From Methanobacteriota archaeon (GTDB lineage: Archaea > Thermoplasmatota > Thermoplasmata > Thermoplasmatales > ARK-15), in contig WSBC01000008.1 in assembly GCA_009758405.1 (NCBI GenBank), positions 1-64,000 on the forward strand: 64,000 nucleotides of DNA. Direction: 5' to 3'. Both the position numbers and the translations under genes were made by a program. Shown here piece after piece: positions 1-64,000 of this stretch. The notes under the pieces are model-generated. The model saw nothing but the letters and a program-made list of their open reading frames with translations. It was not told the origin of the DNA and did no database searches. Within the stretch, counting starts at the first letter, position 1. Every line of letters begins with the position of its first letter.

Positions 1-640
1 TGCTACTCCCTCTGGAATTGATCCAACAGCAATATTTGCAATAACCCTATTGGTTGAACCATTTATCACTGAAACATTGTATGAATAAAAATTGGCAACA
101 TAAACATACCCATTTGATGAATCATATGCTACTCCCTCTGGACTTGATCCAACGGTAATATTTGCAATAACCCTATTGGTTGAAACATTTATCACTGAAA
201 CATTGTTTGAACCTTCATTGATAACATAAACATACCCATTGGATGAATCATATGTTACTCCATATGGATATAATCCAACAGCAATATTTGCAATAACCTT
301 ATTGGTGGCACCATTTATCACTGAGACATTGTCTGAATAAAAATTGGCAACATAAACATACCCATTTGATGAATCATATGTTACTCCAAATGGATATGAT
401 CCAACAGCAATATTTGCAATAACCTTATTGGTTGCCCCGTTTATCACTGAAACATTGCTTGAATTATAAATGGCAACATAAATATACCCATTGGATGAAT
501 CATATGCTACTCCCCATGGATATGATCCAACAGGAATACCTGTAATAACTGTATTGGTTGCCCCGTTTATCACTGAAACACTATTTGAATTATAATTGGT
601 AACATAAACATACCCATTGGATGAATCATATGCTATTTCA
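1..640 (-). repeat. Tandem ~126-bp coding repeats (42-aa propeller blades), at least 5 copies
   Basis: 'gatgaatcatatg(c/t)tactcc' recurs at ~126-bp spacing with high nucleotide identity. Confidence 0.85.
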
Positions 641-921
641 GTTGGTGATAAACCATTACCTGTATTCACGAAATTTCCATTTATGAGAGAATTATTGAAA
701 AGAACAAGAGTATATTTTACATATCCTGCTGAATTGTTCTGACTACTATTCTGAGTGAATGGAGTGATATTTGTGTTGGATATATTTCCTGATGTGCTGC
801 TTGGAGAGATTGATTTTTCTGATCCTGATCCATATGCCATAACTAAAAATTCAGAGATCAAAAACAAGAGCAGTATTGAAACAGCCACTATCTTCATTAA
901 TTGACTTCTTTTATACATCAT
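1..921 (-). CDS. YVTN-type beta-propeller repeat surface protein (N-terminal part; runs off window start)
   Basis: Minus-strand reading frame open from 921 to 1: signal-like MMYKRSQLMKIVAVSILLLFLISEFLVMAYG, then repeats 'YDSSNGYVYVTN...VSVINGATNKVIANIAVGSYPFGVT'. Absent from ORF track because it is truncated by the edge. Confidence 0.85.
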   Translation of the reverse strand, partial: MMYKRSQLMKIVAVSILLLFLISEFLVMAYGSGSEKSISPSSTSGNISNTNITPFTQNSSQNNSAGYVKYTLVLFNNSLINGNFVNTGNGLSPTEIAYDSSNGYVYVTNYNSNSVSVINGATNTVITGIPVGSYPWGVAYDSSNGYIYVAIYNSSNVSVINGATNKVIANIAVGSYPFGVTYDSSNGYVYVANFYSDNVSVINGATNKVIANIAVGLYPYGVTYDSSNGYVYVINEGSNNVSVINVSTNRVIANITVGSSPEGVAYDSSNGYVYVANFYSYNVSVINGSTNRVIANIAVGSIPEGVA

Positions 922-1052
922 TTCACTTCCCTTAAACATATATAAGCCTAATTTAACATGAACAAATTTCTATATATATTTTTCCAATAAAAAAATACAT
1001 ATAGAATGAATGCAAAAAAACATATAATAAGAAAATAAAGCCTTTCAACTTT

Positions 1053-1571
1053 ATGCTTATTGGACCAGAGAAAAACGATTTAATCCCGTGTTTGCCTTAT
1101 GATAAGAATACTTCAGGAATTCAATATAAGCCATTTGTTGATTATAAAACTGATATTGCATCAGATAAATTACCCTTACCTTCTGATGCTTACTGGCATA
1201 CTTTAGAAGATGTATTGACACAATACGTGAGACATAACGACAACAAATTCGATTACGACAAGGAAGGAATAGCACATAGGAAACAAATCAATGCTGATAG
1301 GATAAGATACATAGGAAAGGAATCAAATAATATTGATGAGGCTTCTGTTTTAGGAATAGATGATAATTCATACCTTGAATATGAGAACGTTGAAGATTTC
1401 AAACAGTGGATTCTTTCATTGAAACCTAAGGATGTAAAGGATAAGGGAATATCTGAAAGGGGTCTTAGAAATTTTAAACAAAAAATTAAGAATGGCGGGA
1501 GATTAAAAAACAAGTCAAAGATCTTAAGGATACTTTTTGAATACTATAAGTCTAAATCAAGTGAACAATAA
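1053..1571 (+). CDS. Hypothetical protein, possibly a 5'-truncated remnant
   Basis: 172-aa ORF with normal coding composition. The frame continues a few codons upstream (KIKPFNF) without an ATG. Confidence 0.5.
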   Translation: MLIGPEKNDLIPCLPYDKNTSGIQYKPFVDYKTDIASDKLPLPSDAYWHTLEDVLTQYVRHNDNKFDYDKEGIAHRKQINADRIRYIGKESNNIDEASVLGIDDNSYLEYENVEDFKQWILSLKPKDVKDKGISERGLRNFKQKIKNGGRLKNKSKILRILFEYYKSKSSEQ

Positions 1572-1641
1572 TTAATATTCTATAGATTAAATAAATAAAG
1601 CGGCACGTTTTAACGTCTTATATATATCCCCTAAATAATTA

Positions 1642-1714
1642 TGGGGCTGCCCGGATTTGAACCGGGGTCTCAGGCTCCCAAAGCCCGTAGGATACCAAGC
1701 TACCCCACAGCCCC
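1642..1714 (-). tRNA. tRNA-Pro (TGG)
   Basis: Minus: GGGGCTG...CGGGC-TTTGGGA-GCCTG...CCGGGTTCAAATCCGG CAGCCCC; acceptor stem perfectly paired, anticodon TGG. Confidence 0.95.
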
Positions 1715-2176
1715 TCATATCTCTGAGATCACTAGATATGTACTGGAATGGTCAATCTCGGGGAAGGATATTATTTTTTCTACTATTCTTTTTAATTCAT
1801 CCTTGTTCTTTGCACGTATTGTTATAAGAAAATCCATCTCCCCTAAAATGACAAAAACACTTTCTACTCCATCTACCTGTCTTATCTTTTTTGCAATCTC
1901 TTCCATGCTGTGTTGATGGTACTTTGCCTTAACGCAAGATAACGCATAAATATCGTACCCCAGGGCTTTGTAATTCAATTTTGTACTAAATTTTTCTATT
2001 ATCCCCTTATCAATCATCCTTTTTATCCTGTAATGCACAGTGGACTTGGATATTCCAACATTTTTGCTTATTTCCTCTAAAGATGACCTGGCATCTGTTT
2101 TTAAAATATCCAGTATCTTTAGGTCAATTTCATCAAGTTTTATTTTTTCCTCTGGCATACATTTGGGAAATTGCAA
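1715..2176 (-). CDS. Lrp/AsnC family transcriptional regulator
   Basis: N-terminal HTH (LDEIDLKILDILKTDARSSLEEISKNVGISKSTVHYRIKRM) plus RAM-like C-terminal domain. Alternative start at ~2158. Confidence 0.9.
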   Translation of the reverse strand: MQFPKCMPEEKIKLDEIDLKILDILKTDARSSLEEISKNVGISKSTVHYRIKRMIDKGIIEKFSTKLNYKALGYDIYALSCVKAKYHQHSMEEIAKKIRQVDGVESVFVILGEMDFLITIRAKNKDELKRIVEKIISFPEIDHSSTYLVISEI

Positions 2177-2639
2177 TAGCGTATTAAAATGTTTGGAAAT
2201 TTTTTCATAAAAAATTTTAATGTTAAATATTTTGTAAATTTAGCCTATTAGAAATCCTTTTTAAAAAATGATTTATTATTTTATTTATCTTGTGAGTATT
2301 GCGTAACAAAAATTTCATAATTAAATTCTTTCTAAAATTGATCCAATTAATCGAGCTAATCGAATACCAAGATTTATTTTAATTAGTGTACTTTTTTATT
2401 AATTCGATTTATAATATTTTAATTTTAATAAAGATCATTATATTTATGTCTTAAATAATATTGTTGTAATGCTTGCACTTAAATCCATTAACTAGCCCAA
2501 TGTAGGGATAAAAGGACCATTAAGTGAAGCAATGATCCAGTCAAAATATGGGGAGCAGATGATAATAAGTAGGATTCGTAGATAAAATTTCTAAAAAGCT
2601 GATAGTTAATTTTTTATCTATTAAATGATTTATGCATAT

Positions 2640-3422
2640 ATGCTTGAAATTCAGTTACCTCTCCTAGCAGAGGAAACAATTGTAGAATTTATTAAATCTT
2701 TTTTGAACGGAAAAAAAGGAATAATTGGAATGAGCGGTGGTATAGATAGTACACTTGTAGCATATCTTGCAAACAAAGCAGCACCTGGAAAAATTATTGG
2801 AATTCATATGCCTGAAATTGAAAGTTCCAACGATGATGAAAAGGATGCAAGGGAATTTGCTGAAAAGATAGGCATTGATTTTAGGGTTTTTAATATAGAG
2901 AAATTCATATCTCCTTTCAGAGAGATCTATAATGATAGGAAAATTTTGGGTAATATAAAGGCAAGGATCAGAATGGTAGTATTATATTCAATAGCAAATA
3001 AAGAGAATGCGCTTGTGATAGGTGCAAGCAATAAATCTGAACTTTTAACAGGTTATTTTACAAAGTATGGTGATGGTGCATCAGATCTAATGCCAATTGG
3101 TGATCTATATAAAACACAAGTAAAATTGCTGGCTAGGAAGGTGGGATTACCTGAAAAAGTAATAAATAAGGTTCCAACTGCAGGATTATGGCCGGGTCAA
3201 AGGGATGAGGACGAACTTGGTATTGATTATTTTACCTTGGACAAAGTTCTTTATGGTATAGAGCTTTTAATGGATGACCTAAGGATATCTGAGGAAACAG
3301 GGGTAAATTTGGAGACTGTAAATAGAATAAGAAAAATGGTTGAAATTAGCAGGCATAAGAGGGTTCTCATCTATATTCCTAAGGTATCAATAAGGACTGT
3401 AGGATTGGACTTTAGGGAATAA
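2640..3422 (+). CDS. nadE: NAD+ synthase
   Basis: SGGIDSTLVAYLA P-loop; GASNKSELLTGYFTKYGDGASDLMPIGDLYKTQV and GQRDEDELGIDY motifs. Confidence 0.93.
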   Translation: MLEIQLPLLAEETIVEFIKSFLNGKKGIIGMSGGIDSTLVAYLANKAAPGKIIGIHMPEIESSNDDEKDAREFAEKIGIDFRVFNIEKFISPFREIYNDRKILGNIKARIRMVVLYSIANKENALVIGASNKSELLTGYFTKYGDGASDLMPIGDLYKTQVKLLARKVGLPEKVINKVPTAGLWPGQRDEDELGIDYFTLDKVLYGIELLMDDLRISEETGVNLETVNRIRKMVEISRHKRVLIYIPKVSIRTVGLDFRE

Positions 3423-4038
3423 CTACCATTTTTGCATCCACAACAACAGAACCATCATCTCTAACAATTACAGGATTCAGATCAAGCTGATCCACCTTAC
3501 CACCCATATCCATTACTAGCCTTGAAACCTTTAATAAAAGGTCAATTACACTTTCCTTGTCGACCTTTATGTTCCTAAATCCATCGAATATTTTTCTTGC
3601 CTTTATTTCATTTATCATTTCTCTAGCATCATACTCATCAATGGGTATTAGCCTGAAAGAAACATCCCTGTAAAGTTCGGTAAAAATACCACCAAGACCA
3701 AACATTATAGACTCCCCAAAAGTTTTATCCTTTATTACCCCTACAATTACTTCAATACCAGGTTTTTCCATACTTTCTATTAAAAATTTTGATTCTGGAA
3801 ATTTCTTCTTCATTATACTAAATTTCTCATTAAGCTCATCAAAGTCCTTAATATTAAGAATTACACCACCTACATCACTTTTATGCAATATCCCCGGATC
3901 TGACACCTTCAAAACTACTGGAAAATCAATATCGATTTTATCAGGCAAATTTTTAACAACAATTCCCTTGGGAACCCTTATTCCATACCTTGAAAGTAAA
4001 TCCTTAACCTCTTTTTCTTCCAATATCCTATTTTCCAT
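3412..4038 (-). CDS. Acetate/acyl-CoA ligase (ADP-forming), beta subunit (ATP-grasp)
   Basis: ATP-grasp signature PVVLKVSDPGILHKSDVGGVILNI; overlaps and follows alpha-subunit gene. Confidence 0.88.
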   Translation of the reverse strand: MENRILEEKEVKDLLSRYGIRVPKGIVVKNLPDKIDIDFPVVLKVSDPGILHKSDVGGVILNIKDFDELNEKFSIMKKKFPESKFLIESMEKPGIEVIVGVIKDKTFGESIMFGLGGIFTELYRDVSFRLIPIDEYDAREMINEIKARKIFDGFRNIKVDKESVIDLLLKVSRLVMDMGGKVDQLDLNPVIVRDDGSVVVDAKMVVIP

Positions 4039-5422
4039 ATTTATTCCTCCCTTTTAGGTATTTTCCTCTCATATATAGAACTTTTATCGCCTTTACGGTC
4101 CTTTCCATTGAGGGAAAAGCAGGTATGCCTCTCCTTTCTGCCTCAAGAATCATTCTTTTTCCAATCTTTGAACCTAGTATTCCCACCACCATAGGTTTAC
4201 CTTTCATATATTTCTCTAATACATCTATCAATGTTTCATCTACCTTTGCAGTTTGAAAAAGTGCATAGACTATAATTCCATCAACGTTTTGATCATAATT
4301 TAAAATCTCCAGTACCCTTGAATATTGTTCTGTTGATCCATCTGCAGTGAGATCTATAGGATTCTCAGCAGATCCGAATGGAACAATGTTTTCCTTAATT
4401 TTTTTCTTTGTTTCTTCGGATAGATTTGCAAGCTTCATTCCTACACCATTATTTTCTGATACAAGGTAATCTGCTGTTATTACACCAAGGCCACCTGCAG
4501 TTGTAATTATTGCTATTCTATCACCAAAAAGAGGCCTTTGATATGCAAGAACCTTCCCGTAATCCATAAGCTCTGTCTCTGAATATGCCCTTATTATACC
4601 GGCTTGCCTTAGTACACCATCAGTTATTGCGTCATTTGATGAAAGAGCCCCTGTATGAAGTGATGCCGCTTTTGCCCCCTCAGATGTCCTCCCTGACTTA
4701 AGAACTACTATTGGTTTTTTTAGAATTGTTTCCTTTGCCACTTTGTAAAACTCCCTTCCATCCTTGAAATTTTCAATATATAGAACAATACTTCCTGTCT
4801 TTTCATCATTCTCGAAATATTTTAGAAGTTCGTTCTCTGAAAGATCTATCCTGTTTCCAAGGTTAATAAAGGCAGAAATACCTGTTCCATATTCAGAGAT
4901 TGTATCCATTGTTAGGAGACCAAGGGCTCCACTTTGTGAAATAAATGCTATCTTGCCATCCCCGGGCAATGCCGTCCTTTCAGGAAGTGTTAAAGCAGTA
5001 CTCACATTAGATCTTGGAACATATATTCCAACCGTATTTGGTCCGATTATCCTTGTATTAGTTCCATTTATTTTTTGCAGAATCTCCCTTTCAAGCTCTG
5101 CACCCTTTTCACCTGTTTCAGAGAAACCCCCTGCTATAACTATAACATATTTTACATTCTTTTTTACGCAGGCTTCAACAGCATCTGGAACCAATGGAGC
5201 TGAAAGTGTAATTATTGCTAAATCAATCTCATCATTTATATCCTCGATGCTCGGATAGGTTTTTAAGCCATAGATTTTTTCACTTTTAGGATTAACAGGA
5301 TATATCCTTCCACTATAATTGAAATAAATAAGATTCTTTACAACAACATTTCCTATCTTTTTTTCATCGGATGAGGCACCAATAATTGCTATTGATCTTG
5401 GATTTAAAAGATGATCAAACAT
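4028..5422 (-). CDS. Acetate/acyl-CoA ligase (ADP-forming), alpha subunit
   Basis: CoA-binding (IAIIGASSDEKKIGNVVVKNL), GPNTVGI, SLHTGALSSNDAITDGVLRQAGI motifs. Confidence 0.9.
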   Translation of the reverse strand: MFDHLLNPRSIAIIGASSDEKKIGNVVVKNLIYFNYSGRIYPVNPKSEKIYGLKTYPSIEDINDEIDLAIITLSAPLVPDAVEACVKKNVKYVIVIAGGFSETGEKGAELEREILQKINGTNTRIIGPNTVGIYVPRSNVSTALTLPERTALPGDGKIAFISQSGALGLLTMDTISEYGTGISAFINLGNRIDLSENELLKYFENDEKTGSIVLYIENFKDGREFYKVAKETILKKPIVVLKSGRTSEGAKAASLHTGALSSNDAITDGVLRQAGIIRAYSETELMDYGKVLAYQRPLFGDRIAIITTAGGLGVITADYLVSENNGVGMKLANLSEETKKKIKENIVPFGSAENPIDLTADGSTEQYSRVLEILNYDQNVDGIIVYALFQTAKVDETLIDVLEKYMKGKPMVVGILGSKIGKRMILEAERRGIPAFPSMERTVKAIKVLYMRGKYLKGRNKYGK

Positions 5423-5439
5423 ATGATTTCGAGAATTAT

Positions 5440-6222
5440 TTATAATAAATTAATATTTTCATTTTCAGGAAATGATGCAAGTTTTTTAAGTGCTTCGAGC
5501 TCCATGTAGTGCAAACTTCCGATTATTACCATTATATGCGGTGTCGGACCTAGATCCCTTTCCTTAATCCTTTCAATTTTATCCGCTATAGCTCTCTGTT
5601 TTTCAGAACCCGCCTTAGATATTACTGCGATTATGGTATTTTTATCTATTGCATCTTTTCTGTACATTGATTCCATCTTCAAGAGAATATCAATACCCAT
5701 TAATGCTGACATTTCAAGACTTTCTCTTAGGTCAAGGAATACAAGGGTATGTAAACCAAGTTTTCTATTCTCAAGGACGAAATTATAAACACTTTCTGGA
5801 TAATAATCATATTCCGGAAATGGTATTGAAACAGATCTACCAAACTTGTAATTTTGTAGACCAAGGATCGAGGGAACAACACATTGAACAGAAATCCCGT
5901 TTATTATTTCATATTCAACATTATTCTGGATTGAGGAAATAACTAAACCAATATGAGTAGTAGCAATAATTGGATCTCCAGGAACAAGTAAAGAAACATT
6001 CATTTTTCTTGATCTTTCGACAAGAAATTCACTCTCTATAGTTTTTCTATCAAGTAGGGTAATTTTTCTGTTTATTAGATTTTCAAGCTCATCAAGGGTC
6101 ATATCAACTATTCTTGAAGTATATAATTCAAGATAAATTTCATCTGAGTCATTAATTTTTTCAAGAGCCTCCAATGTCATATGTTTTTTTGGATTCAAAC
6201 CTATACCGATCAACCTTAACAT
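5440..6222 (-). CDS. dphB: Diphthine synthase (diphthamide biosynthesis)
   Basis: MLRLIGIGLNPKKHMTLEALEKI..., VPGDPIIATTHIGL, tetrapyrrole-methylase-like fold. Confidence 0.92.
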   Translation of the reverse strand: MLRLIGIGLNPKKHMTLEALEKINDSDEIYLELYTSRIVDMTLDELENLINRKITLLDRKTIESEFLVERSRKMNVSLLVPGDPIIATTHIGLVISSIQNNVEYEIINGISVQCVVPSILGLQNYKFGRSVSIPFPEYDYYPESVYNFVLENRKLGLHTLVFLDLRESLEMSALMGIDILLKMESMYRKDAIDKNTIIAVISKAGSEKQRAIADKIERIKERDLGPTPHIMVIIGSLHYMELEALKKLASFPENENINLL

Positions 6223-6592
6223 AATTTAATATTAAAAACAAGTGATTAAACTTTTCTAGTTTTTGTAGATTTATGTTTAATTTTAAAATTTATTTATATA
6301 TTTTTGAAAAATTTTAATTAATGCTTAAATTTTATAGCCTCCAAAATATTTTTTTTGAATCATATTTTTTCAAGGTTATAAAATATTTATGGAAAGCTAT
6401 GTTTAATAATTTTATAAAATTTAAGATATGAAAAAATTATTAAAACACAATAAAATTATATAATTTTAAAAATAAATTAATTTACTAAATAGATATTAAT
6501 AAATAAATTTATTATTATGTTATTATTAAATTATTTTTCATTTTAAATCCATAGGAAAGGAATAAATAATGAATTGAATAAAATAAATAAAC

Positions 6593-7021
6593 ATGAAAAA
6601 AGGATTTCTATTTAATTTTATTGAAAAAATTATAGAAAAGATTAATAAAATTGAGAATCTACCTAATACAGAGACCATAGAAGATGAGATTAAAAGTTTA
6701 AATGAAAAGATTGAAAGAGAAATAGACTCCTGTTCAAATAAAAACCTAAAAGATTATTTCACAAAATTTCTAAAAGCACAAAAACAACTTATATTAAGAA
6801 AAAGGATCAATTCTGGCGTGGCCCTTTTGATTTATTTTATTTATACTATTCTTGGTTCCCTGGTTGGTATTATCTTTCTTATAGGTATTTTCTTCACTAC
6901 ACAGGGGTTTATAGGCCATGTGTTAATATTTTTTTCACTATTGGGCTCAATAGTATCTATATTTATAGGCATATGGAGCATAAGGAATGAAATGGATTTG
7001 ACACGAGAACTTTTAAAATAA
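6593..7021 (+). CDS. Hypothetical protein with two C-terminal TM segments
   Basis: 142-aa ORF; charged N-terminal half, hydrophobic segments GVALLIYFIYTILGSLVGIIFLIG and HVLIFFSLLGSIVSIFIGIW. Confidence 0.6.
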   Translation: MKKGFLFNFIEKIIEKINKIENLPNTETIEDEIKSLNEKIEREIDSCSNKNLKDYFTKFLKAQKQLILRKRINSGVALLIYFIYTILGSLVGIIFLIGIFFTTQGFIGHVLIFFSLLGSIVSIFIGIWSIRNEMDLTRELLK

Positions 7022-7058
7022 GAAAAATTAATATAAAGAATAAATATGTTCAAGCCAA

Positions 7059-7132
7059 GGGCCCGTGGTCTAGCTGGTTATGACGTCGCTCTCACACAGC
7101 GAAGTTCACCGGTTCGAATCCGGTCGGGCCCA
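7059..7132 (+). tRNA. tRNA-Val (CAC)
   Basis: GGGCCCG...TCGCT-CTCACAC-AGCGA...CCGGTTCGAATCCGG-TCGGGCCC; anticodon CAC. Confidence 0.95.
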
Positions 7133-7187
7133 TTATATATTTTTTAAAAACAAAGTTTTATATTTAAATTCTCAATTTTTGTTTAAA

Positions 7188-8843
7188 ATGAAAGTAATTT
7201 CAAAAAATATAATAATATTGATAGTTGCATATTTTATTTACGGCATTTCCTGGTCAATTATTACACTACTCAGATATGAGTCTTTTAATGCAGGTGTTTT
7301 TGATCTTGGTGTTGCATCTGCTCTTCTTTACGGTGTTTTCCATCAACCTTTTCAATTATATTACAATGGGCAGCCAACAATGGCGATGAATAAGATGATT
7401 TATTTACTTATGGCCCCATTTTTCAATCTTTATCCTGATCCTAGGCTCCTCCTTATATTTCAATCATTTTTTATTCCTCTTGCAATTTTTCCAATCTATG
7501 GAATTTCTAAACAGGTCTTAAATGATGAAAAAATTTCAGTCATTATCTCACTTACCTACCTTTTTTATTATCCAATGGGGGGTGTCAATTGGTTCGATTT
7601 TCATTATATGTCACTAGTACCAACACTTTTTCTTACATCTTTTTATTTTCTTTTGAAAAAGAGTTATAGGTTATCAATAATTTTCTTTATACTTACTGAC
7701 ATTACAAATTTTTTAGTCCCGTTAATTATTATAATTTTTTCAATAATTTTATTTTTTACTGCAAGAAATGACAAAGAAAAAAGAATTTCAATTTTTTTAA
7801 TCATCTTTTCAACTCTTTTGTTTACATGGATTGTAATGTATTTTGGAGTTTCATACCTCACCTATTGGACTAATTATCATTCTATATCATATTATGTTTT
7901 AATGATTCAAACAAGTACAATGGAAAAGGTACTTTATATATTTTATATTTTTTTGCCAGTTTTATTTATTCCTTTTCTGGATAGAAAATATATTTACCTT
8001 ATTATTCCCTATTTAGGCTTTGCATTCTTGAACAACTATTTTCCATACATAGATCCAATGTTTTTTCAATACCCAAGTCTTATAACACCATTCATATTTT
8101 TATCCTTAATCTATGGACTTAAAGAATTAAGTAATATAAAAAAGATTAAAATTAGATCAATAAAAAATATAGCCATTGCAATACTTTCTATTAATATAGC
8201 ATTGGCAATTGTTCTAATGCCATGGGGACCTTTAAATTCCCAGGTTGTTTGTTCGTATGACTTAAAGGATAATATTAAAGTCACTCAGGAGGACATAGCA
8301 CTTGAAAATATTATAAAAATGATACCAAAGGGTTCATCGGTTTTAATCCAGGATAATATGCCACAGCTTTGCATTGGATATAATTGGACACTTCCCGACT
8401 TTTTAAAGAATAATACATTACCGGAATATATAATAACAGATCCATATTCCCATTTCTTTTACAATTATTCAGTTTATTATCCCCCTTATAATCAAACAAT
8501 GATTAGCCTCTTTAATATTTTCTTTATGCGTGGATTATATGGTATTTATGCTGAGTATAAAGGTATTATACTCTTAAAGCTAAACTATTCTGGAAGCCCT
8601 TTGATTTTTGAGCCAATATCTATGAACTTGACTGATGCCAAAAACAACATCCAATTTCTACCTCCCGGAAATTATTCAATATCATCCCAGGATAACGTAT
8701 ACATTAGAATATTAACTAATGATAATAAAATAATATATGAAGGTCCTGCTAAGGGGTATTTTTCTTTAAATATTTATTATTCAGATATAAAGATTGAAAA
8801 AATTGGAAATGGAATTGTTAGAATTCTTCAGGAATCACCTTGA
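7188..8843 (+). CDS. Multi-pass membrane protein, DUF2079-like
   Basis: In-frame ATG at 7188 (the longer ORF start at 7080 lies inside the tRNA); 'FNAGVFDLGVASALLYGVFH' N-terminal motif and many TM helices. Confidence 0.75.
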   Translation: MKVISKNIIILIVAYFIYGISWSIITLLRYESFNAGVFDLGVASALLYGVFHQPFQLYYNGQPTMAMNKMIYLLMAPFFNLYPDPRLLLIFQSFFIPLAIFPIYGISKQVLNDEKISVIISLTYLFYYPMGGVNWFDFHYMSLVPTLFLTSFYFLLKKSYRLSIIFFILTDITNFLVPLIIIIFSIILFFTARNDKEKRISIFLIIFSTLLFTWIVMYFGVSYLTYWTNYHSISYYVLMIQTSTMEKVLYIFYIFLPVLFIPFLDRKYIYLIIPYLGFAFLNNYFPYIDPMFFQYPSLITPFIFLSLIYGLKELSNIKKIKIRSIKNIAIAILSINIALAIVLMPWGPLNSQVVCSYDLKDNIKVTQEDIALENIIKMIPKGSSVLIQDNMPQLCIGYNWTLPDFLKNNTLPEYIITDPYSHFFYNYSVYYPPYNQTMISLFNIFFMRGLYGIYAEYKGIILLKLNYSGSPLIFEPISMNLTDAKNNIQFLPPGNYSISSQDNVYIRILTNDNKIIYEGPAKGYFSLNIYYSDIKIEKIGNGIVRILQESP

Positions 8844-10697
8844 ATTGTAAAAATAAAATGGAGATACATAATCCCCTGCCTTTGACCTTAGTTCAATTAG
8901 CTCTTTCCTTTCTCTTTCAAGTTCTTCAAGAATTTCCCTTGGTGTAGTGTTTATCCTCTCATAGATATTCCTTATCCTTTCATTTTTTGAAAGAAGCTCT
9001 GGTATTCTAATTGTAAATTGCTTCTCATAATCCTCTCTTTTATACTCCTTCCCCTGCACCTCTTTAAAAAGCCTTTTAAGATCCTCATATCTTGGAATAT
9101 TTCCCAGTGGAGTGTTTATTGCATCCACCTCATTATGTACCCTGAGTTCCATCCATTTTAGCCATATGGCCTTATCAGTTTTTTCATTCAAATATCTACC
9201 ATCTTTATCCTTGAGAAAATAATTTACTGTAAATACCTTTGGGACTTTCTTTAGCTTATCTTCAAACTTAATATAATTTTCGAGGTATTTTCCGAGATCA
9301 ACTGATAGGAACTCCATAATAGACATCGCATTAAATGTTCTTATTCCCTCTTTGCCCAATGCGGCTGCGGTAGTTTCAGACTCGATTGATGCTCCCTTCA
9401 TCACACCATTTTTCCAATTCAATGATTCACATATTGGAGGGCAGGTATCACTGTCCCTACCTCCAAATATTATTCCGCCCACTTCAACTCCTTCACTACT
9501 TTCAAGTGCCTGGTAATCTAGGTTTGGAAATGATCTTAAAGTAACTGTGAATCTTGCATTTTTATGTGATGGTGGTATTTCCTTACCTTCAGCATCCTTC
9601 TTACCCTTCCACCATTCGCCGCTATGGTTTATTCCCCTTTCAGGTATTTCTTCACCCATACCATTCCAGTATGGTTTTCCTTCGCTCACTAATACATTTG
9701 AGAATATTATTTCAGAATCACTGTGCAAAACTTCCCATATTATTGGATCATCTTTCTTATTTATTCCATCAATTATTCCGAAGACACCTGCCTCTATATT
9801 TATAGCCCTTGCCACCCCATCCACCGGCTTTATAAATACAAGATCATCTCCCACTAGCCTCTCTCCCGGTAGTGTACAGGTAGATGTTTTACCACACATT
9901 GATGGAAATGCACCTGTAAAATAGGTTACCCTGCCCTTAGGTCCATTCACACCCATCAGGAACATATGTTCTGATAGCCATCCCTCCTTTAGGGCCTTCG
10001 AGATTGTTATTCTAAAACCTGGCTTTTTAAGTCCAACTGTATTTCCTGCATATTGTGTATTTACAGCAAAACCTGTAAGGCCCTCAAGATCAAAATAAAT
10101 TCTTCTATTCTTAAGATTTTTACTTGTTTTTCTTTCGTCAAGTTCACCCTGAGAATGAACAAATTTTAAAAATTTTGCATCTGGTGTATTTTTAAACTTT
10201 TTATAGGCATTCCTATAAAGAATCAATTCACTGTGCATAACATATGGAGAATCTGTAATTTGTACGGCAAGTTCAGAGAATTTTGATTCAAGCGGACCTA
10301 GGGAGAAAAAGCCAATGTACATTGTTCTTCCAGCCATCTGATTTCTTAAAAGATTATGAATTTCCTTTAATCCCTCATCCCTTTGCATTACGTTAAGAAA
10401 TGGAAGTTCTTCTTTCTTTGGAAGGAGAATCTTGGTGTTTTCCTTATCCCTTGCCTGATCGTAATAGTTATCAAAATGGTAAGTATGCATTTCCTTTTTC
10501 AATCTACCCTCTTCACCTTCTTCAAGTGCCCTTTTTCTAACAAGATCAAAATCTTCTTTTTTATCTGAAACAACAAATATTTTTGATGGATTCAATAATT
10601 CAACATAGAATTCCAGAAATTCAAAAAGCTCACTGTTTTTTATTCCATCAAGTTTTTTGATCTCATCTAAATCAAATTTTTCTAAATTTGATTTCAT
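8835..10697 (-). CDS. pckG: Phosphoenolpyruvate carboxykinase (GTP)
   Basis: FPSMCGKTSTCTLPGERLVGDDLVFI (kinase-1a region), GVNGPKGRVTYFTGAFPS, IIFGGRDSDTCPPICES. Confidence 0.95.
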   Translation of the reverse strand: MKSNLEKFDLDEIKKLDGIKNSELFEFLEFYVELLNPSKIFVVSDKKEDFDLVRKRALEEGEEGRLKKEMHTYHFDNYYDQARDKENTKILLPKKEELPFLNVMQRDEGLKEIHNLLRNQMAGRTMYIGFFSLGPLESKFSELAVQITDSPYVMHSELILYRNAYKKFKNTPDAKFLKFVHSQGELDERKTSKNLKNRRIYFDLEGLTGFAVNTQYAGNTVGLKKPGFRITISKALKEGWLSEHMFLMGVNGPKGRVTYFTGAFPSMCGKTSTCTLPGERLVGDDLVFIKPVDGVARAINIEAGVFGIIDGINKKDDPIIWEVLHSDSEIIFSNVLVSEGKPYWNGMGEEIPERGINHSGEWWKGKKDAEGKEIPPSHKNARFTVTLRSFPNLDYQALESSEGVEVGGIIFGGRDSDTCPPICESLNWKNGVMKGASIESETTAAALGKEGIRTFNAMSIMEFLSVDLGKYLENYIKFEDKLKKVPKVFTVNYFLKDKDGRYLNEKTDKAIWLKWMELRVHNEVDAINTPLGNIPRYEDLKRLFKEVQGKEYKREDYEKQFTIRIPELLSKNERIRNIYERINTTPREILEELERERKELIELRSKAGDYVSPFYFYNSR

Positions 10698-10778
10698 GTT
10701 AAAAGTAATAATATGGTTATAAAAAAATTTTTCTAATTAAAAAAATTATTAAAAAAATGAAAAAAGTTATAAAAATTT

Positions 10779-13172
10779 TTAACTTTTAGGGGGGCCTTCC
10801 CATGGCTTTAATCCCTCTTTCTTTCTTTTTGAGGATAGGCACCTGAAACCTATTAATGCAAAGATTATTGCAAGAATTATTGCAACTATGATTATCCAGA
10901 ATAGGTAGGTGTAAAATATTGGAATAGGATAACCCTTTATAACTAGGCTAATGTTCCCGTTTCCTGATAGGGTGTAATTCTTTTCAGTTCCCATATTTAC
11001 GGGTGTAAGATAATATATCTCATCTATGTAGGCTTTGATTTGATAGTTTCCACCAGGTAGTCTGAATGTGGTGTTAGTGCTGTTTGAATAGCCCATTAAT
11101 GTACCGTTCTTTTCGACTATTATCCATCCATGTTGTATTGTTTTATTATCATTTCCCACAACGTCAATGTGAAGATAGTAAATGCTTGAGTAAACACTTA
11201 TATTTTTATTAGAATTTGCTACAATTGTTGAAGAATTAACTAATGATCCTTCCCAGTAAACATTGAGTGAATAATTACCAATTGGTACCCTGAATGTAAT
11301 GGATGTATTACCTGATGTCCCCGTGAATAAAAGACCGTTGTTTCCATTCATATAAATATTGGCATTTTCAACATTAATTCCCTTAGAATCCTTTATAATC
11401 AAGGATATGTAGAATATACTTGTATTTATTGTAATATTGGAATTCCCCTCTATGCTAATATCTGTTGAATTTACAAGTACACCCATATAATAGGATTTTA
11501 ATTCATATGAACCCTGGGGGAGAATGAATGAGGATGTTCCATTCATATCTGTAATGTTTAAGAACTGTCCATACGCATTTCCAACATAAATTTGTATTCC
11601 CTGAACAGGCACAAGATCGGAATCTATCGCCCTCATATTTACCATGTATATCTTAGAATTTACGTTCTGAACTATCGTACTTCCCTTGGCTATGAAATCT
11701 ATAAAGAATGTTTTATTTGCCACAATCTGATCCATATAATAAACCTTAAGGGAATAATTACCACCCACTGATAAACCAAGAGCCACCTCACCATTCTGGC
11801 TAGTTGTAAATATCTTTTCTTGGCCATTTGGATAATTAATATATACGAGGGCATTGTAAACAGGTGTATTGACCGATGTTAGAACTCTAAAATAAAGTAT
11901 ACCCGCCTCGGCCACCATGGTCACTGTTTCATTACCGGATACCCTAATTGTATCTCCTACTGTATAGGTTGTTTGATTATAATATATCTTTACCTTCCCT
12001 GGAAGAATTGTATTGTTCCAAATTATGCTTATTGAATATGTACCTGAAAATAATTCTATCTTTGTAAATCCTAAGGAATTAGTTGTATTTGAATAAGTGG
12101 CATTGCTGAGTGAAAGTGTAATTAATGCATGGGCCATTGGATTCCCCAAGGTATCATATAAATGGATATAAAGACTAACTGGTAAACCTATCCAAAAGTA
12201 TGAATAGCCAACCTCTAAGTATCCGTCAAATAAGTAATGTTCTTGGTAGTAGTAATATCCATTGTTGTCTAGAGCATAAACAACGATTGTATAATTCCCC
12301 TCTGGAAGTGCTGAATAATTAATTGATAACTGATAAATTGATGTAAGTGATACGGGTGTTCCATATATTTTTATCATTGGTTTGTCAAGAAGTATGCTTT
12401 TATTTGGCTCTATTATTTTTAAAGATACATTTTTTATATCATATCCTCCCAGTGGATCGTTAAGTATAGCATTGATATAGATTGTTTTGTTGGACCAATT
12501 CTCCTGAAATCCTACAACTGAAGTGCCATTGTAATTAAGCGTCTCAATATTCTTTATAAAAAGATGGGAGTAACTGTTAATTGCAATACCACTTGCATAT
12601 GTTGAATTTCCATAAAATACCCAGTATTGTGTTGATGCGCCACCGCTAAGAACAAAATGGAGATGCAATGTATCTCCAGCCTTTACCGTATATGTTCCTA
12701 GAGATACAGGTATTGTGTAAGATTCAATGGTTGTTGCAAGAATAGGATGAATGCTTCCAGTTGTTCCAATTTGTATTTCATTACCTGTCTGATTCCTGTC
12801 ATAGACGCTCAAGTAAAGGTTAGGATTGTTATCTGTACCGTAGAATTTTAAAAAAATCCAAAAATATGCAGTAGCATTTTGGAGGGTAAAATTACCAGCA
12901 AGTGCCGGATCAAGATACCAGTCTTCTATTATTGATTGCGTTCCTGTATCCACAGTTCCTCTATTTCCCATGGTTGTATTGAAAGTATATGTTGTATGAA
13001 CACCATTTATTGTATGTGTAACTGTATCGTTTTTAATATAAAAGGTGATGTTTTCAATGTTAACACTGGTTTTGACATAATCCGCCTGAACTGTGCTTGT
13101 TATATGGTTACTGCCAATAACTCCTGCCATCGCTATAAACATAATAGCAACTAAAATAGTAGCTAATTTCAT
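10779..13172 (-). CDS. Large secreted/cell-surface protein with repeated beta domains and C-terminal membrane anchor
   Basis: 797 aa; N-terminal signal, many N-x-S/T sites, repeated 'YYMGVLVNST..' units, C-terminal TM FYTYLFWIIIVAIILAIIFALIGF plus charged tail. Confidence 0.85.
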   Translation of the reverse strand: MKLATILVAIMFIAMAGVIGSNHITSTVQADYVKTSVNIENITFYIKNDTVTHTINGVHTTYTFNTTMGNRGTVDTGTQSIIEDWYLDPALAGNFTLQNATAYFWIFLKFYGTDNNPNLYLSVYDRNQTGNEIQIGTTGSIHPILATTIESYTIPVSLGTYTVKAGDTLHLHFVLSGGASTQYWVFYGNSTYASGIAINSYSHLFIKNIETLNYNGTSVVGFQENWSNKTIYINAILNDPLGGYDIKNVSLKIIEPNKSILLDKPMIKIYGTPVSLTSIYQLSINYSALPEGNYTIVVYALDNNGYYYYQEHYLFDGYLEVGYSYFWIGLPVSLYIHLYDTLGNPMAHALITLSLSNATYSNTTNSLGFTKIELFSGTYSISIIWNNTILPGKVKIYYNQTTYTVGDTIRVSGNETVTMVAEAGILYFRVLTSVNTPVYNALVYINYPNGQEKIFTTSQNGEVALGLSVGGNYSLKVYYMDQIVANKTFFIDFIAKGSTIVQNVNSKIYMVNMRAIDSDLVPVQGIQIYVGNAYGQFLNITDMNGTSSFILPQGSYELKSYYMGVLVNSTDISIEGNSNITINTSIFYISLIIKDSKGINVENANIYMNGNNGLLFTGTSGNTSITFRVPIGNYSLNVYWEGSLVNSSTIVANSNKNISVYSSIYYLHIDVVGNDNKTIQHGWIIVEKNGTLMGYSNSTNTTFRLPGGNYQIKAYIDEIYYLTPVNMGTEKNYTLSGNGNISLVIKGYPIPIFYTYLFWIIIVAIILAIIFALIGFRCLSSKRKKEGLKPWEGPPKS

Positions 13173-13258
13173 ATATTTAGAATTTAATTATTAGTTTATA
13201 AATATTTTGGTACAAATTTGATGGAAAATAATTTATTCTAAAAATTTTATTCTCTCTT

Positions 13259-14620
13259 ATGGCATCCAAAAGGGGTCTATTTGGTACAAATGGAATCAGG
13301 GGTGTTGTAAATAGGGATTTGAACCCGGGCTTTATTGTAGAGGCATCCTTATCAATTGGTACATGGGCAAGGGAGAATTCAAAAATAATTCTGGGGATGG
13401 ATACTAGAATCTCTGGTAAATATATAAAAAAGCTCGTGGGTGGTGTTTTAATTTCCATGGGGCATGATGTTCTTGATGCAGGTATTTTACCTACCCCTGC
13501 ACTACAGCTTTCAGTAAGTAGATACGGTAATTTGGGAATAATGATTACGGCAAGCCATAATCCTCCAGAATACAATGGAATCAAGGTAATTTATGGGGAC
13601 GGTACGGAGATTGGGGAGGAGGATGAAAATAAAATAGAAGAAATTTTTATAAAAAAAGAATTTAAAAAGAACCCTTGGAATATCCAGGGAGAATTCGAAG
13701 AAATAAAAAATTTAAACATTGAATATGTTAAAAAAATATTGAGTATGGTAAAGAAGAATGAAATAAGTGGAAAAAGAATTGAGATTGCACTTGATTGCTC
13801 AAATGGGGCCTCCTTTGAAACTTCGCCATACCTTTTGAGGGCTCTAGGTATTAATTTTACTACTTTAAATTGCCAGCCAGATGGAACTTTTCCTTCACAT
13901 CTACCAGAGCCAAAGGAAGAAAATCTCCAGGAGGTTATGAAAATTGTAAAGGGTAATTATGATCTTGGGGCTGTGCATGATGGAGATGCAGACAGAGTAG
14001 CCTTCATCGATGGTAATGGTAGATTTGTAACTGGAGATAAGATTTTGGCTATTTTTACACTTGAAAAAATAAAAAAGAAAAGGGGTATAATTGTGGTTCC
14101 TGTCAGTGTTTCTATGGCAATTGAGGAGATAGCTAAAAAGTATGGATCAAAGGTAGTTTATACAAAAGTGGGGGCACCCATTGTAGCAAGAAAAATGATG
14201 GAAACTGGTGCAATATTTGGTGGGGAGGACAATGGAGGGTACATATTTCCAGAGATGCAGTATTGCAGGGATGGGGGCATGGCTCTTGCAAAGATGATAG
14301 AAATATTGGCTTTAGAGGGTACAACACTAGAAGAAAAACTAAAGGAAATCCCTGAATATTATAATTTTAAGGGTACCATTAAAATTGAAAAGGAGAAGAT
14401 AGATAAGGTAATGAGAAAATTGGAAGAAATTGTTAAGGGAAAAAATGTTGTGAGTATTGATGGTATAAAGGTAATTGAAGGCGATTCCTGGGTACTTGTA
14501 AGACCATCAGGTACTGAGCCACTTATAAGGATTTATTCTGAGGCTAAGGACAAGGAATCGGCACAAAGGATTTATATGGATTATAGATCCCTGATAGAAT
14601 CTATAATTAAAGAGATTTAA
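13259..14620 (+). CDS. Phosphohexomutase (phosphoglucosamine/phosphomannomutase family)
   Basis: FGTNGIRG, TASHNPPEYNGIKV, DGDADRVAFID, GGEDNGG, RPSGTEPLIRIYSEA. Confidence 0.95.
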   Translation: MASKRGLFGTNGIRGVVNRDLNPGFIVEASLSIGTWARENSKIILGMDTRISGKYIKKLVGGVLISMGHDVLDAGILPTPALQLSVSRYGNLGIMITASHNPPEYNGIKVIYGDGTEIGEEDENKIEEIFIKKEFKKNPWNIQGEFEEIKNLNIEYVKKILSMVKKNEISGKRIEIALDCSNGASFETSPYLLRALGINFTTLNCQPDGTFPSHLPEPKEENLQEVMKIVKGNYDLGAVHDGDADRVAFIDGNGRFVTGDKILAIFTLEKIKKKRGIIVVPVSVSMAIEEIAKKYGSKVVYTKVGAPIVARKMMETGAIFGGEDNGGYIFPEMQYCRDGGMALAKMIEILALEGTTLEEKLKEIPEYYNFKGTIKIEKEKIDKVMRKLEEIVKGKNVVSIDGIKVIEGDSWVLVRPSGTEPLIRIYSEAKDKESAQRIYMDYRSLIESIIKEI

Positions 14621-15464
14621 TCAGTGTATTTATATTGGGTAGTTTTTCTGGTATTCCACCTTTTGAAACTATTATAGATGCTACTTTCATACCTAGCTTG
14701 CAAGAATTAATTAGATCAAGACCATTTTTTAAACCTGCATAAAAACCTGCTCTGAAGGAATCACCAGCACCAACAGTATCCCTTTTTTTTACACTGTAAG
14801 CAGGTAATATAATTTTACCCTCCTTGCTTATTAACATACAGCCCCTTTCTCCCATTGTTACAATTACATTCTTTGTTTTTTCAAGAATATCACTCTCATC
14901 CATAAATTCAAGTGCCTTTTCAAACTCTATTTCATTCGCAAAAAATATTTCTGTTCTATCCACCATTTCTGAAAATTTTTCTCTATTGTACCTGTAATGT
15001 ATTTCTTGTCCTGGATCAAATGAAAATTTTCCCCTTATCAATTTTTTAATTTTTATATACTCTTCTGGATTTCCTGTTGAAAAATGTATCCACTCTCCCC
15101 TGGGCAAATTTTTATAATAGGTAATTTCTGACATTGGACCTTGGTCTATAAAAGCCACCTGCCTTGAACCATCACTTACTATGAAACATACAGGACTCAT
15201 TCCATATTCATTCTTTACAATGATGTTGTCAACATTTACACCCTTTTCTGTAAGTTCATCAATATGAATTTTTGGAAAACCTCCACCTATCCTAGAAAAA
15301 ATCTCTACATCTATACCAAGTAGGCCTGAAACATATGCAATGTTTCTTGCTGTTCCGCCAGCTCTTATTACTGTTTCCTTAACTGGAATTGATCCCTCCT
15401 CGGGTATCTTCTCAACCTTAATTATTATATCAAGGTTTATATGACCAAAAACCGATAGAAACAT
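14607..15464 (-). CDS. PfkB family carbohydrate kinase
   Basis: GHINLDIIIKVEKIP, RAGGTARNIAYVSGLLG, DTVGAGDSFRAGFYAGL. Start placed at MFLSVFGH. Confidence 0.9.
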   Translation of the reverse strand: MFLSVFGHINLDIIIKVEKIPEEGSIPVKETVIRAGGTARNIAYVSGLLGIDVEIFSRIGGGFPKIHIDELTEKGVNVDNIIVKNEYGMSPVCFIVSDGSRQVAFIDQGPMSEITYYKNLPRGEWIHFSTGNPEEYIKIKKLIRGKFSFDPGQEIHYRYNREKFSEMVDRTEIFFANEIEFEKALEFMDESDILEKTKNVIVTMGERGCMLISKEGKIILPAYSVKKRDTVGAGDSFRAGFYAGLKNGLDLINSCKLGMKVASIIVSKGGIPEKLPNINTLIKSL

Positions 15465-15465
15465 A

Positions 15466-16233
15466 TCATTTCCACCTCGATACAATAATCTCCCTATTAA
15501 ATATCTTTAGCGCAAATTTATATACAACTATATCTGATAATATTACAATTATACTCATAATAACTATAAGGAGAGAGGTGAGTGTGTATATCACTATTCC
15601 AAGAATAAAAATAATTAAGAGTGGAATAAGAATTATTGATGAAAATTGTTGAGCAGATCTTGGATCCATGGCACGTGATGAAAATACCAATGTAAGGAGA
15701 ATCATTAAAATTGTGGAAAAAGGGATAAAAAGAATTACTATACTATACCATGCATAGTTTGGAAATACTATTCCACCTAGTCTTAATGAGAGATAGTCAA
15801 CAAATAGTGTATAAAAACCAAGCACAATATATGTTGTGATTATTGTGGGAATAAATGGTGCAAGCATCTTTCCAATGAAAAGCTCCGAATCCTCAACAGG
15901 CGTGGCAAGTATTGGCTCGATGGTTCTCTGTGTCTTTTCACCAACAATACTGTATGAGGATATAGTAGATGCTAGAGAGAGTGGAATAATTCCAAAGAAT
16001 ATAAGATAACTGGTTGAAATGTAGGAAAAGATTTCAAGATTTTTTGCAGCTGATGCAGCATTTTGAATACTTCCCTGTGCAATAAGGCTGTTATATGTAA
16101 AGTAAATAACAATTAGCATTATAAATAAAAAAACAACAGGGAAAAATATAAATGAATATTTCACGGTAGTCAATGATAGTATTTCCTTAAGATCTTTTTT
16201 ATATATTGCCTTAATCACTCTTATGTCCATCAT
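15466..16233 (-). CDS. ABC-2 type transporter permease
   Basis: Six TM-like segments; GEKTQRTIEPILATPVEDSELFIGKMLAPF motif; overlaps ABC ATPase gene. Confidence 0.88.
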   Translation of the reverse strand: MMDIRVIKAIYKKDLKEILSLTTVKYSFIFFPVVFLFIMLIVIYFTYNSLIAQGSIQNAASAAKNLEIFSYISTSYLIFFGIIPLSLASTISSYSIVGEKTQRTIEPILATPVEDSELFIGKMLAPFIPTIITTYIVLGFYTLFVDYLSLRLGGIVFPNYAWYSIVILFIPFSTILMILLTLVFSSRAMDPRSAQQFSSIILIPLLIIFILGIVIYTLTSLLIVIMSIIVILSDIVVYKFALKIFNREIIVSRWK

Positions 16234-17128
16234 TATTCACCAACCTTAAATACAATTCCTCAAGTGTATGGCTTTCATCATAAACATATTCAATAGAAAC
16301 ACCCGCCTTTACCAAAGTTTCAACAATGATAGAATTCCTGATTCCAGGCTCATTTATTATTATCCTATTTTTATCAAGATAATAATTCAATCTCATTTCA
16401 TTCAGTATTTTTGTCACCATATCCACATTTCCCGTAAACTCAATCACAACCTTCTTTCCAAAAACCTCCCTTCTTAGATTGTCTGGTGTTCCAAAGGCAA
16501 CTATCCTTGTATTCAAAACGGCTATATGATCTGCCAGATACTCAGCTTCTGTGAGATTATGTGTGCTTAGTATTACAGTTTTACCTTCCTTCTTAAGGTC
16601 TTTTATAAAATCCCTCACAATCTTTGATGTCTCAGGGTCTAATGAGGCAGTAGGTTCATCAAGGTAAATATAGTCAGGATCGTGTATTAGTGCCCTTATT
16701 AGTGCTAGCTTTTGTTTCATTCCCTTTGAAAAATTTCCCACAGGATCATTTCTCCTTTCCCAAAGAGAAAATTTTTCAAGATAATACTTAATCTTCTCTT
16801 CCGCTGATCTTTCATCCATTCCGTATAAACTAGAAAAAAATTTTAGGTTTTCAATGGCATTAAACCTTTCATAAAGTCCAGGATTTTCAGTTAATAAACC
16901 GCTCATCCCTCTAATCCTTTTTTTCTCCTCAAGAATGCTCATGCCATCTATGTATGCATTCCCCTCTGTAGGATTAATAATGCATGTGAGAATTCTGATT
17001 GTTGTAGTCTTTCCTGCACCATTTGGACCTAGAATAACAAATATCTCACCCTTATTTATTTTAAGATTTATTCCCTCTATTGCTGTTACGTTATCAAAAA
17101 CCTTTTTTAATTCCACAATTTCTATCAT
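16211..17128 (-). CDS. ABC transporter ATP-binding protein
   Basis: Walker A LGPNGAGKTTTIRIL, signature FSKGMKQKLALIRAL, Walker B YIYLDEPTASLDP. Confidence 0.95.
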   Translation of the reverse strand: MIEIVELKKVFDNVTAIEGINLKINKGEIFVILGPNGAGKTTTIRILTCIINPTEGNAYIDGMSILEEKKRIRGMSGLLTENPGLYERFNAIENLKFFSSLYGMDERSAEEKIKYYLEKFSLWERRNDPVGNFSKGMKQKLALIRALIHDPDYIYLDEPTASLDPETSKIVRDFIKDLKKEGKTVILSTHNLTEAEYLADHIAVLNTRIVAFGTPDNLRREVFGKKVVIEFTGNVDMVTKILNEMRLNYYLDKNRIIINEPGIRNSIIVETLVKAGVSIEYVYDESHTLEELYLRLVNNDGHKSD

Positions 17129-17292
17129 TCTCTTTTGTTTAAATTTAAAAATGAATTTAAACTTTTGTAATATAATACTTCAAAAAACATATTTAAAAAT
17201 ATTATCAAATTTCTTTAAAAAAATCTTAAAATTGTTCTGATAACCCTTCAATCAAAAAATTTTTTATAAAAAGTTTGATTTAAATAAATTAA

Positions 17293-17366
17293 CGGGCCCG
17301 TCGGGATTTGAACCCGAGCCTGGGGCTCCGGAAGCCCCTATGCTTTCCGAGCTACACTACGGACCC
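17293..17366 (-). tRNA. tRNA-Arg (CCG)
   Basis: Minus: GGGTCCG...GGGGC-TTCCGGA-GCCCC...TCGGGTTCAAATCCCGA CGGGCCC; anticodon CCG. Confidence 0.92.
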
Positions 17367-17381
17367 CGGTGAGTATAAATA

Positions 17382-17534
17382 TTATTTCTTTTTAAATTCT
17401 GTGTAACCGCACTTACCACATGTGTACCTGTCCTGATGCTCTGCAAGGAATACACCGGGACCACATTTAGGGCAGCTTTTCCTCTTTCTAATAAGTTTAC
17501 CATCCTTGATTTCATATAGCTCTCTCTTCTGCAT
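17382..17534 (-). CDS. rps27ae: 30S ribosomal protein S27ae (50 aa, below ORF-track cutoff)
   Basis: Translation [51 protein letters not shown]4 zinc finger; adjacent to S24e. Confidence 0.93.
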
Positions 17535-17536
17535 AC

Positions 17537-17839
17537 CTATTCACCTTTTTTCCCCTTCAATCCATGCCTTATCAAAATAAAATCGGGTTCTATCTTTTTA
17601 GCAAAATCAACATTCTCATATATCTTGCAATATCCCTTTACAAGCTGCATACCGAAAGTTGTTCTCATTCTATCGATTATTACCCTTTCTATCTCGGCTC
17701 CCATATTCTTGCCAATTAGGCCCCTTACCTCATTTCTGGAGGGTGTTTTTTCCTTAGGATGTCTTACAACGAATTCTATCTCAGTCCTATGAAGGAGAGG
17801 ATTCTCCCTCTTTGAAATTATTTCAAGCTCCATCTTCAA
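17537..17839 (-). CDS. rps24e: 30S ribosomal protein S24e
   Basis: [32 protein letters not shown]...[16 protein letters not shown]. Confidence 0.95.
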
Positions 17840-18341
17840 TCACCATCTTTTCAAATATTTCTTCCGTTCTCTTTTTAATATTTTCATCTACCTTTATCAG
17901 TGCTAGACCCATATTTGGTATCCCGTATATAATTGTAACGCCTAACTGGGCATAAAAAATACATACTAATGATGCTAGATCCTCCTCACCCACTACCTGG
18001 ATTGCAGGAACGGAGTTTTCCAGTGAGTATTTTATAGACCTAAATAAATCGTAGGTAATATAACCTGGTGGATTTTTTACAATTATTCTATGCTTAAAAA
18101 CATTAAGAAGTTTTTCATGAAACCTGATTCTCCTTGACTTAAGATCAAATATAGATAGTTTTGGTTTTATCCCTAAGTGAATAACTGTTTCTGTTGTTTC
18201 ATCACCGACACATATTAATTTTGTTTCATCTTCAACCATTTTGGACAATTCATTCCCCGAAAGAACCTTGCCCACAGGTTTCGAAAGCTCATCCCTCAGA
18301 TAATCAGGAAGTCTAAGCCTTTCACCTTGTTTTAATTGCAT
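17823..18341 (-). CDS. DUF359 family, GTP-dependent dephospho-CoA kinase
   Basis: CVGDETTETVIHLGIKPKLSIFDLKSRR; conserved position between Spt4 and S24e. Confidence 0.85.
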   Translation of the reverse strand: MQLKQGERLRLPDYLRDELSKPVGKVLSGNELSKMVEDETKLICVGDETTETVIHLGIKPKLSIFDLKSRRIRFHEKLLNVFKHRIIVKNPPGYITYDLFRSIKYSLENSVPAIQVVGEEDLASLVCIFYAQLGVTIIYGIPNMGLALIKVDENIKKRTEEIFEKMVIEDGA

Positions 18342-18507
18342 ACTCGCCTTCCTTTGATTTTCCTATCTTTTTCGCAAGCAAAGATAGCTCAGGTTTTATT
18401 ATATAAATATATCCATCCCATTCGAGGGTAGTCTCACCACCACATTCTGGACATTTTAAATCCCTAGTTATTCTACCACATTTTCTGCACGCTCTAAGTT
18501 CCTTCAT
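18322..18507 (-). CDS. spt4: Transcription elongation factor Spt4 / RNA polymerase subunit E''
   Basis: MKELRACRKCGRITRDLKCPECGGETTLEWDGYIYIIKPE. Confidence 0.93.
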   Translation of the reverse strand: MKELRACRKCGRITRDLKCPECGGETTLEWDGYIYIIKPELSLLAKKIGKSKEGEYAIKTR

Positions 18508-19072
18508 TCTTTATATCCTCCAGTTTCCCCAATCCTGGCTGCCTCATGGTCAGCCCTATCTTGCTTGCTGCAAGATTCTCATCGTTCAAGGATAAGGATA
18601 CAATTCTAACCCTTACCTTGTCCTTTACCCTCAGCTCTTTTTTTGTATCTTTTCCAATCAGCCTTTTTCCTTCAAGATCTATGTCAAACCTGTCATCCAT
18701 TACTTGACTAATATGAAGAAGACCATCCAAAACCCCAAAGTTTATGAAGGCCCCAAAATTAGTTATGTCTGAAACTGTTCCCTCTACAACTTCCTGCATC
18801 TCTGGATGAAATACTATTGCCTTGTATTCAACCTTCTGGTAGACACCCCCATCCCCCGGTATTATTCTACCATCCCCCACCCTTTTTACTTCAAGTACAG
18901 CAACAATAATGAACTTCCTCTCCTGGGGGTCCTGAACCTCTGTCTTTTCAAAGGACTTCACTCTTCCCTCTAGTTTCTGATAGGTAAGTTCGTTTATTAT
19001 CTTGTCAGGATCCTCACCTAACATTGATGGGGGTATCCTTATTACATCCTCATAATCAAGTAACATATACAT
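18494..19072 (-). CDS. rpo7: DNA-directed RNA polymerase subunit E' (Rpo7)
   Basis: S1 domain VEGTVSDITNFGAFINFGVLDGLLHISQVMDD; gene order with spt4. Confidence 0.95.
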   Translation of the reverse strand: MYMLLDYEDVIRIPPSMLGEDPDKIINELTYQKLEGRVKSFEKTEVQDPQERKFIIVAVLEVKRVGDGRIIPGDGGVYQKVEYKAIVFHPEMQEVVEGTVSDITNFGAFINFGVLDGLLHISQVMDDRFDIDLEGKRLIGKDTKKELRVKDKVRVRIVSLSLNDENLAASKIGLTMRQPGLGKLEDIKNEGT

Positions 19073-19152
19073 AATGGTACTACCTAAAACAATATGTTAT
19101 TAAATATTTTTCTTTGACAAATTTTATTAACCATCTATTATTATGAAAAAAT

Positions 19153-19395
19153 ATGAAGTTTGTTACATTTATAAATGCATATCCTGATAAATATTCGAAT
19201 ATGTTTATGTTATTGAAGAATATGCATGTGCCTGAAAATATAAAGATTGTTTCAAGTTATTTCATATTTGGAAAACCTGATGCAATGGTAATATTTGAAT
19301 CTCAAGATGAGTCCACGGCATTCAAATTCGTAGAATCCTTTGCAGGTGTAGGGGATACTGAAACACACGTGCTTGTTGATGTGAACAGAACATGA
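19153..19395 (+). CDS. Small protein, possible Lrp/RAM- or GYD-like ligand-binding domain
   Basis: 80 aa; overlaps start of elp3-like gene by 4 nt (translational coupling). Confidence 0.6.
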   Translation: MKFVTFINAYPDKYSNMFMLLKNMHVPENIKIVSSYFIFGKPDAMVIFESQDESTAFKFVESFAGVGDTETHVLVDVNRT

Positions 19396-20966
19396 TAGAT
19401 GCTGGAAAGATTATAGCTGATTCTATTATTAATGGGGAAATAAAAACAAGGGAAGATTTTGAAAGATTAAAGGTAAAGATTGCAAAGGAGAACCACATGG
19501 CAATACCTAGAAACAGCGATATCTTGAAACACATACCGGAAGAACTTAGGGAAAAGTATTCCCATATAATCATTAGGAAACCATCAAGGACCCTCTCTGG
19601 TGTAGCAATAGTGGCAGCCATGACCTCACCTTTTCCATGTCCACATGGAAAATGCATCTATTGCCCAGGTGGTGTGGAATACAATACTGCCCAGTCCTAT
19701 ACAGGAAAGGAGCCCGCTGCCCTGAGGGCAATAATGAACGACTATGATCCATACAGGCAGGTAAAATCGAGGATAGAGCAGTTAAGGAGTATTGGCCACT
19801 CAACGTCAAAAATAGATGCGATTGTAATGGGTGGAACTGTAACTGCTAGACCGGAGCAATATCAAGTTGAATTTGTCAAGGGTATGTACGATGCAATGAA
19901 TGGCTTTGTTTCAGAAAATATAAATTTATCTAAATTATACAATGAAATTTCAGATAATAGGATGATTGGTCTCACCTTTGAAACTAGACCTGACTGGTTT
20001 TATGAAAGGGAGATTGATATTGCATTAGGTTTAGGTGTAACTAGAGTAGAACTTGGAGTACAGACGACATTTGATGATATACTTGAAAGGGTAAACAGGG
20101 GTCATGGTCAGACGGAGGTAATTAGGTCTACACAACTTTCAAAGGATGCTGGTCTAAAGGTTGTTTACCATATGATGCCAGGTTTGCCAGGTTCAACACC
20201 CGAAAAGGACATTGAGAGCTTCAGGAAAATTTTTCAGGATAGCAATTACAAACCAGATATGTTGAAGATATATCCAACCCTTGTGGTCGAGAATAGCGAA
20301 CTTTATAAATGGTGGAGGGAAGGTATCTACAAACCATATCATGAAGAAGATTTTCTTGAAATTTTAATAGAGATTAAAAAGATAGTACCTAAATGGGTGA
20401 GGATACAGAGGGTGGAAAGGGACATACCTTCTCCATTGATAGTTGATGGAATAAAAAGGAGCGATATTAGGGAACTTGCATATAGGAAGATGAAATCCAT
20501 GGGATTGCACTGCAATTGTATCAGGTGCAGGGAGATAGGAAGGAAAATAGAGAGAGGTGAAATAACTGAGAATCCAAGGATAGAGATGTTAAGGGAGGAT
20601 TACTATGCCTCAGGCGGAAGAGAGATATTCCTATCCTATGATGATGTTAACAATGATGCAATAATTGGATACTTAAGACTGAGGATACCTTCAATTGATG
20701 CCCATAGACCCGAAGTAAGGGATTCAAGCGCAATTGTAAGGGAACTGAAGGTGGTGGGAAAAGAGGTGCCCATTGATAAAAGATATGGTGATGCCTTTCA
20801 GCATATGGGATTTGGTAAGGGTTTAATGGAGGAGGCAGAGAGAATTAGCAGAGAAGAATATGGATTGAAGTATCTTCTTGTACTGAGTGGAATTGGGGCA
20901 ATTGAATATTACAGAAAACTTGGTTATGAAAAATATGGCCCCTATGTAAGGAAATTACTGTATTGA
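19392..20966 (+). CDS. elp3: Elp3-like tRNA U34 carboxymethyltransferase (radical SAM + GNAT)
   Basis: TSPFPCPHGKCIYCPGG radical SAM Cys cluster; FQHMGFGKGLMEEAERIS acetyl-CoA motif; GAIEYYRKLGYEKYGPYV. Confidence 0.95.
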   Translation: MIDAGKIIADSIINGEIKTREDFERLKVKIAKENHMAIPRNSDILKHIPEELREKYSHIIIRKPSRTLSGVAIVAAMTSPFPCPHGKCIYCPGGVEYNTAQSYTGKEPAALRAIMNDYDPYRQVKSRIEQLRSIGHSTSKIDAIVMGGTVTARPEQYQVEFVKGMYDAMNGFVSENINLSKLYNEISDNRMIGLTFETRPDWFYEREIDIALGLGVTRVELGVQTTFDDILERVNRGHGQTEVIRSTQLSKDAGLKVVYHMMPGLPGSTPEKDIESFRKIFQDSNYKPDMLKIYPTLVVENSELYKWWREGIYKPYHEEDFLEILIEIKKIVPKWVRIQRVERDIPSPLIVDGIKRSDIRELAYRKMKSMGLHCNCIRCREIGRKIERGEITENPRIEMLREDYYASGGREIFLSYDDVNNDAIIGYLRLRIPSIDAHRPEVRDSSAIVRELKVVGKEVPIDKRYGDAFQHMGFGKGLMEEAERISREEYGLKYLLVLSGIGAIEYYRKLGYEKYGPYVRKLLY

Positions 20967-21614
20967 ATCTATTATATTTTCCACTTCTTTTCTTGGTTTT
21001 TCAGATTCATATATTGATCTTCCAATAATCAAAAAGTCAGCTCCACTTTCAATAACTTTTTTAGCATTACCCCCTTGTACACCTATTCCCGGTGCAAAAA
21101 GCTTCATATTGGGGAAATTTTTCCTATAAATCTCTATCCTTTCTGGCCTTGTCCCTGGAACTATAAAACCATTAACACCAGCTTGAACAGAGATCCTGGC
21201 AATATCCATAGAGACAGGTTGAATAAATTCTAGGGCACCAGGATGGGTCATTTCCACAACAGAATAAACCTCTCCTGGGGAGAATGATTCCACCACAGCC
21301 CTTATGGAATCACTGCCTGTAAACCCCTGAACAATTATACCTTCTGCACCATTCTGCTTTGCCAATAGTGCTATCATTTTATTAGTATTTGGTATATCAG
21401 CCAGTTTGAAATCACATATTACCTTTGTCAACTTTGATAAATCCCTTACAATGGAAATTCCTGAAGATAATACAAGTGGATACCCCACCTTGATACCATC
21501 AATTAAGTCTGATATTTCTAATGCAAGCATAAGTGCCTTTTCTCTGGACTCAATATCAAGTGCAACTATTATTCCACTTTTTTTCTCCATAAAATTGATA
21601 AATTCTACGTACAT
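20955..21614 (-). CDS. pyrF: Orotidine 5'-phosphate decarboxylase
   Basis: IIVALDIESREKAL, CDFKLADIPNTN, APGIGVQGGNAKKVIESGADFLIIGRSIY. Confidence 0.93.
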   Translation of the reverse strand: MYVEFINFMEKKSGIIVALDIESREKALMLALEISDLIDGIKVGYPLVLSSGISIVRDLSKLTKVICDFKLADIPNTNKMIALLAKQNGAEGIIVQGFTGSDSIRAVVESFSPGEVYSVVEMTHPGALEFIQPVSMDIARISVQAGVNGFIVPGTRPERIEIYRKNFPNMKLFAPGIGVQGGNAKKVIESGADFLIIGRSIYESEKPRKEVENIIDSIQ

Positions 21615-21628
21615 TTTAAATTTTGCAC

Positions 21629-23077
21629 CTATACCACACTGCCTAGCTGCCTCTTAATTATTGTATCCAGAATTTCAACAAACTCAATCTCCCTTCCCCG
21701 GGGAATTGAGCCACCTGCTGCTACATTATGGCCTCCACCATTACCGCCCACAGCAATAGCAGCCTCCCTAATTGCTCTTGATAGATCTAGGCCCTTTTCT
21801 ATTAGGGACCTTGGTGCCCTCCCTGATACCTTTATTGTACCGTACTCATTGTCGGCAAATCCTATTATTGGAAGTGAAGGATCCGCTATTCCAGAAGATA
21901 ATATTATTGATGCAATAGTACCTATCACTGTGTCTGGTATATTGCTACCTGCATTAAAATATTGTAGGTGTTGCATTTTATTAATTCCTATATCCTTTAA
22001 ATAATCAATTCCATCAAGTATGATCTTTCTATGTTTTTGAAGAAGGCCTACAGCCTTCCTGTATTCTACATCCCTATCTCCCTTTGCCACCCTAAAACCA
22101 GTAATTGCATCTCCATATCTGCCACACGCATTAAGGAGCGTGGCAAACTCCTTTGCATCCCTTAAATATGTACCCTCCTCTTCTTTAATAAGTGTGTAAA
22201 CCTCACCTATCATTCTCTCCGCCATCATGCTTCCATAACCCGATGTTATTATATTTTTAACAAGGGAGCTAAGTATTTTCCTCTTCTCATCCTTAGTTAA
22301 GTCCACCCACCTCCTCCAATTCTCACCATCCTTAAGGGGTATTGAAAGATTTTTGAGGAATTCTATTGCTCCCCTTTCATCACCCGTGATATTCGGTAGA
22401 ATGGGATCTGATACATATTCAAGCATTTTGTATACAGGCCGTGTCTCCCTTCCAAAAAACCTTGCATCTATTTCTACCTTTAAAAGGCCAAATTCTTCTG
22501 CCTCCTTTAATATATATCTATTTGTTCCTGCAAGCTTTAAAAAGGCAATATCTTGGAGATCGCCTACTGCACCCACAATAGCAAGTGGACTCAAGTTTAC
22601 ATTCTTTGAATTAAGTTCCCTAGCAACAAGGTATGTCACACCTGCCCCGCTTATATCTATTCCTCCATCCTTACCAAAAAGATGGGGATTTAGCTGTAAT
22701 ATGTCATCTTTGCTTATTTCTTCAAAAAGATCCGTTAATGTTTTCCTCTTTTCTTTTGGAACAACAGGTATAAGATCACTCGGTGAGTGGTGGTCGGTAA
22801 TAATTACATTCATACCATGCATCTCATGAACCATCCCGCTTCCGAGGTCTGTAAACCAGTATAATTGGCTATTATTTTTTTTAATTTCATCAAGAGTACC
22901 AGGATCTAGCTGTTTTAGAAAAATGACCTTATGGTTTTTCCCTATAGAATCCAGGGCTGAAGATGCAATAGCAGCTGAGGTAATGCCATCTGCATCTATA
23001 TGAGAAACAATTAATATGTCATCATATTTTATGATTTTTTCCGCAAGTTTTTTAGCCTGTGTAAGATATTCCCTCAC
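21629..23077 (-). CDS. DHH family single-strand exonuclease (archaeal RecJ-like/GAN)
   Basis: SHIDADGITSAAI, TDLGSG, ITDHHSPSD; C-terminal GGNGGGHNVAAGGSI DHHA1 motif. Confidence 0.92.
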   Translation of the reverse strand: MREYLTQAKKLAEKIIKYDDILIVSHIDADGITSAAIASSALDSIGKNHKVIFLKQLDPGTLDEIKKNNSQLYWFTDLGSGMVHEMHGMNVIITDHHSPSDLIPVVPKEKRKTLTDLFEEISKDDILQLNPHLFGKDGGIDISGAGVTYLVARELNSKNVNLSPLAIVGAVGDLQDIAFLKLAGTNRYILKEAEEFGLLKVEIDARFFGRETRPVYKMLEYVSDPILPNITGDERGAIEFLKNLSIPLKDGENWRRWVDLTKDEKRKILSSLVKNIITSGYGSMMAERMIGEVYTLIKEEEGTYLRDAKEFATLLNACGRYGDAITGFRVAKGDRDVEYRKAVGLLQKHRKIILDGIDYLKDIGINKMQHLQYFNAGSNIPDTVIGTIASIILSSGIADPSLPIIGFADNEYGTIKVSGRAPRSLIEKGLDLSRAIREAAIAVGGNGGGHNVAAGGSIPRGREIEFVEILDTIIKRQLGSVV

Positions 23078-23119
23078 ATTTACATCTAAACAGGATTTAT
23101 TATATCAAAATTTTGTTTT

Positions 23120-24301
23120 TTATTTTTCATGGTTTACTTTTTTAAAGAATTTCAATAATATAATAATTGAAGATATTTGAAGAATGATAATGTATAAAAC
23201 AATTATAAGAATCTGGTTAAAGAAATATCCAACAAATATGCTAGATATCAATAACCCGTATCCATAGGAGGTATTTAATGCTCCAAAAACTGACCCTCTG
23301 TGTTCCTCCTCAATATAACTGGCTACAACTGATCTTGTAACTGTATCGTTGATCCCAGTAAATGCACCAAATAATAGACCTAGGAGCATGAAAACTAAAA
23401 TATTATGAAAACTAACCATTGAAATGATTAATATTGCCAATATAGGACCAATAATTATTATTTCCTTTCCAATTTTATCATATGCTATGCCAAAGATAAA
23501 GCCAAATATACCTTCACCCACCATAGCAAGTGTGAATATTAATGTTACCTCATACTGTTCTAAAAATCCCTGAGCCAAAACCAGTATAAATGAGATATGG
23601 AAGATTCCAGCTGCGCTTAACCCTATGCCAATAAAATAATACATGAGATGCCTCTTTTTAATTCCCCTCTCTATCTTTTTCCTAGGTTCAAAGTTTATCT
23701 CCTTTTTTGAATATTTATAGGAGACATATAAAGATAAAATACTCAAAGTTGCAGGTATTGCCAAAAATAGAAATGCATCTCTGTAACCGTAATTATAAAA
23801 AAGCATCACGGATATTATTAAAGGGCCTATTACAGCACCTGCCTGATCGAGTAAATTCTGTAATGCAAATGAATATCCAATTCTGTTTTCAGATGCCACT
23901 GTTGAAATAACATAATCCCTTGGTGGAATTCTTGTTGCACGACCCATCCTCTCCATAATGATTAAGATTGATGCAATAATGTAATTATTCGCTAATGCAA
24001 GTAATGGTACTGCAAAAAGATTGATTGTATAACCTAAAAACATCATCCCCCAGTAGTTTCTTGTCCTATCCGAAATCTTTCCTGAAACGGATCTGAATGA
24101 GTATCCCAAAAAGTCTCCAATACCTATCACAATACCTAAGGCAAATACGGACCCACCAAGTACATATGTAAAATATTGTGGTATTATACTTCTTGCACTT
24201 TCGTAGGTCATGTCAGCGAAGAAACTCACTATACCTATCAGAATTATTAGCCTCAAATTTGGACTTATTTTCTTTATTCCCTTACTCATATTTAAATTCA
24301 C
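23120..24301 (-). CDS. MFS transporter
   Basis: ~12 hydrophobic segments; GIGDFLGYSFRSVSGKISDRTRNYW loop. Confidence 0.88.
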   Translation of the reverse strand: MNLNMSKGIKKISPNLRLIILIGIVSFFADMTYESARSIIPQYFTYVLGGSVFALGIVIGIGDFLGYSFRSVSGKISDRTRNYWGMMFLGYTINLFAVPLLALANNYIIASILIIMERMGRATRIPPRDYVISTVASENRIGYSFALQNLLDQAGAVIGPLIISVMLFYNYGYRDAFLFLAIPATLSILSLYVSYKYSKKEINFEPRKKIERGIKKRHLMYYFIGIGLSAAGIFHISFILVLAQGFLEQYEVTLIFTLAMVGEGIFGFIFGIAYDKIGKEIIIIGPILAILIISMVSFHNILVFMLLGLLFGAFTGINDTVTRSVVASYIEEEHRGSVFGALNTSYGYGLLISSIFVGYFFNQILIIVLYIIILQISSIIILLKFFKKVNHEK

Positions 24302-24671
24302 TTAGGATAGTGTACCTTTCTATTAGGTCATCAATTTCTTGATTTTTCCTAATTTCTCTAGAATTTTTTATTTTGTTCAAATTTAAAAATTGTGACATAA
24401 GCCCTGAAAGATTAAATGCAAGAACTTGATTTTCCTTTAATATTTGAAATATCTCAAATTTTAAAGCTGCTATTTTTCCTTCAATCTCAAAACTTTCCTT
24501 CCTAAGGTTCCATAACTTTTCCTTTTTTTCAAGATAATTTTTAAAGAGTTCATTTACTTCTTCCTGTGAAAATTTTTCATCCTTGCAGGGATAGGAAAAT
24601 ATTTCTACATAATTGATACCAAGCTCTTTCATAATATCTTCAACAAAATCACCTAAGGACATTAATCTCAC
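24282..24671 (-). CDS. Hypothetical helical protein
   Basis: 129-aa ORF in operon-like overlap with neighbours on both sides. Confidence 0.65.
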   Translation of the reverse strand: MRLMSLGDFVEDIMKELGINYVEIFSYPCKDEKFSQEEVNELFKNYLEKKEKLWNLRKESFEIEGKIAALKFEIFQILKENQVLAFNLSGLMSQFLNLNKIKNSREIRKNQEIDDLIERYTILSEFKYE

Positions 24672-24891
24672 CCTCTAGCTCCTCAATATATTTTTTCATT
24701 ATTTCCCTGTCCTTTTCAATTTTATTTTTTAAATTTTGATAATAATTAAGTGAGTATCTTTTTTTACTTATTTCCACCTCAAGCTTTGATATCTCCTCAT
24801 CAATGTATTTTATTTTTTCAATCAGGCAACTTTTAATTCTACATATTACTAGTGAATTATCCTGGCTTAGATTTACATTATTCCTTTCCAT
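24649..24891 (-). CDS. Hypothetical short coiled-coil protein
   Basis: 80 aa, heptad-rich Lys/Glu/Ile composition; overlaps next ORF by 23 nt. Confidence 0.6.
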   Translation of the reverse strand: MERNNVNLSQDNSLVICRIKSCLIEKIKYIDEEISKLEVEISKKRYSLNYYQNLKNKIEKDREIMKKYIEELEGEINVLR

Positions 24892-24941
24892 ATAATCAAC
24901 CTTTTTTTATTTAGTAGGCGTTATCACCAAAAACTGGATTT

Positions 24942-24965
24942 AAGGCGAACGCCATCGCCTTTTTT
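24942..24965 (+). terminator. Intrinsic-terminator-like hairpin + T6 tract between divergent genes
   Basis: AAGGCG-AACGCCAT-CGCCTT followed by TTTT; 6-bp perfect stem. Confidence 0.5.
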
Positions 24966-25252
24966 CTATATAGATTTTTAATATTTAAGTATTTTGAATC
25001 ACAATTTTTTTTAGTTTTTAATATACTATTTAAAAAATGACTTTTATCACATAATTTGCTCGTAAAAAAATAATTGAATTTTAGTATGTAAAATAATTTT
25101 AAATTAGCTAATTAAAAATAAAAATTATGGGCTTGATTTTAAAAAATTATAATTTGATCAAATCGCATTTTATAAAATTCTTTGTAAATTTAAGAATGGA
25201 TTACATAGAAGATTTAGTTATCCTAAAATTTATTAGGTTTTTAACTTTAAAG

Positions 25253-26551
25253 ATGAGCGTTAATATGGGTATCAATAGTTCTAATAATTTAATAAGTGAA
25301 AAATTCATTGGTCTGGAAGAATACCTTACAAAGGGAAAGGGAATAGGAGGTAAGTTGAAGAGATCTCCGGAAGACTTTATAGTTGAAGAAATACCACTTG
25401 ATATAAAAAGAAAAAGTGATGGGAAAAATACAATAATTAAGGTGAAACTAAGGAACTGGGAAACAAACAGGTTTGTTATGAAACTCGCAAAGGAACTTAA
25501 AATAAACAGAAATTCAATAAATTTTGCTGGAACAAAGGATAAAAGGGCAATAACTGTTCAATACTTTTGTATCAGGGATTTTAATGGTAATCTGAAAATA
25601 AATCTCAAAGATGCAGAGATACTTGAATCCTTTAGGACAGATTATTGCCTTGACCTAGGGGATCTCTACGGTAACTTGTTTAAGATAGTGGTATCAGATG
25701 CTGAGGATGAAGGAAGAATAGAAAATATTCTTAAGGAGTTTTCTCCATACTTTCAATTCCCCAATTATTTCGGTGTACAGAGGTTTGGAAGTAGTAGGCC
25801 TGTAACACATATAGTGGGTAAATTTATAATCCTTGGAAGGTTTGATGAGGCAGTAAGGCATTATATAGGCCTAACATTTGATTTTGACAGGAACCTTGAG
25901 GCAAGAAAATATTTTTTTGAAACCCTTGATCCTGAAGGTACACTCAGGTTAGCTAAGGGCAAGATGGATTATGAGTATATTTTACTGAAACATTTAATTG
26001 AGAAGCCAGGAGATTATGCTGGTGCAATTTCCAGGCTTCCTAGAAATCTAAGAATGATGTTCGTTCATGGTTATCAAGGTTATCTTTTTAACAAAATAAT
26101 AAGTGAAAGGATTAGAAGATTTTCATTATTTCAACCAATGGTGGGGGACATTGTTTTGCCCGTAGATTCCCTTGGACTTCCAATAAATGAAAGGTACATT
26201 ATGGTTACAAATGAAAATATTAATACAATTGAAAAAAAGATTATTGAAAAAAAGGCATACATTTCAGGCATACTTTTTGGAAGTGAGAGTAAATTTGCAG
26301 GTGGTGAAATGGGAGATATAGAAAGGAGTATTGTTGAAAAGGAAGGTATAGAGGAAAATATGTTTAAAATAAGGGAAATAAGGGAGATATCTAGCAAGGG
26401 AAGCAGAAGGGCACTTGCAGCACCCTTTATGGATTTTTCATATGGTGTGAAAAAAAATGATGTTTATTTTGAATTTAAGCTTTTCAGGGGTTGTTATGCT
26501 ACCTCTTTTCTCAGGGAGTTTATGAAAAGGGATGTGCTTTATTTTTATTGA
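25253..26551 (+). CDS. truD: tRNA pseudouridine(13) synthase TruD
   Basis: SPEDFIVEEIPL, FAGTKDKRAITVQYFCI, NYFGVQRFGSSRPVTHIVGK. Downstream start chosen. Confidence 0.93.
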   Translation: MSVNMGINSSNNLISEKFIGLEEYLTKGKGIGGKLKRSPEDFIVEEIPLDIKRKSDGKNTIIKVKLRNWETNRFVMKLAKELKINRNSINFAGTKDKRAITVQYFCIRDFNGNLKINLKDAEILESFRTDYCLDLGDLYGNLFKIVVSDAEDEGRIENILKEFSPYFQFPNYFGVQRFGSSRPVTHIVGKFIILGRFDEAVRHYIGLTFDFDRNLEARKYFFETLDPEGTLRLAKGKMDYEYILLKHLIEKPGDYAGAISRLPRNLRMMFVHGYQGYLFNKIISERIRRFSLFQPMVGDIVLPVDSLGLPINERYIMVTNENINTIEKKIIEKKAYISGILFGSESKFAGGEMGDIERSIVEKEGIEENMFKIREIREISSKGSRRALAAPFMDFSYGVKKNDVYFEFKLFRGCYATSFLREFMKRDVLYFY

Positions 26552-28049
26552 TCTTTAACTCTGATAAATCCGAAATAAGATATCCCTTTCTTTTTGCAAC
26601 TCTTTCTATTGTTTCTATGAATGACCAGTAAAATGGATAAATTAAATAGTAATAAAGATGCTCGTTGAAATAATTTCTGAGTATTCTTTTTCCCTGCCTT
26701 ACACCATGACTAAGACATAGTTTAAGAAGCTCCTGCTGGGTATCTGTAAGCTCATATGCCCTGTACCAATCCTTGTTCTTTAATATACCCATAGGCACAA
26801 AGAACATGGGCATTATTATTGCCTTAAAATCCCAAAGTCTCTCCACAAGTTCTATTGTCTTTATTACATCCTCCTCTGTTTCCTCAGGAAGACCTACTAT
26901 AAGTGTCATTGCAGGCACAAGCCCCGCATCCTGCATTACACCCGCAGCCTCAACAACAACATCTGGCCAATTCTTTGTTTCAAAGGGCTTTGCCTTATTT
27001 GGCATTATTATTTCTGCCAGTCTTGGTGATCCTGTCTCTATCCCTATCTCTGCCCCCCACCAGTCCTGATCCTTTTTGATTATCTCAGAAACCCTTGTAA
27101 GCATTTTATCATTTTTTTCACCTGCAAGTATTGCTGCAAGGCTGGCATGGCTCCAGGCGATTGTTTTATAGTATTTTTTTGTAAGTTCATGAAGCTTTAT
27201 CAATTTCTCAGTTTTTGGAATATAATCAAGGGATCCATATAATGGAACATCTTCAGCGTGAAGTATCCCCGATCTTACACCTTCTCTATAATTGACCTGA
27301 AGCTCCTTTTCAATCTTTTCATATGGATAAAATCTTAAAGCCCTAAGGGTAACAGAACAGAACTTGCAACCCCTTATACATCCTCTCATTATCTCAATAA
27401 GACCATTAACACTTGCATGTTTAATCTCAGATATCTCCTCTATGGTTGGTGCATCTTTATTGTTCATAACCACAAATCTTGGCAATTCCTCATTGTTAAT
27501 GGCCTTTTTAACAAGGTCTACAACTATTTTTTCACCCTCGCCGTCAACAACAGTATCTATACCCCATTTATCCATGAGATCCTTTCTATAATTCCATTGC
27601 CATGCAGAAGGACCTCCTGCAATTATCTTAATTCCTCTATTTTTTGCCCTTCTCACAGTATCAGATTCCATCAACCTTGCGAAAGATCTTGCATTTAATG
27701 GCTCCTCTTTAAATATTGAGGCAAAGGTAGAGGAGGGGGGACCAAAACCAAAATAATCGTGATGGGATAATAATAGCACCTTAGCATTATCAATATATCT
27801 ATCCAGATAATCCGGATCCACTACAAGGGTGTCAATACCTGAATCCAGAAGTTTTGCCTCTATCTTCCTTATTCCATATGATGCCTGCCATGGAATTCCT
27901 TTTTTGTTCTTCATTTTTGGTGCAAACAAATAAAGCCAGAATTTTTCCGGAAAGAGTACAGGGACACCTGTGGCACCAAACCCCAGGAATTCCTTACCGT
28001 GGTGATTGCTCATCATTGTTCTATCTGTTGTTATAATAACATCGGCCAA
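26520..28049 (-). CDS. B12-binding-domain radical SAM protein
   Basis: IEIMRGCIRGCKFCSVTLRALRFYPYEKIEKEL (CxxxCxxC); N-terminal Rossmann-like region with LLLSHHDYFGFGP. Confidence 0.88.
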   Translation of the reverse strand: MADVIITTDRTMMSNHHGKEFLGFGATGVPVLFPEKFWLYLFAPKMKNKKGIPWQASYGIRKIEAKLLDSGIDTLVVDPDYLDRYIDNAKVLLLSHHDYFGFGPPSSTFASIFKEEPLNARSFARLMESDTVRRAKNRGIKIIAGGPSAWQWNYRKDLMDKWGIDTVVDGEGEKIVVDLVKKAINNEELPRFVVMNNKDAPTIEEISEIKHASVNGLIEIMRGCIRGCKFCSVTLRALRFYPYEKIEKELQVNYREGVRSGILHAEDVPLYGSLDYIPKTEKLIKLHELTKKYYKTIAWSHASLAAILAGEKNDKMLTRVSEIIKKDQDWWGAEIGIETGSPRLAEIIMPNKAKPFETKNWPDVVVEAAGVMQDAGLVPAMTLIVGLPEETEEDVIKTIELVERLWDFKAIIMPMFFVPMGILKNKDWYRAYELTDTQQELLKLCLSHGVRQGKRILRNYFNEHLYYYLIYPFYWSFIETIERVAKRKGYLISDLSELKINKNKAHPFS

Positions 28050-28051
28050 AT

Positions 28052-28414
28052 TTAATCACCCCTAAAATTACTCAAATGATCCCTAATCCTTTTAAGCTGT
28101 TTTTCAAGTCCATCATCCTCCATTTCATCAATATTTCTTTTTAGCTGTCTTATAAATGACTCGTACATACAGTAAAGAAAATTGCCATTTAATCTATAAA
28201 CAAACCTATGCCTAAATCTGATTCTTTCGAGTATACCCTTTTCGCTTAGTTCTTTTGTTATCTTTGAAATAAGAGATCTGCTTAGACCAATCCTTTTATG
28301 AAGCATGTAAACATCAACGGGTTCCTTATTCTCCATTATATTTTCTATAACAATACAATGTGTATCACTATAACCAAGCATATGTGCTATGTTTTTCCAA
28401 TTTTGTTTTATCAT
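28052..28414 (-). CDS. Winged-helix (MarR/GbsR-like) transcriptional regulator
   Basis: VDVYMLHKRIGLSRSLISKITKELSEKGILERIRFRHRFVYRL. Confidence 0.75.
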   Translation of the reverse strand: MIKQNWKNIAHMLGYSDTHCIVIENIMENKEPVDVYMLHKRIGLSRSLISKITKELSEKGILERIRFRHRFVYRLNGNFLYCMYESFIRQLKRNIDEMEDDGLEKQLKRIRDHLSNFRGD

Positions 28415-28419
28415 AACAA

Positions 28420-28443
28420 AACTTCCAATTTTTATTGGAAGTT
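28420..28443. promoter_or_regulatory. Perfect 24-nt palindrome (candidate operator) between TATA-like box and start of the winged-helix gene
   Basis: AACTTCCAAT-TTTT-ATTGGAAGTT; minus-strand TATA-like TTTTTATATAAAAAG lies just upstream. Confidence 0.65.
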
Positions 28444-28475
28444 GTATACTCTTTTTATATAAAAATTTTTACATT

Positions 28476-28787
28476 TCAGGATTTTAACTCTATTTCTATA
28501 TGTATACCATCGGGGATCTGTATTCTCATCAGCTGTCTTAATGCCCTTTCATCTGCCTCAATATCTATTAGCCTTTTATGTATTCTCATTTCCCACCTGT
28601 CCCAAGTAGCGCTTCCATCACCGCAGGGGGTTTTCCTTACAGGTACCACCAGCCTTTTTGTAGGTAATGGGACAGGTCCATGGAGTTCTACCCCTGTCCT
28701 TTGTGCGATGTTCTTTATTTCATTACATACCTCTTCTACCTTTTTATAATCATTCCCCGAGAGCAATATTCTTGCTTTATATACCAT
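28476..28787 (-). CDS. rps10: 30S ribosomal protein S10
   Basis: [24 protein letters not shown]...[40 protein letters not shown]. Confidence 0.96.
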
Positions 28788-28810
28788 TTTATCACCAAAA
28801 TATAAAAAAA

Positions 28811-30082
28811 TTAAGATGTTTTCTTTACAACATCGATGCATAGACCTGCAGCCACAGTAATCCCCATATCTCTCACGGCAAATCTTCCTAGCTGCGGTAT
28901 CTCAGAGGATTTTTCAATTACTAACGGCCTGGTGGGTGTCACCTTTACTATTGCAACATCTCCAGTCCTTATGTAATCAGGTTTTTCTTGCTTGGTTGCA
29001 TTTGTCCTTGGATCAAGTGTCTTAACAATTTCACTGATTGTGCATGCCACCTGTGCGGTATGAACGTGAAATACAGGTGTGTAACCTGGGCTTATCACAG
29101 ATGGATGATTTAGAACAACTATCTGGGCAGTAAATTCCTGTGCAACAGTTGGAGGATTATCCGGCTTTCCGCAAACATCTCCTCTCTTTATATCGTTTTT
29201 TGAAATACCCCTTACATTAAAACCAATGTTATCTCCAGGCTCTGCTCTGGGCAATGGTTGATGATGCATCTCAATGCTCTTCACTTCCCCTGTCTTGTTT
29301 GCTGGCATAAATATAACTGTATCGTTAACATTCAGTACACCAGTTTCAACCCTTCCAACAGGAACTGTTCCTATTCCAGTAATTGAATAAACATCCTGAA
29401 CAGGTATTCTAAGTGGCTTGTCTATTGGCTTTTCTGGAAGCTTTAGCATATCCAGGGCTTCGACTAGTGTAGGACCCTTATACCAGGAAAGATTTGGACT
29501 TGGCTTAACAACATTGTCCCCCACATATCCACTAATCGGAACAAATATTACATCCTTATAGCCAACACTCTTCAAAAGTTTTTCCACCTCTGCCTTAACA
29601 TTGTTATATGCCTCTTGGCTATAGGGTGGTGTTGTTGCATCCATCTTGTTTACAGCAACTACCATTTGTGGTACACCAAGAGCCCTTGCAAGGAATATGT
29701 GTTCCCTCGTCTGTTCCTGTACTCCTTCCTTTGCAGATACCACAAGTATTGCTGCATCAGCCTGAGAAGTACCTGTTATCATATTTTTTACAAAGTCCCT
29801 GTGCCCGGGGGCATCTATTATTGTAATATAATATTTATTTGACTGGAATTCCTTGTGCGCCACATCAATCGTTACTCCTCTTTCCCTTTCTTCCTTTAGC
29901 CTGTCCATTACCCATGCAAACTCAAAGGTTGCCTTTCCCTTTTCAGCCGCCTCTTTCCTATACTGTTCAATAATTCTTGGATCTATTGCCCCAGTATCCA
30001 GTAATAATCTGCCCACAGTAGTCGATTTTCCATGGTCCACGTGACCTATGAAGACCACGTTTAAATGTGGTTTATTTACCAT
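28811..30082 (-). CDS. tuf: Translation elongation factor EF-1A
   Basis: [39 protein letters not shown]. Confidence 0.98.
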
Positions 30083-30238
30083 TTTTTTCCCTCCAGCAAT
30101 GTATTTAATATTCCAAAAACCCTATAACGACCTTATATTTAATCCTTTGTAAACACCCTTCAATACGCTTATTCATCAAGAAGATTGGTTGTCAAAAAAT
30201 GTACCGAAAATTTAATATCTTCTGTTACTTAATATCAT

Positions 30239-30259
30239 ATTACCTTCAAAAGAGGTAAT
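30239..30259 (+). promoter_or_regulatory. Hairpin overlapping the Shine-Dalgarno of the solute-binding protein gene
   Basis: ATTACCT-TCAAAAG-AGGTAAT; GAGGT sits in the 3' arm, ATG at 30265. Confidence 0.45.
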
Positions 30260-30264
30260 GAGTT

Positions 30265-32919
30265 ATGGAGAAAAAAACAAGAAATGCAATAATAGCAATT
30301 ATAGTGGTTTTAGTAGTAGTGGTGGCAGCCTTTGCGGCCATTGTTCTTTGGCCTACAACAACCCCCTCAGTATCTGTAAGTGCTTCCACACAGCTTGCAC
30401 CAGTAGGCACACCAATAACATTTACGGCAATAATACCTTCGAGTATTTCCTCAAGTGTTACCGGTGTGAACTGGAATTTTGGTGATGGAACCACAGGAAA
30501 TGGAACTACAGTAACACATACTTACAACACTCCTGGAAACTATCTTGTATTCTTGAATGTAACTGAAAAAAGCGGTTATTTGAACAACCTTGGTAGCCTA
30601 TTCACTCTCACTATAACTTCACCAACAATAACAAATTCTGTTTATGCAGGGGAAATCACACAACCTGTTCTTACTGTAAACACCACACTTAATCCAAGTG
30701 CACCAATATTTAGTGTAAATGAGAAGGCTTATTTTGTTGGCTCCTATCTGCAGCCACCTACAGAGCCAAACTGGTCTTTGGCCTATTATATATTTAACTT
30801 TGGAGACGGTTCACAGAATGTCTTTCCAGTATACTATAACAACAGTTCAGGAGCATTTTTACCCGTGAATGTAACACATCAATATTCCTCCCCTGGATTT
30901 TACGTATTGAACTTCACCATAGTTACATACAATATAACGGAATTTGAGACGCACATTGTTAATGTTTCAGGGGTATTGCAATATCTTCCTTTAACGTACT
31001 TAAACAGTGTTCTTGCTTCCCCTCAGCATCACGTAATCTCCACCTTGAAAACAATATATGTTTCAACATCAACCCAAAAGGCAAGTGTGCTTAAAGGCCC
31101 AGGAAATGTACCAAACCCGAATGTAATTCAAGTGGTGGAAGTGGTACCTGCAGGTCCTTACTCCTTTGATCCTCAGATAGACTATGAGACAGTTGGTTAT
31201 GAAATAATTGCCAATGTGTATGAAACCTTAATAGCATACAATGGCTCATCAACATCCCAGTTCGTACCAATTGTAGCAAAGGAAGTACCATCTCTTTCCA
31301 ATGGCCTAATTTCACCAGATGGACTTAATTATACTTTTTATATAAGGCCTAATCTAACATTTGCAAATGGAGATCCACTCACAGTATATGACGTGTACAT
31401 GAGCTTTGTTAGGGCACTTCTATTTGTTCAGGGTTCTCCCGGAACAGCCGACTGGATTCTTGCACAGGATCTATTACCAGGGGGTGGTTTCTTACCAGGA
31501 TTATACACTAATGGCACAGCACTCTATCAGAATATAACCAGGGCAATAACATATAACAATCAAACACAGAGCATAACATTCCATCTTTTAAAACCGGATC
31601 CTGCATTCCTTTATTATATTGCCTTTGCCCTCGGCTCAGGAATAGTTGATTATAAATGGCTGGCGGCACACGGAGCAAATATTACAATGACACCCTCAGG
31701 CCTCCTTTATTATACAAGGTTTGGTAATGAAATGAATTATAATAATTACATAAGGTACAATGCAATGGGTTCGGGGCCATATATGATACAAAGCTATCTA
31801 TCAGGGCAATCCATAGTTCTTATACCAAACCCCAATTTCAAGCCAATACCTGGAGTACCAGGATATGATAAGATACCTACTTTAAAGGTATATATACAGT
31901 GGGTAAAGGACTACGAAACAGCCCTTCTAATGATGGAGAGTGGACAATCAGATATTACTACAGGTCTACCAACATCGGATTATCCAACTGTTGCTGCGCT
32001 TCAAGCCCAGGGAAAACAGAACATATATACTTTCCCAACACTAAGTGTATTCTTCTATAATTTTGTATGGAATGTGAACATTAGCCTTATGCAAAAGATA
32101 TATGGTTCACAGTACCATATGCCTTACAATTACTTTGCAAATCCACTCGTAAGAAAGGCATTTGCATATGCATTCAATTACACAAACTACATAGATAACA
32201 TAATTGGGAATAAGATATACCATGCCAACTTTGGCTTCCATTATACGGGAATAATTCCTGAGGGAATGCCAGGTTACATACCTCCAGATAAACTCCAGAA
32301 TGTTCCTGTTTATAATTTAACACTTGCAAAGAAATTTATGATGGAATCTGGTATGTACAATGTTAGTATTAATATACCAATTATAGTCTATGCAAGCGAT
32401 CCTGTTGATTTTGCAGCTGCAAGCATGTGGGCAAGCAATTTATCAAAGATGGATCCAAACATACAGGCAACGCCTATATACCAGCCATTTGCTACAACAA
32501 TAGGTTATATGGTTCCAGGAGAGAATCCAATGCCAATATATCTACTTGGATGGGCTCCAGACTATCCTTATCCTTCAGACTATGTAAATGCAATGTACCT
32601 TGAGAATGGAACATACCCGGGTGCAAATGGATGGAACTATACCAATCTAATGTCCTGGGGCTATAAGCAGGAGGCTCAGGAATGGAAGAATATGACTGAT
32701 CTAATACTGAAGGCAGACAGTACTTCAAACGTAACACTATCCCTTCAATACTTTGATCAGGCAGAACAGATAGCCGTTAACCTAACACTTTATGTATATA
32801 CATATCAGGCGAATGGCTTCTGGTATTATGCACCATGGATCCACGGTGTTGAATGGGAAGAGAACCCAATGATAGGTGGCGGTGGAGACACACTTTACTT
32901 CTACCTAACAAAGGGATAA
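30265..32919 (+). CDS. ABC oligopeptide-type solute-binding protein (SBP family 5) with two N-terminal PKD-like domains
   Basis: TM anchor, PKD motifs WNFGDGTTGNGTTVTHTYNTPGNYLV and FNFGDGSQ...VTHQYSSPGFYVL, then SBP_bac_5 body (SNGLISPDGLNYTFYIRPNLTFANGDPLTVYDV). Confidence 0.92.
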   Translation: MEKKTRNAIIAIIVVLVVVVAAFAAIVLWPTTTPSVSVSASTQLAPVGTPITFTAIIPSSISSSVTGVNWNFGDGTTGNGTTVTHTYNTPGNYLVFLNVTEKSGYLNNLGSLFTLTITSPTITNSVYAGEITQPVLTVNTTLNPSAPIFSVNEKAYFVGSYLQPPTEPNWSLAYYIFNFGDGSQNVFPVYYNNSSGAFLPVNVTHQYSSPGFYVLNFTIVTYNITEFETHIVNVSGVLQYLPLTYLNSVLASPQHHVISTLKTIYVSTSTQKASVLKGPGNVPNPNVIQVVEVVPAGPYSFDPQIDYETVGYEIIANVYETLIAYNGSSTSQFVPIVAKEVPSLSNGLISPDGLNYTFYIRPNLTFANGDPLTVYDVYMSFVRALLFVQGSPGTADWILAQDLLPGGGFLPGLYTNGTALYQNITRAITYNNQTQSITFHLLKPDPAFLYYIAFALGSGIVDYKWLAAHGANITMTPSGLLYYTRFGNEMNYNNYIRYNAMGSGPYMIQSYLSGQSIVLIPNPNFKPIPGVPGYDKIPTLKVYIQWVKDYETALLMMESGQSDITTGLPTSDYPTVAALQAQGKQNIYTFPTLSVFFYNFVWNVNISLMQKIYGSQYHMPYNYFANPLVRKAFAYAFNYTNYIDNIIGNKIYHANFGFHYTGIIPEGMPGYIPPDKLQNVPVYNLTLAKKFMMESGMYNVSINIPIIVYASDPVDFAAASMWASNLSKMDPNIQATPIYQPFATTIGYMVPGENPMPIYLLGWAPDYPYPSDYVNAMYLENGTYPGANGWNYTNLMSWGYKQEAQEWKNMTDLILKADSTSNVTLSLQYFDQAEQIAVNLTLYVYTYQANGFWYYAPWIHGVEWEENPMIGGGGDTLYFYLTKG

Positions 32920-32997
32920 AACATTTTTTTTATTTTTTTTAATTAAGTATTAAATACATTATTACATTTATAGGTAAAAAAGGAGGCTCAGATTCTA

Positions 32998-34068
32998 ATG
33001 AAGCTTTCCACATACATAATTAGAAGGACTTTAATGTTAATACCAACATTGATTGGTCTGAGCATAATTGTTTTTGCCCTGAGCAGGGCAGGGGGTATAA
33101 ACTTAGTTATATCAGCATATATAAACCCGCACCTCCCCTATCAGTTACAGAGAGAACAGCTCATTAATGAGTTTCATTTAAACGATCCAATTTGGGTACA
33201 ATACTATTATTATATGGTTGGATTGTTCCAAGGAAACTGGGGTTATACAAGGACCCCAATATATACAGGTCCTGTTACAGATGCAATTATGATATTTTTA
33301 CCTAACACCATACAGCTTGCTATAGTAAGTTTTATAATTGCTGTAATTATAGGTATACCTGCAGGACAGGCCTCGGCCGTTAGGAAGGATAGCTTTTTTG
33401 ACCAGCTTACAAGGGTAATAGCATTTGTTGGGATATCATTACCTGTTTTTTGGTTGGCACAAATACTTAGCCTGGCCTTTGCAACAAAGACAATATCACC
33501 CTCCTTTGATATTCTTCCTCTAAGTGGGACTGTTGACCAGGTACTTATTGCAGGTGTTTCGTGGATAAATGCTCAGGGGATATCTAGCCCTACGCACGTG
33601 ATGATGATTGATGCCCTAATACATGGAAACCTGCCAATATTCTTCTCCGCACTGAGGCATGTAATACTCCCGGCAGCTACTCTTGCGTTCACAACAATTG
33701 CTGTAATAATGAGGTATATGAGGGCAAGCATGGTGGAAACACTCAACATGGATTATGTAAAAACGGCCAGGTCTAAGGGTATTCCGGAAAGAATAGTAAT
33801 AAAGGTTCATGCAAGGAGGAATGCACTGATACCTGTTGTAACTGTCCTTGGATTAACTTTTGCAGGATTGCTTGCAGGTGTTGTTGTAATAGAGACTATA
33901 TTTAACTATCCGGGCATGGGGTACTGGACTGTTCAGGCAATGTTAAACTATGATACTGGGGGAATAATGGGCACTACCTTACTTTTTGGCATTATACTTG
34001 TTATTGCAAACTTCATTGTTGACCTTCTTTATGCCTACATAGATCCAAGGATAAGGCTTGGTGAGTGA
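32998..34068 (+). CDS. ABC peptide transporter permease (DppB-like)
   Basis: RRTLMLIPTLIGLSIIVFAL...ARSKGIPERIVIKVHARRNALIPVVTVLG. Confidence 0.94.
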   Translation: MKLSTYIIRRTLMLIPTLIGLSIIVFALSRAGGINLVISAYINPHLPYQLQREQLINEFHLNDPIWVQYYYYMVGLFQGNWGYTRTPIYTGPVTDAIMIFLPNTIQLAIVSFIIAVIIGIPAGQASAVRKDSFFDQLTRVIAFVGISLPVFWLAQILSLAFATKTISPSFDILPLSGTVDQVLIAGVSWINAQGISSPTHVMMIDALIHGNLPIFFSALRHVILPAATLAFTTIAVIMRYMRASMVETLNMDYVKTARSKGIPERIVIKVHARRNALIPVVTVLGLTFAGLLAGVVVIETIFNYPGMGYWTVQAMLNYDTGGIMGTTLLFGIILVIANFIVDLLYAYIDPRIRLGE

Positions 34069-34997
34069 ATATGTTTGATAAAATGAGTGATTCCTGGAAA
34101 CCAAGAATTGAAAACTTTAAGATTACAATGAAAATACTTTTAAAGAGTCCTGCATCAGCAATAGGCCTAATAATTGTCCTCGTATATTTCATAATTGCAC
34201 TCCTTGATCAAGTGGACCCGTATATCCTGGGGATCACTACTAACGTAAACACACTAATACCAAACTATGTAAATACAGCACCCCAGCCACCTAGCTGGCT
34301 TACTAATCCATGGGATTTTTCCCTTCCATTCGGTACAACTTACCCTGGGATAAACCTGTATGATGGTATTATTAAGGCAATAAGGATTGATATAGCCTTC
34401 TCCCTATTTGTAGTAGTATCAGGCGCAATTATAGGTATAGTGCTTGGTGTTTTCTCAGCCTTCTATGGTGGATGGTTTGATGAAATAATAATGAGATTAA
34501 CAGACATCTTCTTTAGTATACCCTACCTGGTACTTGTTATAGCACTTGGTGTTTTCCTTGGTAGGTCCCTGGAGATTCTTTCAATTGGATTAATAATATT
34601 ATGGTGGCCAATATATGCAAGGGTAGTAAGGGGACAGGCATTATCAATTAAGGAGCAAACATACGTTGAGGCTGCAAGGGCATCGGGTGTTAAAAATAGC
34701 AGGATAATATTTAGACACATTCTCCCGAATACAATGGCTCCAATATTTGTTCAGTTTTCCTTTGATCTTGCAACCATAGTACTTGCTCTTGCCACCCTTT
34801 ATTTCATAGGCTTTGCACCGTCGAACTCCTGGCTTCCAGAGCTTGGATTTCTTTCAAGCATTGGTTATGAATATGCAATAGTTGGTGATTGGTGGACAAT
34901 AGTTTTTCCAGGTTTTGCACTCATGATATTTGCCCTAGGAATGAACCTTCTTGGGGATGGACTTAGGGATGCTCTAGATCCCAGGTTAAGGAGATGA
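34065..34997 (+). CDS. ABC peptide transporter permease (DppC-like)
   Basis: YVEAARASGVKNSRIIFRHILPNTMAPIFV EAA motif; 4-nt overlap with upstream permease. Confidence 0.94.
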   Translation: MNMFDKMSDSWKPRIENFKITMKILLKSPASAIGLIIVLVYFIIALLDQVDPYILGITTNVNTLIPNYVNTAPQPPSWLTNPWDFSLPFGTTYPGINLYDGIIKAIRIDIAFSLFVVVSGAIIGIVLGVFSAFYGGWFDEIIMRLTDIFFSIPYLVLVIALGVFLGRSLEILSIGLIILWWPIYARVVRGQALSIKEQTYVEAARASGVKNSRIIFRHILPNTMAPIFVQFSFDLATIVLALATLYFIGFAPSNSWLPELGFLSSIGYEYAIVGDWWTIVFPGFALMIFALGMNLLGDGLRDALDPRLRR

Positions 34998-35001
34998 TCC
35001 C

Positions 35002-36369
35002 ATGGAAAAGCAACCTTTATTGATTGTGAGGAATCTTAAAACACACTTTGTTACATGGAAGGGCGTAGTTAAGGCCCTGGATGGAATAGACCTTGAGATA
35101 TATCCTGGGGAAACCCTGGGACTTGTTGGTGAAACTGGCTGCGGGAAATCAGTTACCTCCTATTCCATTATGGGTCTTCTTCCTCCCACACAGGGGACAA
35201 TTGTTGAAGGTAGTATATTTTTCAATGGAATTGAATTAACAAAGAATGTTGGAAAGGATGTAATAATTAAATATAAAGGTAAGAAGGCAAAAATTAAGGT
35301 GAACAGAAGAGCTTACAATAAGACACAGGATTTCCTGAACAAGATAAGAGGAAAGGAAATGAGTATGATCTTTCAGGAGCCAATGACAGCATTGAATCCT
35401 GTTCTTAGCATAGGCTACCAGCTTACTGAGCCTCTTATTCAGCATAAAAAATATGAACTAATGATGAGAATACTGGCCAGGCATACATTAGGGGATAAGG
35501 ATTTTGAAGAGATTAAAAATGCTGTTTTTGGGGAGGAAAAAGAAAGATTAATGGAGCTCTCAAAAGATCCATTAAAATATGCCCTTATAGAACAGATAAA
35601 ATCAATATACTATAGGAAGGATTTAACATCCTTGCAGAAAAATGAGCTCCTAAATGAGCTTAGAAAGAAGAAGGGTATATCAAGGTTCCATCTTAGCGTA
35701 TATAAAAAGATTGTTGAGAGCAAGTATGAGAGCATTTTTTTCAAAATTCCTCTTTTGAGCTCTTATCTTATGAGACCTCTTAGGGAAGAGGCAAATAAAA
35801 AGGCAATTGAACTCCTTAGAATGGTGAACATATATGAACCAGAAAGTCTCCTGAGTGCATATCCTCATGAACTAAGTGGTGGAATGAGACAGAGGGTAAT
35901 GATTGCAATGGCCCTTTCATGCGATCCAAAACTCCTTATAGCGGATGAGCCAACAACCGCCTTAGATGTTACCACGCAGGCTCAAATACTAGATTTAATG
36001 AAGGATTTGAAGGAAAGAACATCCGCATCAATACTATTCATCACACATGATCTAGGGGTGATAGCGGACATGGCTGACAGGATCTCTGTAATGTATGCGG
36101 GAAACGTTGTTGAGAATGGTAATAAGATGCAAATATTCTATAATCCGAAGCATCCATATACTAGGGGTCTTTTAAGATCGGTACCGACTGAGGAGACCAT
36201 GAAATCAAAGCTCCATATAATACCTGGTTCAATACCAAATATGATAGATCCTCCCAAGGGCTGCAAGTTCCATCCAAGGTGTGAATTTGCAATGGATATA
36301 TGCAGCAGGGAAAGGCCACCCATGAAGGAGATAGAGGAGGGCCATTATGTTGCATGCTGGCTTTATTAG
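35002..36369 (+). CDS. ABC peptide transporter ATPase (DppD-like) with long insertion
   Basis: Walker [42 protein letters not shown]-terminal [15 protein letters not shown]. Confidence 0.93.
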
Positions 36370-36381
36370 AGGTGAATCAAA

Positions 36382-37665
36382 ATGGGCAACACTCTGATTG
36401 TTGGAAGGGGCCTTAAAAAGTTCTTTGAGATAAAGACAGGACTTTTTTCAAGGAAGAGATTAAATGTAAAGGCTGTTGATGGAGTGGACATAACTATAAA
36501 TAAGGGTGAGGTAGTAGGTTTAGTGGGTGAATCGGGTTGTGGAAAAACTACCCTTGGAAGGCTAATTTTGAGATTGATAGAGCCCACGGATGGTGAACTT
36601 TACTACAATCCATCTGAGGAGATATTGGAAAAGATAAAGAATGGTGAAAAGATTTCACAGGATGAATTAAAAAAATATTCCATATTTCATATGGGAAAAA
36701 ATGATGTTAGAGAACTAAGAAGGCATATGCAAATTGTTTTTCAGGATCCTTACTCTTCCCTTGATCCCAGGTATCTTATCAAGGACATTATTGCAGAGCC
36801 CCTAAGATCATTTGGATGGGATAGCAAGGATGCATACAGCAGGGTTGAGGAACTTCTAAAGAGTGTTGGCCTTGGACCAGAGTTTATGAACAAATTCCCA
36901 CATGAATTATCGGGAGGTCAGAGGCAAAGGGTGGCAATTGCCAGGGCGCTTGCACTGAAACCAGAGTTTGTTGTCCTGGATGAACCTACCTCTGCCCTAG
37001 ATGTCTCTGTTCAAGCGCAAGTTTTGAATCTCCTTGATGATCTTAGAAAGGAACTGGATCTTACCATGCTATTTATTTCGCACCACATCCTTGTTGTAAG
37101 GCACATCGCAGATAGAATAATGGTGATGTATCTTGGAAAAATAGTGGAGATTGCAGAGACAAAAGAAATTTTTAAGAATCCACTCCACCCTTATACACAG
37201 GCACTTCTTTCTGCAGTACCTGTTCCTGATCCAAAAACTAAGAGAATGAAGATTCATTTAGAGGGGGAAGTACCAAGTCCAGTCAATCCTCCCAAAGGGT
37301 GCTCATTCCATACAAGATGCAAATTTGCCTTTGAAAAATGCGGATGGACCGCGAATGAACTTGTGGAGTATCTAAGGCTTGTCATGGATCCTACAAGGAA
37401 TGAAGAGCTAAAGGGTAATATTCTTGATGAAATTGAAATAGTTAGTGACACCGAACTAATAATGAGATTCAAAGAACTTGAAAATCCTGGAAACATAAGG
37501 GGTGTTATTGATAAGGAGAAGATAAACAATAATATCAGGGCCTTCTATGGTATAATGGGAATAGAAGCATCCGGTAAAGAAGTAAAAATAAAGCTTTACG
37601 AACCAAAGGTGCCTGAATTAAAGAATGTTGGTAATAATCATTTCGTTGCTTGCTTCCTCCACTAA
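36382..37665 (+). CDS. ABC peptide transporter ATPase (DppF-like) with inserted segments
   Basis: [57 protein letters not shown]...FVACFLH split by ~100 aa. Confidence 0.93.
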
Positions 37666-38105
37666 AGATTTCCTACCTTTTTTTTACAATATGCATAGAG
37701 AGCATCATATAATGGGAACTGTAGCCTCATATTATCATAGTCATCTTTAGAAATTATTCTGAATCCTTCCGCTGCTGCCTCGAGACCTGCACCCTCCGGG
37801 GCTGGGTCCGGTATATCTGCATCCGCAGATCTTACTATCTTTGCCAGTTCAAGTATTGCAGGATCTTTTATTCCATATTTTTTTATTATTGCATCGAAGC
37901 TCACATATTCCTTTCCATTTTCTATATAATGCCCTAGTTCAACACCTGGTACATCAAATGGAATTGCATTTTCTTTCTTTGCCACTTCAAGAACCTTTTC
38001 TGGCTTGACAAAAAGGAATTCCGCATCTTCGTCAACAAAATTTTTAATAAGCCATGGACACGCAATTCTATCCACCTTTGCCCTTTCTCTTGTTACCCAC
38101 TTCAT
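37662..38105 (-). CDS. ChrB C-terminal-domain protein (chromate-resistance associated)
   Basis: [33 protein letters not shown]...[10 protein letters not shown]...YDALYAYC. Confidence 0.8.
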
Positions 38106-38245
38106 AGTTATTGCTAAACTTATTCACTATTTAACATTTTTTAATTATTCAGTATCTCCGAATGATTAAAATCTAGGTGTTTGGATATAATTAATATGGT
38201 AATTTGATGGAAAAATTTATTATTAGGATATACTTTATATATACT

Positions 38246-38398
38246 ATGAAAAAAGTACCTATTGTCCATGAAAATCATCTTGAGGTTTACAATATCACCG
38301 GATATTTTACAAGGACTGTAACAAAATTTGGAAACAGTGCTAAGATAGATTGCCCTAAAGAATACCTTGGAAGAAAGGTAATTGTGGTTGTCTTATGA
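38246..38398 (+). CDS. DUF2080-type transposase-associated protein
   Basis: MKKVPIVHENHLEVYNITGYFTRTVTKFGNSAKIDCPKEYLGRKVIVVVL; ATGA overlap with transposase ATG at 38395. Confidence 0.75.
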   Translation: MKKVPIVHENHLEVYNITGYFTRTVTKFGNSAKIDCPKEYLGRKVIVVVL

Positions 38399-39456
38399 GT
38401 TTGGTTGGGCGGTACATCCTTTCACTTCATACTCTTGAAAAATTTATAAATGATTCATTACATTTGATGAATCATTCAGACCATCTGAGTGGATTTTACT
38501 ATAACAAATATTTACTGAAAGCAACATGTTTGAATACTTACGTTTAAACTGTAAATAACAGGGCGGATTCATTGCATCTAGCAATAGAAAGGACAGGGAT
38601 CAAGGATATAATGGATTCAATGTTCTCAAGGATAATGGCAATCACAAGGCCATTCAACTTCTCATATAAAAAGATAATGCTTGCATTTGATTACACTTAC
38701 TGGGATTTTTATGGAAAATCTAGCAATCCCTGGATAAGGGGATGGACAGGAGAGGATGGAGTAAATGGTAAATTCTATTTTCTTACGGCGAGCATGGTTA
38801 ACGATGATTTCAGATTGCCTTTGATATCCATACCATCAACGGTATTAGAGAAAATGTCAATAGAAATAACATCTTTATTGTAAGTTCTTAAGAGAAATTT
38901 CAATAACATAGATCTTGTTTTATTCGACAGGTGGTTCTATACAAAAGAGTTGATGCTTTCACTGAACAGTATGGTTAACTATCTCATATTTGTGAGGAAG
39001 AATTCAGAAATAAGAAGAGAACTGGAATCGATGGAGATGGGTGAGAAAAAGATCAAACTTCTTGAATTCACATATTACAGGGATGGAAAGAAAATAAGTG
39101 ATGCAACATATATAGCATTTCTAAGGAAGATATTTGACCACAGGACAGAGGAATACTATGATTGGGCATTTGCAACAAACTTAAAGGAGGTGAATCTTGA
39201 TGAAATAGTAGGGAAATACAAGATAAGATGGAGGATAGAGAATATATTTAGGGTGCAGGATGAAGCAACAATAAAGAGCAAATCCCTGAACATAAATGTA
39301 AGGTATTTTCTGTTTGTGTATGAGCAGGTTCTGGAGGCAATATGGTATCTGTATTTCTCAAAGGAGATGAGCTTTAAGAGATTTATAATAGAGCTAAGTG
39401 AAACCTGTTCAAAGATGGTGGATAACGAGGAGAGAAAAAGGAAAATTAGATCATAA
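38395..39456 (+). pseudogene. DDE transposase with two in-frame TAA stops
   Basis: One frame (38395 mod 3) stays open across 38395-39456 except TAA at 38545-38547 and 38881-38883; DYTYWDFYG, LVLFDRWFYTKELM, YKIRWRIENIFR transposase motifs. Confidence 0.8.
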
Positions 39457-39858
39457 ACAGTTATTGAGTTTATGATTTACGGGCCCATTTTCCTTTTTCC
39501 CTCACCAGAAATTAATAGAAAAGTGACTCTTAAATCTTTAGTTAATTCGGAGATACTGTTATTAATAAAAAAAGTTCTTAAGAAATTTTTTCTAAGAAAA
39601 ATAATTTTTATTCATTGAGGAAAATGATAAATTCAATGGGGACCATCCTTGGATTCAATGTATGTAAGGATGATATAATGAGGTGCTTTGATATGAGGTA
39701 TCCTCGACCCTTACATATAAGTGTGAACAATGTTATTAAATGTCTAAAAACAAAATAGATGATATAAATGGATAAATTACAAATTATTAAAAAATATTAT
39801 ATTTAATTACAATCTTTATTATCAAACTTGCATTTTTCTCTATAACCAGGTGAATAAA

Positions 39859-39975
39859 ATGAGTCCTGCAGATCTATTGTTCATGCTTGTTTCCGCAGCA
39901 CTTGTAATGATAATGACTCCCGGATTAGCTCTTTTTTATGGGGGTCTTGTAGGTGTCATGAAAAAGGCTTTTTGA
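39859..39975 (+). pseudogene. N-terminal fragment of ammonium transporter (Amt), truncated at IS110-family element
   Basis: MSPADLLFMLVSAALVMIMTPGLALFYGGLVGVMKKAF*; Amt N-terminal TPGLALFYGGL motif; no remaining Amt sequence found downstream. Confidence 0.75.
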
Positions 39976-39980
39976 CCACG

Positions 39981-40141
39981 ATAACATGACGATGTTATTG
40001 TGAGAGTCGGAAAAGTGGTCGCCTTTGGTATTGACCTATAAAGGTCGTTTCCAAGGTTGACCACTTTTACGTCTCGACACTATACCTTGAAACAAAGGTG
40101 AATAGAAGATTGTCGAGATTTCCGACCCATAGGGCTCTCAC
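39981..40141 (+). ncRNA. Candidate IS110 bridge RNA in left noncoding end
   Basis: Hairpin ATAACAT/ATGTTAT (39981-39998); outer stem GTGAGAG/CTCTCAC (40000-40006/40135-40141) and TCGGAAA/TTTCCGA (40007-40013/40119-40125) enclosing two stem-loops, AAAGTGGTC/GACCACTTT (40012-40020/40059-40067) and TCTCGACA/TGTCGAGA (40072-40079/40111-40118). Confidence 0.65.
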
Positions 40142-40162
40142 GAACCACATAGAGGTGGTCTA

Positions 40163-41306
40163 ATGATAATAGGATTGGATGTATATAAGGATTTGGTATA
40201 CGTGACAAGAATGGAAAACGATGGGAAAATAACAGAACAATACGAAATGAAGAACAGTGAAGAATCATGGAACAAATTTGTAGGGTAAATACATATTAGA
40301 AATGCCTGAGATAGCACTTGAAGCATCCACATCTGGAAAGCATGTTGCAAGGATTCTAAGTTATGCAGGTTTTTCAGTCCACATTGCAGATCCAAAGAAA
40401 CTAGCATTGATATTCAAATCATCTAAAAAGAATGACAGATCGGATTCAGAAAATCTTGCAAAATTACTTAGATTGAATGAATTTCCAGAGGCATATTTGC
40501 CATCAAGGGAATATGAAGAAATGAGGACACTGACAAGGCACAGAAAATACCTTGGTGAGGAGGTTGTTAGAATTAAAAACAAAGTGCACAGCATTCTATC
40601 ATTGAATGGTATAAAGATAAAAGCCACGGACATATTTGGGAAAAAAGGCCTTAGTGAATTATCAAAATCTATAGAGAGGCTTAGTTACTCTGAAAAGATT
40701 GTTATAAATGATATGCTAAAAAGAATAATTGACATAAAGGAAAGATCAGAAAAGATTGAAAATGAAATGGCAAAAATAGGCAAAGATAGAGAGGACGTAA
40801 AAAGGCTCATGACAATACCTGGGATAAATATATACATCGCAACTGGGATAATAGGTGAAATAGGGGATATTAATAGATTCAGGAATAAAGAGAGTCTAGC
40901 ATCATATGCGGGTCTAGTACCAAGGCAAGATCAATCTGGAAAAAATGATAGGAAAGGGCACATAACAAAGGAAGGGCCATCAATGTTAAGATATCTTTTG
41001 GTACTAGCTGCACATACTTTGATAAAATACTCTAAGAAGATGAAGAATAAGTATCTCAGTTCAGTAAAGAGGATTGAGAAGAATAGGGCAATAGTAGCAA
41101 TAGCAAGGATTCTCGCTGAAATGATATTCACTATGCTAAAAAAGAATGTTGATTTCGAGGATGAGATAATTCCATTAACTGAAAAGAAGGTAAAGAAAAT
41201 GATTGAAAGAGCAAATTCGGGATCTGGAGAAATAAACATTCAGGAAAACATAAAATTAATATCATCTAAAGGATTTAGGTCATTGTCAACTAAGCCTTTT
41301 TCATAG
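40163..41306 (+). pseudogene. IS110-family transposase, single-nucleotide frameshift near 40283
   Basis: MIIGLDVYKDLVYVTRMENDGKITEQYEMKNSEESWNKFVG* in frame 2, then GKYILEMPEIALEASTSGKHVARIL... in frame 0; C-terminal IPGINIYIATGIIGEIGDINRFRNKESLASYAGLVPRQDQSG. Confidence 0.85.
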
Positions 41307-41601
41307 AAGATTGTAAGAAAACAAAGAAAGTAATATCAACAAAAGATGAGACAGGTATGAAAATTCTTAAATATTTAAATTTGGAGAGGTTTCAATAGCG
41401 CCCCATTACGATTATTAAGAAAAATCAGTAAAATAAAGGTTAATTTATCAATTTTTAATTTAAATCATGTAAACTTACGTCTTCATATTCTTTATTTTCT
41501 TTAAAATATACATCTCCTAATAACAACGTTTCCCAAGACATACTTATCCCTCCTATTTTTCAATTCCATAAGAATTCTTTCTCTGATATTCCATTACACC
41601 T

Positions 41602-41913
41602 TTAACGCTTCTTTAGCTTATCCCCATCAACTTCAAAAATTTCATTAAATCGATTTCCTAACTCTTTCACATCAAATTTGGCCTTCCTCTTATAATCAAT
41701 CAGATAAATTACTATTACACGATTTTTTCTTTTCACATTCTCTGACCTGATTAATGCAACTACCACCTTTCCGTCTTCTAAATGCTTATCAATATAGATC
41801 TTATTGTTAATTGCATACCCTTCAGACCAGCCAGGCCATACCTCTATTTTCTCGAGATTAGATAAATTCTTTATTAAAAGATTATGAAGACTGGTCCTGT
41901 TCAATTTTTCCAA
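41602..41913 (-). CDS. Hypothetical protein in small-gene cluster
   Basis: 103-aa ORF with coding-like composition. Confidence 0.55.
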   Translation of the reverse strand: MEKLNRTSLHNLLIKNLSNLEKIEVWPGWSEGYAINNKIYIDKHLEDGKVVVALIRSENVKRKNRVIVIYLIDYKRKAKFDVKELGNRFNEIFEVDGDKLKKR

Positions 41914-41941
41914 TTTTTTTCATTTCTTTTAAATCCATCAT

Positions 41942-42267
41942 TTAATTCTCCTCCTTTTTACAATTTTTATCATCCATCGTGTTTTGCACCAAAATAATAA
42001 GACCAAAGATCATCAGGACTGAAATAATTGCAATAAATGCATTGGCTAAAGCAAAAGGCTCAATCCCCAGTATCGTTACAAGGAACTCGAACCCCAGAAA
42101 GCCCATGATCAGAAGAACAGGGAAGCCAGCCTATGCCACCTGAGACCGAACAAGAACCTGTCAAGTGTGCCTCGCCTGAATTCAGTATACTGCCAGAGCA
42201 GGACTGCCAGGTCCAGGAGCAACAGCCCCAGCCCCGCAAAGGACAATAAAACTACGAACAGGTCCAT
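41942..42267 (-). pseudogene. Small membrane protein, apparently frameshifted
   Basis: MDLFVVLLSFAGLGLLLLDLAVLLWQYTEFRRGTLDRFLFGLRWHRLASLFF* (42109-42267), then in another frame FPVLLIMGFLGFEFLVTILGIEPFALANAFIAIISVLMIFGLIILVQNTMDDKNCKKEEN*. Confidence 0.5.
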
Positions 42268-42273
42268 ACTGCA

Positions 42274-42563
42274 TCAGAAGTACCTGTATGATTTAAATAG
42301 ATTTTCTGCAAAATCTTTTGCTTCTTCAAAGGTATCAAATTCCTTAATAACCTTATCATATGGATCGGACTTTATTTCACCACCAAAATTCCTAAAGAAG
42401 TAACAAGCATAGACCTCAAAAACATTTTTCTCTAGATTTTTCTGATTGACAGGCGGAACCTTTTTAATAGATCTCCTTTTTCAAAACAATATCCAATATC
42501 ATATTCTACAACACTATAATCCGAATTTGGTTTTCTTATATTAAACTCCTTTTCATTCACCAT
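42274..42563 (-). pseudogene. Hypothetical protein, frameshifted near the A-run of 'attaaaaagg'
   Basis: MVNEKEFNIRKPNSDYSVVEYDIGYCFEKGDLL then alternate frame KKVPPVNQKNLEKNVFEVYACYFFRNFGGEIKSDPYDKVIKEFDTFEEAKDFAENLFKSYRYF*. Confidence 0.5.
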
Positions 42564-42581
42564 TTTTATCACCCCTTTTAA

Positions 42582-43190
42582 TTATCTCATTTGGTTATAA
42601 CATTCATCTTTTAAATCTGGATATACTTCCGCTATCTTTTTCAATATCTTATTTTTCAATTTTATATAAGCATTAATCTTTCCTACCTTACCTTCTAGTT
42701 CTTCTAATAGATCTTCATAATTCGTCAAATTATGCCTTATGTAATTTACCATAATCCTGCTGAGGAAAGCATTATCAAGATCCTTTTCACTGAATATCAT
42801 GTTTTCAATGTGGTCAATCGCACCTTGATGAAAATTGTAATTCTCAATGGCTAGTTTTTTAATTTTTTCTATTTCCATTTTTTCCACTTCAATTTCAATA
42901 GAATCAATATATTTCAGAAGCTTACTTTCTTTCATCTTTGCTACTTTTTTCATTGCTTCGCTTCTTTTCATTGATTTTTCCTTTAATTCTAAGAAAATAT
43001 CACTGCCCTCTATTCTGTTCACCCTCTTAATTAAATATAATTTCATTTCAGGGGCCTTCCTATAATATGGATTCCTTACAGTAAGGTCTGGATCACCCAA
43101 TAAGCGTCTTATCATCGAGTCCGTCCAGCCCCTCGCCTTCAGCCCGGCCTTTGATATGTATTTTTTGTTAATTTTAGATTCCTCTTTCAT
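42582..43190 (-). CDS. Hypothetical protein with 'GWTDSMIRRLLGDPDLTVRNPYYRKAPEMKLY' N-terminal motif
   Basis: Intact 202-aa ORF; N-terminal motif resembles a helical motif seen in uncharacterised prokaryotic proteins (recalled, not searched). Confidence 0.7.
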   Translation of the reverse strand: MKEESKINKKYISKAGLKARGWTDSMIRRLLGDPDLTVRNPYYRKAPEMKLYLIKRVNRIEGSDIFLELKEKSMKRSEAMKKVAKMKESKLLKYIDSIEIEVEKMEIEKIKKLAIENYNFHQGAIDHIENMIFSEKDLDNAFLSRIMVNYIRHNLTNYEDLLEELEGKVGKINAYIKLKNKILKKIAEVYPDLKDECYNQMR

Positions 43191-43296
43191 CTCCTCGCTT
43201 CTTATATCCTTAAACTGTATTATAAAAATTTCTGAATTTCATGGAGGACTTAGCACACAGAATTGCTCCGAAAAAAAAACTGGCTGGGGGTCCAGA

Positions 43297-43582
43297 TCAA
43301 TATGATATGTATATGTACGGTTTCTTGCCCTTTGCCTCTAGAGTCTCGCCCAGCCTTAAAAACTTGAGGATCGAAAATATAACATCTATTTCATATTCTA
43401 TGTCTGAATAGTCAGAGATAATAACTGAAACACTCTCCAGTTTTTTTGTTCTTATCTGTTATTACCAAATGTTCGCCCATGGTTTCCACAATATTAGAAA
43501 AAACGTCAACAATGCTCTTCTGTTCCTCCTTTTTATCAGTGCCATCCATTTGTTTTTCTGATGATTTTTTAATAGCTTCCAT
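43297..43582 (-). pseudogene. Hypothetical protein, frameshifted near a T7/A7 homopolymer
   Basis: MEAIKKSSEKQMDGTDKKEEQKSIVDVFSNIVETMGEHLVITDKNKKTGE then alternate frame SVIISDYSDIEYEIDVIFSILKFLRLGETLEAKGKKPYTYISY*. Confidence 0.45.
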
Positions 43583-43624
43583 TACTACGTTTTTTAAGGC
43601 ATTTTCAGGTCAAAGAATGGAATA

Positions 43625-43765
43625 CTGATACATGCGGATCTCAATGCTGTATATAACATAATAATGAAGGCATTCTTAGAAGCATTTGCAGACGGAATAG
43701 AGGGTATAGGGTTATACCCACGAAGTTTAAGCATCCCTGAGTTCACGGGGATGATAACTTCCAAA
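43625..43765 (+). pseudogene. C-terminal remnant of an IS605-type TnpB
   Basis: ILIHADLNAVYNIIMKAFLEAFADGIEGIGLYPRSLSIPEFTGMITSK; 'ADLNAAYNI...YPRSL' is the typical TnpB C-terminal RuvC-III/tail pattern. Confidence 0.6.
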
Positions 43766-43939
43766 GGTAAATGTTAACATGGTTAACAGAAACCATAACC
43801 TGACCCTTATGAAAATGGTATTCTCGAATTCATTGAGAAAGGAGAGAATATTACAGGTGAATCTTTACACGGGGAGTTTGAAAAATTCAAGAATATTATA
43901 AATATACTGTATAATGTTGATGTTTTTGCGGGTTTTACT

Positions 43940-45208
43940 CTATATAGGCATAGATAGGTATGAATCACTATACCTATCATATCCAAAATAGAGCTTGGGT
44001 TTCACAACTTCATATAACTCCCTCGCGAGTTCATCGGGAGTCTTCTGTTCCACCCCTGTCAGGAAGTACCCACCCACCAGCGTAGGCAAGATATTCGAAT
44101 CCCACCAACTTATCTGATGGGGAACTCCCTCCATACTCAGATACAGGTTGATTGATGCGTTGAGTTGTCTATCTATTGTTAACCCACAGTTCTTACACCT
44201 AAATACTTTGCTCCCATTCAGGTCTTTGTTGATACACCCACATCTGGAGCATTTCTTTGATGTGTACTCTGGTGGTAATTCAATGCAGTTGTTCACACGG
44301 TTCTTTATATTTTTCCAATCAGTGCGTGAAATTTGTCTGTTCCATAGCCTAGATGATCTATACATATTTTCTTTTCTTAAGTCTTCGAATCCGTTATTTC
44401 GGGCAACTGAATTTATTACCCTTGCAATTTCAACCTGATGTTTTCTTGCCCTGTTCCTTTCCCTTTTTGAATATTTTCTTGATACTCCTTTAGCTTTCTT
44501 TGATTTTGATGCCTTCTTTTGTATGCTTCTTCTTTTTTCAAATGAAGATATATGTACTGTGGCAAGGGGTTTTGTATCTATCTTAATCCATCCTGCTTCT
44601 GGTGAATACCCATCAATTGAAAACATGTTCAAATCCCATGCTACCTTCTCTGCTAAATACTTAACATTATTCTTATTAGGTTCGTGTATTGGCAGATACA
44701 ATTTATCCAATGTGATTATAGGTTCCCCGATTCCACTTGAGGATATATTTTTAGGAAGCTTGAAATATCTTTTTGACAGGTCAAAGTAAATAAATTTTCC
44801 AGGTGAGATTGTCACTCTTAGTCTATCTCCTTCCAATTTACATAAGGTCTGCTTAACCCTTATAAACAGTCTTTTTGCTTTAGGGCATTTCATTTTTCTA
44901 TTTCCTTTAACATAGTTCTTTTTCCAGGAATCCATTATTGAAAAAGCTGTTTTTAGTGCGGAATCAACCCAATGGGATGCATATTTCCAGTCTTTAAGGT
45001 ATTTGTCCCTCAATTCTTTTTTAAATAGATTGTCCTTTCTGTAATTTGGAAGAATCCTAAACTGCTTTTTCCCCTCTATCTGAGTTTTTTTCCATTTTAT
45101 ACTATCCCATATGTCTTCTAACATTGAGTTCAATATCTCATTATATGCTATAATCAGATCCTTGATATCTTCCCCCTTATCATGTTTGAGTGAATAGGTT
45201 TTTAGCAC
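43940..45208 (-). CDS. tnpB: TnpB RNA-guided nuclease-family protein (IS607)
   Basis: ELPPEYTSKKCSRCGCINKDLNGSKVFRCKNCGLTIDRQLNASINL (Zn finger + RuvC-III region), NGFEDLRKEN (RuvC-II region). Confidence 0.88.
   Translation of the reverse strand: MLKTYSLKHDKGEDIKDLIIAYNEILNSMLEDIWDSIKWKKTQIEGKKQFRILPNYRKDNLFKKELRDKYLKDWKYASHWVDSALKTAFSIMDSWKKNYVKGNRKMKCPKAKRLFIRVKQTLCKLEGDRLRVTISPGKFIYFDLSKRYFKLPKNISSSGIGEPIITLDKLYLPIHEPNKNNVKYLAEKVAWDLNMFSIDGYSPEAGWIKIDTKPLATVHISSFEKRRSIQKKASKSKKAKGVSRKYSKRERNRARKHQVEIARVINSVARNNGFEDLRKENMYRSSRLWNRQISRTDWKNIKNRVNNCIELPPEYTSKKCSRCGCINKDLNGSKVFRCKNCGLTIDRQLNASINLYLSMEGVPHQISWWDSNILPTLVGGYFLTGVEQKTPDELARELYEVVKPKLYFGYDRYSDSYLSMPI
43953..43978 (-). ncRNA. Candidate omega-RNA/right-end hairpin at the tnpB 3' end
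   Basis: GATAGGTAT-8 nt-ATACCTATC, 9-bp perfect stem overlapping the last tnpB codons. Confidence 0.4.
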
Positions 45209-45779
45209 GTTCCACGACCTCCTTTTGCTTATGACTTCTTATTCCGTACAGTTTACCAGAAAAGTGAGAAATAATCGTAATTAGGTCCTCTAATAGTTCT
45301 TGTTGAGGTGGCTTTGCATCTGTTTGATTTATCACTTCAATGCTTGTTCCATGTTCTTCAAATACTCTTTTCAGTGTATCAAACCCGAACCTGGTAAGTC
45401 TGTCTTCATACAATATAACCACCTTATCCACTTCATTGTGTAAAATTTTATCCAAGAGTTTTAAGAACCCTTTTCTATTTTCATTTAAACCAGAGCCAAT
45501 ATCAGTTATTACTTCATGAACACCATATTCTTGTAGATATTTCACTTGTCGTTCCAAGTCATCTTTCTGCGTATTAGATGAAACTCTTGCATATCCAATA
45601 ATGCTTCGTATACCTTTTTCTCCCTGCAACCTTCTGATTTCCGATTCGGGTATCCTCCTGCGACCGCCAGGTGTCCTTACAATTCTAATTTTTCCCTGCT
45701 TGTCCCATTTCTGAATAGTCCTAGGGTGAAGGCCGAGAAGTAAACATGCCTCTTTTAACGTATATAATCTTTCAGGCAC
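45180..45779 (-). CDS. tnpA: IS607 TnpA: MerR-type HTH + serine recombinase
   Basis: LYTLKEACLLLGLHPRTIQKWDKQGKIRIVRTPGGRRRIPESEI; IIGYARVSSNTQKDDLERQVKYL; EDRLTRFGFDTL. Confidence 0.93.
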   Translation of the reverse strand: MPERLYTLKEACLLLGLHPRTIQKWDKQGKIRIVRTPGGRRRIPESEIRRLQGEKGIRSIIGYARVSSNTQKDDLERQVKYLQEYGVHEVITDIGSGLNENRKGFLKLLDKILHNEVDKVVILYEDRLTRFGFDTLKRVFEEHGTSIEVINQTDAKPPQQELLEDLITIISHFSGKLYGIRSHKQKEVVERAKNLFTQT

Positions 45780-45981
45780 AGAATATTATATGACAAACAC
45801 CTATATAAAGTTATTTATTTTGAAACTGTTTGCTACGGCATACAGGATGGGTCCAAATTTCCTTAATATTAGAGATAAAAGTAATAAGATACCCTATCTA
45901 ACAAGAACAAGAAGTCTAAAGGAATCAATTGATCTTGTAAAAAATAACTTTGAATTTCTTTGGGAGGAAAAATTAAAAAAA

Positions 45982-48195
45982 TTAAAGGCTTGAATAGTAG
46001 TCCTCATCGTAGGGCTCAGGTTTAAGCCCTTTCCTTTCCCTTATTTTTCTAACTACCTGATCCTGTAGCTCCCTTGGTACCCTCTCGTATCCTGCGTTTT
46101 CTGTGGACCAAAGTACCCTTCCGCTTGTTGCAGACCTTATTGCAGATGCAAAACCAAAGAGTTCAGCAACAGGGGCTTTAGCCACTATAGTTGTTTGATA
46201 CTCCTCCTGTTCTATGCTCAATATCACGCCCCTTCTCTGCTGTAATTCCCTTGTAACATTACCTACCTCTTCGGTTGGCACATTAAGGAATACATTCTGT
46301 ATTGGCTCAAGTAGTATTCTCTCAGCCTGGCACATTGCACCATATATTGCATTTCTTACTGCTGGGATTACCTGTGCTGGACCCCTGTGAATGCTATCCT
46401 CGTGTAGCTTTGCATCAACAAGCTTTACCTTAACACCATAAAGCTTTTCATTAGCAAGTGGACCCTTATCCACTGCCTCCATAAATGCCTGTTTAACAAG
46501 CTCCATTGTCTCATTTAAATATTGTATACCCCATGTCATGTCTAGAAGAATATTGGGTCCCTTTATTACCTCCACCCTTCTTGCCTCCTCCTTATCAAGT
46601 CCTAGGTCCTCAAGCTTCTTTGATAGTGTTTTCTTATCCTTGAACCTATCACCCTGCTGCACCTCTCCTGAAAGTATTCCCTTCACAACATTCTCCTCAA
46701 GTGGCTCTACCTCTATGTAGAACCTATTATGTTTGTTCGGTGATTTGCCCTCAAATGGTCCTCCTTTATGATCCACTGTTTCCCTATAGACAACAAGGGG
46801 CTCAGATGTCTCTACTTCAACCTTATAATCGTTTATTATTCTATAAAGTGTTACTTCAAGGTGAAGTTCACCCATGCCGGAGATCAGATGCTCTCCCGTT
46901 TCCTGGTTTATCTCAACTTGTATTGATGGATCTGCCTTAGCAATGAGCCTTAAAACCTCTATAAGCTTAGGTAGATCCTTTGTATACTTTGCCTCTATAG
47001 CCATTGTAACCACAGGATCGGAATAATGTTTCATTGGTTCAAAGGGCTCAATCCCTTTTATTGATGATACTGTTGATCCTGCTATAGCATCCTTAAGACC
47101 TACAATTGCCGCTATATTTCCTGCCTTTATCTCATCAACTGGGATCCTGTCAGGACCAACAAGCATTGCAAGTTGCTGAACCCTATAGGTTCTATCACCC
47201 ATATCTGAAATATAAAGCTCATCACCCTTCCTCAATGTTCCTGAATAGACCCTACCCACTGCTACCTCACCTGCATGTTGATCCACAATTATTTTTGTTA
47301 TCATTATTACTGTGGGCCCCTTCGGATCTGCATTTAAAAGTGATTTTCCCACATCAGAGTTTAGATCTCCCTTCCAGATCTGGGGGATCCTGTATTTCTG
47401 TGCTTCTGAGGGATTTGGTATATGATGAACAACCATGTCAAGCACTACCTGATGAAGTGGCGATCTCTTTGAAAGTGTTTTCTGATCACCATTCTTTAGA
47501 TATTCATAAACATCCTTAAACGTGATTCCATTCTTTTTCATTGAGCTAATGCTCAATGCCCATTTGTTAAATGCTGAACCAAAGGCAACAGTACCGCTCT
47601 CTACCTTCACCTGCCATGCCTCCTTGAACTCCTGTGGGGCATATAGCTTTATCAACCTGTTTACATCTGTAATTATCTTTGCAAACCTCTTCTGCATTTC
47701 CTCAGCGTTAAGCTTTAGCTCGTTTATTAATCTATCAACCTTGTTTATGAAAAGTACAGGCCTTACCTTCTCCTTCATTGCCTGCCTTATTACTGTCTCA
47801 GTCTGGGGCATTACACCCTCAACGGAATCCACAACCAGTATTGCACCGTCAAGTGCCCTCAATGCCCTTGTTACATCCCCTCCAAAATCTACATGGCCAG
47901 GGGTATCAATAAGGTTGATCAAATACTCTGTTCCATCCACCTCATGAACCATGGATGCCGCAGCTGCATTTATTGTAATGCCTCTTGCCTGTTCCTGTTC
48001 ATCATAGTCAAGAACAAGCTGTTTGCCTGCAAGCTCCTCACTCATCATTCCTGCCCCTGCAATTAGATTATCGCTTAGGGTTGTTTTTCCATGGTCTATG
48101 TGTGCAATAGTTCCAATGTTCCTGATCTTTGTTATATCATCCATTATTTTCGATGCTCTTCTAATGTTATCCTCTTTCCTTCCCACCTGTACCAC
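45982..48195 (-). CDS. fusA: Translation elongation factor EF-2
   Basis: GTIAHIDHGKTTLSDNLIAGAGM, DTPGHVDFGGDVTRALRA, GRVLWSTENAGYERVPRELQDQVVRKIRERKGLKPEP. Confidence 0.98.
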   Translation of the reverse strand: MVQVGRKEDNIRRASKIMDDITKIRNIGTIAHIDHGKTTLSDNLIAGAGMMSEELAGKQLVLDYDEQEQARGITINAAAASMVHEVDGTEYLINLIDTPGHVDFGGDVTRALRALDGAILVVDSVEGVMPQTETVIRQAMKEKVRPVLFINKVDRLINELKLNAEEMQKRFAKIITDVNRLIKLYAPQEFKEAWQVKVESGTVAFGSAFNKWALSISSMKKNGITFKDVYEYLKNGDQKTLSKRSPLHQVVLDMVVHHIPNPSEAQKYRIPQIWKGDLNSDVGKSLLNADPKGPTVIMITKIIVDQHAGEVAVGRVYSGTLRKGDELYISDMGDRTYRVQQLAMLVGPDRIPVDEIKAGNIAAIVGLKDAIAGSTVSSIKGIEPFEPMKHYSDPVVTMAIEAKYTKDLPKLIEVLRLIAKADPSIQVEINQETGEHLISGMGELHLEVTLYRIINDYKVEVETSEPLVVYRETVDHKGGPFEGKSPNKHNRFYIEVEPLEENVVKGILSGEVQQGDRFKDKKTLSKKLEDLGLDKEEARRVEVIKGPNILLDMTWGIQYLNETMELVKQAFMEAVDKGPLANEKLYGVKVKLVDAKLHEDSIHRGPAQVIPAVRNAIYGAMCQAERILLEPIQNVFLNVPTEEVGNVTRELQQRRGVILSIEQEEYQTTIVAKAPVAELFGFASAIRSATSGRVLWSTENAGYERVPRELQDQVVRKIRERKGLKPEPYDEDYYSSL

Positions 48196-48196
48196 C

Positions 48197-48760
48197 TTAC
48201 CTTGCAGATGCCGCTATTCTTTCTACCTCTTCCTTCTTGGAGATAGCAAAACTTGACATATCATAGTTTGAGGCCTTTATTATCTCGTCAGCAAGGCATT
48301 CATAAATTGGCTTTGAACTCCTGAATGTACACTGCATGGCACCAAGGGCTAAATTCCTGATTGCAAGATCTAGTCTTCTTGATGCGGAAACATCAACCGC
48401 CTTTGGCACTGCCACACCACCCATCTTTAGCCTTGTTACCTCTTCTCTGGGAGCAGCATTCTCAATTGCATTAACCAGTACCTGCAGGGGGTTTTTCTTT
48501 GTCTTTTCATTAATGATCTCAAATGCCTTCATGACTACCCTATAGGCACTCAGCTTTTTACCTGTGTATTTTTCTGTCCTCATCATATTGTTTATTAATC
48601 TTTCAACAACATTCATCTCCTTTTTACCAAGGTGTTTCCTTCCATGCACACCATGCGTATGTAAAACATACCTTGGTTTAAGGTTAAGATATTTAACAAG
48701 ACTGGGATCCTTTACCACTACCTCATCAGGATCGTATTTTCCAAATATGTATATCTTCAT
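48197..48760 (-). CDS. rps7: 30S ribosomal protein S7
   Basis: [27 protein letters not shown]...[22 protein letters not shown]. Confidence 0.97.
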
Positions 48761-48764
48761 TGGA

Positions 48765-49193
48765 TCACCTCACAGGCTTCTCCTTCCTGCCCTTAACAAG
48801 TTCCTTCAAGGATATTCCATTTACCTTTACTACCTTGTACCTAACACCAGGGATATCACCCTTTGATCTTCCTAACCTTCCCCCTATACCCTCTATAACT
48901 ACTTCATCATGCTCATCAATATAGTTAATTGCACCATCTCCGGGGGCAAAGGCTGTCACCACTTTCCCATTTTTAATTAATTGTACCTTTACTGCTTTCC
49001 TGATTGCAGAGTTTGGCTGCTTTGCCTCAATACCTATCTTTTCAAGAACAATTCCCTTTGCCTGTGGAGATCCCTCCAGAGGGTCACTTTTTTCTTTCAA
49101 CTTCAATACCCTCTTCTTATAATACCTATCACTCCACCTTAACTTTTGCCTCGATTTCTTCAATTTTTTAGCTGTATATAATCCATTGGCCAA
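48765..49193 (-). CDS. rps12: 30S ribosomal protein S12
   Basis: [47 protein letters not shown]. Confidence 0.97.
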
Positions 49194-49259
49194 ATTGGAT
49201 CACCATCTTTTTATTTTTATTCACTTGAATTAACAACCAGTATAAATAATCTATCATGG

Positions 49260-49772
49260 TTACCTGTTAAGGTATCCTATAAACTTGTGGAGAGGAAAAC
49301 CATTGCTCCAGTGCATTATGTAATTGCCAGAACTTGTTAACTCAAGCTTTGGCAGGATCTTGTAAATGAGACCTATATTTCCCTTCACCTCCATTCCAGG
49401 AGGTGCAAAAAGTCTCCATGGATCACCCTGCACCCTCTTAAGCCTGTATGCATATATGGGAAATACACCAGCCCTTGAGGTAAGCTTTATATGGCCTATT
49501 ATCTGTTCCTGGGCCCTGCCATTTGACATTGTAAACCTAATAACATCGTATATTGAGCTCTTCACCTCTATAGGGAATGAAAAATCATCCCTTATGGCAA
49601 TTATATCTATACCGAATGATCCGGCGGCCCTTAAAACAAGAAATGGCCTTTCAGCTATTTTTAAATAAAGACCCTTCTCATATTCATTGAAGGACCTTAC
49701 CATTTTTTCTATGAATTCCTTCTCACCCGATAGTATCTTTCTTAACTCCCTTTCATACACATTTCCTGCCAT
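49260..49772 (-). CDS. Holliday junction resolvase (Hjc/Hjr-like)
   Basis: GNVYERELRKIL, AAGSFGIDIIAI, FPIEVKSS nuclease triad motifs. Confidence 0.8.
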   Translation of the reverse strand: MAGNVYERELRKILSGEKEFIEKMVRSFNEYEKGLYLKIAERPFLVLRAAGSFGIDIIAIRDDFSFPIEVKSSIYDVIRFTMSNGRAQEQIIGHIKLTSRAGVFPIYAYRLKRVQGDPWRLFAPPGMEVKGNIGLIYKILPKLELTSSGNYIMHWSNGFPLHKFIGYLNR

Positions 49773-49777
49773 TTTTA

Positions 49778-50794
49778 TCACAGCTCATCAAGATCCTTAC
49801 CAATTAGATCCGAAAGGTATCTATGGATGGATCTTATCCTTTCCACAGACCTTATCAATCCCTTCTTCCTATAATAATCAAGAATGTTTTCAAGTTTAAT
49901 TTTTTTTGTTCCTGATATAAGATTATCGGCCTGGCAAACTATCTTCTCCTCAATAGTCTCAGGGATTAAATCTGTTTCAGGGAGCCCCAGCTTAATGGCC
50001 TCTTCACTTTCTATTCCACCACCCACATGCCTCTTCACAATGTTCACTATATCTTCAGGATATCCTAGAGATCTCAATATGAGTGCACCCGTGATTCCAT
50101 GTGAAACACTATTATCCCTGGTCCTACCTATGTCGTGAAGGATTGCACCACATTCGAGAAGAGGAAGGTCTGCATTGCAGAGAACTCCTATCTTTAGTGC
50201 AAGGTCTGCCACAGCTATACTATGATCTATCAACTTTTCATCCGCACCCTGCTCCTTCAGGACCTTAATGCATTCGTCCCTGGTAAAAATCTTAACATTT
50301 TTACCATTTTTTGATGGAACTACCCTCATTATTCCATTAAATCTCTTTTTTAATTCATTTCCTTCAAAATATCTGTCAAGAAATATTGCAAGTGCGGAAA
50401 CCTCACTGTGAGGCTGATTTGTAATAGCAACATTGAAATCTGCCATCTTGTAAACCTCGCCCGGGACCTTTTCAGAACCAACAATAATGAGCAAATCCCT
50501 ATCCTTTGGGATTTCACTGATAATATCTTGGACAGGAATTCCATACATTGTAAGGTGTACCTTTACACCTTCAAAGGACTGCATATATTTTTTCCAGTTA
50601 ATGCCAGTCTTTATGGTGAAATTTCCACCAAACCTTTCAGTAATGTCATTAACAGTTTTTTCAAGCTCAGCATCCCTTGTGTTAACTAGAATCTCATCAG
50701 CACCAAATGCCCTAGAAACAAGGCATACATGTGTTGTTACCCTTTTATCCCTTTGTGGTCTGTGCCCGAGCCTAAGTACAGAGATTCTCACCAT
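49778..50794 (-). CDS. tRNA (cytidine-56-2'-O)-methyltransferase Trm56 fused to HD-domain phosphohydrolase
   Basis: VRISVLRLGHRPQRDKRVTTHVCLVSRAFGAD, GSEKVPGEVYKMADFNVAITNQPHSEVSALAIFLDR; C-terminal LIDHSIAVADLA...GAILHDIGR HD motif. Confidence 0.9.
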   Translation of the reverse strand: MVRISVLRLGHRPQRDKRVTTHVCLVSRAFGADEILVNTRDAELEKTVNDITERFGGNFTIKTGINWKKYMQSFEGVKVHLTMYGIPVQDIISEIPKDRDLLIIVGSEKVPGEVYKMADFNVAITNQPHSEVSALAIFLDRYFEGNELKKRFNGIMRVVPSKNGKNVKIFTRDECIKVLKEQGADEKLIDHSIAVADLALKIGVLCNADLPLLECGAILHDIGRTRDNSVSHGITGALILRSLGYPEDIVNIVKRHVGGGIESEEAIKLGLPETDLIPETIEEKIVCQADNLISGTKKIKLENILDYYRKKGLIRSVERIRSIHRYLSDLIGKDLDEL

Positions 50795-50805
50795 CAAATC
50801 CACCA

Positions 50806-51252
50806 TTATAGCCTGTCCATTGGTGGCTTTTCTATCTTCCTCTGCTTTACTTCCTCCTTTTCAATCTTTTCCTGTTTTGTCCCAAGGGAAAGGAATAAAA
50901 ATAATATTGAGAAAAAGGTTATGGCTGAAAGTATTATGGATGCAAGTGCCTCTAGGGCTATTAAGGGTATCAATATTTTTTCGTTGAAAAAGAAGAATAT
51001 TATGAAGCCTGTAAGAACTATGAGTATCCCTGATAAGAAACTTGATATTGTTCCCTGGATATTTGTATATTTAGGAAGAAATAAAACAAAGGATGCAATA
51101 CCTGAAGTTATTACGGGTAAAATAAAACCATAGATAGGTATATTGTATTGATAAATCAAATAAAGTGAAACGGCGGTGATGCCAATAAGTATTCCAGATA
51201 TAAGGCCGAGAATTCCCCCTCCTATCCTTGAAAAGTATTCAAAAATATTCAT
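50806..51252 (-). CDS. Hypothetical membrane protein
   Basis: Four hydrophobic segments; overlaps upstream regulator gene by 4 nt. Confidence 0.7.
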   Translation of the reverse strand: MNIFEYFSRIGGGILGLISGILIGITAVSLYLIYQYNIPIYGFILPVITSGIASFVLFLPKYTNIQGTISSFLSGILIVLTGFIIFFFFNEKILIPLIALEALASIILSAITFFSILFLFLSLGTKQEKIEKEEVKQRKIEKPPMDRL

Positions 51253-51749
51253 AATTCCACCCTTTCTAGATCATGACCCCTTATTTCAAACTTTGAACTC
51301 CTTTTTATTATACCCTTCAGGAATGTAAGTGATACGTTAAGGGATGACTGAACATCACCAAGAAAGATTGATTTTTTATCCCCCATGATTTTTAATATTG
51401 TTTCTTCATATTTATATATTTCTTCATCACTCATTGTTGCTATCCTTATAATTTCTGGAAGCTCAACTATGGGCATTGTGATGTTTATCTGAACTGTATC
51501 ATAATATGCCTTGTAAGATTTTGTCCTCTGGCCATTCTCTCTTATTGTCCACTGGCTTTCAACAAGTTTTATCTTCTCTAGATAAAATAGTGCCCTTTTT
51601 CCTTCCTCGCCATACTTTTTTTCTATTTCTTCAATTGTCATCCAGTTTGAAATAAGGTCTAGAAATAAATTCTTTTTAATTTCTGTATCTGATGTATGAA
51701 AAATTGCTACCATATCTGATGAATCATTAATTGCCTTTATCTTACTCAT
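51249..51749 (-). CDS. ArsR-like winged-helix regulator
   Basis: TEIKKNLFLDLISNWMTIEEIEKKYGEEGKRALFYLEKIKLVESQWTI. Confidence 0.6.
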   Translation of the reverse strand: MSKIKAINDSSDMVAIFHTSDTEIKKNLFLDLISNWMTIEEIEKKYGEEGKRALFYLEKIKLVESQWTIRENGQRTKSYKAYYDTVQINITMPIVELPEIIRIATMSDEEIYKYEETILKIMGDKKSIFLGDVQSSLNVSLTFLKGIIKRSSKFEIRGHDLERVEL

Positions 51750-51808
51750 ACTGATCCCTTACCTATATGCAAAAGTTAAATATATATTTTGAGATTATTT
51801 TTACCAGA

Positions 51809-52018
51809 ATGTTTGAATGTAAAATTAAAATTCATAGCGAAAATGCGCAGAAAATATTAAAATCTGTAGAGATTGAGAATAGGGGCTATGTGGAATCAAG
51901 AATAGAAGGGAATAAACTTATATTCGAAATAAAATCAAATAATTTTAAGAGTTTTTACAGGACTATAGAGGACCTTTTGGATTCCCTTTCCCTTTCTTTT
52001 AATATTATGAAGGAATAA
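51809..52018 (+). CDS. pcc1: KEOPS complex subunit Pcc1
   Basis: MFECKIKIHSENAQKILKSVEIEN...RIEGNKLIFEIKSNNFKSFYRTIEDLLDSL. Confidence 0.75.
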   Translation: MFECKIKIHSENAQKILKSVEIENRGYVESRIEGNKLIFEIKSNNFKSFYRTIEDLLDSLSLSFNIMKE

Positions 52019-52048
52019 TTTTTATATCTCCTTACAATTTTTTAATTT

Positions 52049-52933
52049 ATGGAACTAATCAGAGTAGGAAAGGTAAAAAAGGTTTATTCAGTAAATGAGA
52101 ATGAACTTCTTTTTGAATTCACCAACAATATTTCGGTTTTTGATAAAATAATACCTTCAGAAATACCAGATAAGGGTGCATCACTCTGTAGAACCTCAGC
52201 CCACTGGTTTGAGGTATCGGAGAGTATTGGTATAAAAACACATTTTATATCTCTGGAAGGCTGGAATAAAATGAGGGTGAAGAGATTTAAGATTGTGAAC
52301 AGAGGATCAAGGGAGCTAAAGAACTATTTAATTCCTCTTGAATTTATAACAAGATATTATGTTGCAGGATCCCTTTATGACAGGTTGAAGGATGGAAAGA
52401 TTAAGCCCATGGATATTGGCATAAAGAATTTTAGATATGGCGAACCCTTGCCAGAGCCATTTTTTGAGGTAACAACAAAGTTTGAGGAACACGATAGAAA
52501 TCTTGATTTTGATGAGGCAATGGAGATCTCAGGACTCGATAAAAAAGAATTGGAGGAAATAAGGGAAATAATATTGAAGGTGGATAAAAGAATAAACTCT
52601 GATGTAAAGGGCAGGGGTCTTATACACGTGGATGGTAAAAAGGAACTTGCCTTGGATTTTGAGAGGGTACCATATCTTGTTGATACCTTCGGAACAGCTG
52701 ATGAGGACAGGTTCTGGGATCTAAAGGAATATGAGAGGGGGAATTTTGTTGAACTTAGTAAGGAGTTTGTTAGACAGTACTATAGAAGTATAGGGTATCA
52801 TGCAAAATTGATGGAGGCTAGAGAAAAGGGATTACCAGAACCAGAAATACCTCCACTCCCAAATGATATGATTGAAAAAACAAGCCAGTTATATAAGGAA
52901 CTTTATGAAAAAATTACTGGAAAAAAATGGTAA
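52049..52933 (+). CDS. purC: Phosphoribosylaminoimidazole-succinocarboxamide synthase
   Basis: GKVKKVYSVNENELLFEFTNNISVFDKIIPSEIPDKG, GLIHVDGKKELAL, VDTFGTADEDRFWD. Confidence 0.93.
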   Translation: MELIRVGKVKKVYSVNENELLFEFTNNISVFDKIIPSEIPDKGASLCRTSAHWFEVSESIGIKTHFISLEGWNKMRVKRFKIVNRGSRELKNYLIPLEFITRYYVAGSLYDRLKDGKIKPMDIGIKNFRYGEPLPEPFFEVTTKFEEHDRNLDFDEAMEISGLDKKELEEIREIILKVDKRINSDVKGRGLIHVDGKKELALDFERVPYLVDTFGTADEDRFWDLKEYERGNFVELSKEFVRQYYRSIGYHAKLMEAREKGLPEPEIPPLPNDMIEKTSQLYKELYEKITGKKW

Positions 52934-52948
52934 AAAAAATTAAAAAAT

Positions 52949-53881
52949 TTACTTCCTCTTCCTGAGGAAGAATGCAAGGGCTCCTACCACTATTATCACT
53001 GCCACCACGGCACCTATTATCAATGGAAGCGTGTTTGATGGGGCTGTCGGGGATATAACTATTGTATCACCTGAGGCTGTTGCATAGCCCGGTGTGGTTA
53101 TGGTGCTAGAAGGATCGTATACTATCTTCAGTGTATAATTACCGTTTAGTCCTGTATAAATACTGTTTGATATGCTCCAGTTTGCATAGAATAGTACATA
53201 CTTTGATGCATTGTAGTAGAATGTTGTTGTATTTGTAGTTGGATCATAGGTCCTCTGCCATGAGGAGAGTGATTTTGAAAGCATGGTAAAATTCAATGTA
53301 GACACATTGCTCATTTCGTTAAGCTTATCATTCTGATAATTTGATATCATTCCCATTCCGAAGAAATACTCGCCCATCTCATTAAGATCGTATTCTTCGC
53401 CATTATGCGAGATTTTAAAGCTTCCTTTTACCTCAAAGGCTCTCCATGAAAGATTTACCTTTGTTTCGCTCTTTGTCTTATTGAATATACCTGATACCCA
53501 AAGGTTTATTGTGAGGAGCTTAGTTATAACAAGTGCAGTGGAGTTTCCATGTAAAACAAGGTTAAATGTAAGGCTCATATTATCCACTGATACATTATGG
53601 TACCTTGACTTGAGCCAGCCCTCCATAAAGGATATTGCCCAATCTGATGGATTTGTAAAGTTCTCGGTAAATGAGTATGAAATTGTTGTGCCATTGAGTT
53701 TCTTAGAAATTGCTCCACCGGCAGGATATGTGAATATCAGAGATGCCTCTGAGTTTAGCTTTACATTAGCCAGCCCCTTGTCCGGATATATTGTCACGTT
53801 GAGATAACTGGCTGTTGCTGCAGGCACTGCTAGCGAAAGTAGGAATATAGATACTATCCCAACTACCAAAAGGTTTTTCAT
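52949..53881 (-). CDS. Secreted protein with C-terminal membrane anchor
   Basis: Signal MKNLLVVGIVSIFLLSLAVPAATA; C-terminal LPLIIGAVVAVIIVVGALAFFLRKRK. Confidence 0.85.
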   Translation of the reverse strand: MKNLLVVGIVSIFLLSLAVPAATASYLNVTIYPDKGLANVKLNSEASLIFTYPAGGAISKKLNGTTISYSFTENFTNPSDWAISFMEGWLKSRYHNVSVDNMSLTFNLVLHGNSTALVITKLLTINLWVSGIFNKTKSETKVNLSWRAFEVKGSFKISHNGEEYDLNEMGEYFFGMGMISNYQNDKLNEMSNVSTLNFTMLSKSLSSWQRTYDPTTNTTTFYYNASKYVLFYANWSISNSIYTGLNGNYTLKIVYDPSSTITTPGYATASGDTIVISPTAPSNTLPLIIGAVVAVIIVVGALAFFLRKRK

Positions 53882-53928
53882 AATTTAATCATTATTTATG
53901 TGAATTTAAATATTTTGGTACAAATTTT

Positions 53929-54909
53929 TTACTTTAATATCAGCATAGCATCCCCAAAGCTATAGAACCTGTATTTATTCTCCACCGCAATTCTGTAAGC
54001 CTCCATTATCCTGTCATAACCTCCATAGGCTGTAACAAGCATTATCAAAGAGGATTTAGGTATGTGAAAGTTTGTAATAAGTCCATCTGTTTTAAATTTA
54101 AAATTATATGGTTCCTTTATAAATAGATCTGTCTCAGAATATCCAGGGATTATTTTTCCATTTATTGAAGAGGACTCTAGTGCCCTTATAACAGTAGTTC
54201 CAACAGCAAATATTCTACCTTCAGTATTATTTAGCAAATCTGCTGTATCATTTGAAATATAATATAATTCCTTATGTAATTTTCCCTTTTCAATATCCTC
54301 ATTTTTGATCTCCTTAAATGTTGCATAGGAAATATGAAGGGTAACATAGGCAATTTTAACACCCTTTTCCTCGATTTTTTTAATTAGATCCTCTGTAAAA
54401 TGAAGGCCTGCAGTTGGTGATGCTATTGACCCATTAACCCTTGCAAAAACAGTCTGGTATCTTTCAGTATTTTCTATTTTTTCCTTAATATAAGGGGGTA
54501 ATGGCATTTGACCATATTTTTCAATAATTTCCATTATTGGGGCATCAAAGTTAATTCTTGCCAATCCTTCTTCCTTTTCAATTACCTCGCCACTATATTC
54601 ACCAACTTTCAATATTGTACCGGGTTTTATATTTTTACCCTTAACTAGAAATGAGTTCTCATTTGGTGAGATTAGTAATAGTTCTATCTTGCCTCCTGTT
54701 AATTTTTTTCCATAGAGCCTTGCCTTGATTACCCTTGAGTTGTTAAAAACTAGAACATCTCCCCTTCCAAGGTAGTTGATTATTTCATAAAATAACTTGT
54801 GTTCTATTGTATTTCCAACTACCATCAATCTTGAATGATCCCTTGGCTCCACCGGCCTTTGGGCAATTAAATCCTTTGGTAAATAATAATTGTACCTTTC
54901 CAAATCCAT
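53929..54909 (-). CDS. queA: S-adenosylmethionine:tRNA ribosyltransferase-isomerase (QueA family)
   Basis: YYLPKDLIAQRPVEPRDHSRLMVV, GDVLVFNNSRVIKARLYG, GQMPLPPYI, GSIASPTAGLHFT, VTLHISYATFKEI, GTTVIRALES, TNFHIPKSSLIMLVTAYGG, YRFYSFGDAMLI. Confidence 0.96.
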   Translation of the reverse strand: MDLERYNYYLPKDLIAQRPVEPRDHSRLMVVGNTIEHKLFYEIINYLGRGDVLVFNNSRVIKARLYGKKLTGGKIELLLISPNENSFLVKGKNIKPGTILKVGEYSGEVIEKEEGLARINFDAPIMEIIEKYGQMPLPPYIKEKIENTERYQTVFARVNGSIASPTAGLHFTEDLIKKIEEKGVKIAYVTLHISYATFKEIKNEDIEKGKLHKELYYISNDTADLLNNTEGRIFAVGTTVIRALESSSINGKIIPGYSETDLFIKEPYNFKFKTDGLITNFHIPKSSLIMLVTAYGGYDRIMEAYRIAVENKYRFYSFGDAMLILK

Positions 54910-54987
54910 ATGTCATAAATAGATCCATTATTTTAAATCAATGTTTTTTGATGAAAAATATTTATATCTAATATATATATACTATCT

Positions 54988-55713
54988 ATGGAGGCCGTAA
55001 TACTTTCAGGGGGCTTTGCAAAAAGACTATTGCCAATTTCTGAATTCATACCCAAGCCACTCCTTCCTCTTGGTGGAAGACCCATCCTGGACCATATTAT
55101 TTCAAAAGTAAAGGCAATTGGTATTGAAAATATATATCTATCTGTAAATAAAAGATTTTCAGATCAATTTTTATATTACGCATCAAAAATTAAAGATGTT
55201 AACATAGAGGTAATAGTTGAACCAACAAACTCTGAGGAAGAAAAATTTGGTGCAATAAGGGGATTGGGCTTTGCAATTGGAAATATAAAAAGGGATGATT
55301 ATCTTGTAATTGCTGGAGATAACTATTTTGATTTTGATCTTTTGCCTATGAAAGAATTCTTTATTAAGAAAGAAAAAACAACGGTGGCCCTCTATGACAT
55401 TGGGTCAACAGAAATGGCAAAAAAATACGGAGTGGTAAAGGTAGATAGTGATTTCAGAATTCAGAGCTTTGAAGAAAAGCCTATCAAACCAAAAAGCACA
55501 TTGATAAGTACAGGAATTTATATGTTTAAGAATGATTTGCCTGATATAATAAATAAATATTTAAAGGAAGGGGGAAATCCTGACCAGTTAGGTCATCTGA
55601 TTGAATGGATGATTAAAAATGATACTGTTTATGGCTTTCCTTTCAAGGGAAGATGGTATGATATAGGATCAATTGATATTTATAAAGAGGTTTTTAACAG
55701 TTTTGTTAAATAA
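54988..55713 (+). CDS. NDP-sugar pyrophosphorylase / nucleotidyltransferase
   Basis: VILSGGFAKRLLPISEFIPKPLLPLGGRPILDHI. Confidence 0.92.
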   Translation: MEAVILSGGFAKRLLPISEFIPKPLLPLGGRPILDHIISKVKAIGIENIYLSVNKRFSDQFLYYASKIKDVNIEVIVEPTNSEEEKFGAIRGLGFAIGNIKRDDYLVIAGDNYFDFDLLPMKEFFIKKEKTTVALYDIGSTEMAKKYGVVKVDSDFRIQSFEEKPIKPKSTLISTGIYMFKNDLPDIINKYLKEGGNPDQLGHLIEWMIKNDTVYGFPFKGRWYDIGSIDIYKEVFNSFVK

Positions 55714-55833
55714 TATTTATCAGGTTTTTTACCTGCTCTGGTAAAACATAATTAACAAAAATGCTATGAAAAATTTTTAAAAATAACATTGTAAATATCT
55801 TTCTTTACCCACTAATAAGGGAGAGGTGAAATC

Positions 55834-58134
55834 ATGGATAAAGTAATGAAAAGGGATGGTACAATAGTCCCCTTTGATAGAAAAAAGATAACCACTGCAA
55901 TTTACAAGGCCATGAAGGCCACTGGCTTTGAAAATTACAACGAGGCTGACAGGCTATCCCAGATAGTTGTAAAAAGGCTGGAGGAAATGGGTCTGGAGGT
56001 ACCTAAGGTAGAGGAGATACAGGATGTTGTTGAAGAGGTCTTGATGATCCAGGGTTATACAAATGTGGCCAAGGCCTACATACTTTACAGGGAGAGAAGG
56101 AAGATAATCAGGGAAATTAAAAAGGCCTATGGTGTAAAAGATGACCTGAAGCTCTCCCTTAATGCAATAAAGGTTCTGGAATCCAGATATCTTCTTAAAA
56201 ATGAGAAGGGGGAAGTGATAGAAACCCCGGGCCAGATGTTTGAGCGTGTTTCTAAATATATTGCACTCATTGACATATTATACGATGAATTGATATATGA
56301 TATAAATGGATCCCAGAGGCCGTGGGAGGTAAAGGATGTAAAGGAGCACACACTTACCTACTGGGAATATGATATGATAAAGAGGGCATATTCCATAATG
56401 AATCTCGAGGGAAGAATGAAGGTGCCCTTTGAAAAGGTAATTTCAATAATAAATGAAAAGGAAAGAGAGATAGAAAAAACATCCATGGTTTTCTATGATT
56501 TAATGAGCAAGAGATACTTCATACCCAACTCGCCAACACTAATGAATGCAAACACAGAGATAGGCCAACTCTCAGCCTGTTTCGTTATACCTGTTAATGA
56601 TTCAATGGATGGCATATTTGATGCTGTTAAATTTGCTGCTTTGATTCACAAATCCGGTGGGGGTACAGGCTTTTCGTTTTCGAGGCTCAGACCCAAGGGG
56701 GATCTGGTTGGTTCAACAAAGGGTGTTGCCTCTGGACCTCTTAGCTTTATGAGAATATTTGATGTAGCGACAGATGTAATAAAGCAGGGAGGTAAGAGAA
56801 GAGGAGCAAATATGGGGATTTTAAGGGTGGACCACCCAGACATACTTGAGTTCATAACGAGCAAGGATTCGGAAAATAAAGTACTTACAAATTTCAACAT
56901 AAGTGTGGCAGTGACTGATGAATTCATGAGGGCGCTTGAAAATAATACCACGTATCCTTTAAGGAATCCCAGGAATGGTGAGGTGGTAAGGGAGGTGGAG
57001 GCGAGGCGTATATGGGATCTGATAGTTTCACATGCATGGGCAACAGGAGATCCTGGTGTAATTTTCATTGATGAGATTAACAGACATAACCCCACGCCAC
57101 ATTTGGGTGAAATAGAGAGCACAAATCCCTGCGGTGAACAGCCATTGTTGCCATACGAATCCTGCAATCTTGGATCAATAAATCTCTCACTTATGGTTGA
57201 TGAGGATGGTAGCATAAACTGGGAAAGGCTAAGGCATGTGGTAAGGGAATCTGTTCATTTCCTTGACAATGTTATTGATGCTAACAAATTCCCATTGCCA
57301 CAGATACAGGAAATGACAAGGAAAAATAGAAAAATAGGGCTTGGGGTAATGGGATTTGCAGAGATGCTTATTAAGATGGGCATACCCTATAATTCTGAGA
57401 AGGCACTTGAAACAGCTGAAAAGGTTATGAAATTCATTAATGATGAGAGCCACAGGATGAGTATGGATCTTGCTGAAAAGAGGGGAGTATTTCCTGCCTG
57501 GAAGGGCTCAGTATGGGAAAAGAAGGGAATAAGGATAAGAAATGCAACAACAACCACAATTGCTCCAACTGGTACAATATCCATTATTGCTGATACAAGT
57601 TCATCGATAGAGCCTCTCTTTGCCCTATCGTTTATAAGGAATGTTCTTGACGGGGCACAGCTTTTGGAGGTAAATCCACTCTTTGAAGAATATGCAAGAA
57701 GGAATGGTTTTTATAGCGATGAAATAATGAGGGAGATAGCAAAAACAGGTTCTATACAGCATTTAGATCTTCCTGAGGAGGCAAAAAGGATATTCGTTAC
57801 TGCATCCGATATAGATCCAGAATGGCATGTCAGGATGCAGGCATCTTTTCAGAAATATACTGATAATGCAGTAAGCAAAACAATAAATATGAGGAATGAG
57901 GCAACTATTGCTGATGTTGAGAAGGCATACATGCTTGCATATAAGCTGAAGTGCAAGGGAATAACTGTATACAGGGATGGTAGCAAGAGTGTGCAGGTTC
58001 TAACAAAGGGAACAGAGAAAAAGAAGGAGGAGAAAAAAATAGAGCTCGAATTTAAGCCTAAAGACACTGAGTTATTACAAGTTGATAGCACCTTTGACTC
58101 CGCATGCCCTACAGGCAAATGTGAGCTATCATGA
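55834..58134 (+). CDS. nrdJ: Ribonucleoside-diphosphate reductase, adenosylcobalamin-dependent (class II)
   Basis: ATP-cone N-terminus; [52 protein letters not shown]-terminal CPTGKCELS. Confidence 0.95.
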
Positions 58135-58790
58135 AATCAATACAGCTTTACATGGACCTGCAGAAGCTTGGAATGGTAAATTCACACTTTTATCTTCACG
58201 ACAAGAGGCTTGTTGTTACAAAAATAATAAACTATGATGGAGGTCACATAACATATATAGCTGAAATTAGCAGATCTGACTTTATAGATGAAAAAACAAT
58301 AAGCTTAAAAAAGGAGGAAATAATTAAAAGATACTCCCTTGAAACATTTGAATTAATTTCTGTTGACAGAAAAAACAAAAATTATAAGGTTTTAATTGTT
58401 CAAAAATTACCCGATCTATTTTCTATGATTTACAATGAAATGAACTATAGTGCCTTTATTGTACCTCCAGTGATTGTAAGTAGCGAAAATATGATGGTGA
58501 CATTATTAGTGAAGGATGAGAAATTGGACTACCTCCTTCAATTCCTTAAAAAATTTGGAATAAACTATAGAATTATTAGGAAAACTATGATACCTAGGGA
58601 GAGGGGGCTTACGGTAAGGCAATGGGATGTTGCAATTACAGCAATTTCTATGGGATACTACTCAATTCCTAAGAAGGCAAAATTGAAGGACATTGCAAAA
58701 AAGTTTAAGATTTCTGTTCCTGCAGTTCAGAGGATCCTTAGAAGCGTAGAAATTAAAGCTATGGAGGAGTATTTTAATCCTCTATTATAG
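58131..58790 (+). CDS. HTH regulator, bacterio-opsin activator (HTH_10)-like
   Basis: [48 protein letters not shown]; 4-nt overlap with nrdJ. Confidence 0.8.
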
Positions 58791-58913
58791 GTCATTAGTA
58801 AAAATATCATTATTTTTTCTATAAATTCTTTAATTTTATTTATATAAATATTGTAAAAAATTTCTAAAGTTACTAAAGAAAAATTTTATTTTTGAGTTTG
58901 GATTCTAAATTCA

Positions 58914-59996
58914 ATGCTAAGAATTAATGATGCTGATATAATATTAAAAAATGATCCTTTGAAAAAGATATATATTGAAATTACAAGTGGTTGTAATTTA
59001 TCCTGTAAAATGTGTTACAGAAATTTTTGGAGTGATCCCGTTGGGAACATGGAGAAAAGAATATTCTATAAGGTGTTAGAGGATGCAAATGAATTTGATG
59101 AATTGAGTGATATACACTTTGGAGGCATAGGTGAACCATTATTTCATCCAAACTTTAATGATTTTCTAAAATCAATACCAAATAAGTATAATATTGAAAT
59201 CTCAACAAACGGTACTCTTCTAAATGAGATATATTCAAGAAAAATTGTGGAAAAGGGGGTTAAAATGGTTATATTTTCAATAGATTCACCTCAAGAACAG
59301 GGATTTATGGACATAAGGGGAATTAAATCCAATATAATATACAGAAATATAGAAACTCTAAATAAGATAAAAAACGAAATGAGAAGTGATTTTCCCGAGC
59401 TTGAAATAGAGTTTGTTGCAATGCGTTCAAACATAGAATCACTTCCACAGATGGTAGAGGTAGCAGATTCCCTTGGTGTTTCCAAATTCCTGGTTTCCCA
59501 TCTTCTACCACTTGATGAAAAATTGAAAGATGAGATTGTTTATAACACAAATGAATTCAATATATATTTTGATGAATTCATAAGGAAGGCAATGTCTAAA
59601 AGGATAATGACAACAATGCCAGAATATTCACTAAAGACAGAGAGGATATGTGATTTTATGGAAAGAAGGAGCACTGTTATCTCATGGGATGGTGAGGTAA
59701 TTCCTTGCTATAGATTCCTTCATGAGTATCCAGAGTATATTTTTGGAAGGAAAAAGACTGTAAAGAGATATTCCTTTGGAAATATAATGAAAAGAAGACT
59801 GAAGGACATATGGTACGGAGATGATTACAGGAAATTCAGATGGATAGTAAAGTCATCCCTCTATCCTTCCTGTATAGACTGCGTTTTTGCTGATAAAAAA
59901 TGCAACTTTGTTCTTGACACATCACTTGATTGTGAGGGTAATTCACCCTCCTGCGGTGATTGTCTCTGGTCTAGAAGGCTAATTCTCTGCCCCTAA
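58914..59996 (+). CDS. Radical SAM/SPASM protein, probably tungsten-cofactor oxidoreductase maturase type
   Basis: IEITSGCNLSCKMCYRNFW; C-terminal Cys-rich SLYPSCIDCVFADKKCNFVLDTSLDCEGNSPSCGDCLWSRRLILCP. Confidence 0.75.
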   Translation: MLRINDADIILKNDPLKKIYIEITSGCNLSCKMCYRNFWSDPVGNMEKRIFYKVLEDANEFDELSDIHFGGIGEPLFHPNFNDFLKSIPNKYNIEISTNGTLLNEIYSRKIVEKGVKMVIFSIDSPQEQGFMDIRGIKSNIIYRNIETLNKIKNEMRSDFPELEIEFVAMRSNIESLPQMVEVADSLGVSKFLVSHLLPLDEKLKDEIVYNTNEFNIYFDEFIRKAMSKRIMTTMPEYSLKTERICDFMERRSTVISWDGEVIPCYRFLHEYPEYIFGRKKTVKRYSFGNIMKRRLKDIWYGDDYRKFRWIVKSSLYPSCIDCVFADKKCNFVLDTSLDCEGNSPSCGDCLWSRRLILCP

Positions 59997-60030
59997 ATAT
60001 TTATATATTTAATTTTAATAATTTAAATCA

Positions 60031-61851
<1,821 letters not shown>

Positions 61852-61897
61852 TTATTAATACATTAAATTTAAATAATTGTATTTAATTGGGATAAAC

Positions 61898-63010
61898 ATG
61901 GATGTAATAAGGGGTTTCAAAGGAATTGGTTATTCTAAGTCGCTCAATCCGCTTGACCCTTACTTAACATTGCCATACGATGAAATAAAGGGTAAAAAAA
62001 GGTTAGAGTATTTAAAAAAGAGTAATTATAATTTTGTAAGAATAATTCTTCCAGAGGAAGGCGAAGATCCACTTTTAACCATAAGGTCTTTTATGTCTAA
62101 AAAGATATTTGAAAGGGATAAGAAAGATAACATATACTTATTTGAACAGGAGTTTTATTACAGAAAAAGGAGGTACTTAAGAAGGGGATTCATTGCACTT
62201 CTCAATTTAGACTATGCAAGGGAAAAGGTTCATCCTCACGAAAAGATTTTTCAAGCACCGATGATACAAAGGCTTAAGCTTTTGGAAAAAACTGGATTTG
62301 ATCTCGAGCCAATTTTCCTTCTTTATGATGAAAGATTAGCCAAATGTTTTAGATTTGAAAATTTAGAATTACTTGCGTGGGGAGAAGAGCCTGCTGGAAT
62401 AATAAACAGACTGTATTCATCAGAAATCAACTTCGATGGATGTGATGCTGGTGAATTTGTAATAGCGGACGGGCATCATAGGTTTTCAGCTGCTCTTGAA
62501 TTTTATAAAAATAAAAGTGTTGCTGGCTGGATTATGGCATATTTTGTAGATTTAAATAATGAATCTTTATTCATTCTACCTTCATACAAGGTAGTAAAGG
62601 GGGCTAAATTTAATATTAATGAATTAGAGGATTATTTCGATATTGAAAAGTTAGAAGGAACTTTTAATTTACTCAGAAAAAACGCATTTTTGATGCAAAG
62701 TAAAGAAGGTTCTTATATTCTTTATTTAAAAGAAAAAAGCGATTTACCTGAACCTGTTATATTTGAAGAAATAATTATGAAAAAGATTATTAGATTAAAA
62801 ATAAATGTTAAAAATGTAAAGACCTTTAGATCCGTTGATAATATTTCTTTGTCAAAAAATGACGTTTCATTTATTTTCAGACCACCTTCACCAAAGGAGG
62901 TATGGGATTTTGCTATAAAAGGTGGAATTATGCCTCAGAAATCCACATATTTCTACCCAAAAATTGCTTCTGGACTGAGAATTTTTGATAAAATTAATTT
63001 TTTTAATTAA
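61898..63010 (+). CDS. DUF1015 family protein
   Basis: IRGFKGIGYSKSLNPLDPYLTLPYDEI, RRGFIALLNL, IADGHHRFSAALEF. Confidence 0.85.
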   Translation: MDVIRGFKGIGYSKSLNPLDPYLTLPYDEIKGKKRLEYLKKSNYNFVRIILPEEGEDPLLTIRSFMSKKIFERDKKDNIYLFEQEFYYRKRRYLRRGFIALLNLDYAREKVHPHEKIFQAPMIQRLKLLEKTGFDLEPIFLLYDERLAKCFRFENLELLAWGEEPAGIINRLYSSEINFDGCDAGEFVIADGHHRFSAALEFYKNKSVAGWIMAYFVDLNNESLFILPSYKVVKGAKFNINELEDYFDIEKLEGTFNLLRKNAFLMQSKEGSYILYLKEKSDLPEPVIFEEIIMKKIIRLKINVKNVKTFRSVDNISLSKNDVSFIFRPPSPKEVWDFAIKGGIMPQKSTYFYPKIASGLRIFDKINFFN

Positions 63011-63032
63011 AAAGTAGTTTTAAGATACATTA

Positions 63033-63134
63033 TGCCGGGGCCGGGGATCGAACCCGGGGCCTTCGGATTTCCCAAGTCCTTTTTAAAAAAGGAACCCTAT
63101 GAGTCCGACGCTCTACCAGCTGAGCCACCCCGGC
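63033..63134 (-). tRNA. tRNA-Met (CAT), elongator, with ~29-nt intron (63069-63097)
   Basis: GCCGGGGTGGCTCAGCTGGTAGAGCGTCGGACTCATA-[GGGTTCCTTTTTTAAAAAGGACTTGGGAA]-ATCCGAAGGCCCCGGGTTCGATCCCCGGCCCCGGC; canonical 37/38 intron position. Confidence 0.92.
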
Positions 63135-63135
63135 A

Positions 63136-63753
63136 TTATGTGAGCTGAGTTTGGGAAGGAATTGAAAGAAGGTTGGATTTCCTTACCTCTATTTTCTTAA
63201 TGTTGTATACTGACTTTACATTCTTTTCAATGTCCTGAACAATCTTATCTGAGAGCATGTAATTTACAAACTCATAAAAATTCATTTTTGTTCCATTGTT
63301 TAAAACAGCCTCTATTATCTTTTTCCTTATTGCACTTTTTAATGAAGAATTTATCCTTTTATCTGCAATGGCCGTAATCTTTACCCTAATTGTGTAACCA
63401 TCTGACGTTGTAACTGGGAATATTGCATCTATTCTAGATCTCCTTCTCCTTACCAGTCTTCTAATATAGTCCTGTGTAACATCGTGACCAATGAAATGTG
63501 TAAATGCCTGATTCCCATCTATTTTATTTACCTTGAAATAAAGCTTAACATACTCCTTTTTAATATCCCCATTAATATTATATAGGGTTGTTTCTGCCAC
63601 TCTCCCCATTACCTGTTCTGGAGTTTCAGCTGGCGTCTCGGCTATTTCCTTCAAACCAAGACTTTCAGGTGTAAGTATTTTGTACCAGCTCTTAGCCTTC
63701 CACTTATCCTTAATCTTTTTAGCAGCTGCCCTTTCCGAAACTTTCTGAGACAT
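63136..63753 (-). CDS. rps3ae: 30S ribosomal protein S3ae
   Basis: KKIKDKWKAKSWYKILTPESLGLKEIAETPAETPEQVMGRVAETTLYNI...HFIGHDVTQDYIRRLVRRRRSRID. Confidence 0.95.
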   Translation of the reverse strand: MSQKVSERAAAKKIKDKWKAKSWYKILTPESLGLKEIAETPAETPEQVMGRVAETTLYNINGDIKKEYVKLYFKVNKIDGNQAFTHFIGHDVTQDYIRRLVRRRRSRIDAIFPVTTSDGYTIRVKITAIADKRINSSLKSAIRKKIIEAVLNNGTKMNFYEFVNYMLSDKIVQDIEKNVKSVYNIKKIEVRKSNLLSIPSQTQLT

Positions 63754-63889
63754 ATATATGCACCAATTGAGATTAAAATCCATAAAGGGAGATGTTATTT
63801 AAATTTTTTTGAGATTTTTAACTCTTATTCACCAAATAATATGGCCTAAAAATAGTTTATTGATATTAAAAATATTATAAAAAAAATTA

Positions 63890-64000
63890 TTAAAGTTTTG
63901 GAACAAGGGCAGAGGCAATTGGGGATCCCCATCCTGTTACATAGTCCCAGCCAACCTGCGCATTATAATAGCCATTACTTGGTCCAGAGACAATGTCGTG
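63890..64000 (-). CDS. C-terminal end of an S53 (sedolisin/kumamolisin-like) peptidase, runs off window end
   Basis: ...HDIVSGPSNGYYNAQVGWDYVTGWGSPIASALVPKL*; S53 calcium-site/C-terminal motif. Confidence 0.75.
   Translation of the reverse strand, partial: HDIVSGPSNGYYNAQVGWDYVTGWGSPIASALVPKL

What the first reader, a model, noticed from the sequence alone, without database searches (positions are those of the whole stretch)
39976..40162. Candidate archaeal bridge RNA in the IS110 left end
The ~185 nt between the truncated amt and the IS110 transposase ATG contain a nested set of perfect stems: a 5' hairpin (39981-39998), a long outer stem (40000-40013 with 40119-40141), and two separate stem-loops. 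Each loop has an apical mini-hairpin: GACCT-ATAA-AGGTC in loop 1 (40033-40046) and ACCTT-GAAACA-AAGGT in loop 2 (40084-40099). The order, 5' hairpin then loop then loop, upstream of an IS110-group transposase, is the architecture described for IS621-type bridge RNAs, where the internal loops bind target and donor DNA. I cannot assign guide bases reliably; there is only weak resemblance to the flanks.
Basis: partly seen in the sequence, partly recalled or inferred. Interest (0 to 1): 0.78.

Follow-up and report, generated by a model that had tools for sequence, protein, structure and literature searches.

The report
Archaeal bridge RNA with flipped guides
A transposon in a heat- and acid-loving archaeon carries a guide RNA that, in its relatives, reads out the DNA sites where the transposon inserts; it belongs to the known bridge RNA/seekRNA kind, but combines the gene layout of one known group with the guide order of the other.

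Summary
In detail: window 39976-40162 folds far better than shuffles (-76.9 kcal/mol, z = -8.0), and the stems lie where stated. It belongs to a structured RNA family matched in 39 of 117 genomes of the order (Thermoplasmatales), next to IS110-family (DEDD) transposases where I looked, with strong covariation. Loop 1 is a target guide. Its 3' segment matches each element's own left flank (53 elements, z = 8.9 against permutation). Its 5' segment matches the reverse complement of the right flank (z = 4.6-5.6). Loop 2 matches the element ends. An uninterrupted target places the core at AG (CT on the other strand). So the bridge RNA reading is right, with corrections. The guide order is that of IS1111 seekRNAs, not IS621; the ends carry 10-13 bp subterminal inverted repeats, an IS1111 trait; yet the RNA lies upstream of the transposase, an IS110 trait. 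I found this combination in none of the papers I could read. The window's own copy looks dead: the transposase is frameshifted, its guides match neither flank, and its right flank is not amt. No transcription or recombination was tested.

The parts
39951..39952 (+). Left copy of the AG core (CT on the other strand); left flank is the truncated amt
   Evidence: Register from 53 elements and an uninterrupted target in another genome
39953..41307 (+). The IS110-family element, 1355 bp, between the two AG cores
   Evidence: Homology stops at these points in relatives; ends refined by the empty site in another genome
39953..39957 (+). Left-end donor segment GTGTC, the complement of loop-2 GACAC
   Evidence: Changes in step with loop 2 between elements
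39958..39970 (+). Left subterminal inverted repeat ATGAAAAAGGCTT
   Evidence: Pairs with 41292-41304; changes in step at both ends among subfamilies
39980..39999 (+). 5' hairpin of the RNA
   Evidence: Fold; compensatory changes
40000..40141 (+). Core of the guide RNA (model R1)
   Evidence: Model match 135 bits (the window is one of the model's 14 sequences); covariation
40020..40032 (+). Loop 1, 5' target guide (CGCCTTTGGTATT here)
   Evidence: In relatives agrees with the reverse complement of the right flank plus core; no match in this copy
40033..40046 (+). Loop 1 apical mini-hairpin
   Evidence: Sequence, covariation
40047..40058 (+). Loop 1, 3' target guide, core AG at 40054-40055, handshake bases GT at 40056-40057
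   Evidence: In relatives agrees with the left flank (z = 8.9) and with the first two left-end bases (96% against 65%)
40076..40080 (+). Loop 2, 5' donor guide GACAC
   Evidence: Reverse complement of the left end; GACAC/GACAT/GATTT/GACCT go with GTGTC/ATGTC/AAATC/AGGTC
40100..40108 (+). Loop 2, 3' donor guide GAATAGAAG
   Evidence: Like the right end CATAGAAG; GAATAGGAG goes with CATAGGAG in another subfamily
40143..40160 (+). Small hairpin enclosing the GAGGTGG ribosome-binding-like motif before the transposase
   Evidence: Fold; ACCAC/GTGGT and ATCAC/GTGAT among relatives
40163..41306 (+). Transposase gene (PF01548 + PF02371), frameshifted near 40285
41292..41304 (+). Right subterminal inverted repeat AAGCCTTTTTCAT
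41308..41309 (+). Right copy of the AG core; right flank starts at 41310 and is not amt

Best explanation
The region encodes the guide RNA of an archaeal IS110-family element. Shown by sequence: a conserved RNA structure with a target loop and a donor loop; the target loop's 5' segment agrees with the reverse complement of the right flank and its 3' segment with the left flank, both reaching the AG core; the donor loop agrees with the left and right element ends; the two bases after the core in the target loop match the element's left end, as the handshake bases of IS621 do. Inferred: the RNA is made, binds the DEDD transposase, and guides recombination of a circular element (right end-AG-left end) with a target (left-AG-right), exchanging strands at the core. 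The guide order and inverted repeats are those of IS1111, the RNA's place that of IS110. The copy in the window is most likely inactive.
For: Fold z = -8. RNA model hits in 39 of 117 genomes of the order; of the matching genomes in a class-wide sample, one lies outside it. Pair covariation. 3' guide against left flank: 58.5% identity against 31% permuted, z = 8.9, n = 53; within subfamilies z = 6.6, one row per distinct guide z = 5.8; shifted registers give nothing. 5' guide against reverse complement of right flank: z = 5.6 over 10 bases, z = 4.6 for proper right ends, n = 18. IS621-order controls show no comparable signal. Handshake match 96% against 65%. Donor loop follows the left end in four sequence types. 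Empty site TTTAATGTGCATAAAGGATGTATT against the occupied site. Catalytic E, D, D and the SG motif are invariant and the first D nearly so in the aligned transposases. IS4321, an IS1111-group element used as a yardstick, also carries the reverse complement of its right flank (9 bases) and of part of its left-end extension in its non-coding region.
Against: No transcript, binding or recombination data. The window's guides match its own flanks no better than chance (2 of 7 and 1 of 4; read). The 5' guide sample is small (18-24). The donor-loop handshake test gave nothing (p = 0.18). The empty site is direct for one element only; a second rests on protein length.
Confidence: 0.92

Rival explanations
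1. It is an IS621-type (IS110-group) bridge RNA with the usual guide order.
For: RNA upstream of the transposase, 5' hairpin then two loops, target loop first.
Against: In the IS621 order the guides show no comparable match to the flanks: best z = 2.6 and 2.8 among seven registers each, while the reverse order gives z = 5-9 in one register. Long subterminal repeats.
Confidence: 0.04
2. The structure is a DNA or mRNA leader element (transposase binding site or translational control), not a guide RNA.
For: The end of the region holds a hairpin around the ribosome-binding-like motif; transposases can bind hairpin DNA.
Against: A regulatory structure would not be expected to track the element's own insertion flanks.
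Confidence: 0.04
3. The window copy itself is active, with guides reprogrammed or supplied from another copy.
For: RNA fold and end sequences are intact. A single-base assembly error could explain the frameshift.
Against: Frameshift in the transposase; only one RNA match in this genome; right flank not amt, and no amt family match in the assembly, which is 89% complete.
Confidence: 0.1

Closest known systems
IS1111-group seekRNA (ISEc11, ISPa11, ISKpn4; Siddiquee 2024, PMC11187229; IS4321 examined here)
   Same: Guide order (top-strand complement first), long subterminal inverted repeats, DEDD transposase with GL-P----SG motif; IS4321/IS5075 are the named elements among the plasmid matches listed
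   Different: In IS1111 the RNA region usually lies downstream of the transposase (IS4321 repeats 78 bp before and 252 bp after it; here about 211 and 10); transposase 374-390 aa here against 330-350
IS621 bridge RNA (Durrant 2024, PMC11208160; Hiraizumi 2024, PMC11208158)
   Same: RNA in the left end, 5' hairpin, target loop then donor loop, core dinucleotide in the target guides, handshake bases after the core
   Different: Guide polarity relative to the transposase reversed, core AG in transposase sense, long inverted repeats; single-sequence match to IS621 weak (E = 7.7e-6)
ISMtsp17 and ISHvo10, exceptions noted in Siddiquee 2024
   Same: IS1111 relatives with an upstream, or both upstream and downstream, non-coding region
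   Different: No guide order is given for them in the sections I read; relation to this family not tested

Membership tests
IS110 family (broad) | DEDD transposase with PF01548 and PF02371 | tested here: met
   Both domains above cut-off; catalytic residues conserved
IS110 family (broad) | Non-coding end encoding a structured guide RNA complementary to target and donor | tested here: met
   that the RNA is made was not tested
IS110 group, IS621-type bridge RNA | RNA in the left end upstream of the transposase | tested here: met
IS110 group, IS621-type bridge RNA | 5' target guide pairs with bottom strand of left target, 3' guide with top strand of right target | tested here: not met
   Reverse order found
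IS110 group, IS621-type bridge RNA | No or very short (2-3 bp) subterminal repeats | tested here: not met
   10-13 bp repeats
IS1111 group seekRNA | Subterminal inverted repeats of 7-17 bp | tested here: met
IS1111 group seekRNA | Top-strand complement 5' of bottom-strand complement | tested here: met
IS1111 group seekRNA | Non-coding region downstream of the transposase | tested here: not met
   About 211 bp before and 10 bp after
IS1111 group seekRNA | Transposase in the IS1111 clade | tested here: inconclusive
   Closer to IS4321 than to IS621 by score; deep tree unresolved
Bridge RNA / seekRNA | RNA co-purifies with the transposase and is needed for transposition | not testable with these tools
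   Needs an experiment

The most novel reading that the evidence does not exclude
A third natural layout of RNA-guided DEDD elements: IS1111 guide polarity and inverted repeats with the guide RNA at the left end, showing that RNA position and guide order are separable.
Probability: 0.65. Interest if true: 0.6.

Novelty: new variant of a known kind. Interest (0 to 1): 0.55.

Why it matters
Published work ties guide order to RNA position (IS110 upstream, IS1111 downstream). This family breaks that tie, which bears on how the two groups diverged. It also supplies a set of naturally reprogrammed guides from thermoacidophilic archaea, a source of possibly heat-stable bridge recombinases, and sets out the pairing rules needed to test one.

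Tried and rejected
Rfam: nothing but a chance mir-154 match. A single-protein scan of genome contigs found no relatives; the alignment scan did. I first placed the core directly after CATAG; the empty site showed that the right end runs to CATAGA or CATAGG and the AG follows, so the right-flank statistics were redone in the new register; the figures use the old one, which counts the core and one right-end base as part of the guide. The idea that the transposase stop codon uses the core was dropped for the same reason. The idea that another genome (G021) had its element in amt was a short overrun of the alignment. IS621-order pairing was tested as a control and not supported. Donor-loop handshake: no signal. 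The tree could not place the family in IS110 or IS1111. The right flank of the window element has no informative match in 20 relatives. I did not predict a protein structure.

Full report
The observation. Window 39976-40162 folds to -76.9 kcal/mol; 200 dinucleotide shuffles average -44.8 (sd 4.0), none as low. Rfam has no family for it.

The element. A DNA search of relatives found matches that begin and end at the same points as the window element. With the empty site described below, the element runs from 39953 to 41307 between two AG dinucleotides. Its ends carry subterminal inverted repeats, ATGAAAAAGGCTT and AAGCCTTTTTCAT here; other subfamilies have ATGAAAAAAGTT or ATGAAAAACCT with matching partners. 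The transposase has both IS110-family domains. In the window it is frameshifted near 40285. Intact relatives of about 374-390 aa exist.

The RNA family. An alignment of 14 left ends gave a covariance model. In the order, 39 of 117 genomes match at E <= 0.001; of the 35 matching genomes in a class-wide sample of 400, one lies outside the order. Named records of relatives are Thermoplasmata, among them E-plasma. Covariation: 12 of 32 pairs with changes on both sides in the 14 sequences, no shuffle of 500 as high; 31 of 32 in 81 distinct sequences, where the alignment was fitted to the structure.

Target guides. For 53 element copies with a readable left junction, the four bases before AG in the 3' half of loop 1 agree with the left flank at 58.5%, against 31% when flanks are dealt out at random (z = 8.9). 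Permuting only within subfamilies gives z = 6.6, and one row per distinct guide z = 5.8. Sliding the register by one to three bases removes the signal. The 5' half of loop 1 agrees with the reverse complement of the right flank (z = 5.6 over ten bases that include the core; z = 4.6 over seven bases outside the core with proper right ends, n = 18). An example is L059, where ATGATGGCTT is shared exactly. The two bases after AG in loop 1 equal the first two bases of the left end at 96% of positions, against 65% permuted, the pattern of the IS621 handshake guides (PMC11208158).

Donor guides. Loop 2 begins with GACAC, GACAT, GATTT or GACCT where the left end begins GTGTC, ATGTC, AAATC or AGGTC, and ends with GAATAGAAG or GAATAGGAG where the right end reads CATAGAAG or CATAGGAG. 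A few elements depart by one base or more. Fewer independent changes stand behind this than behind the target guides.

The core. One element (G033, L044) lies in an IS3-type transposase gene of which uninterrupted copies exist: TTTAATGTGCATAAAGGATGTATT empty, TTTAATGTGCATAAAG-GAATCATG...CATAGG-AGGATGTATT occupied. The shared overlap at this site is AGGA; a second element (L091) narrows it to AG if its target is inferred from protein length. AG is CT on the other strand, the IS621 core.

How it compares. Siddiquee and colleagues (PMC11187229) report that IS1111 elements usually have the RNA region downstream, long subterminal repeats, and the top-strand complement before the bottom-strand complement; the IS110 type has it upstream, and in the one member they tested the order is the reverse. 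Durrant and colleagues (PMC11208160) describe the same split in position and repeats. The present family has IS1111 order and repeats with an upstream RNA. IS4321, as a yardstick, has its repeats 78 bp before and 252 bp after the transposase and carries the reverse complement of its right flank in its non-coding region. Siddiquee notes a few IS1111 elements with an upstream region, but I saw no guide order for them. By score the transposase is nearer IS4321 than IS621, but the tree does not resolve it.

The window copy. Its guides match neither flank beyond chance (read). Its left flank is amt, cut at a GGLVG codon run that an intact amt of a relative (L206) shares; the right flank is not amt, and no amt match remains in the 89% complete assembly. 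I take it as an inactive copy with a rearranged right side; which event came first is not known.

What is shown and what is inferred. Shown: structure, conservation, covariation, guide-flank and guide-end agreement, element ends. Inferred: transcription, RNP formation, circular intermediate, strand exchange. No experiment was available.

Noticed in passing
window 40143-40160: A small hairpin encloses the ribosome-binding-like GAGGTGG before the transposase; some relatives keep the pairing through paired changes, others have a mismatch. It may restrain translation.
   Followed up: partly
L118, L112, L110, L113, L115, L116, L039:4362-4489: A subfamily whose left end reads CTACTATGAAAGAAG, without the ATGTC segment; guides not tested against flanks.
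   Followed up: no
L039 (G058) and L119 (G082): Two related elements lie head to head, their RNAs about 100 bp apart, as if one had inserted beside the left end of the other.
   Followed up: no
L151:1164-2150: A Micrarchaeota relative has a 15 bp repeat TATGAAAAACCGCCT placed 42 bp before and 209 bp after its transposase, the IS1111 layout with a similar end sequence.
   Followed up: partly
L148, L150: Thermoplasmata relatives with an 11 bp repeat 219 bp before and 29 bp after the transposase, so an upstream layout too.
   Followed up: partly
L001, L002: Two other IS110-family transposase matches elsewhere in the same genome, one with an internal stop.
   Followed up: no
window 43940-45208: ORF on the minus strand with a CxxC zinc-ribbon pattern, resembling an IS200/IS605-type TnpB; judged by eye only.
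   Followed up: no
L039, L062, L065, L067: The conserved start of several intact transposases has no ATG at the expected place; a non-ATG start is possible.
   Followed up: no
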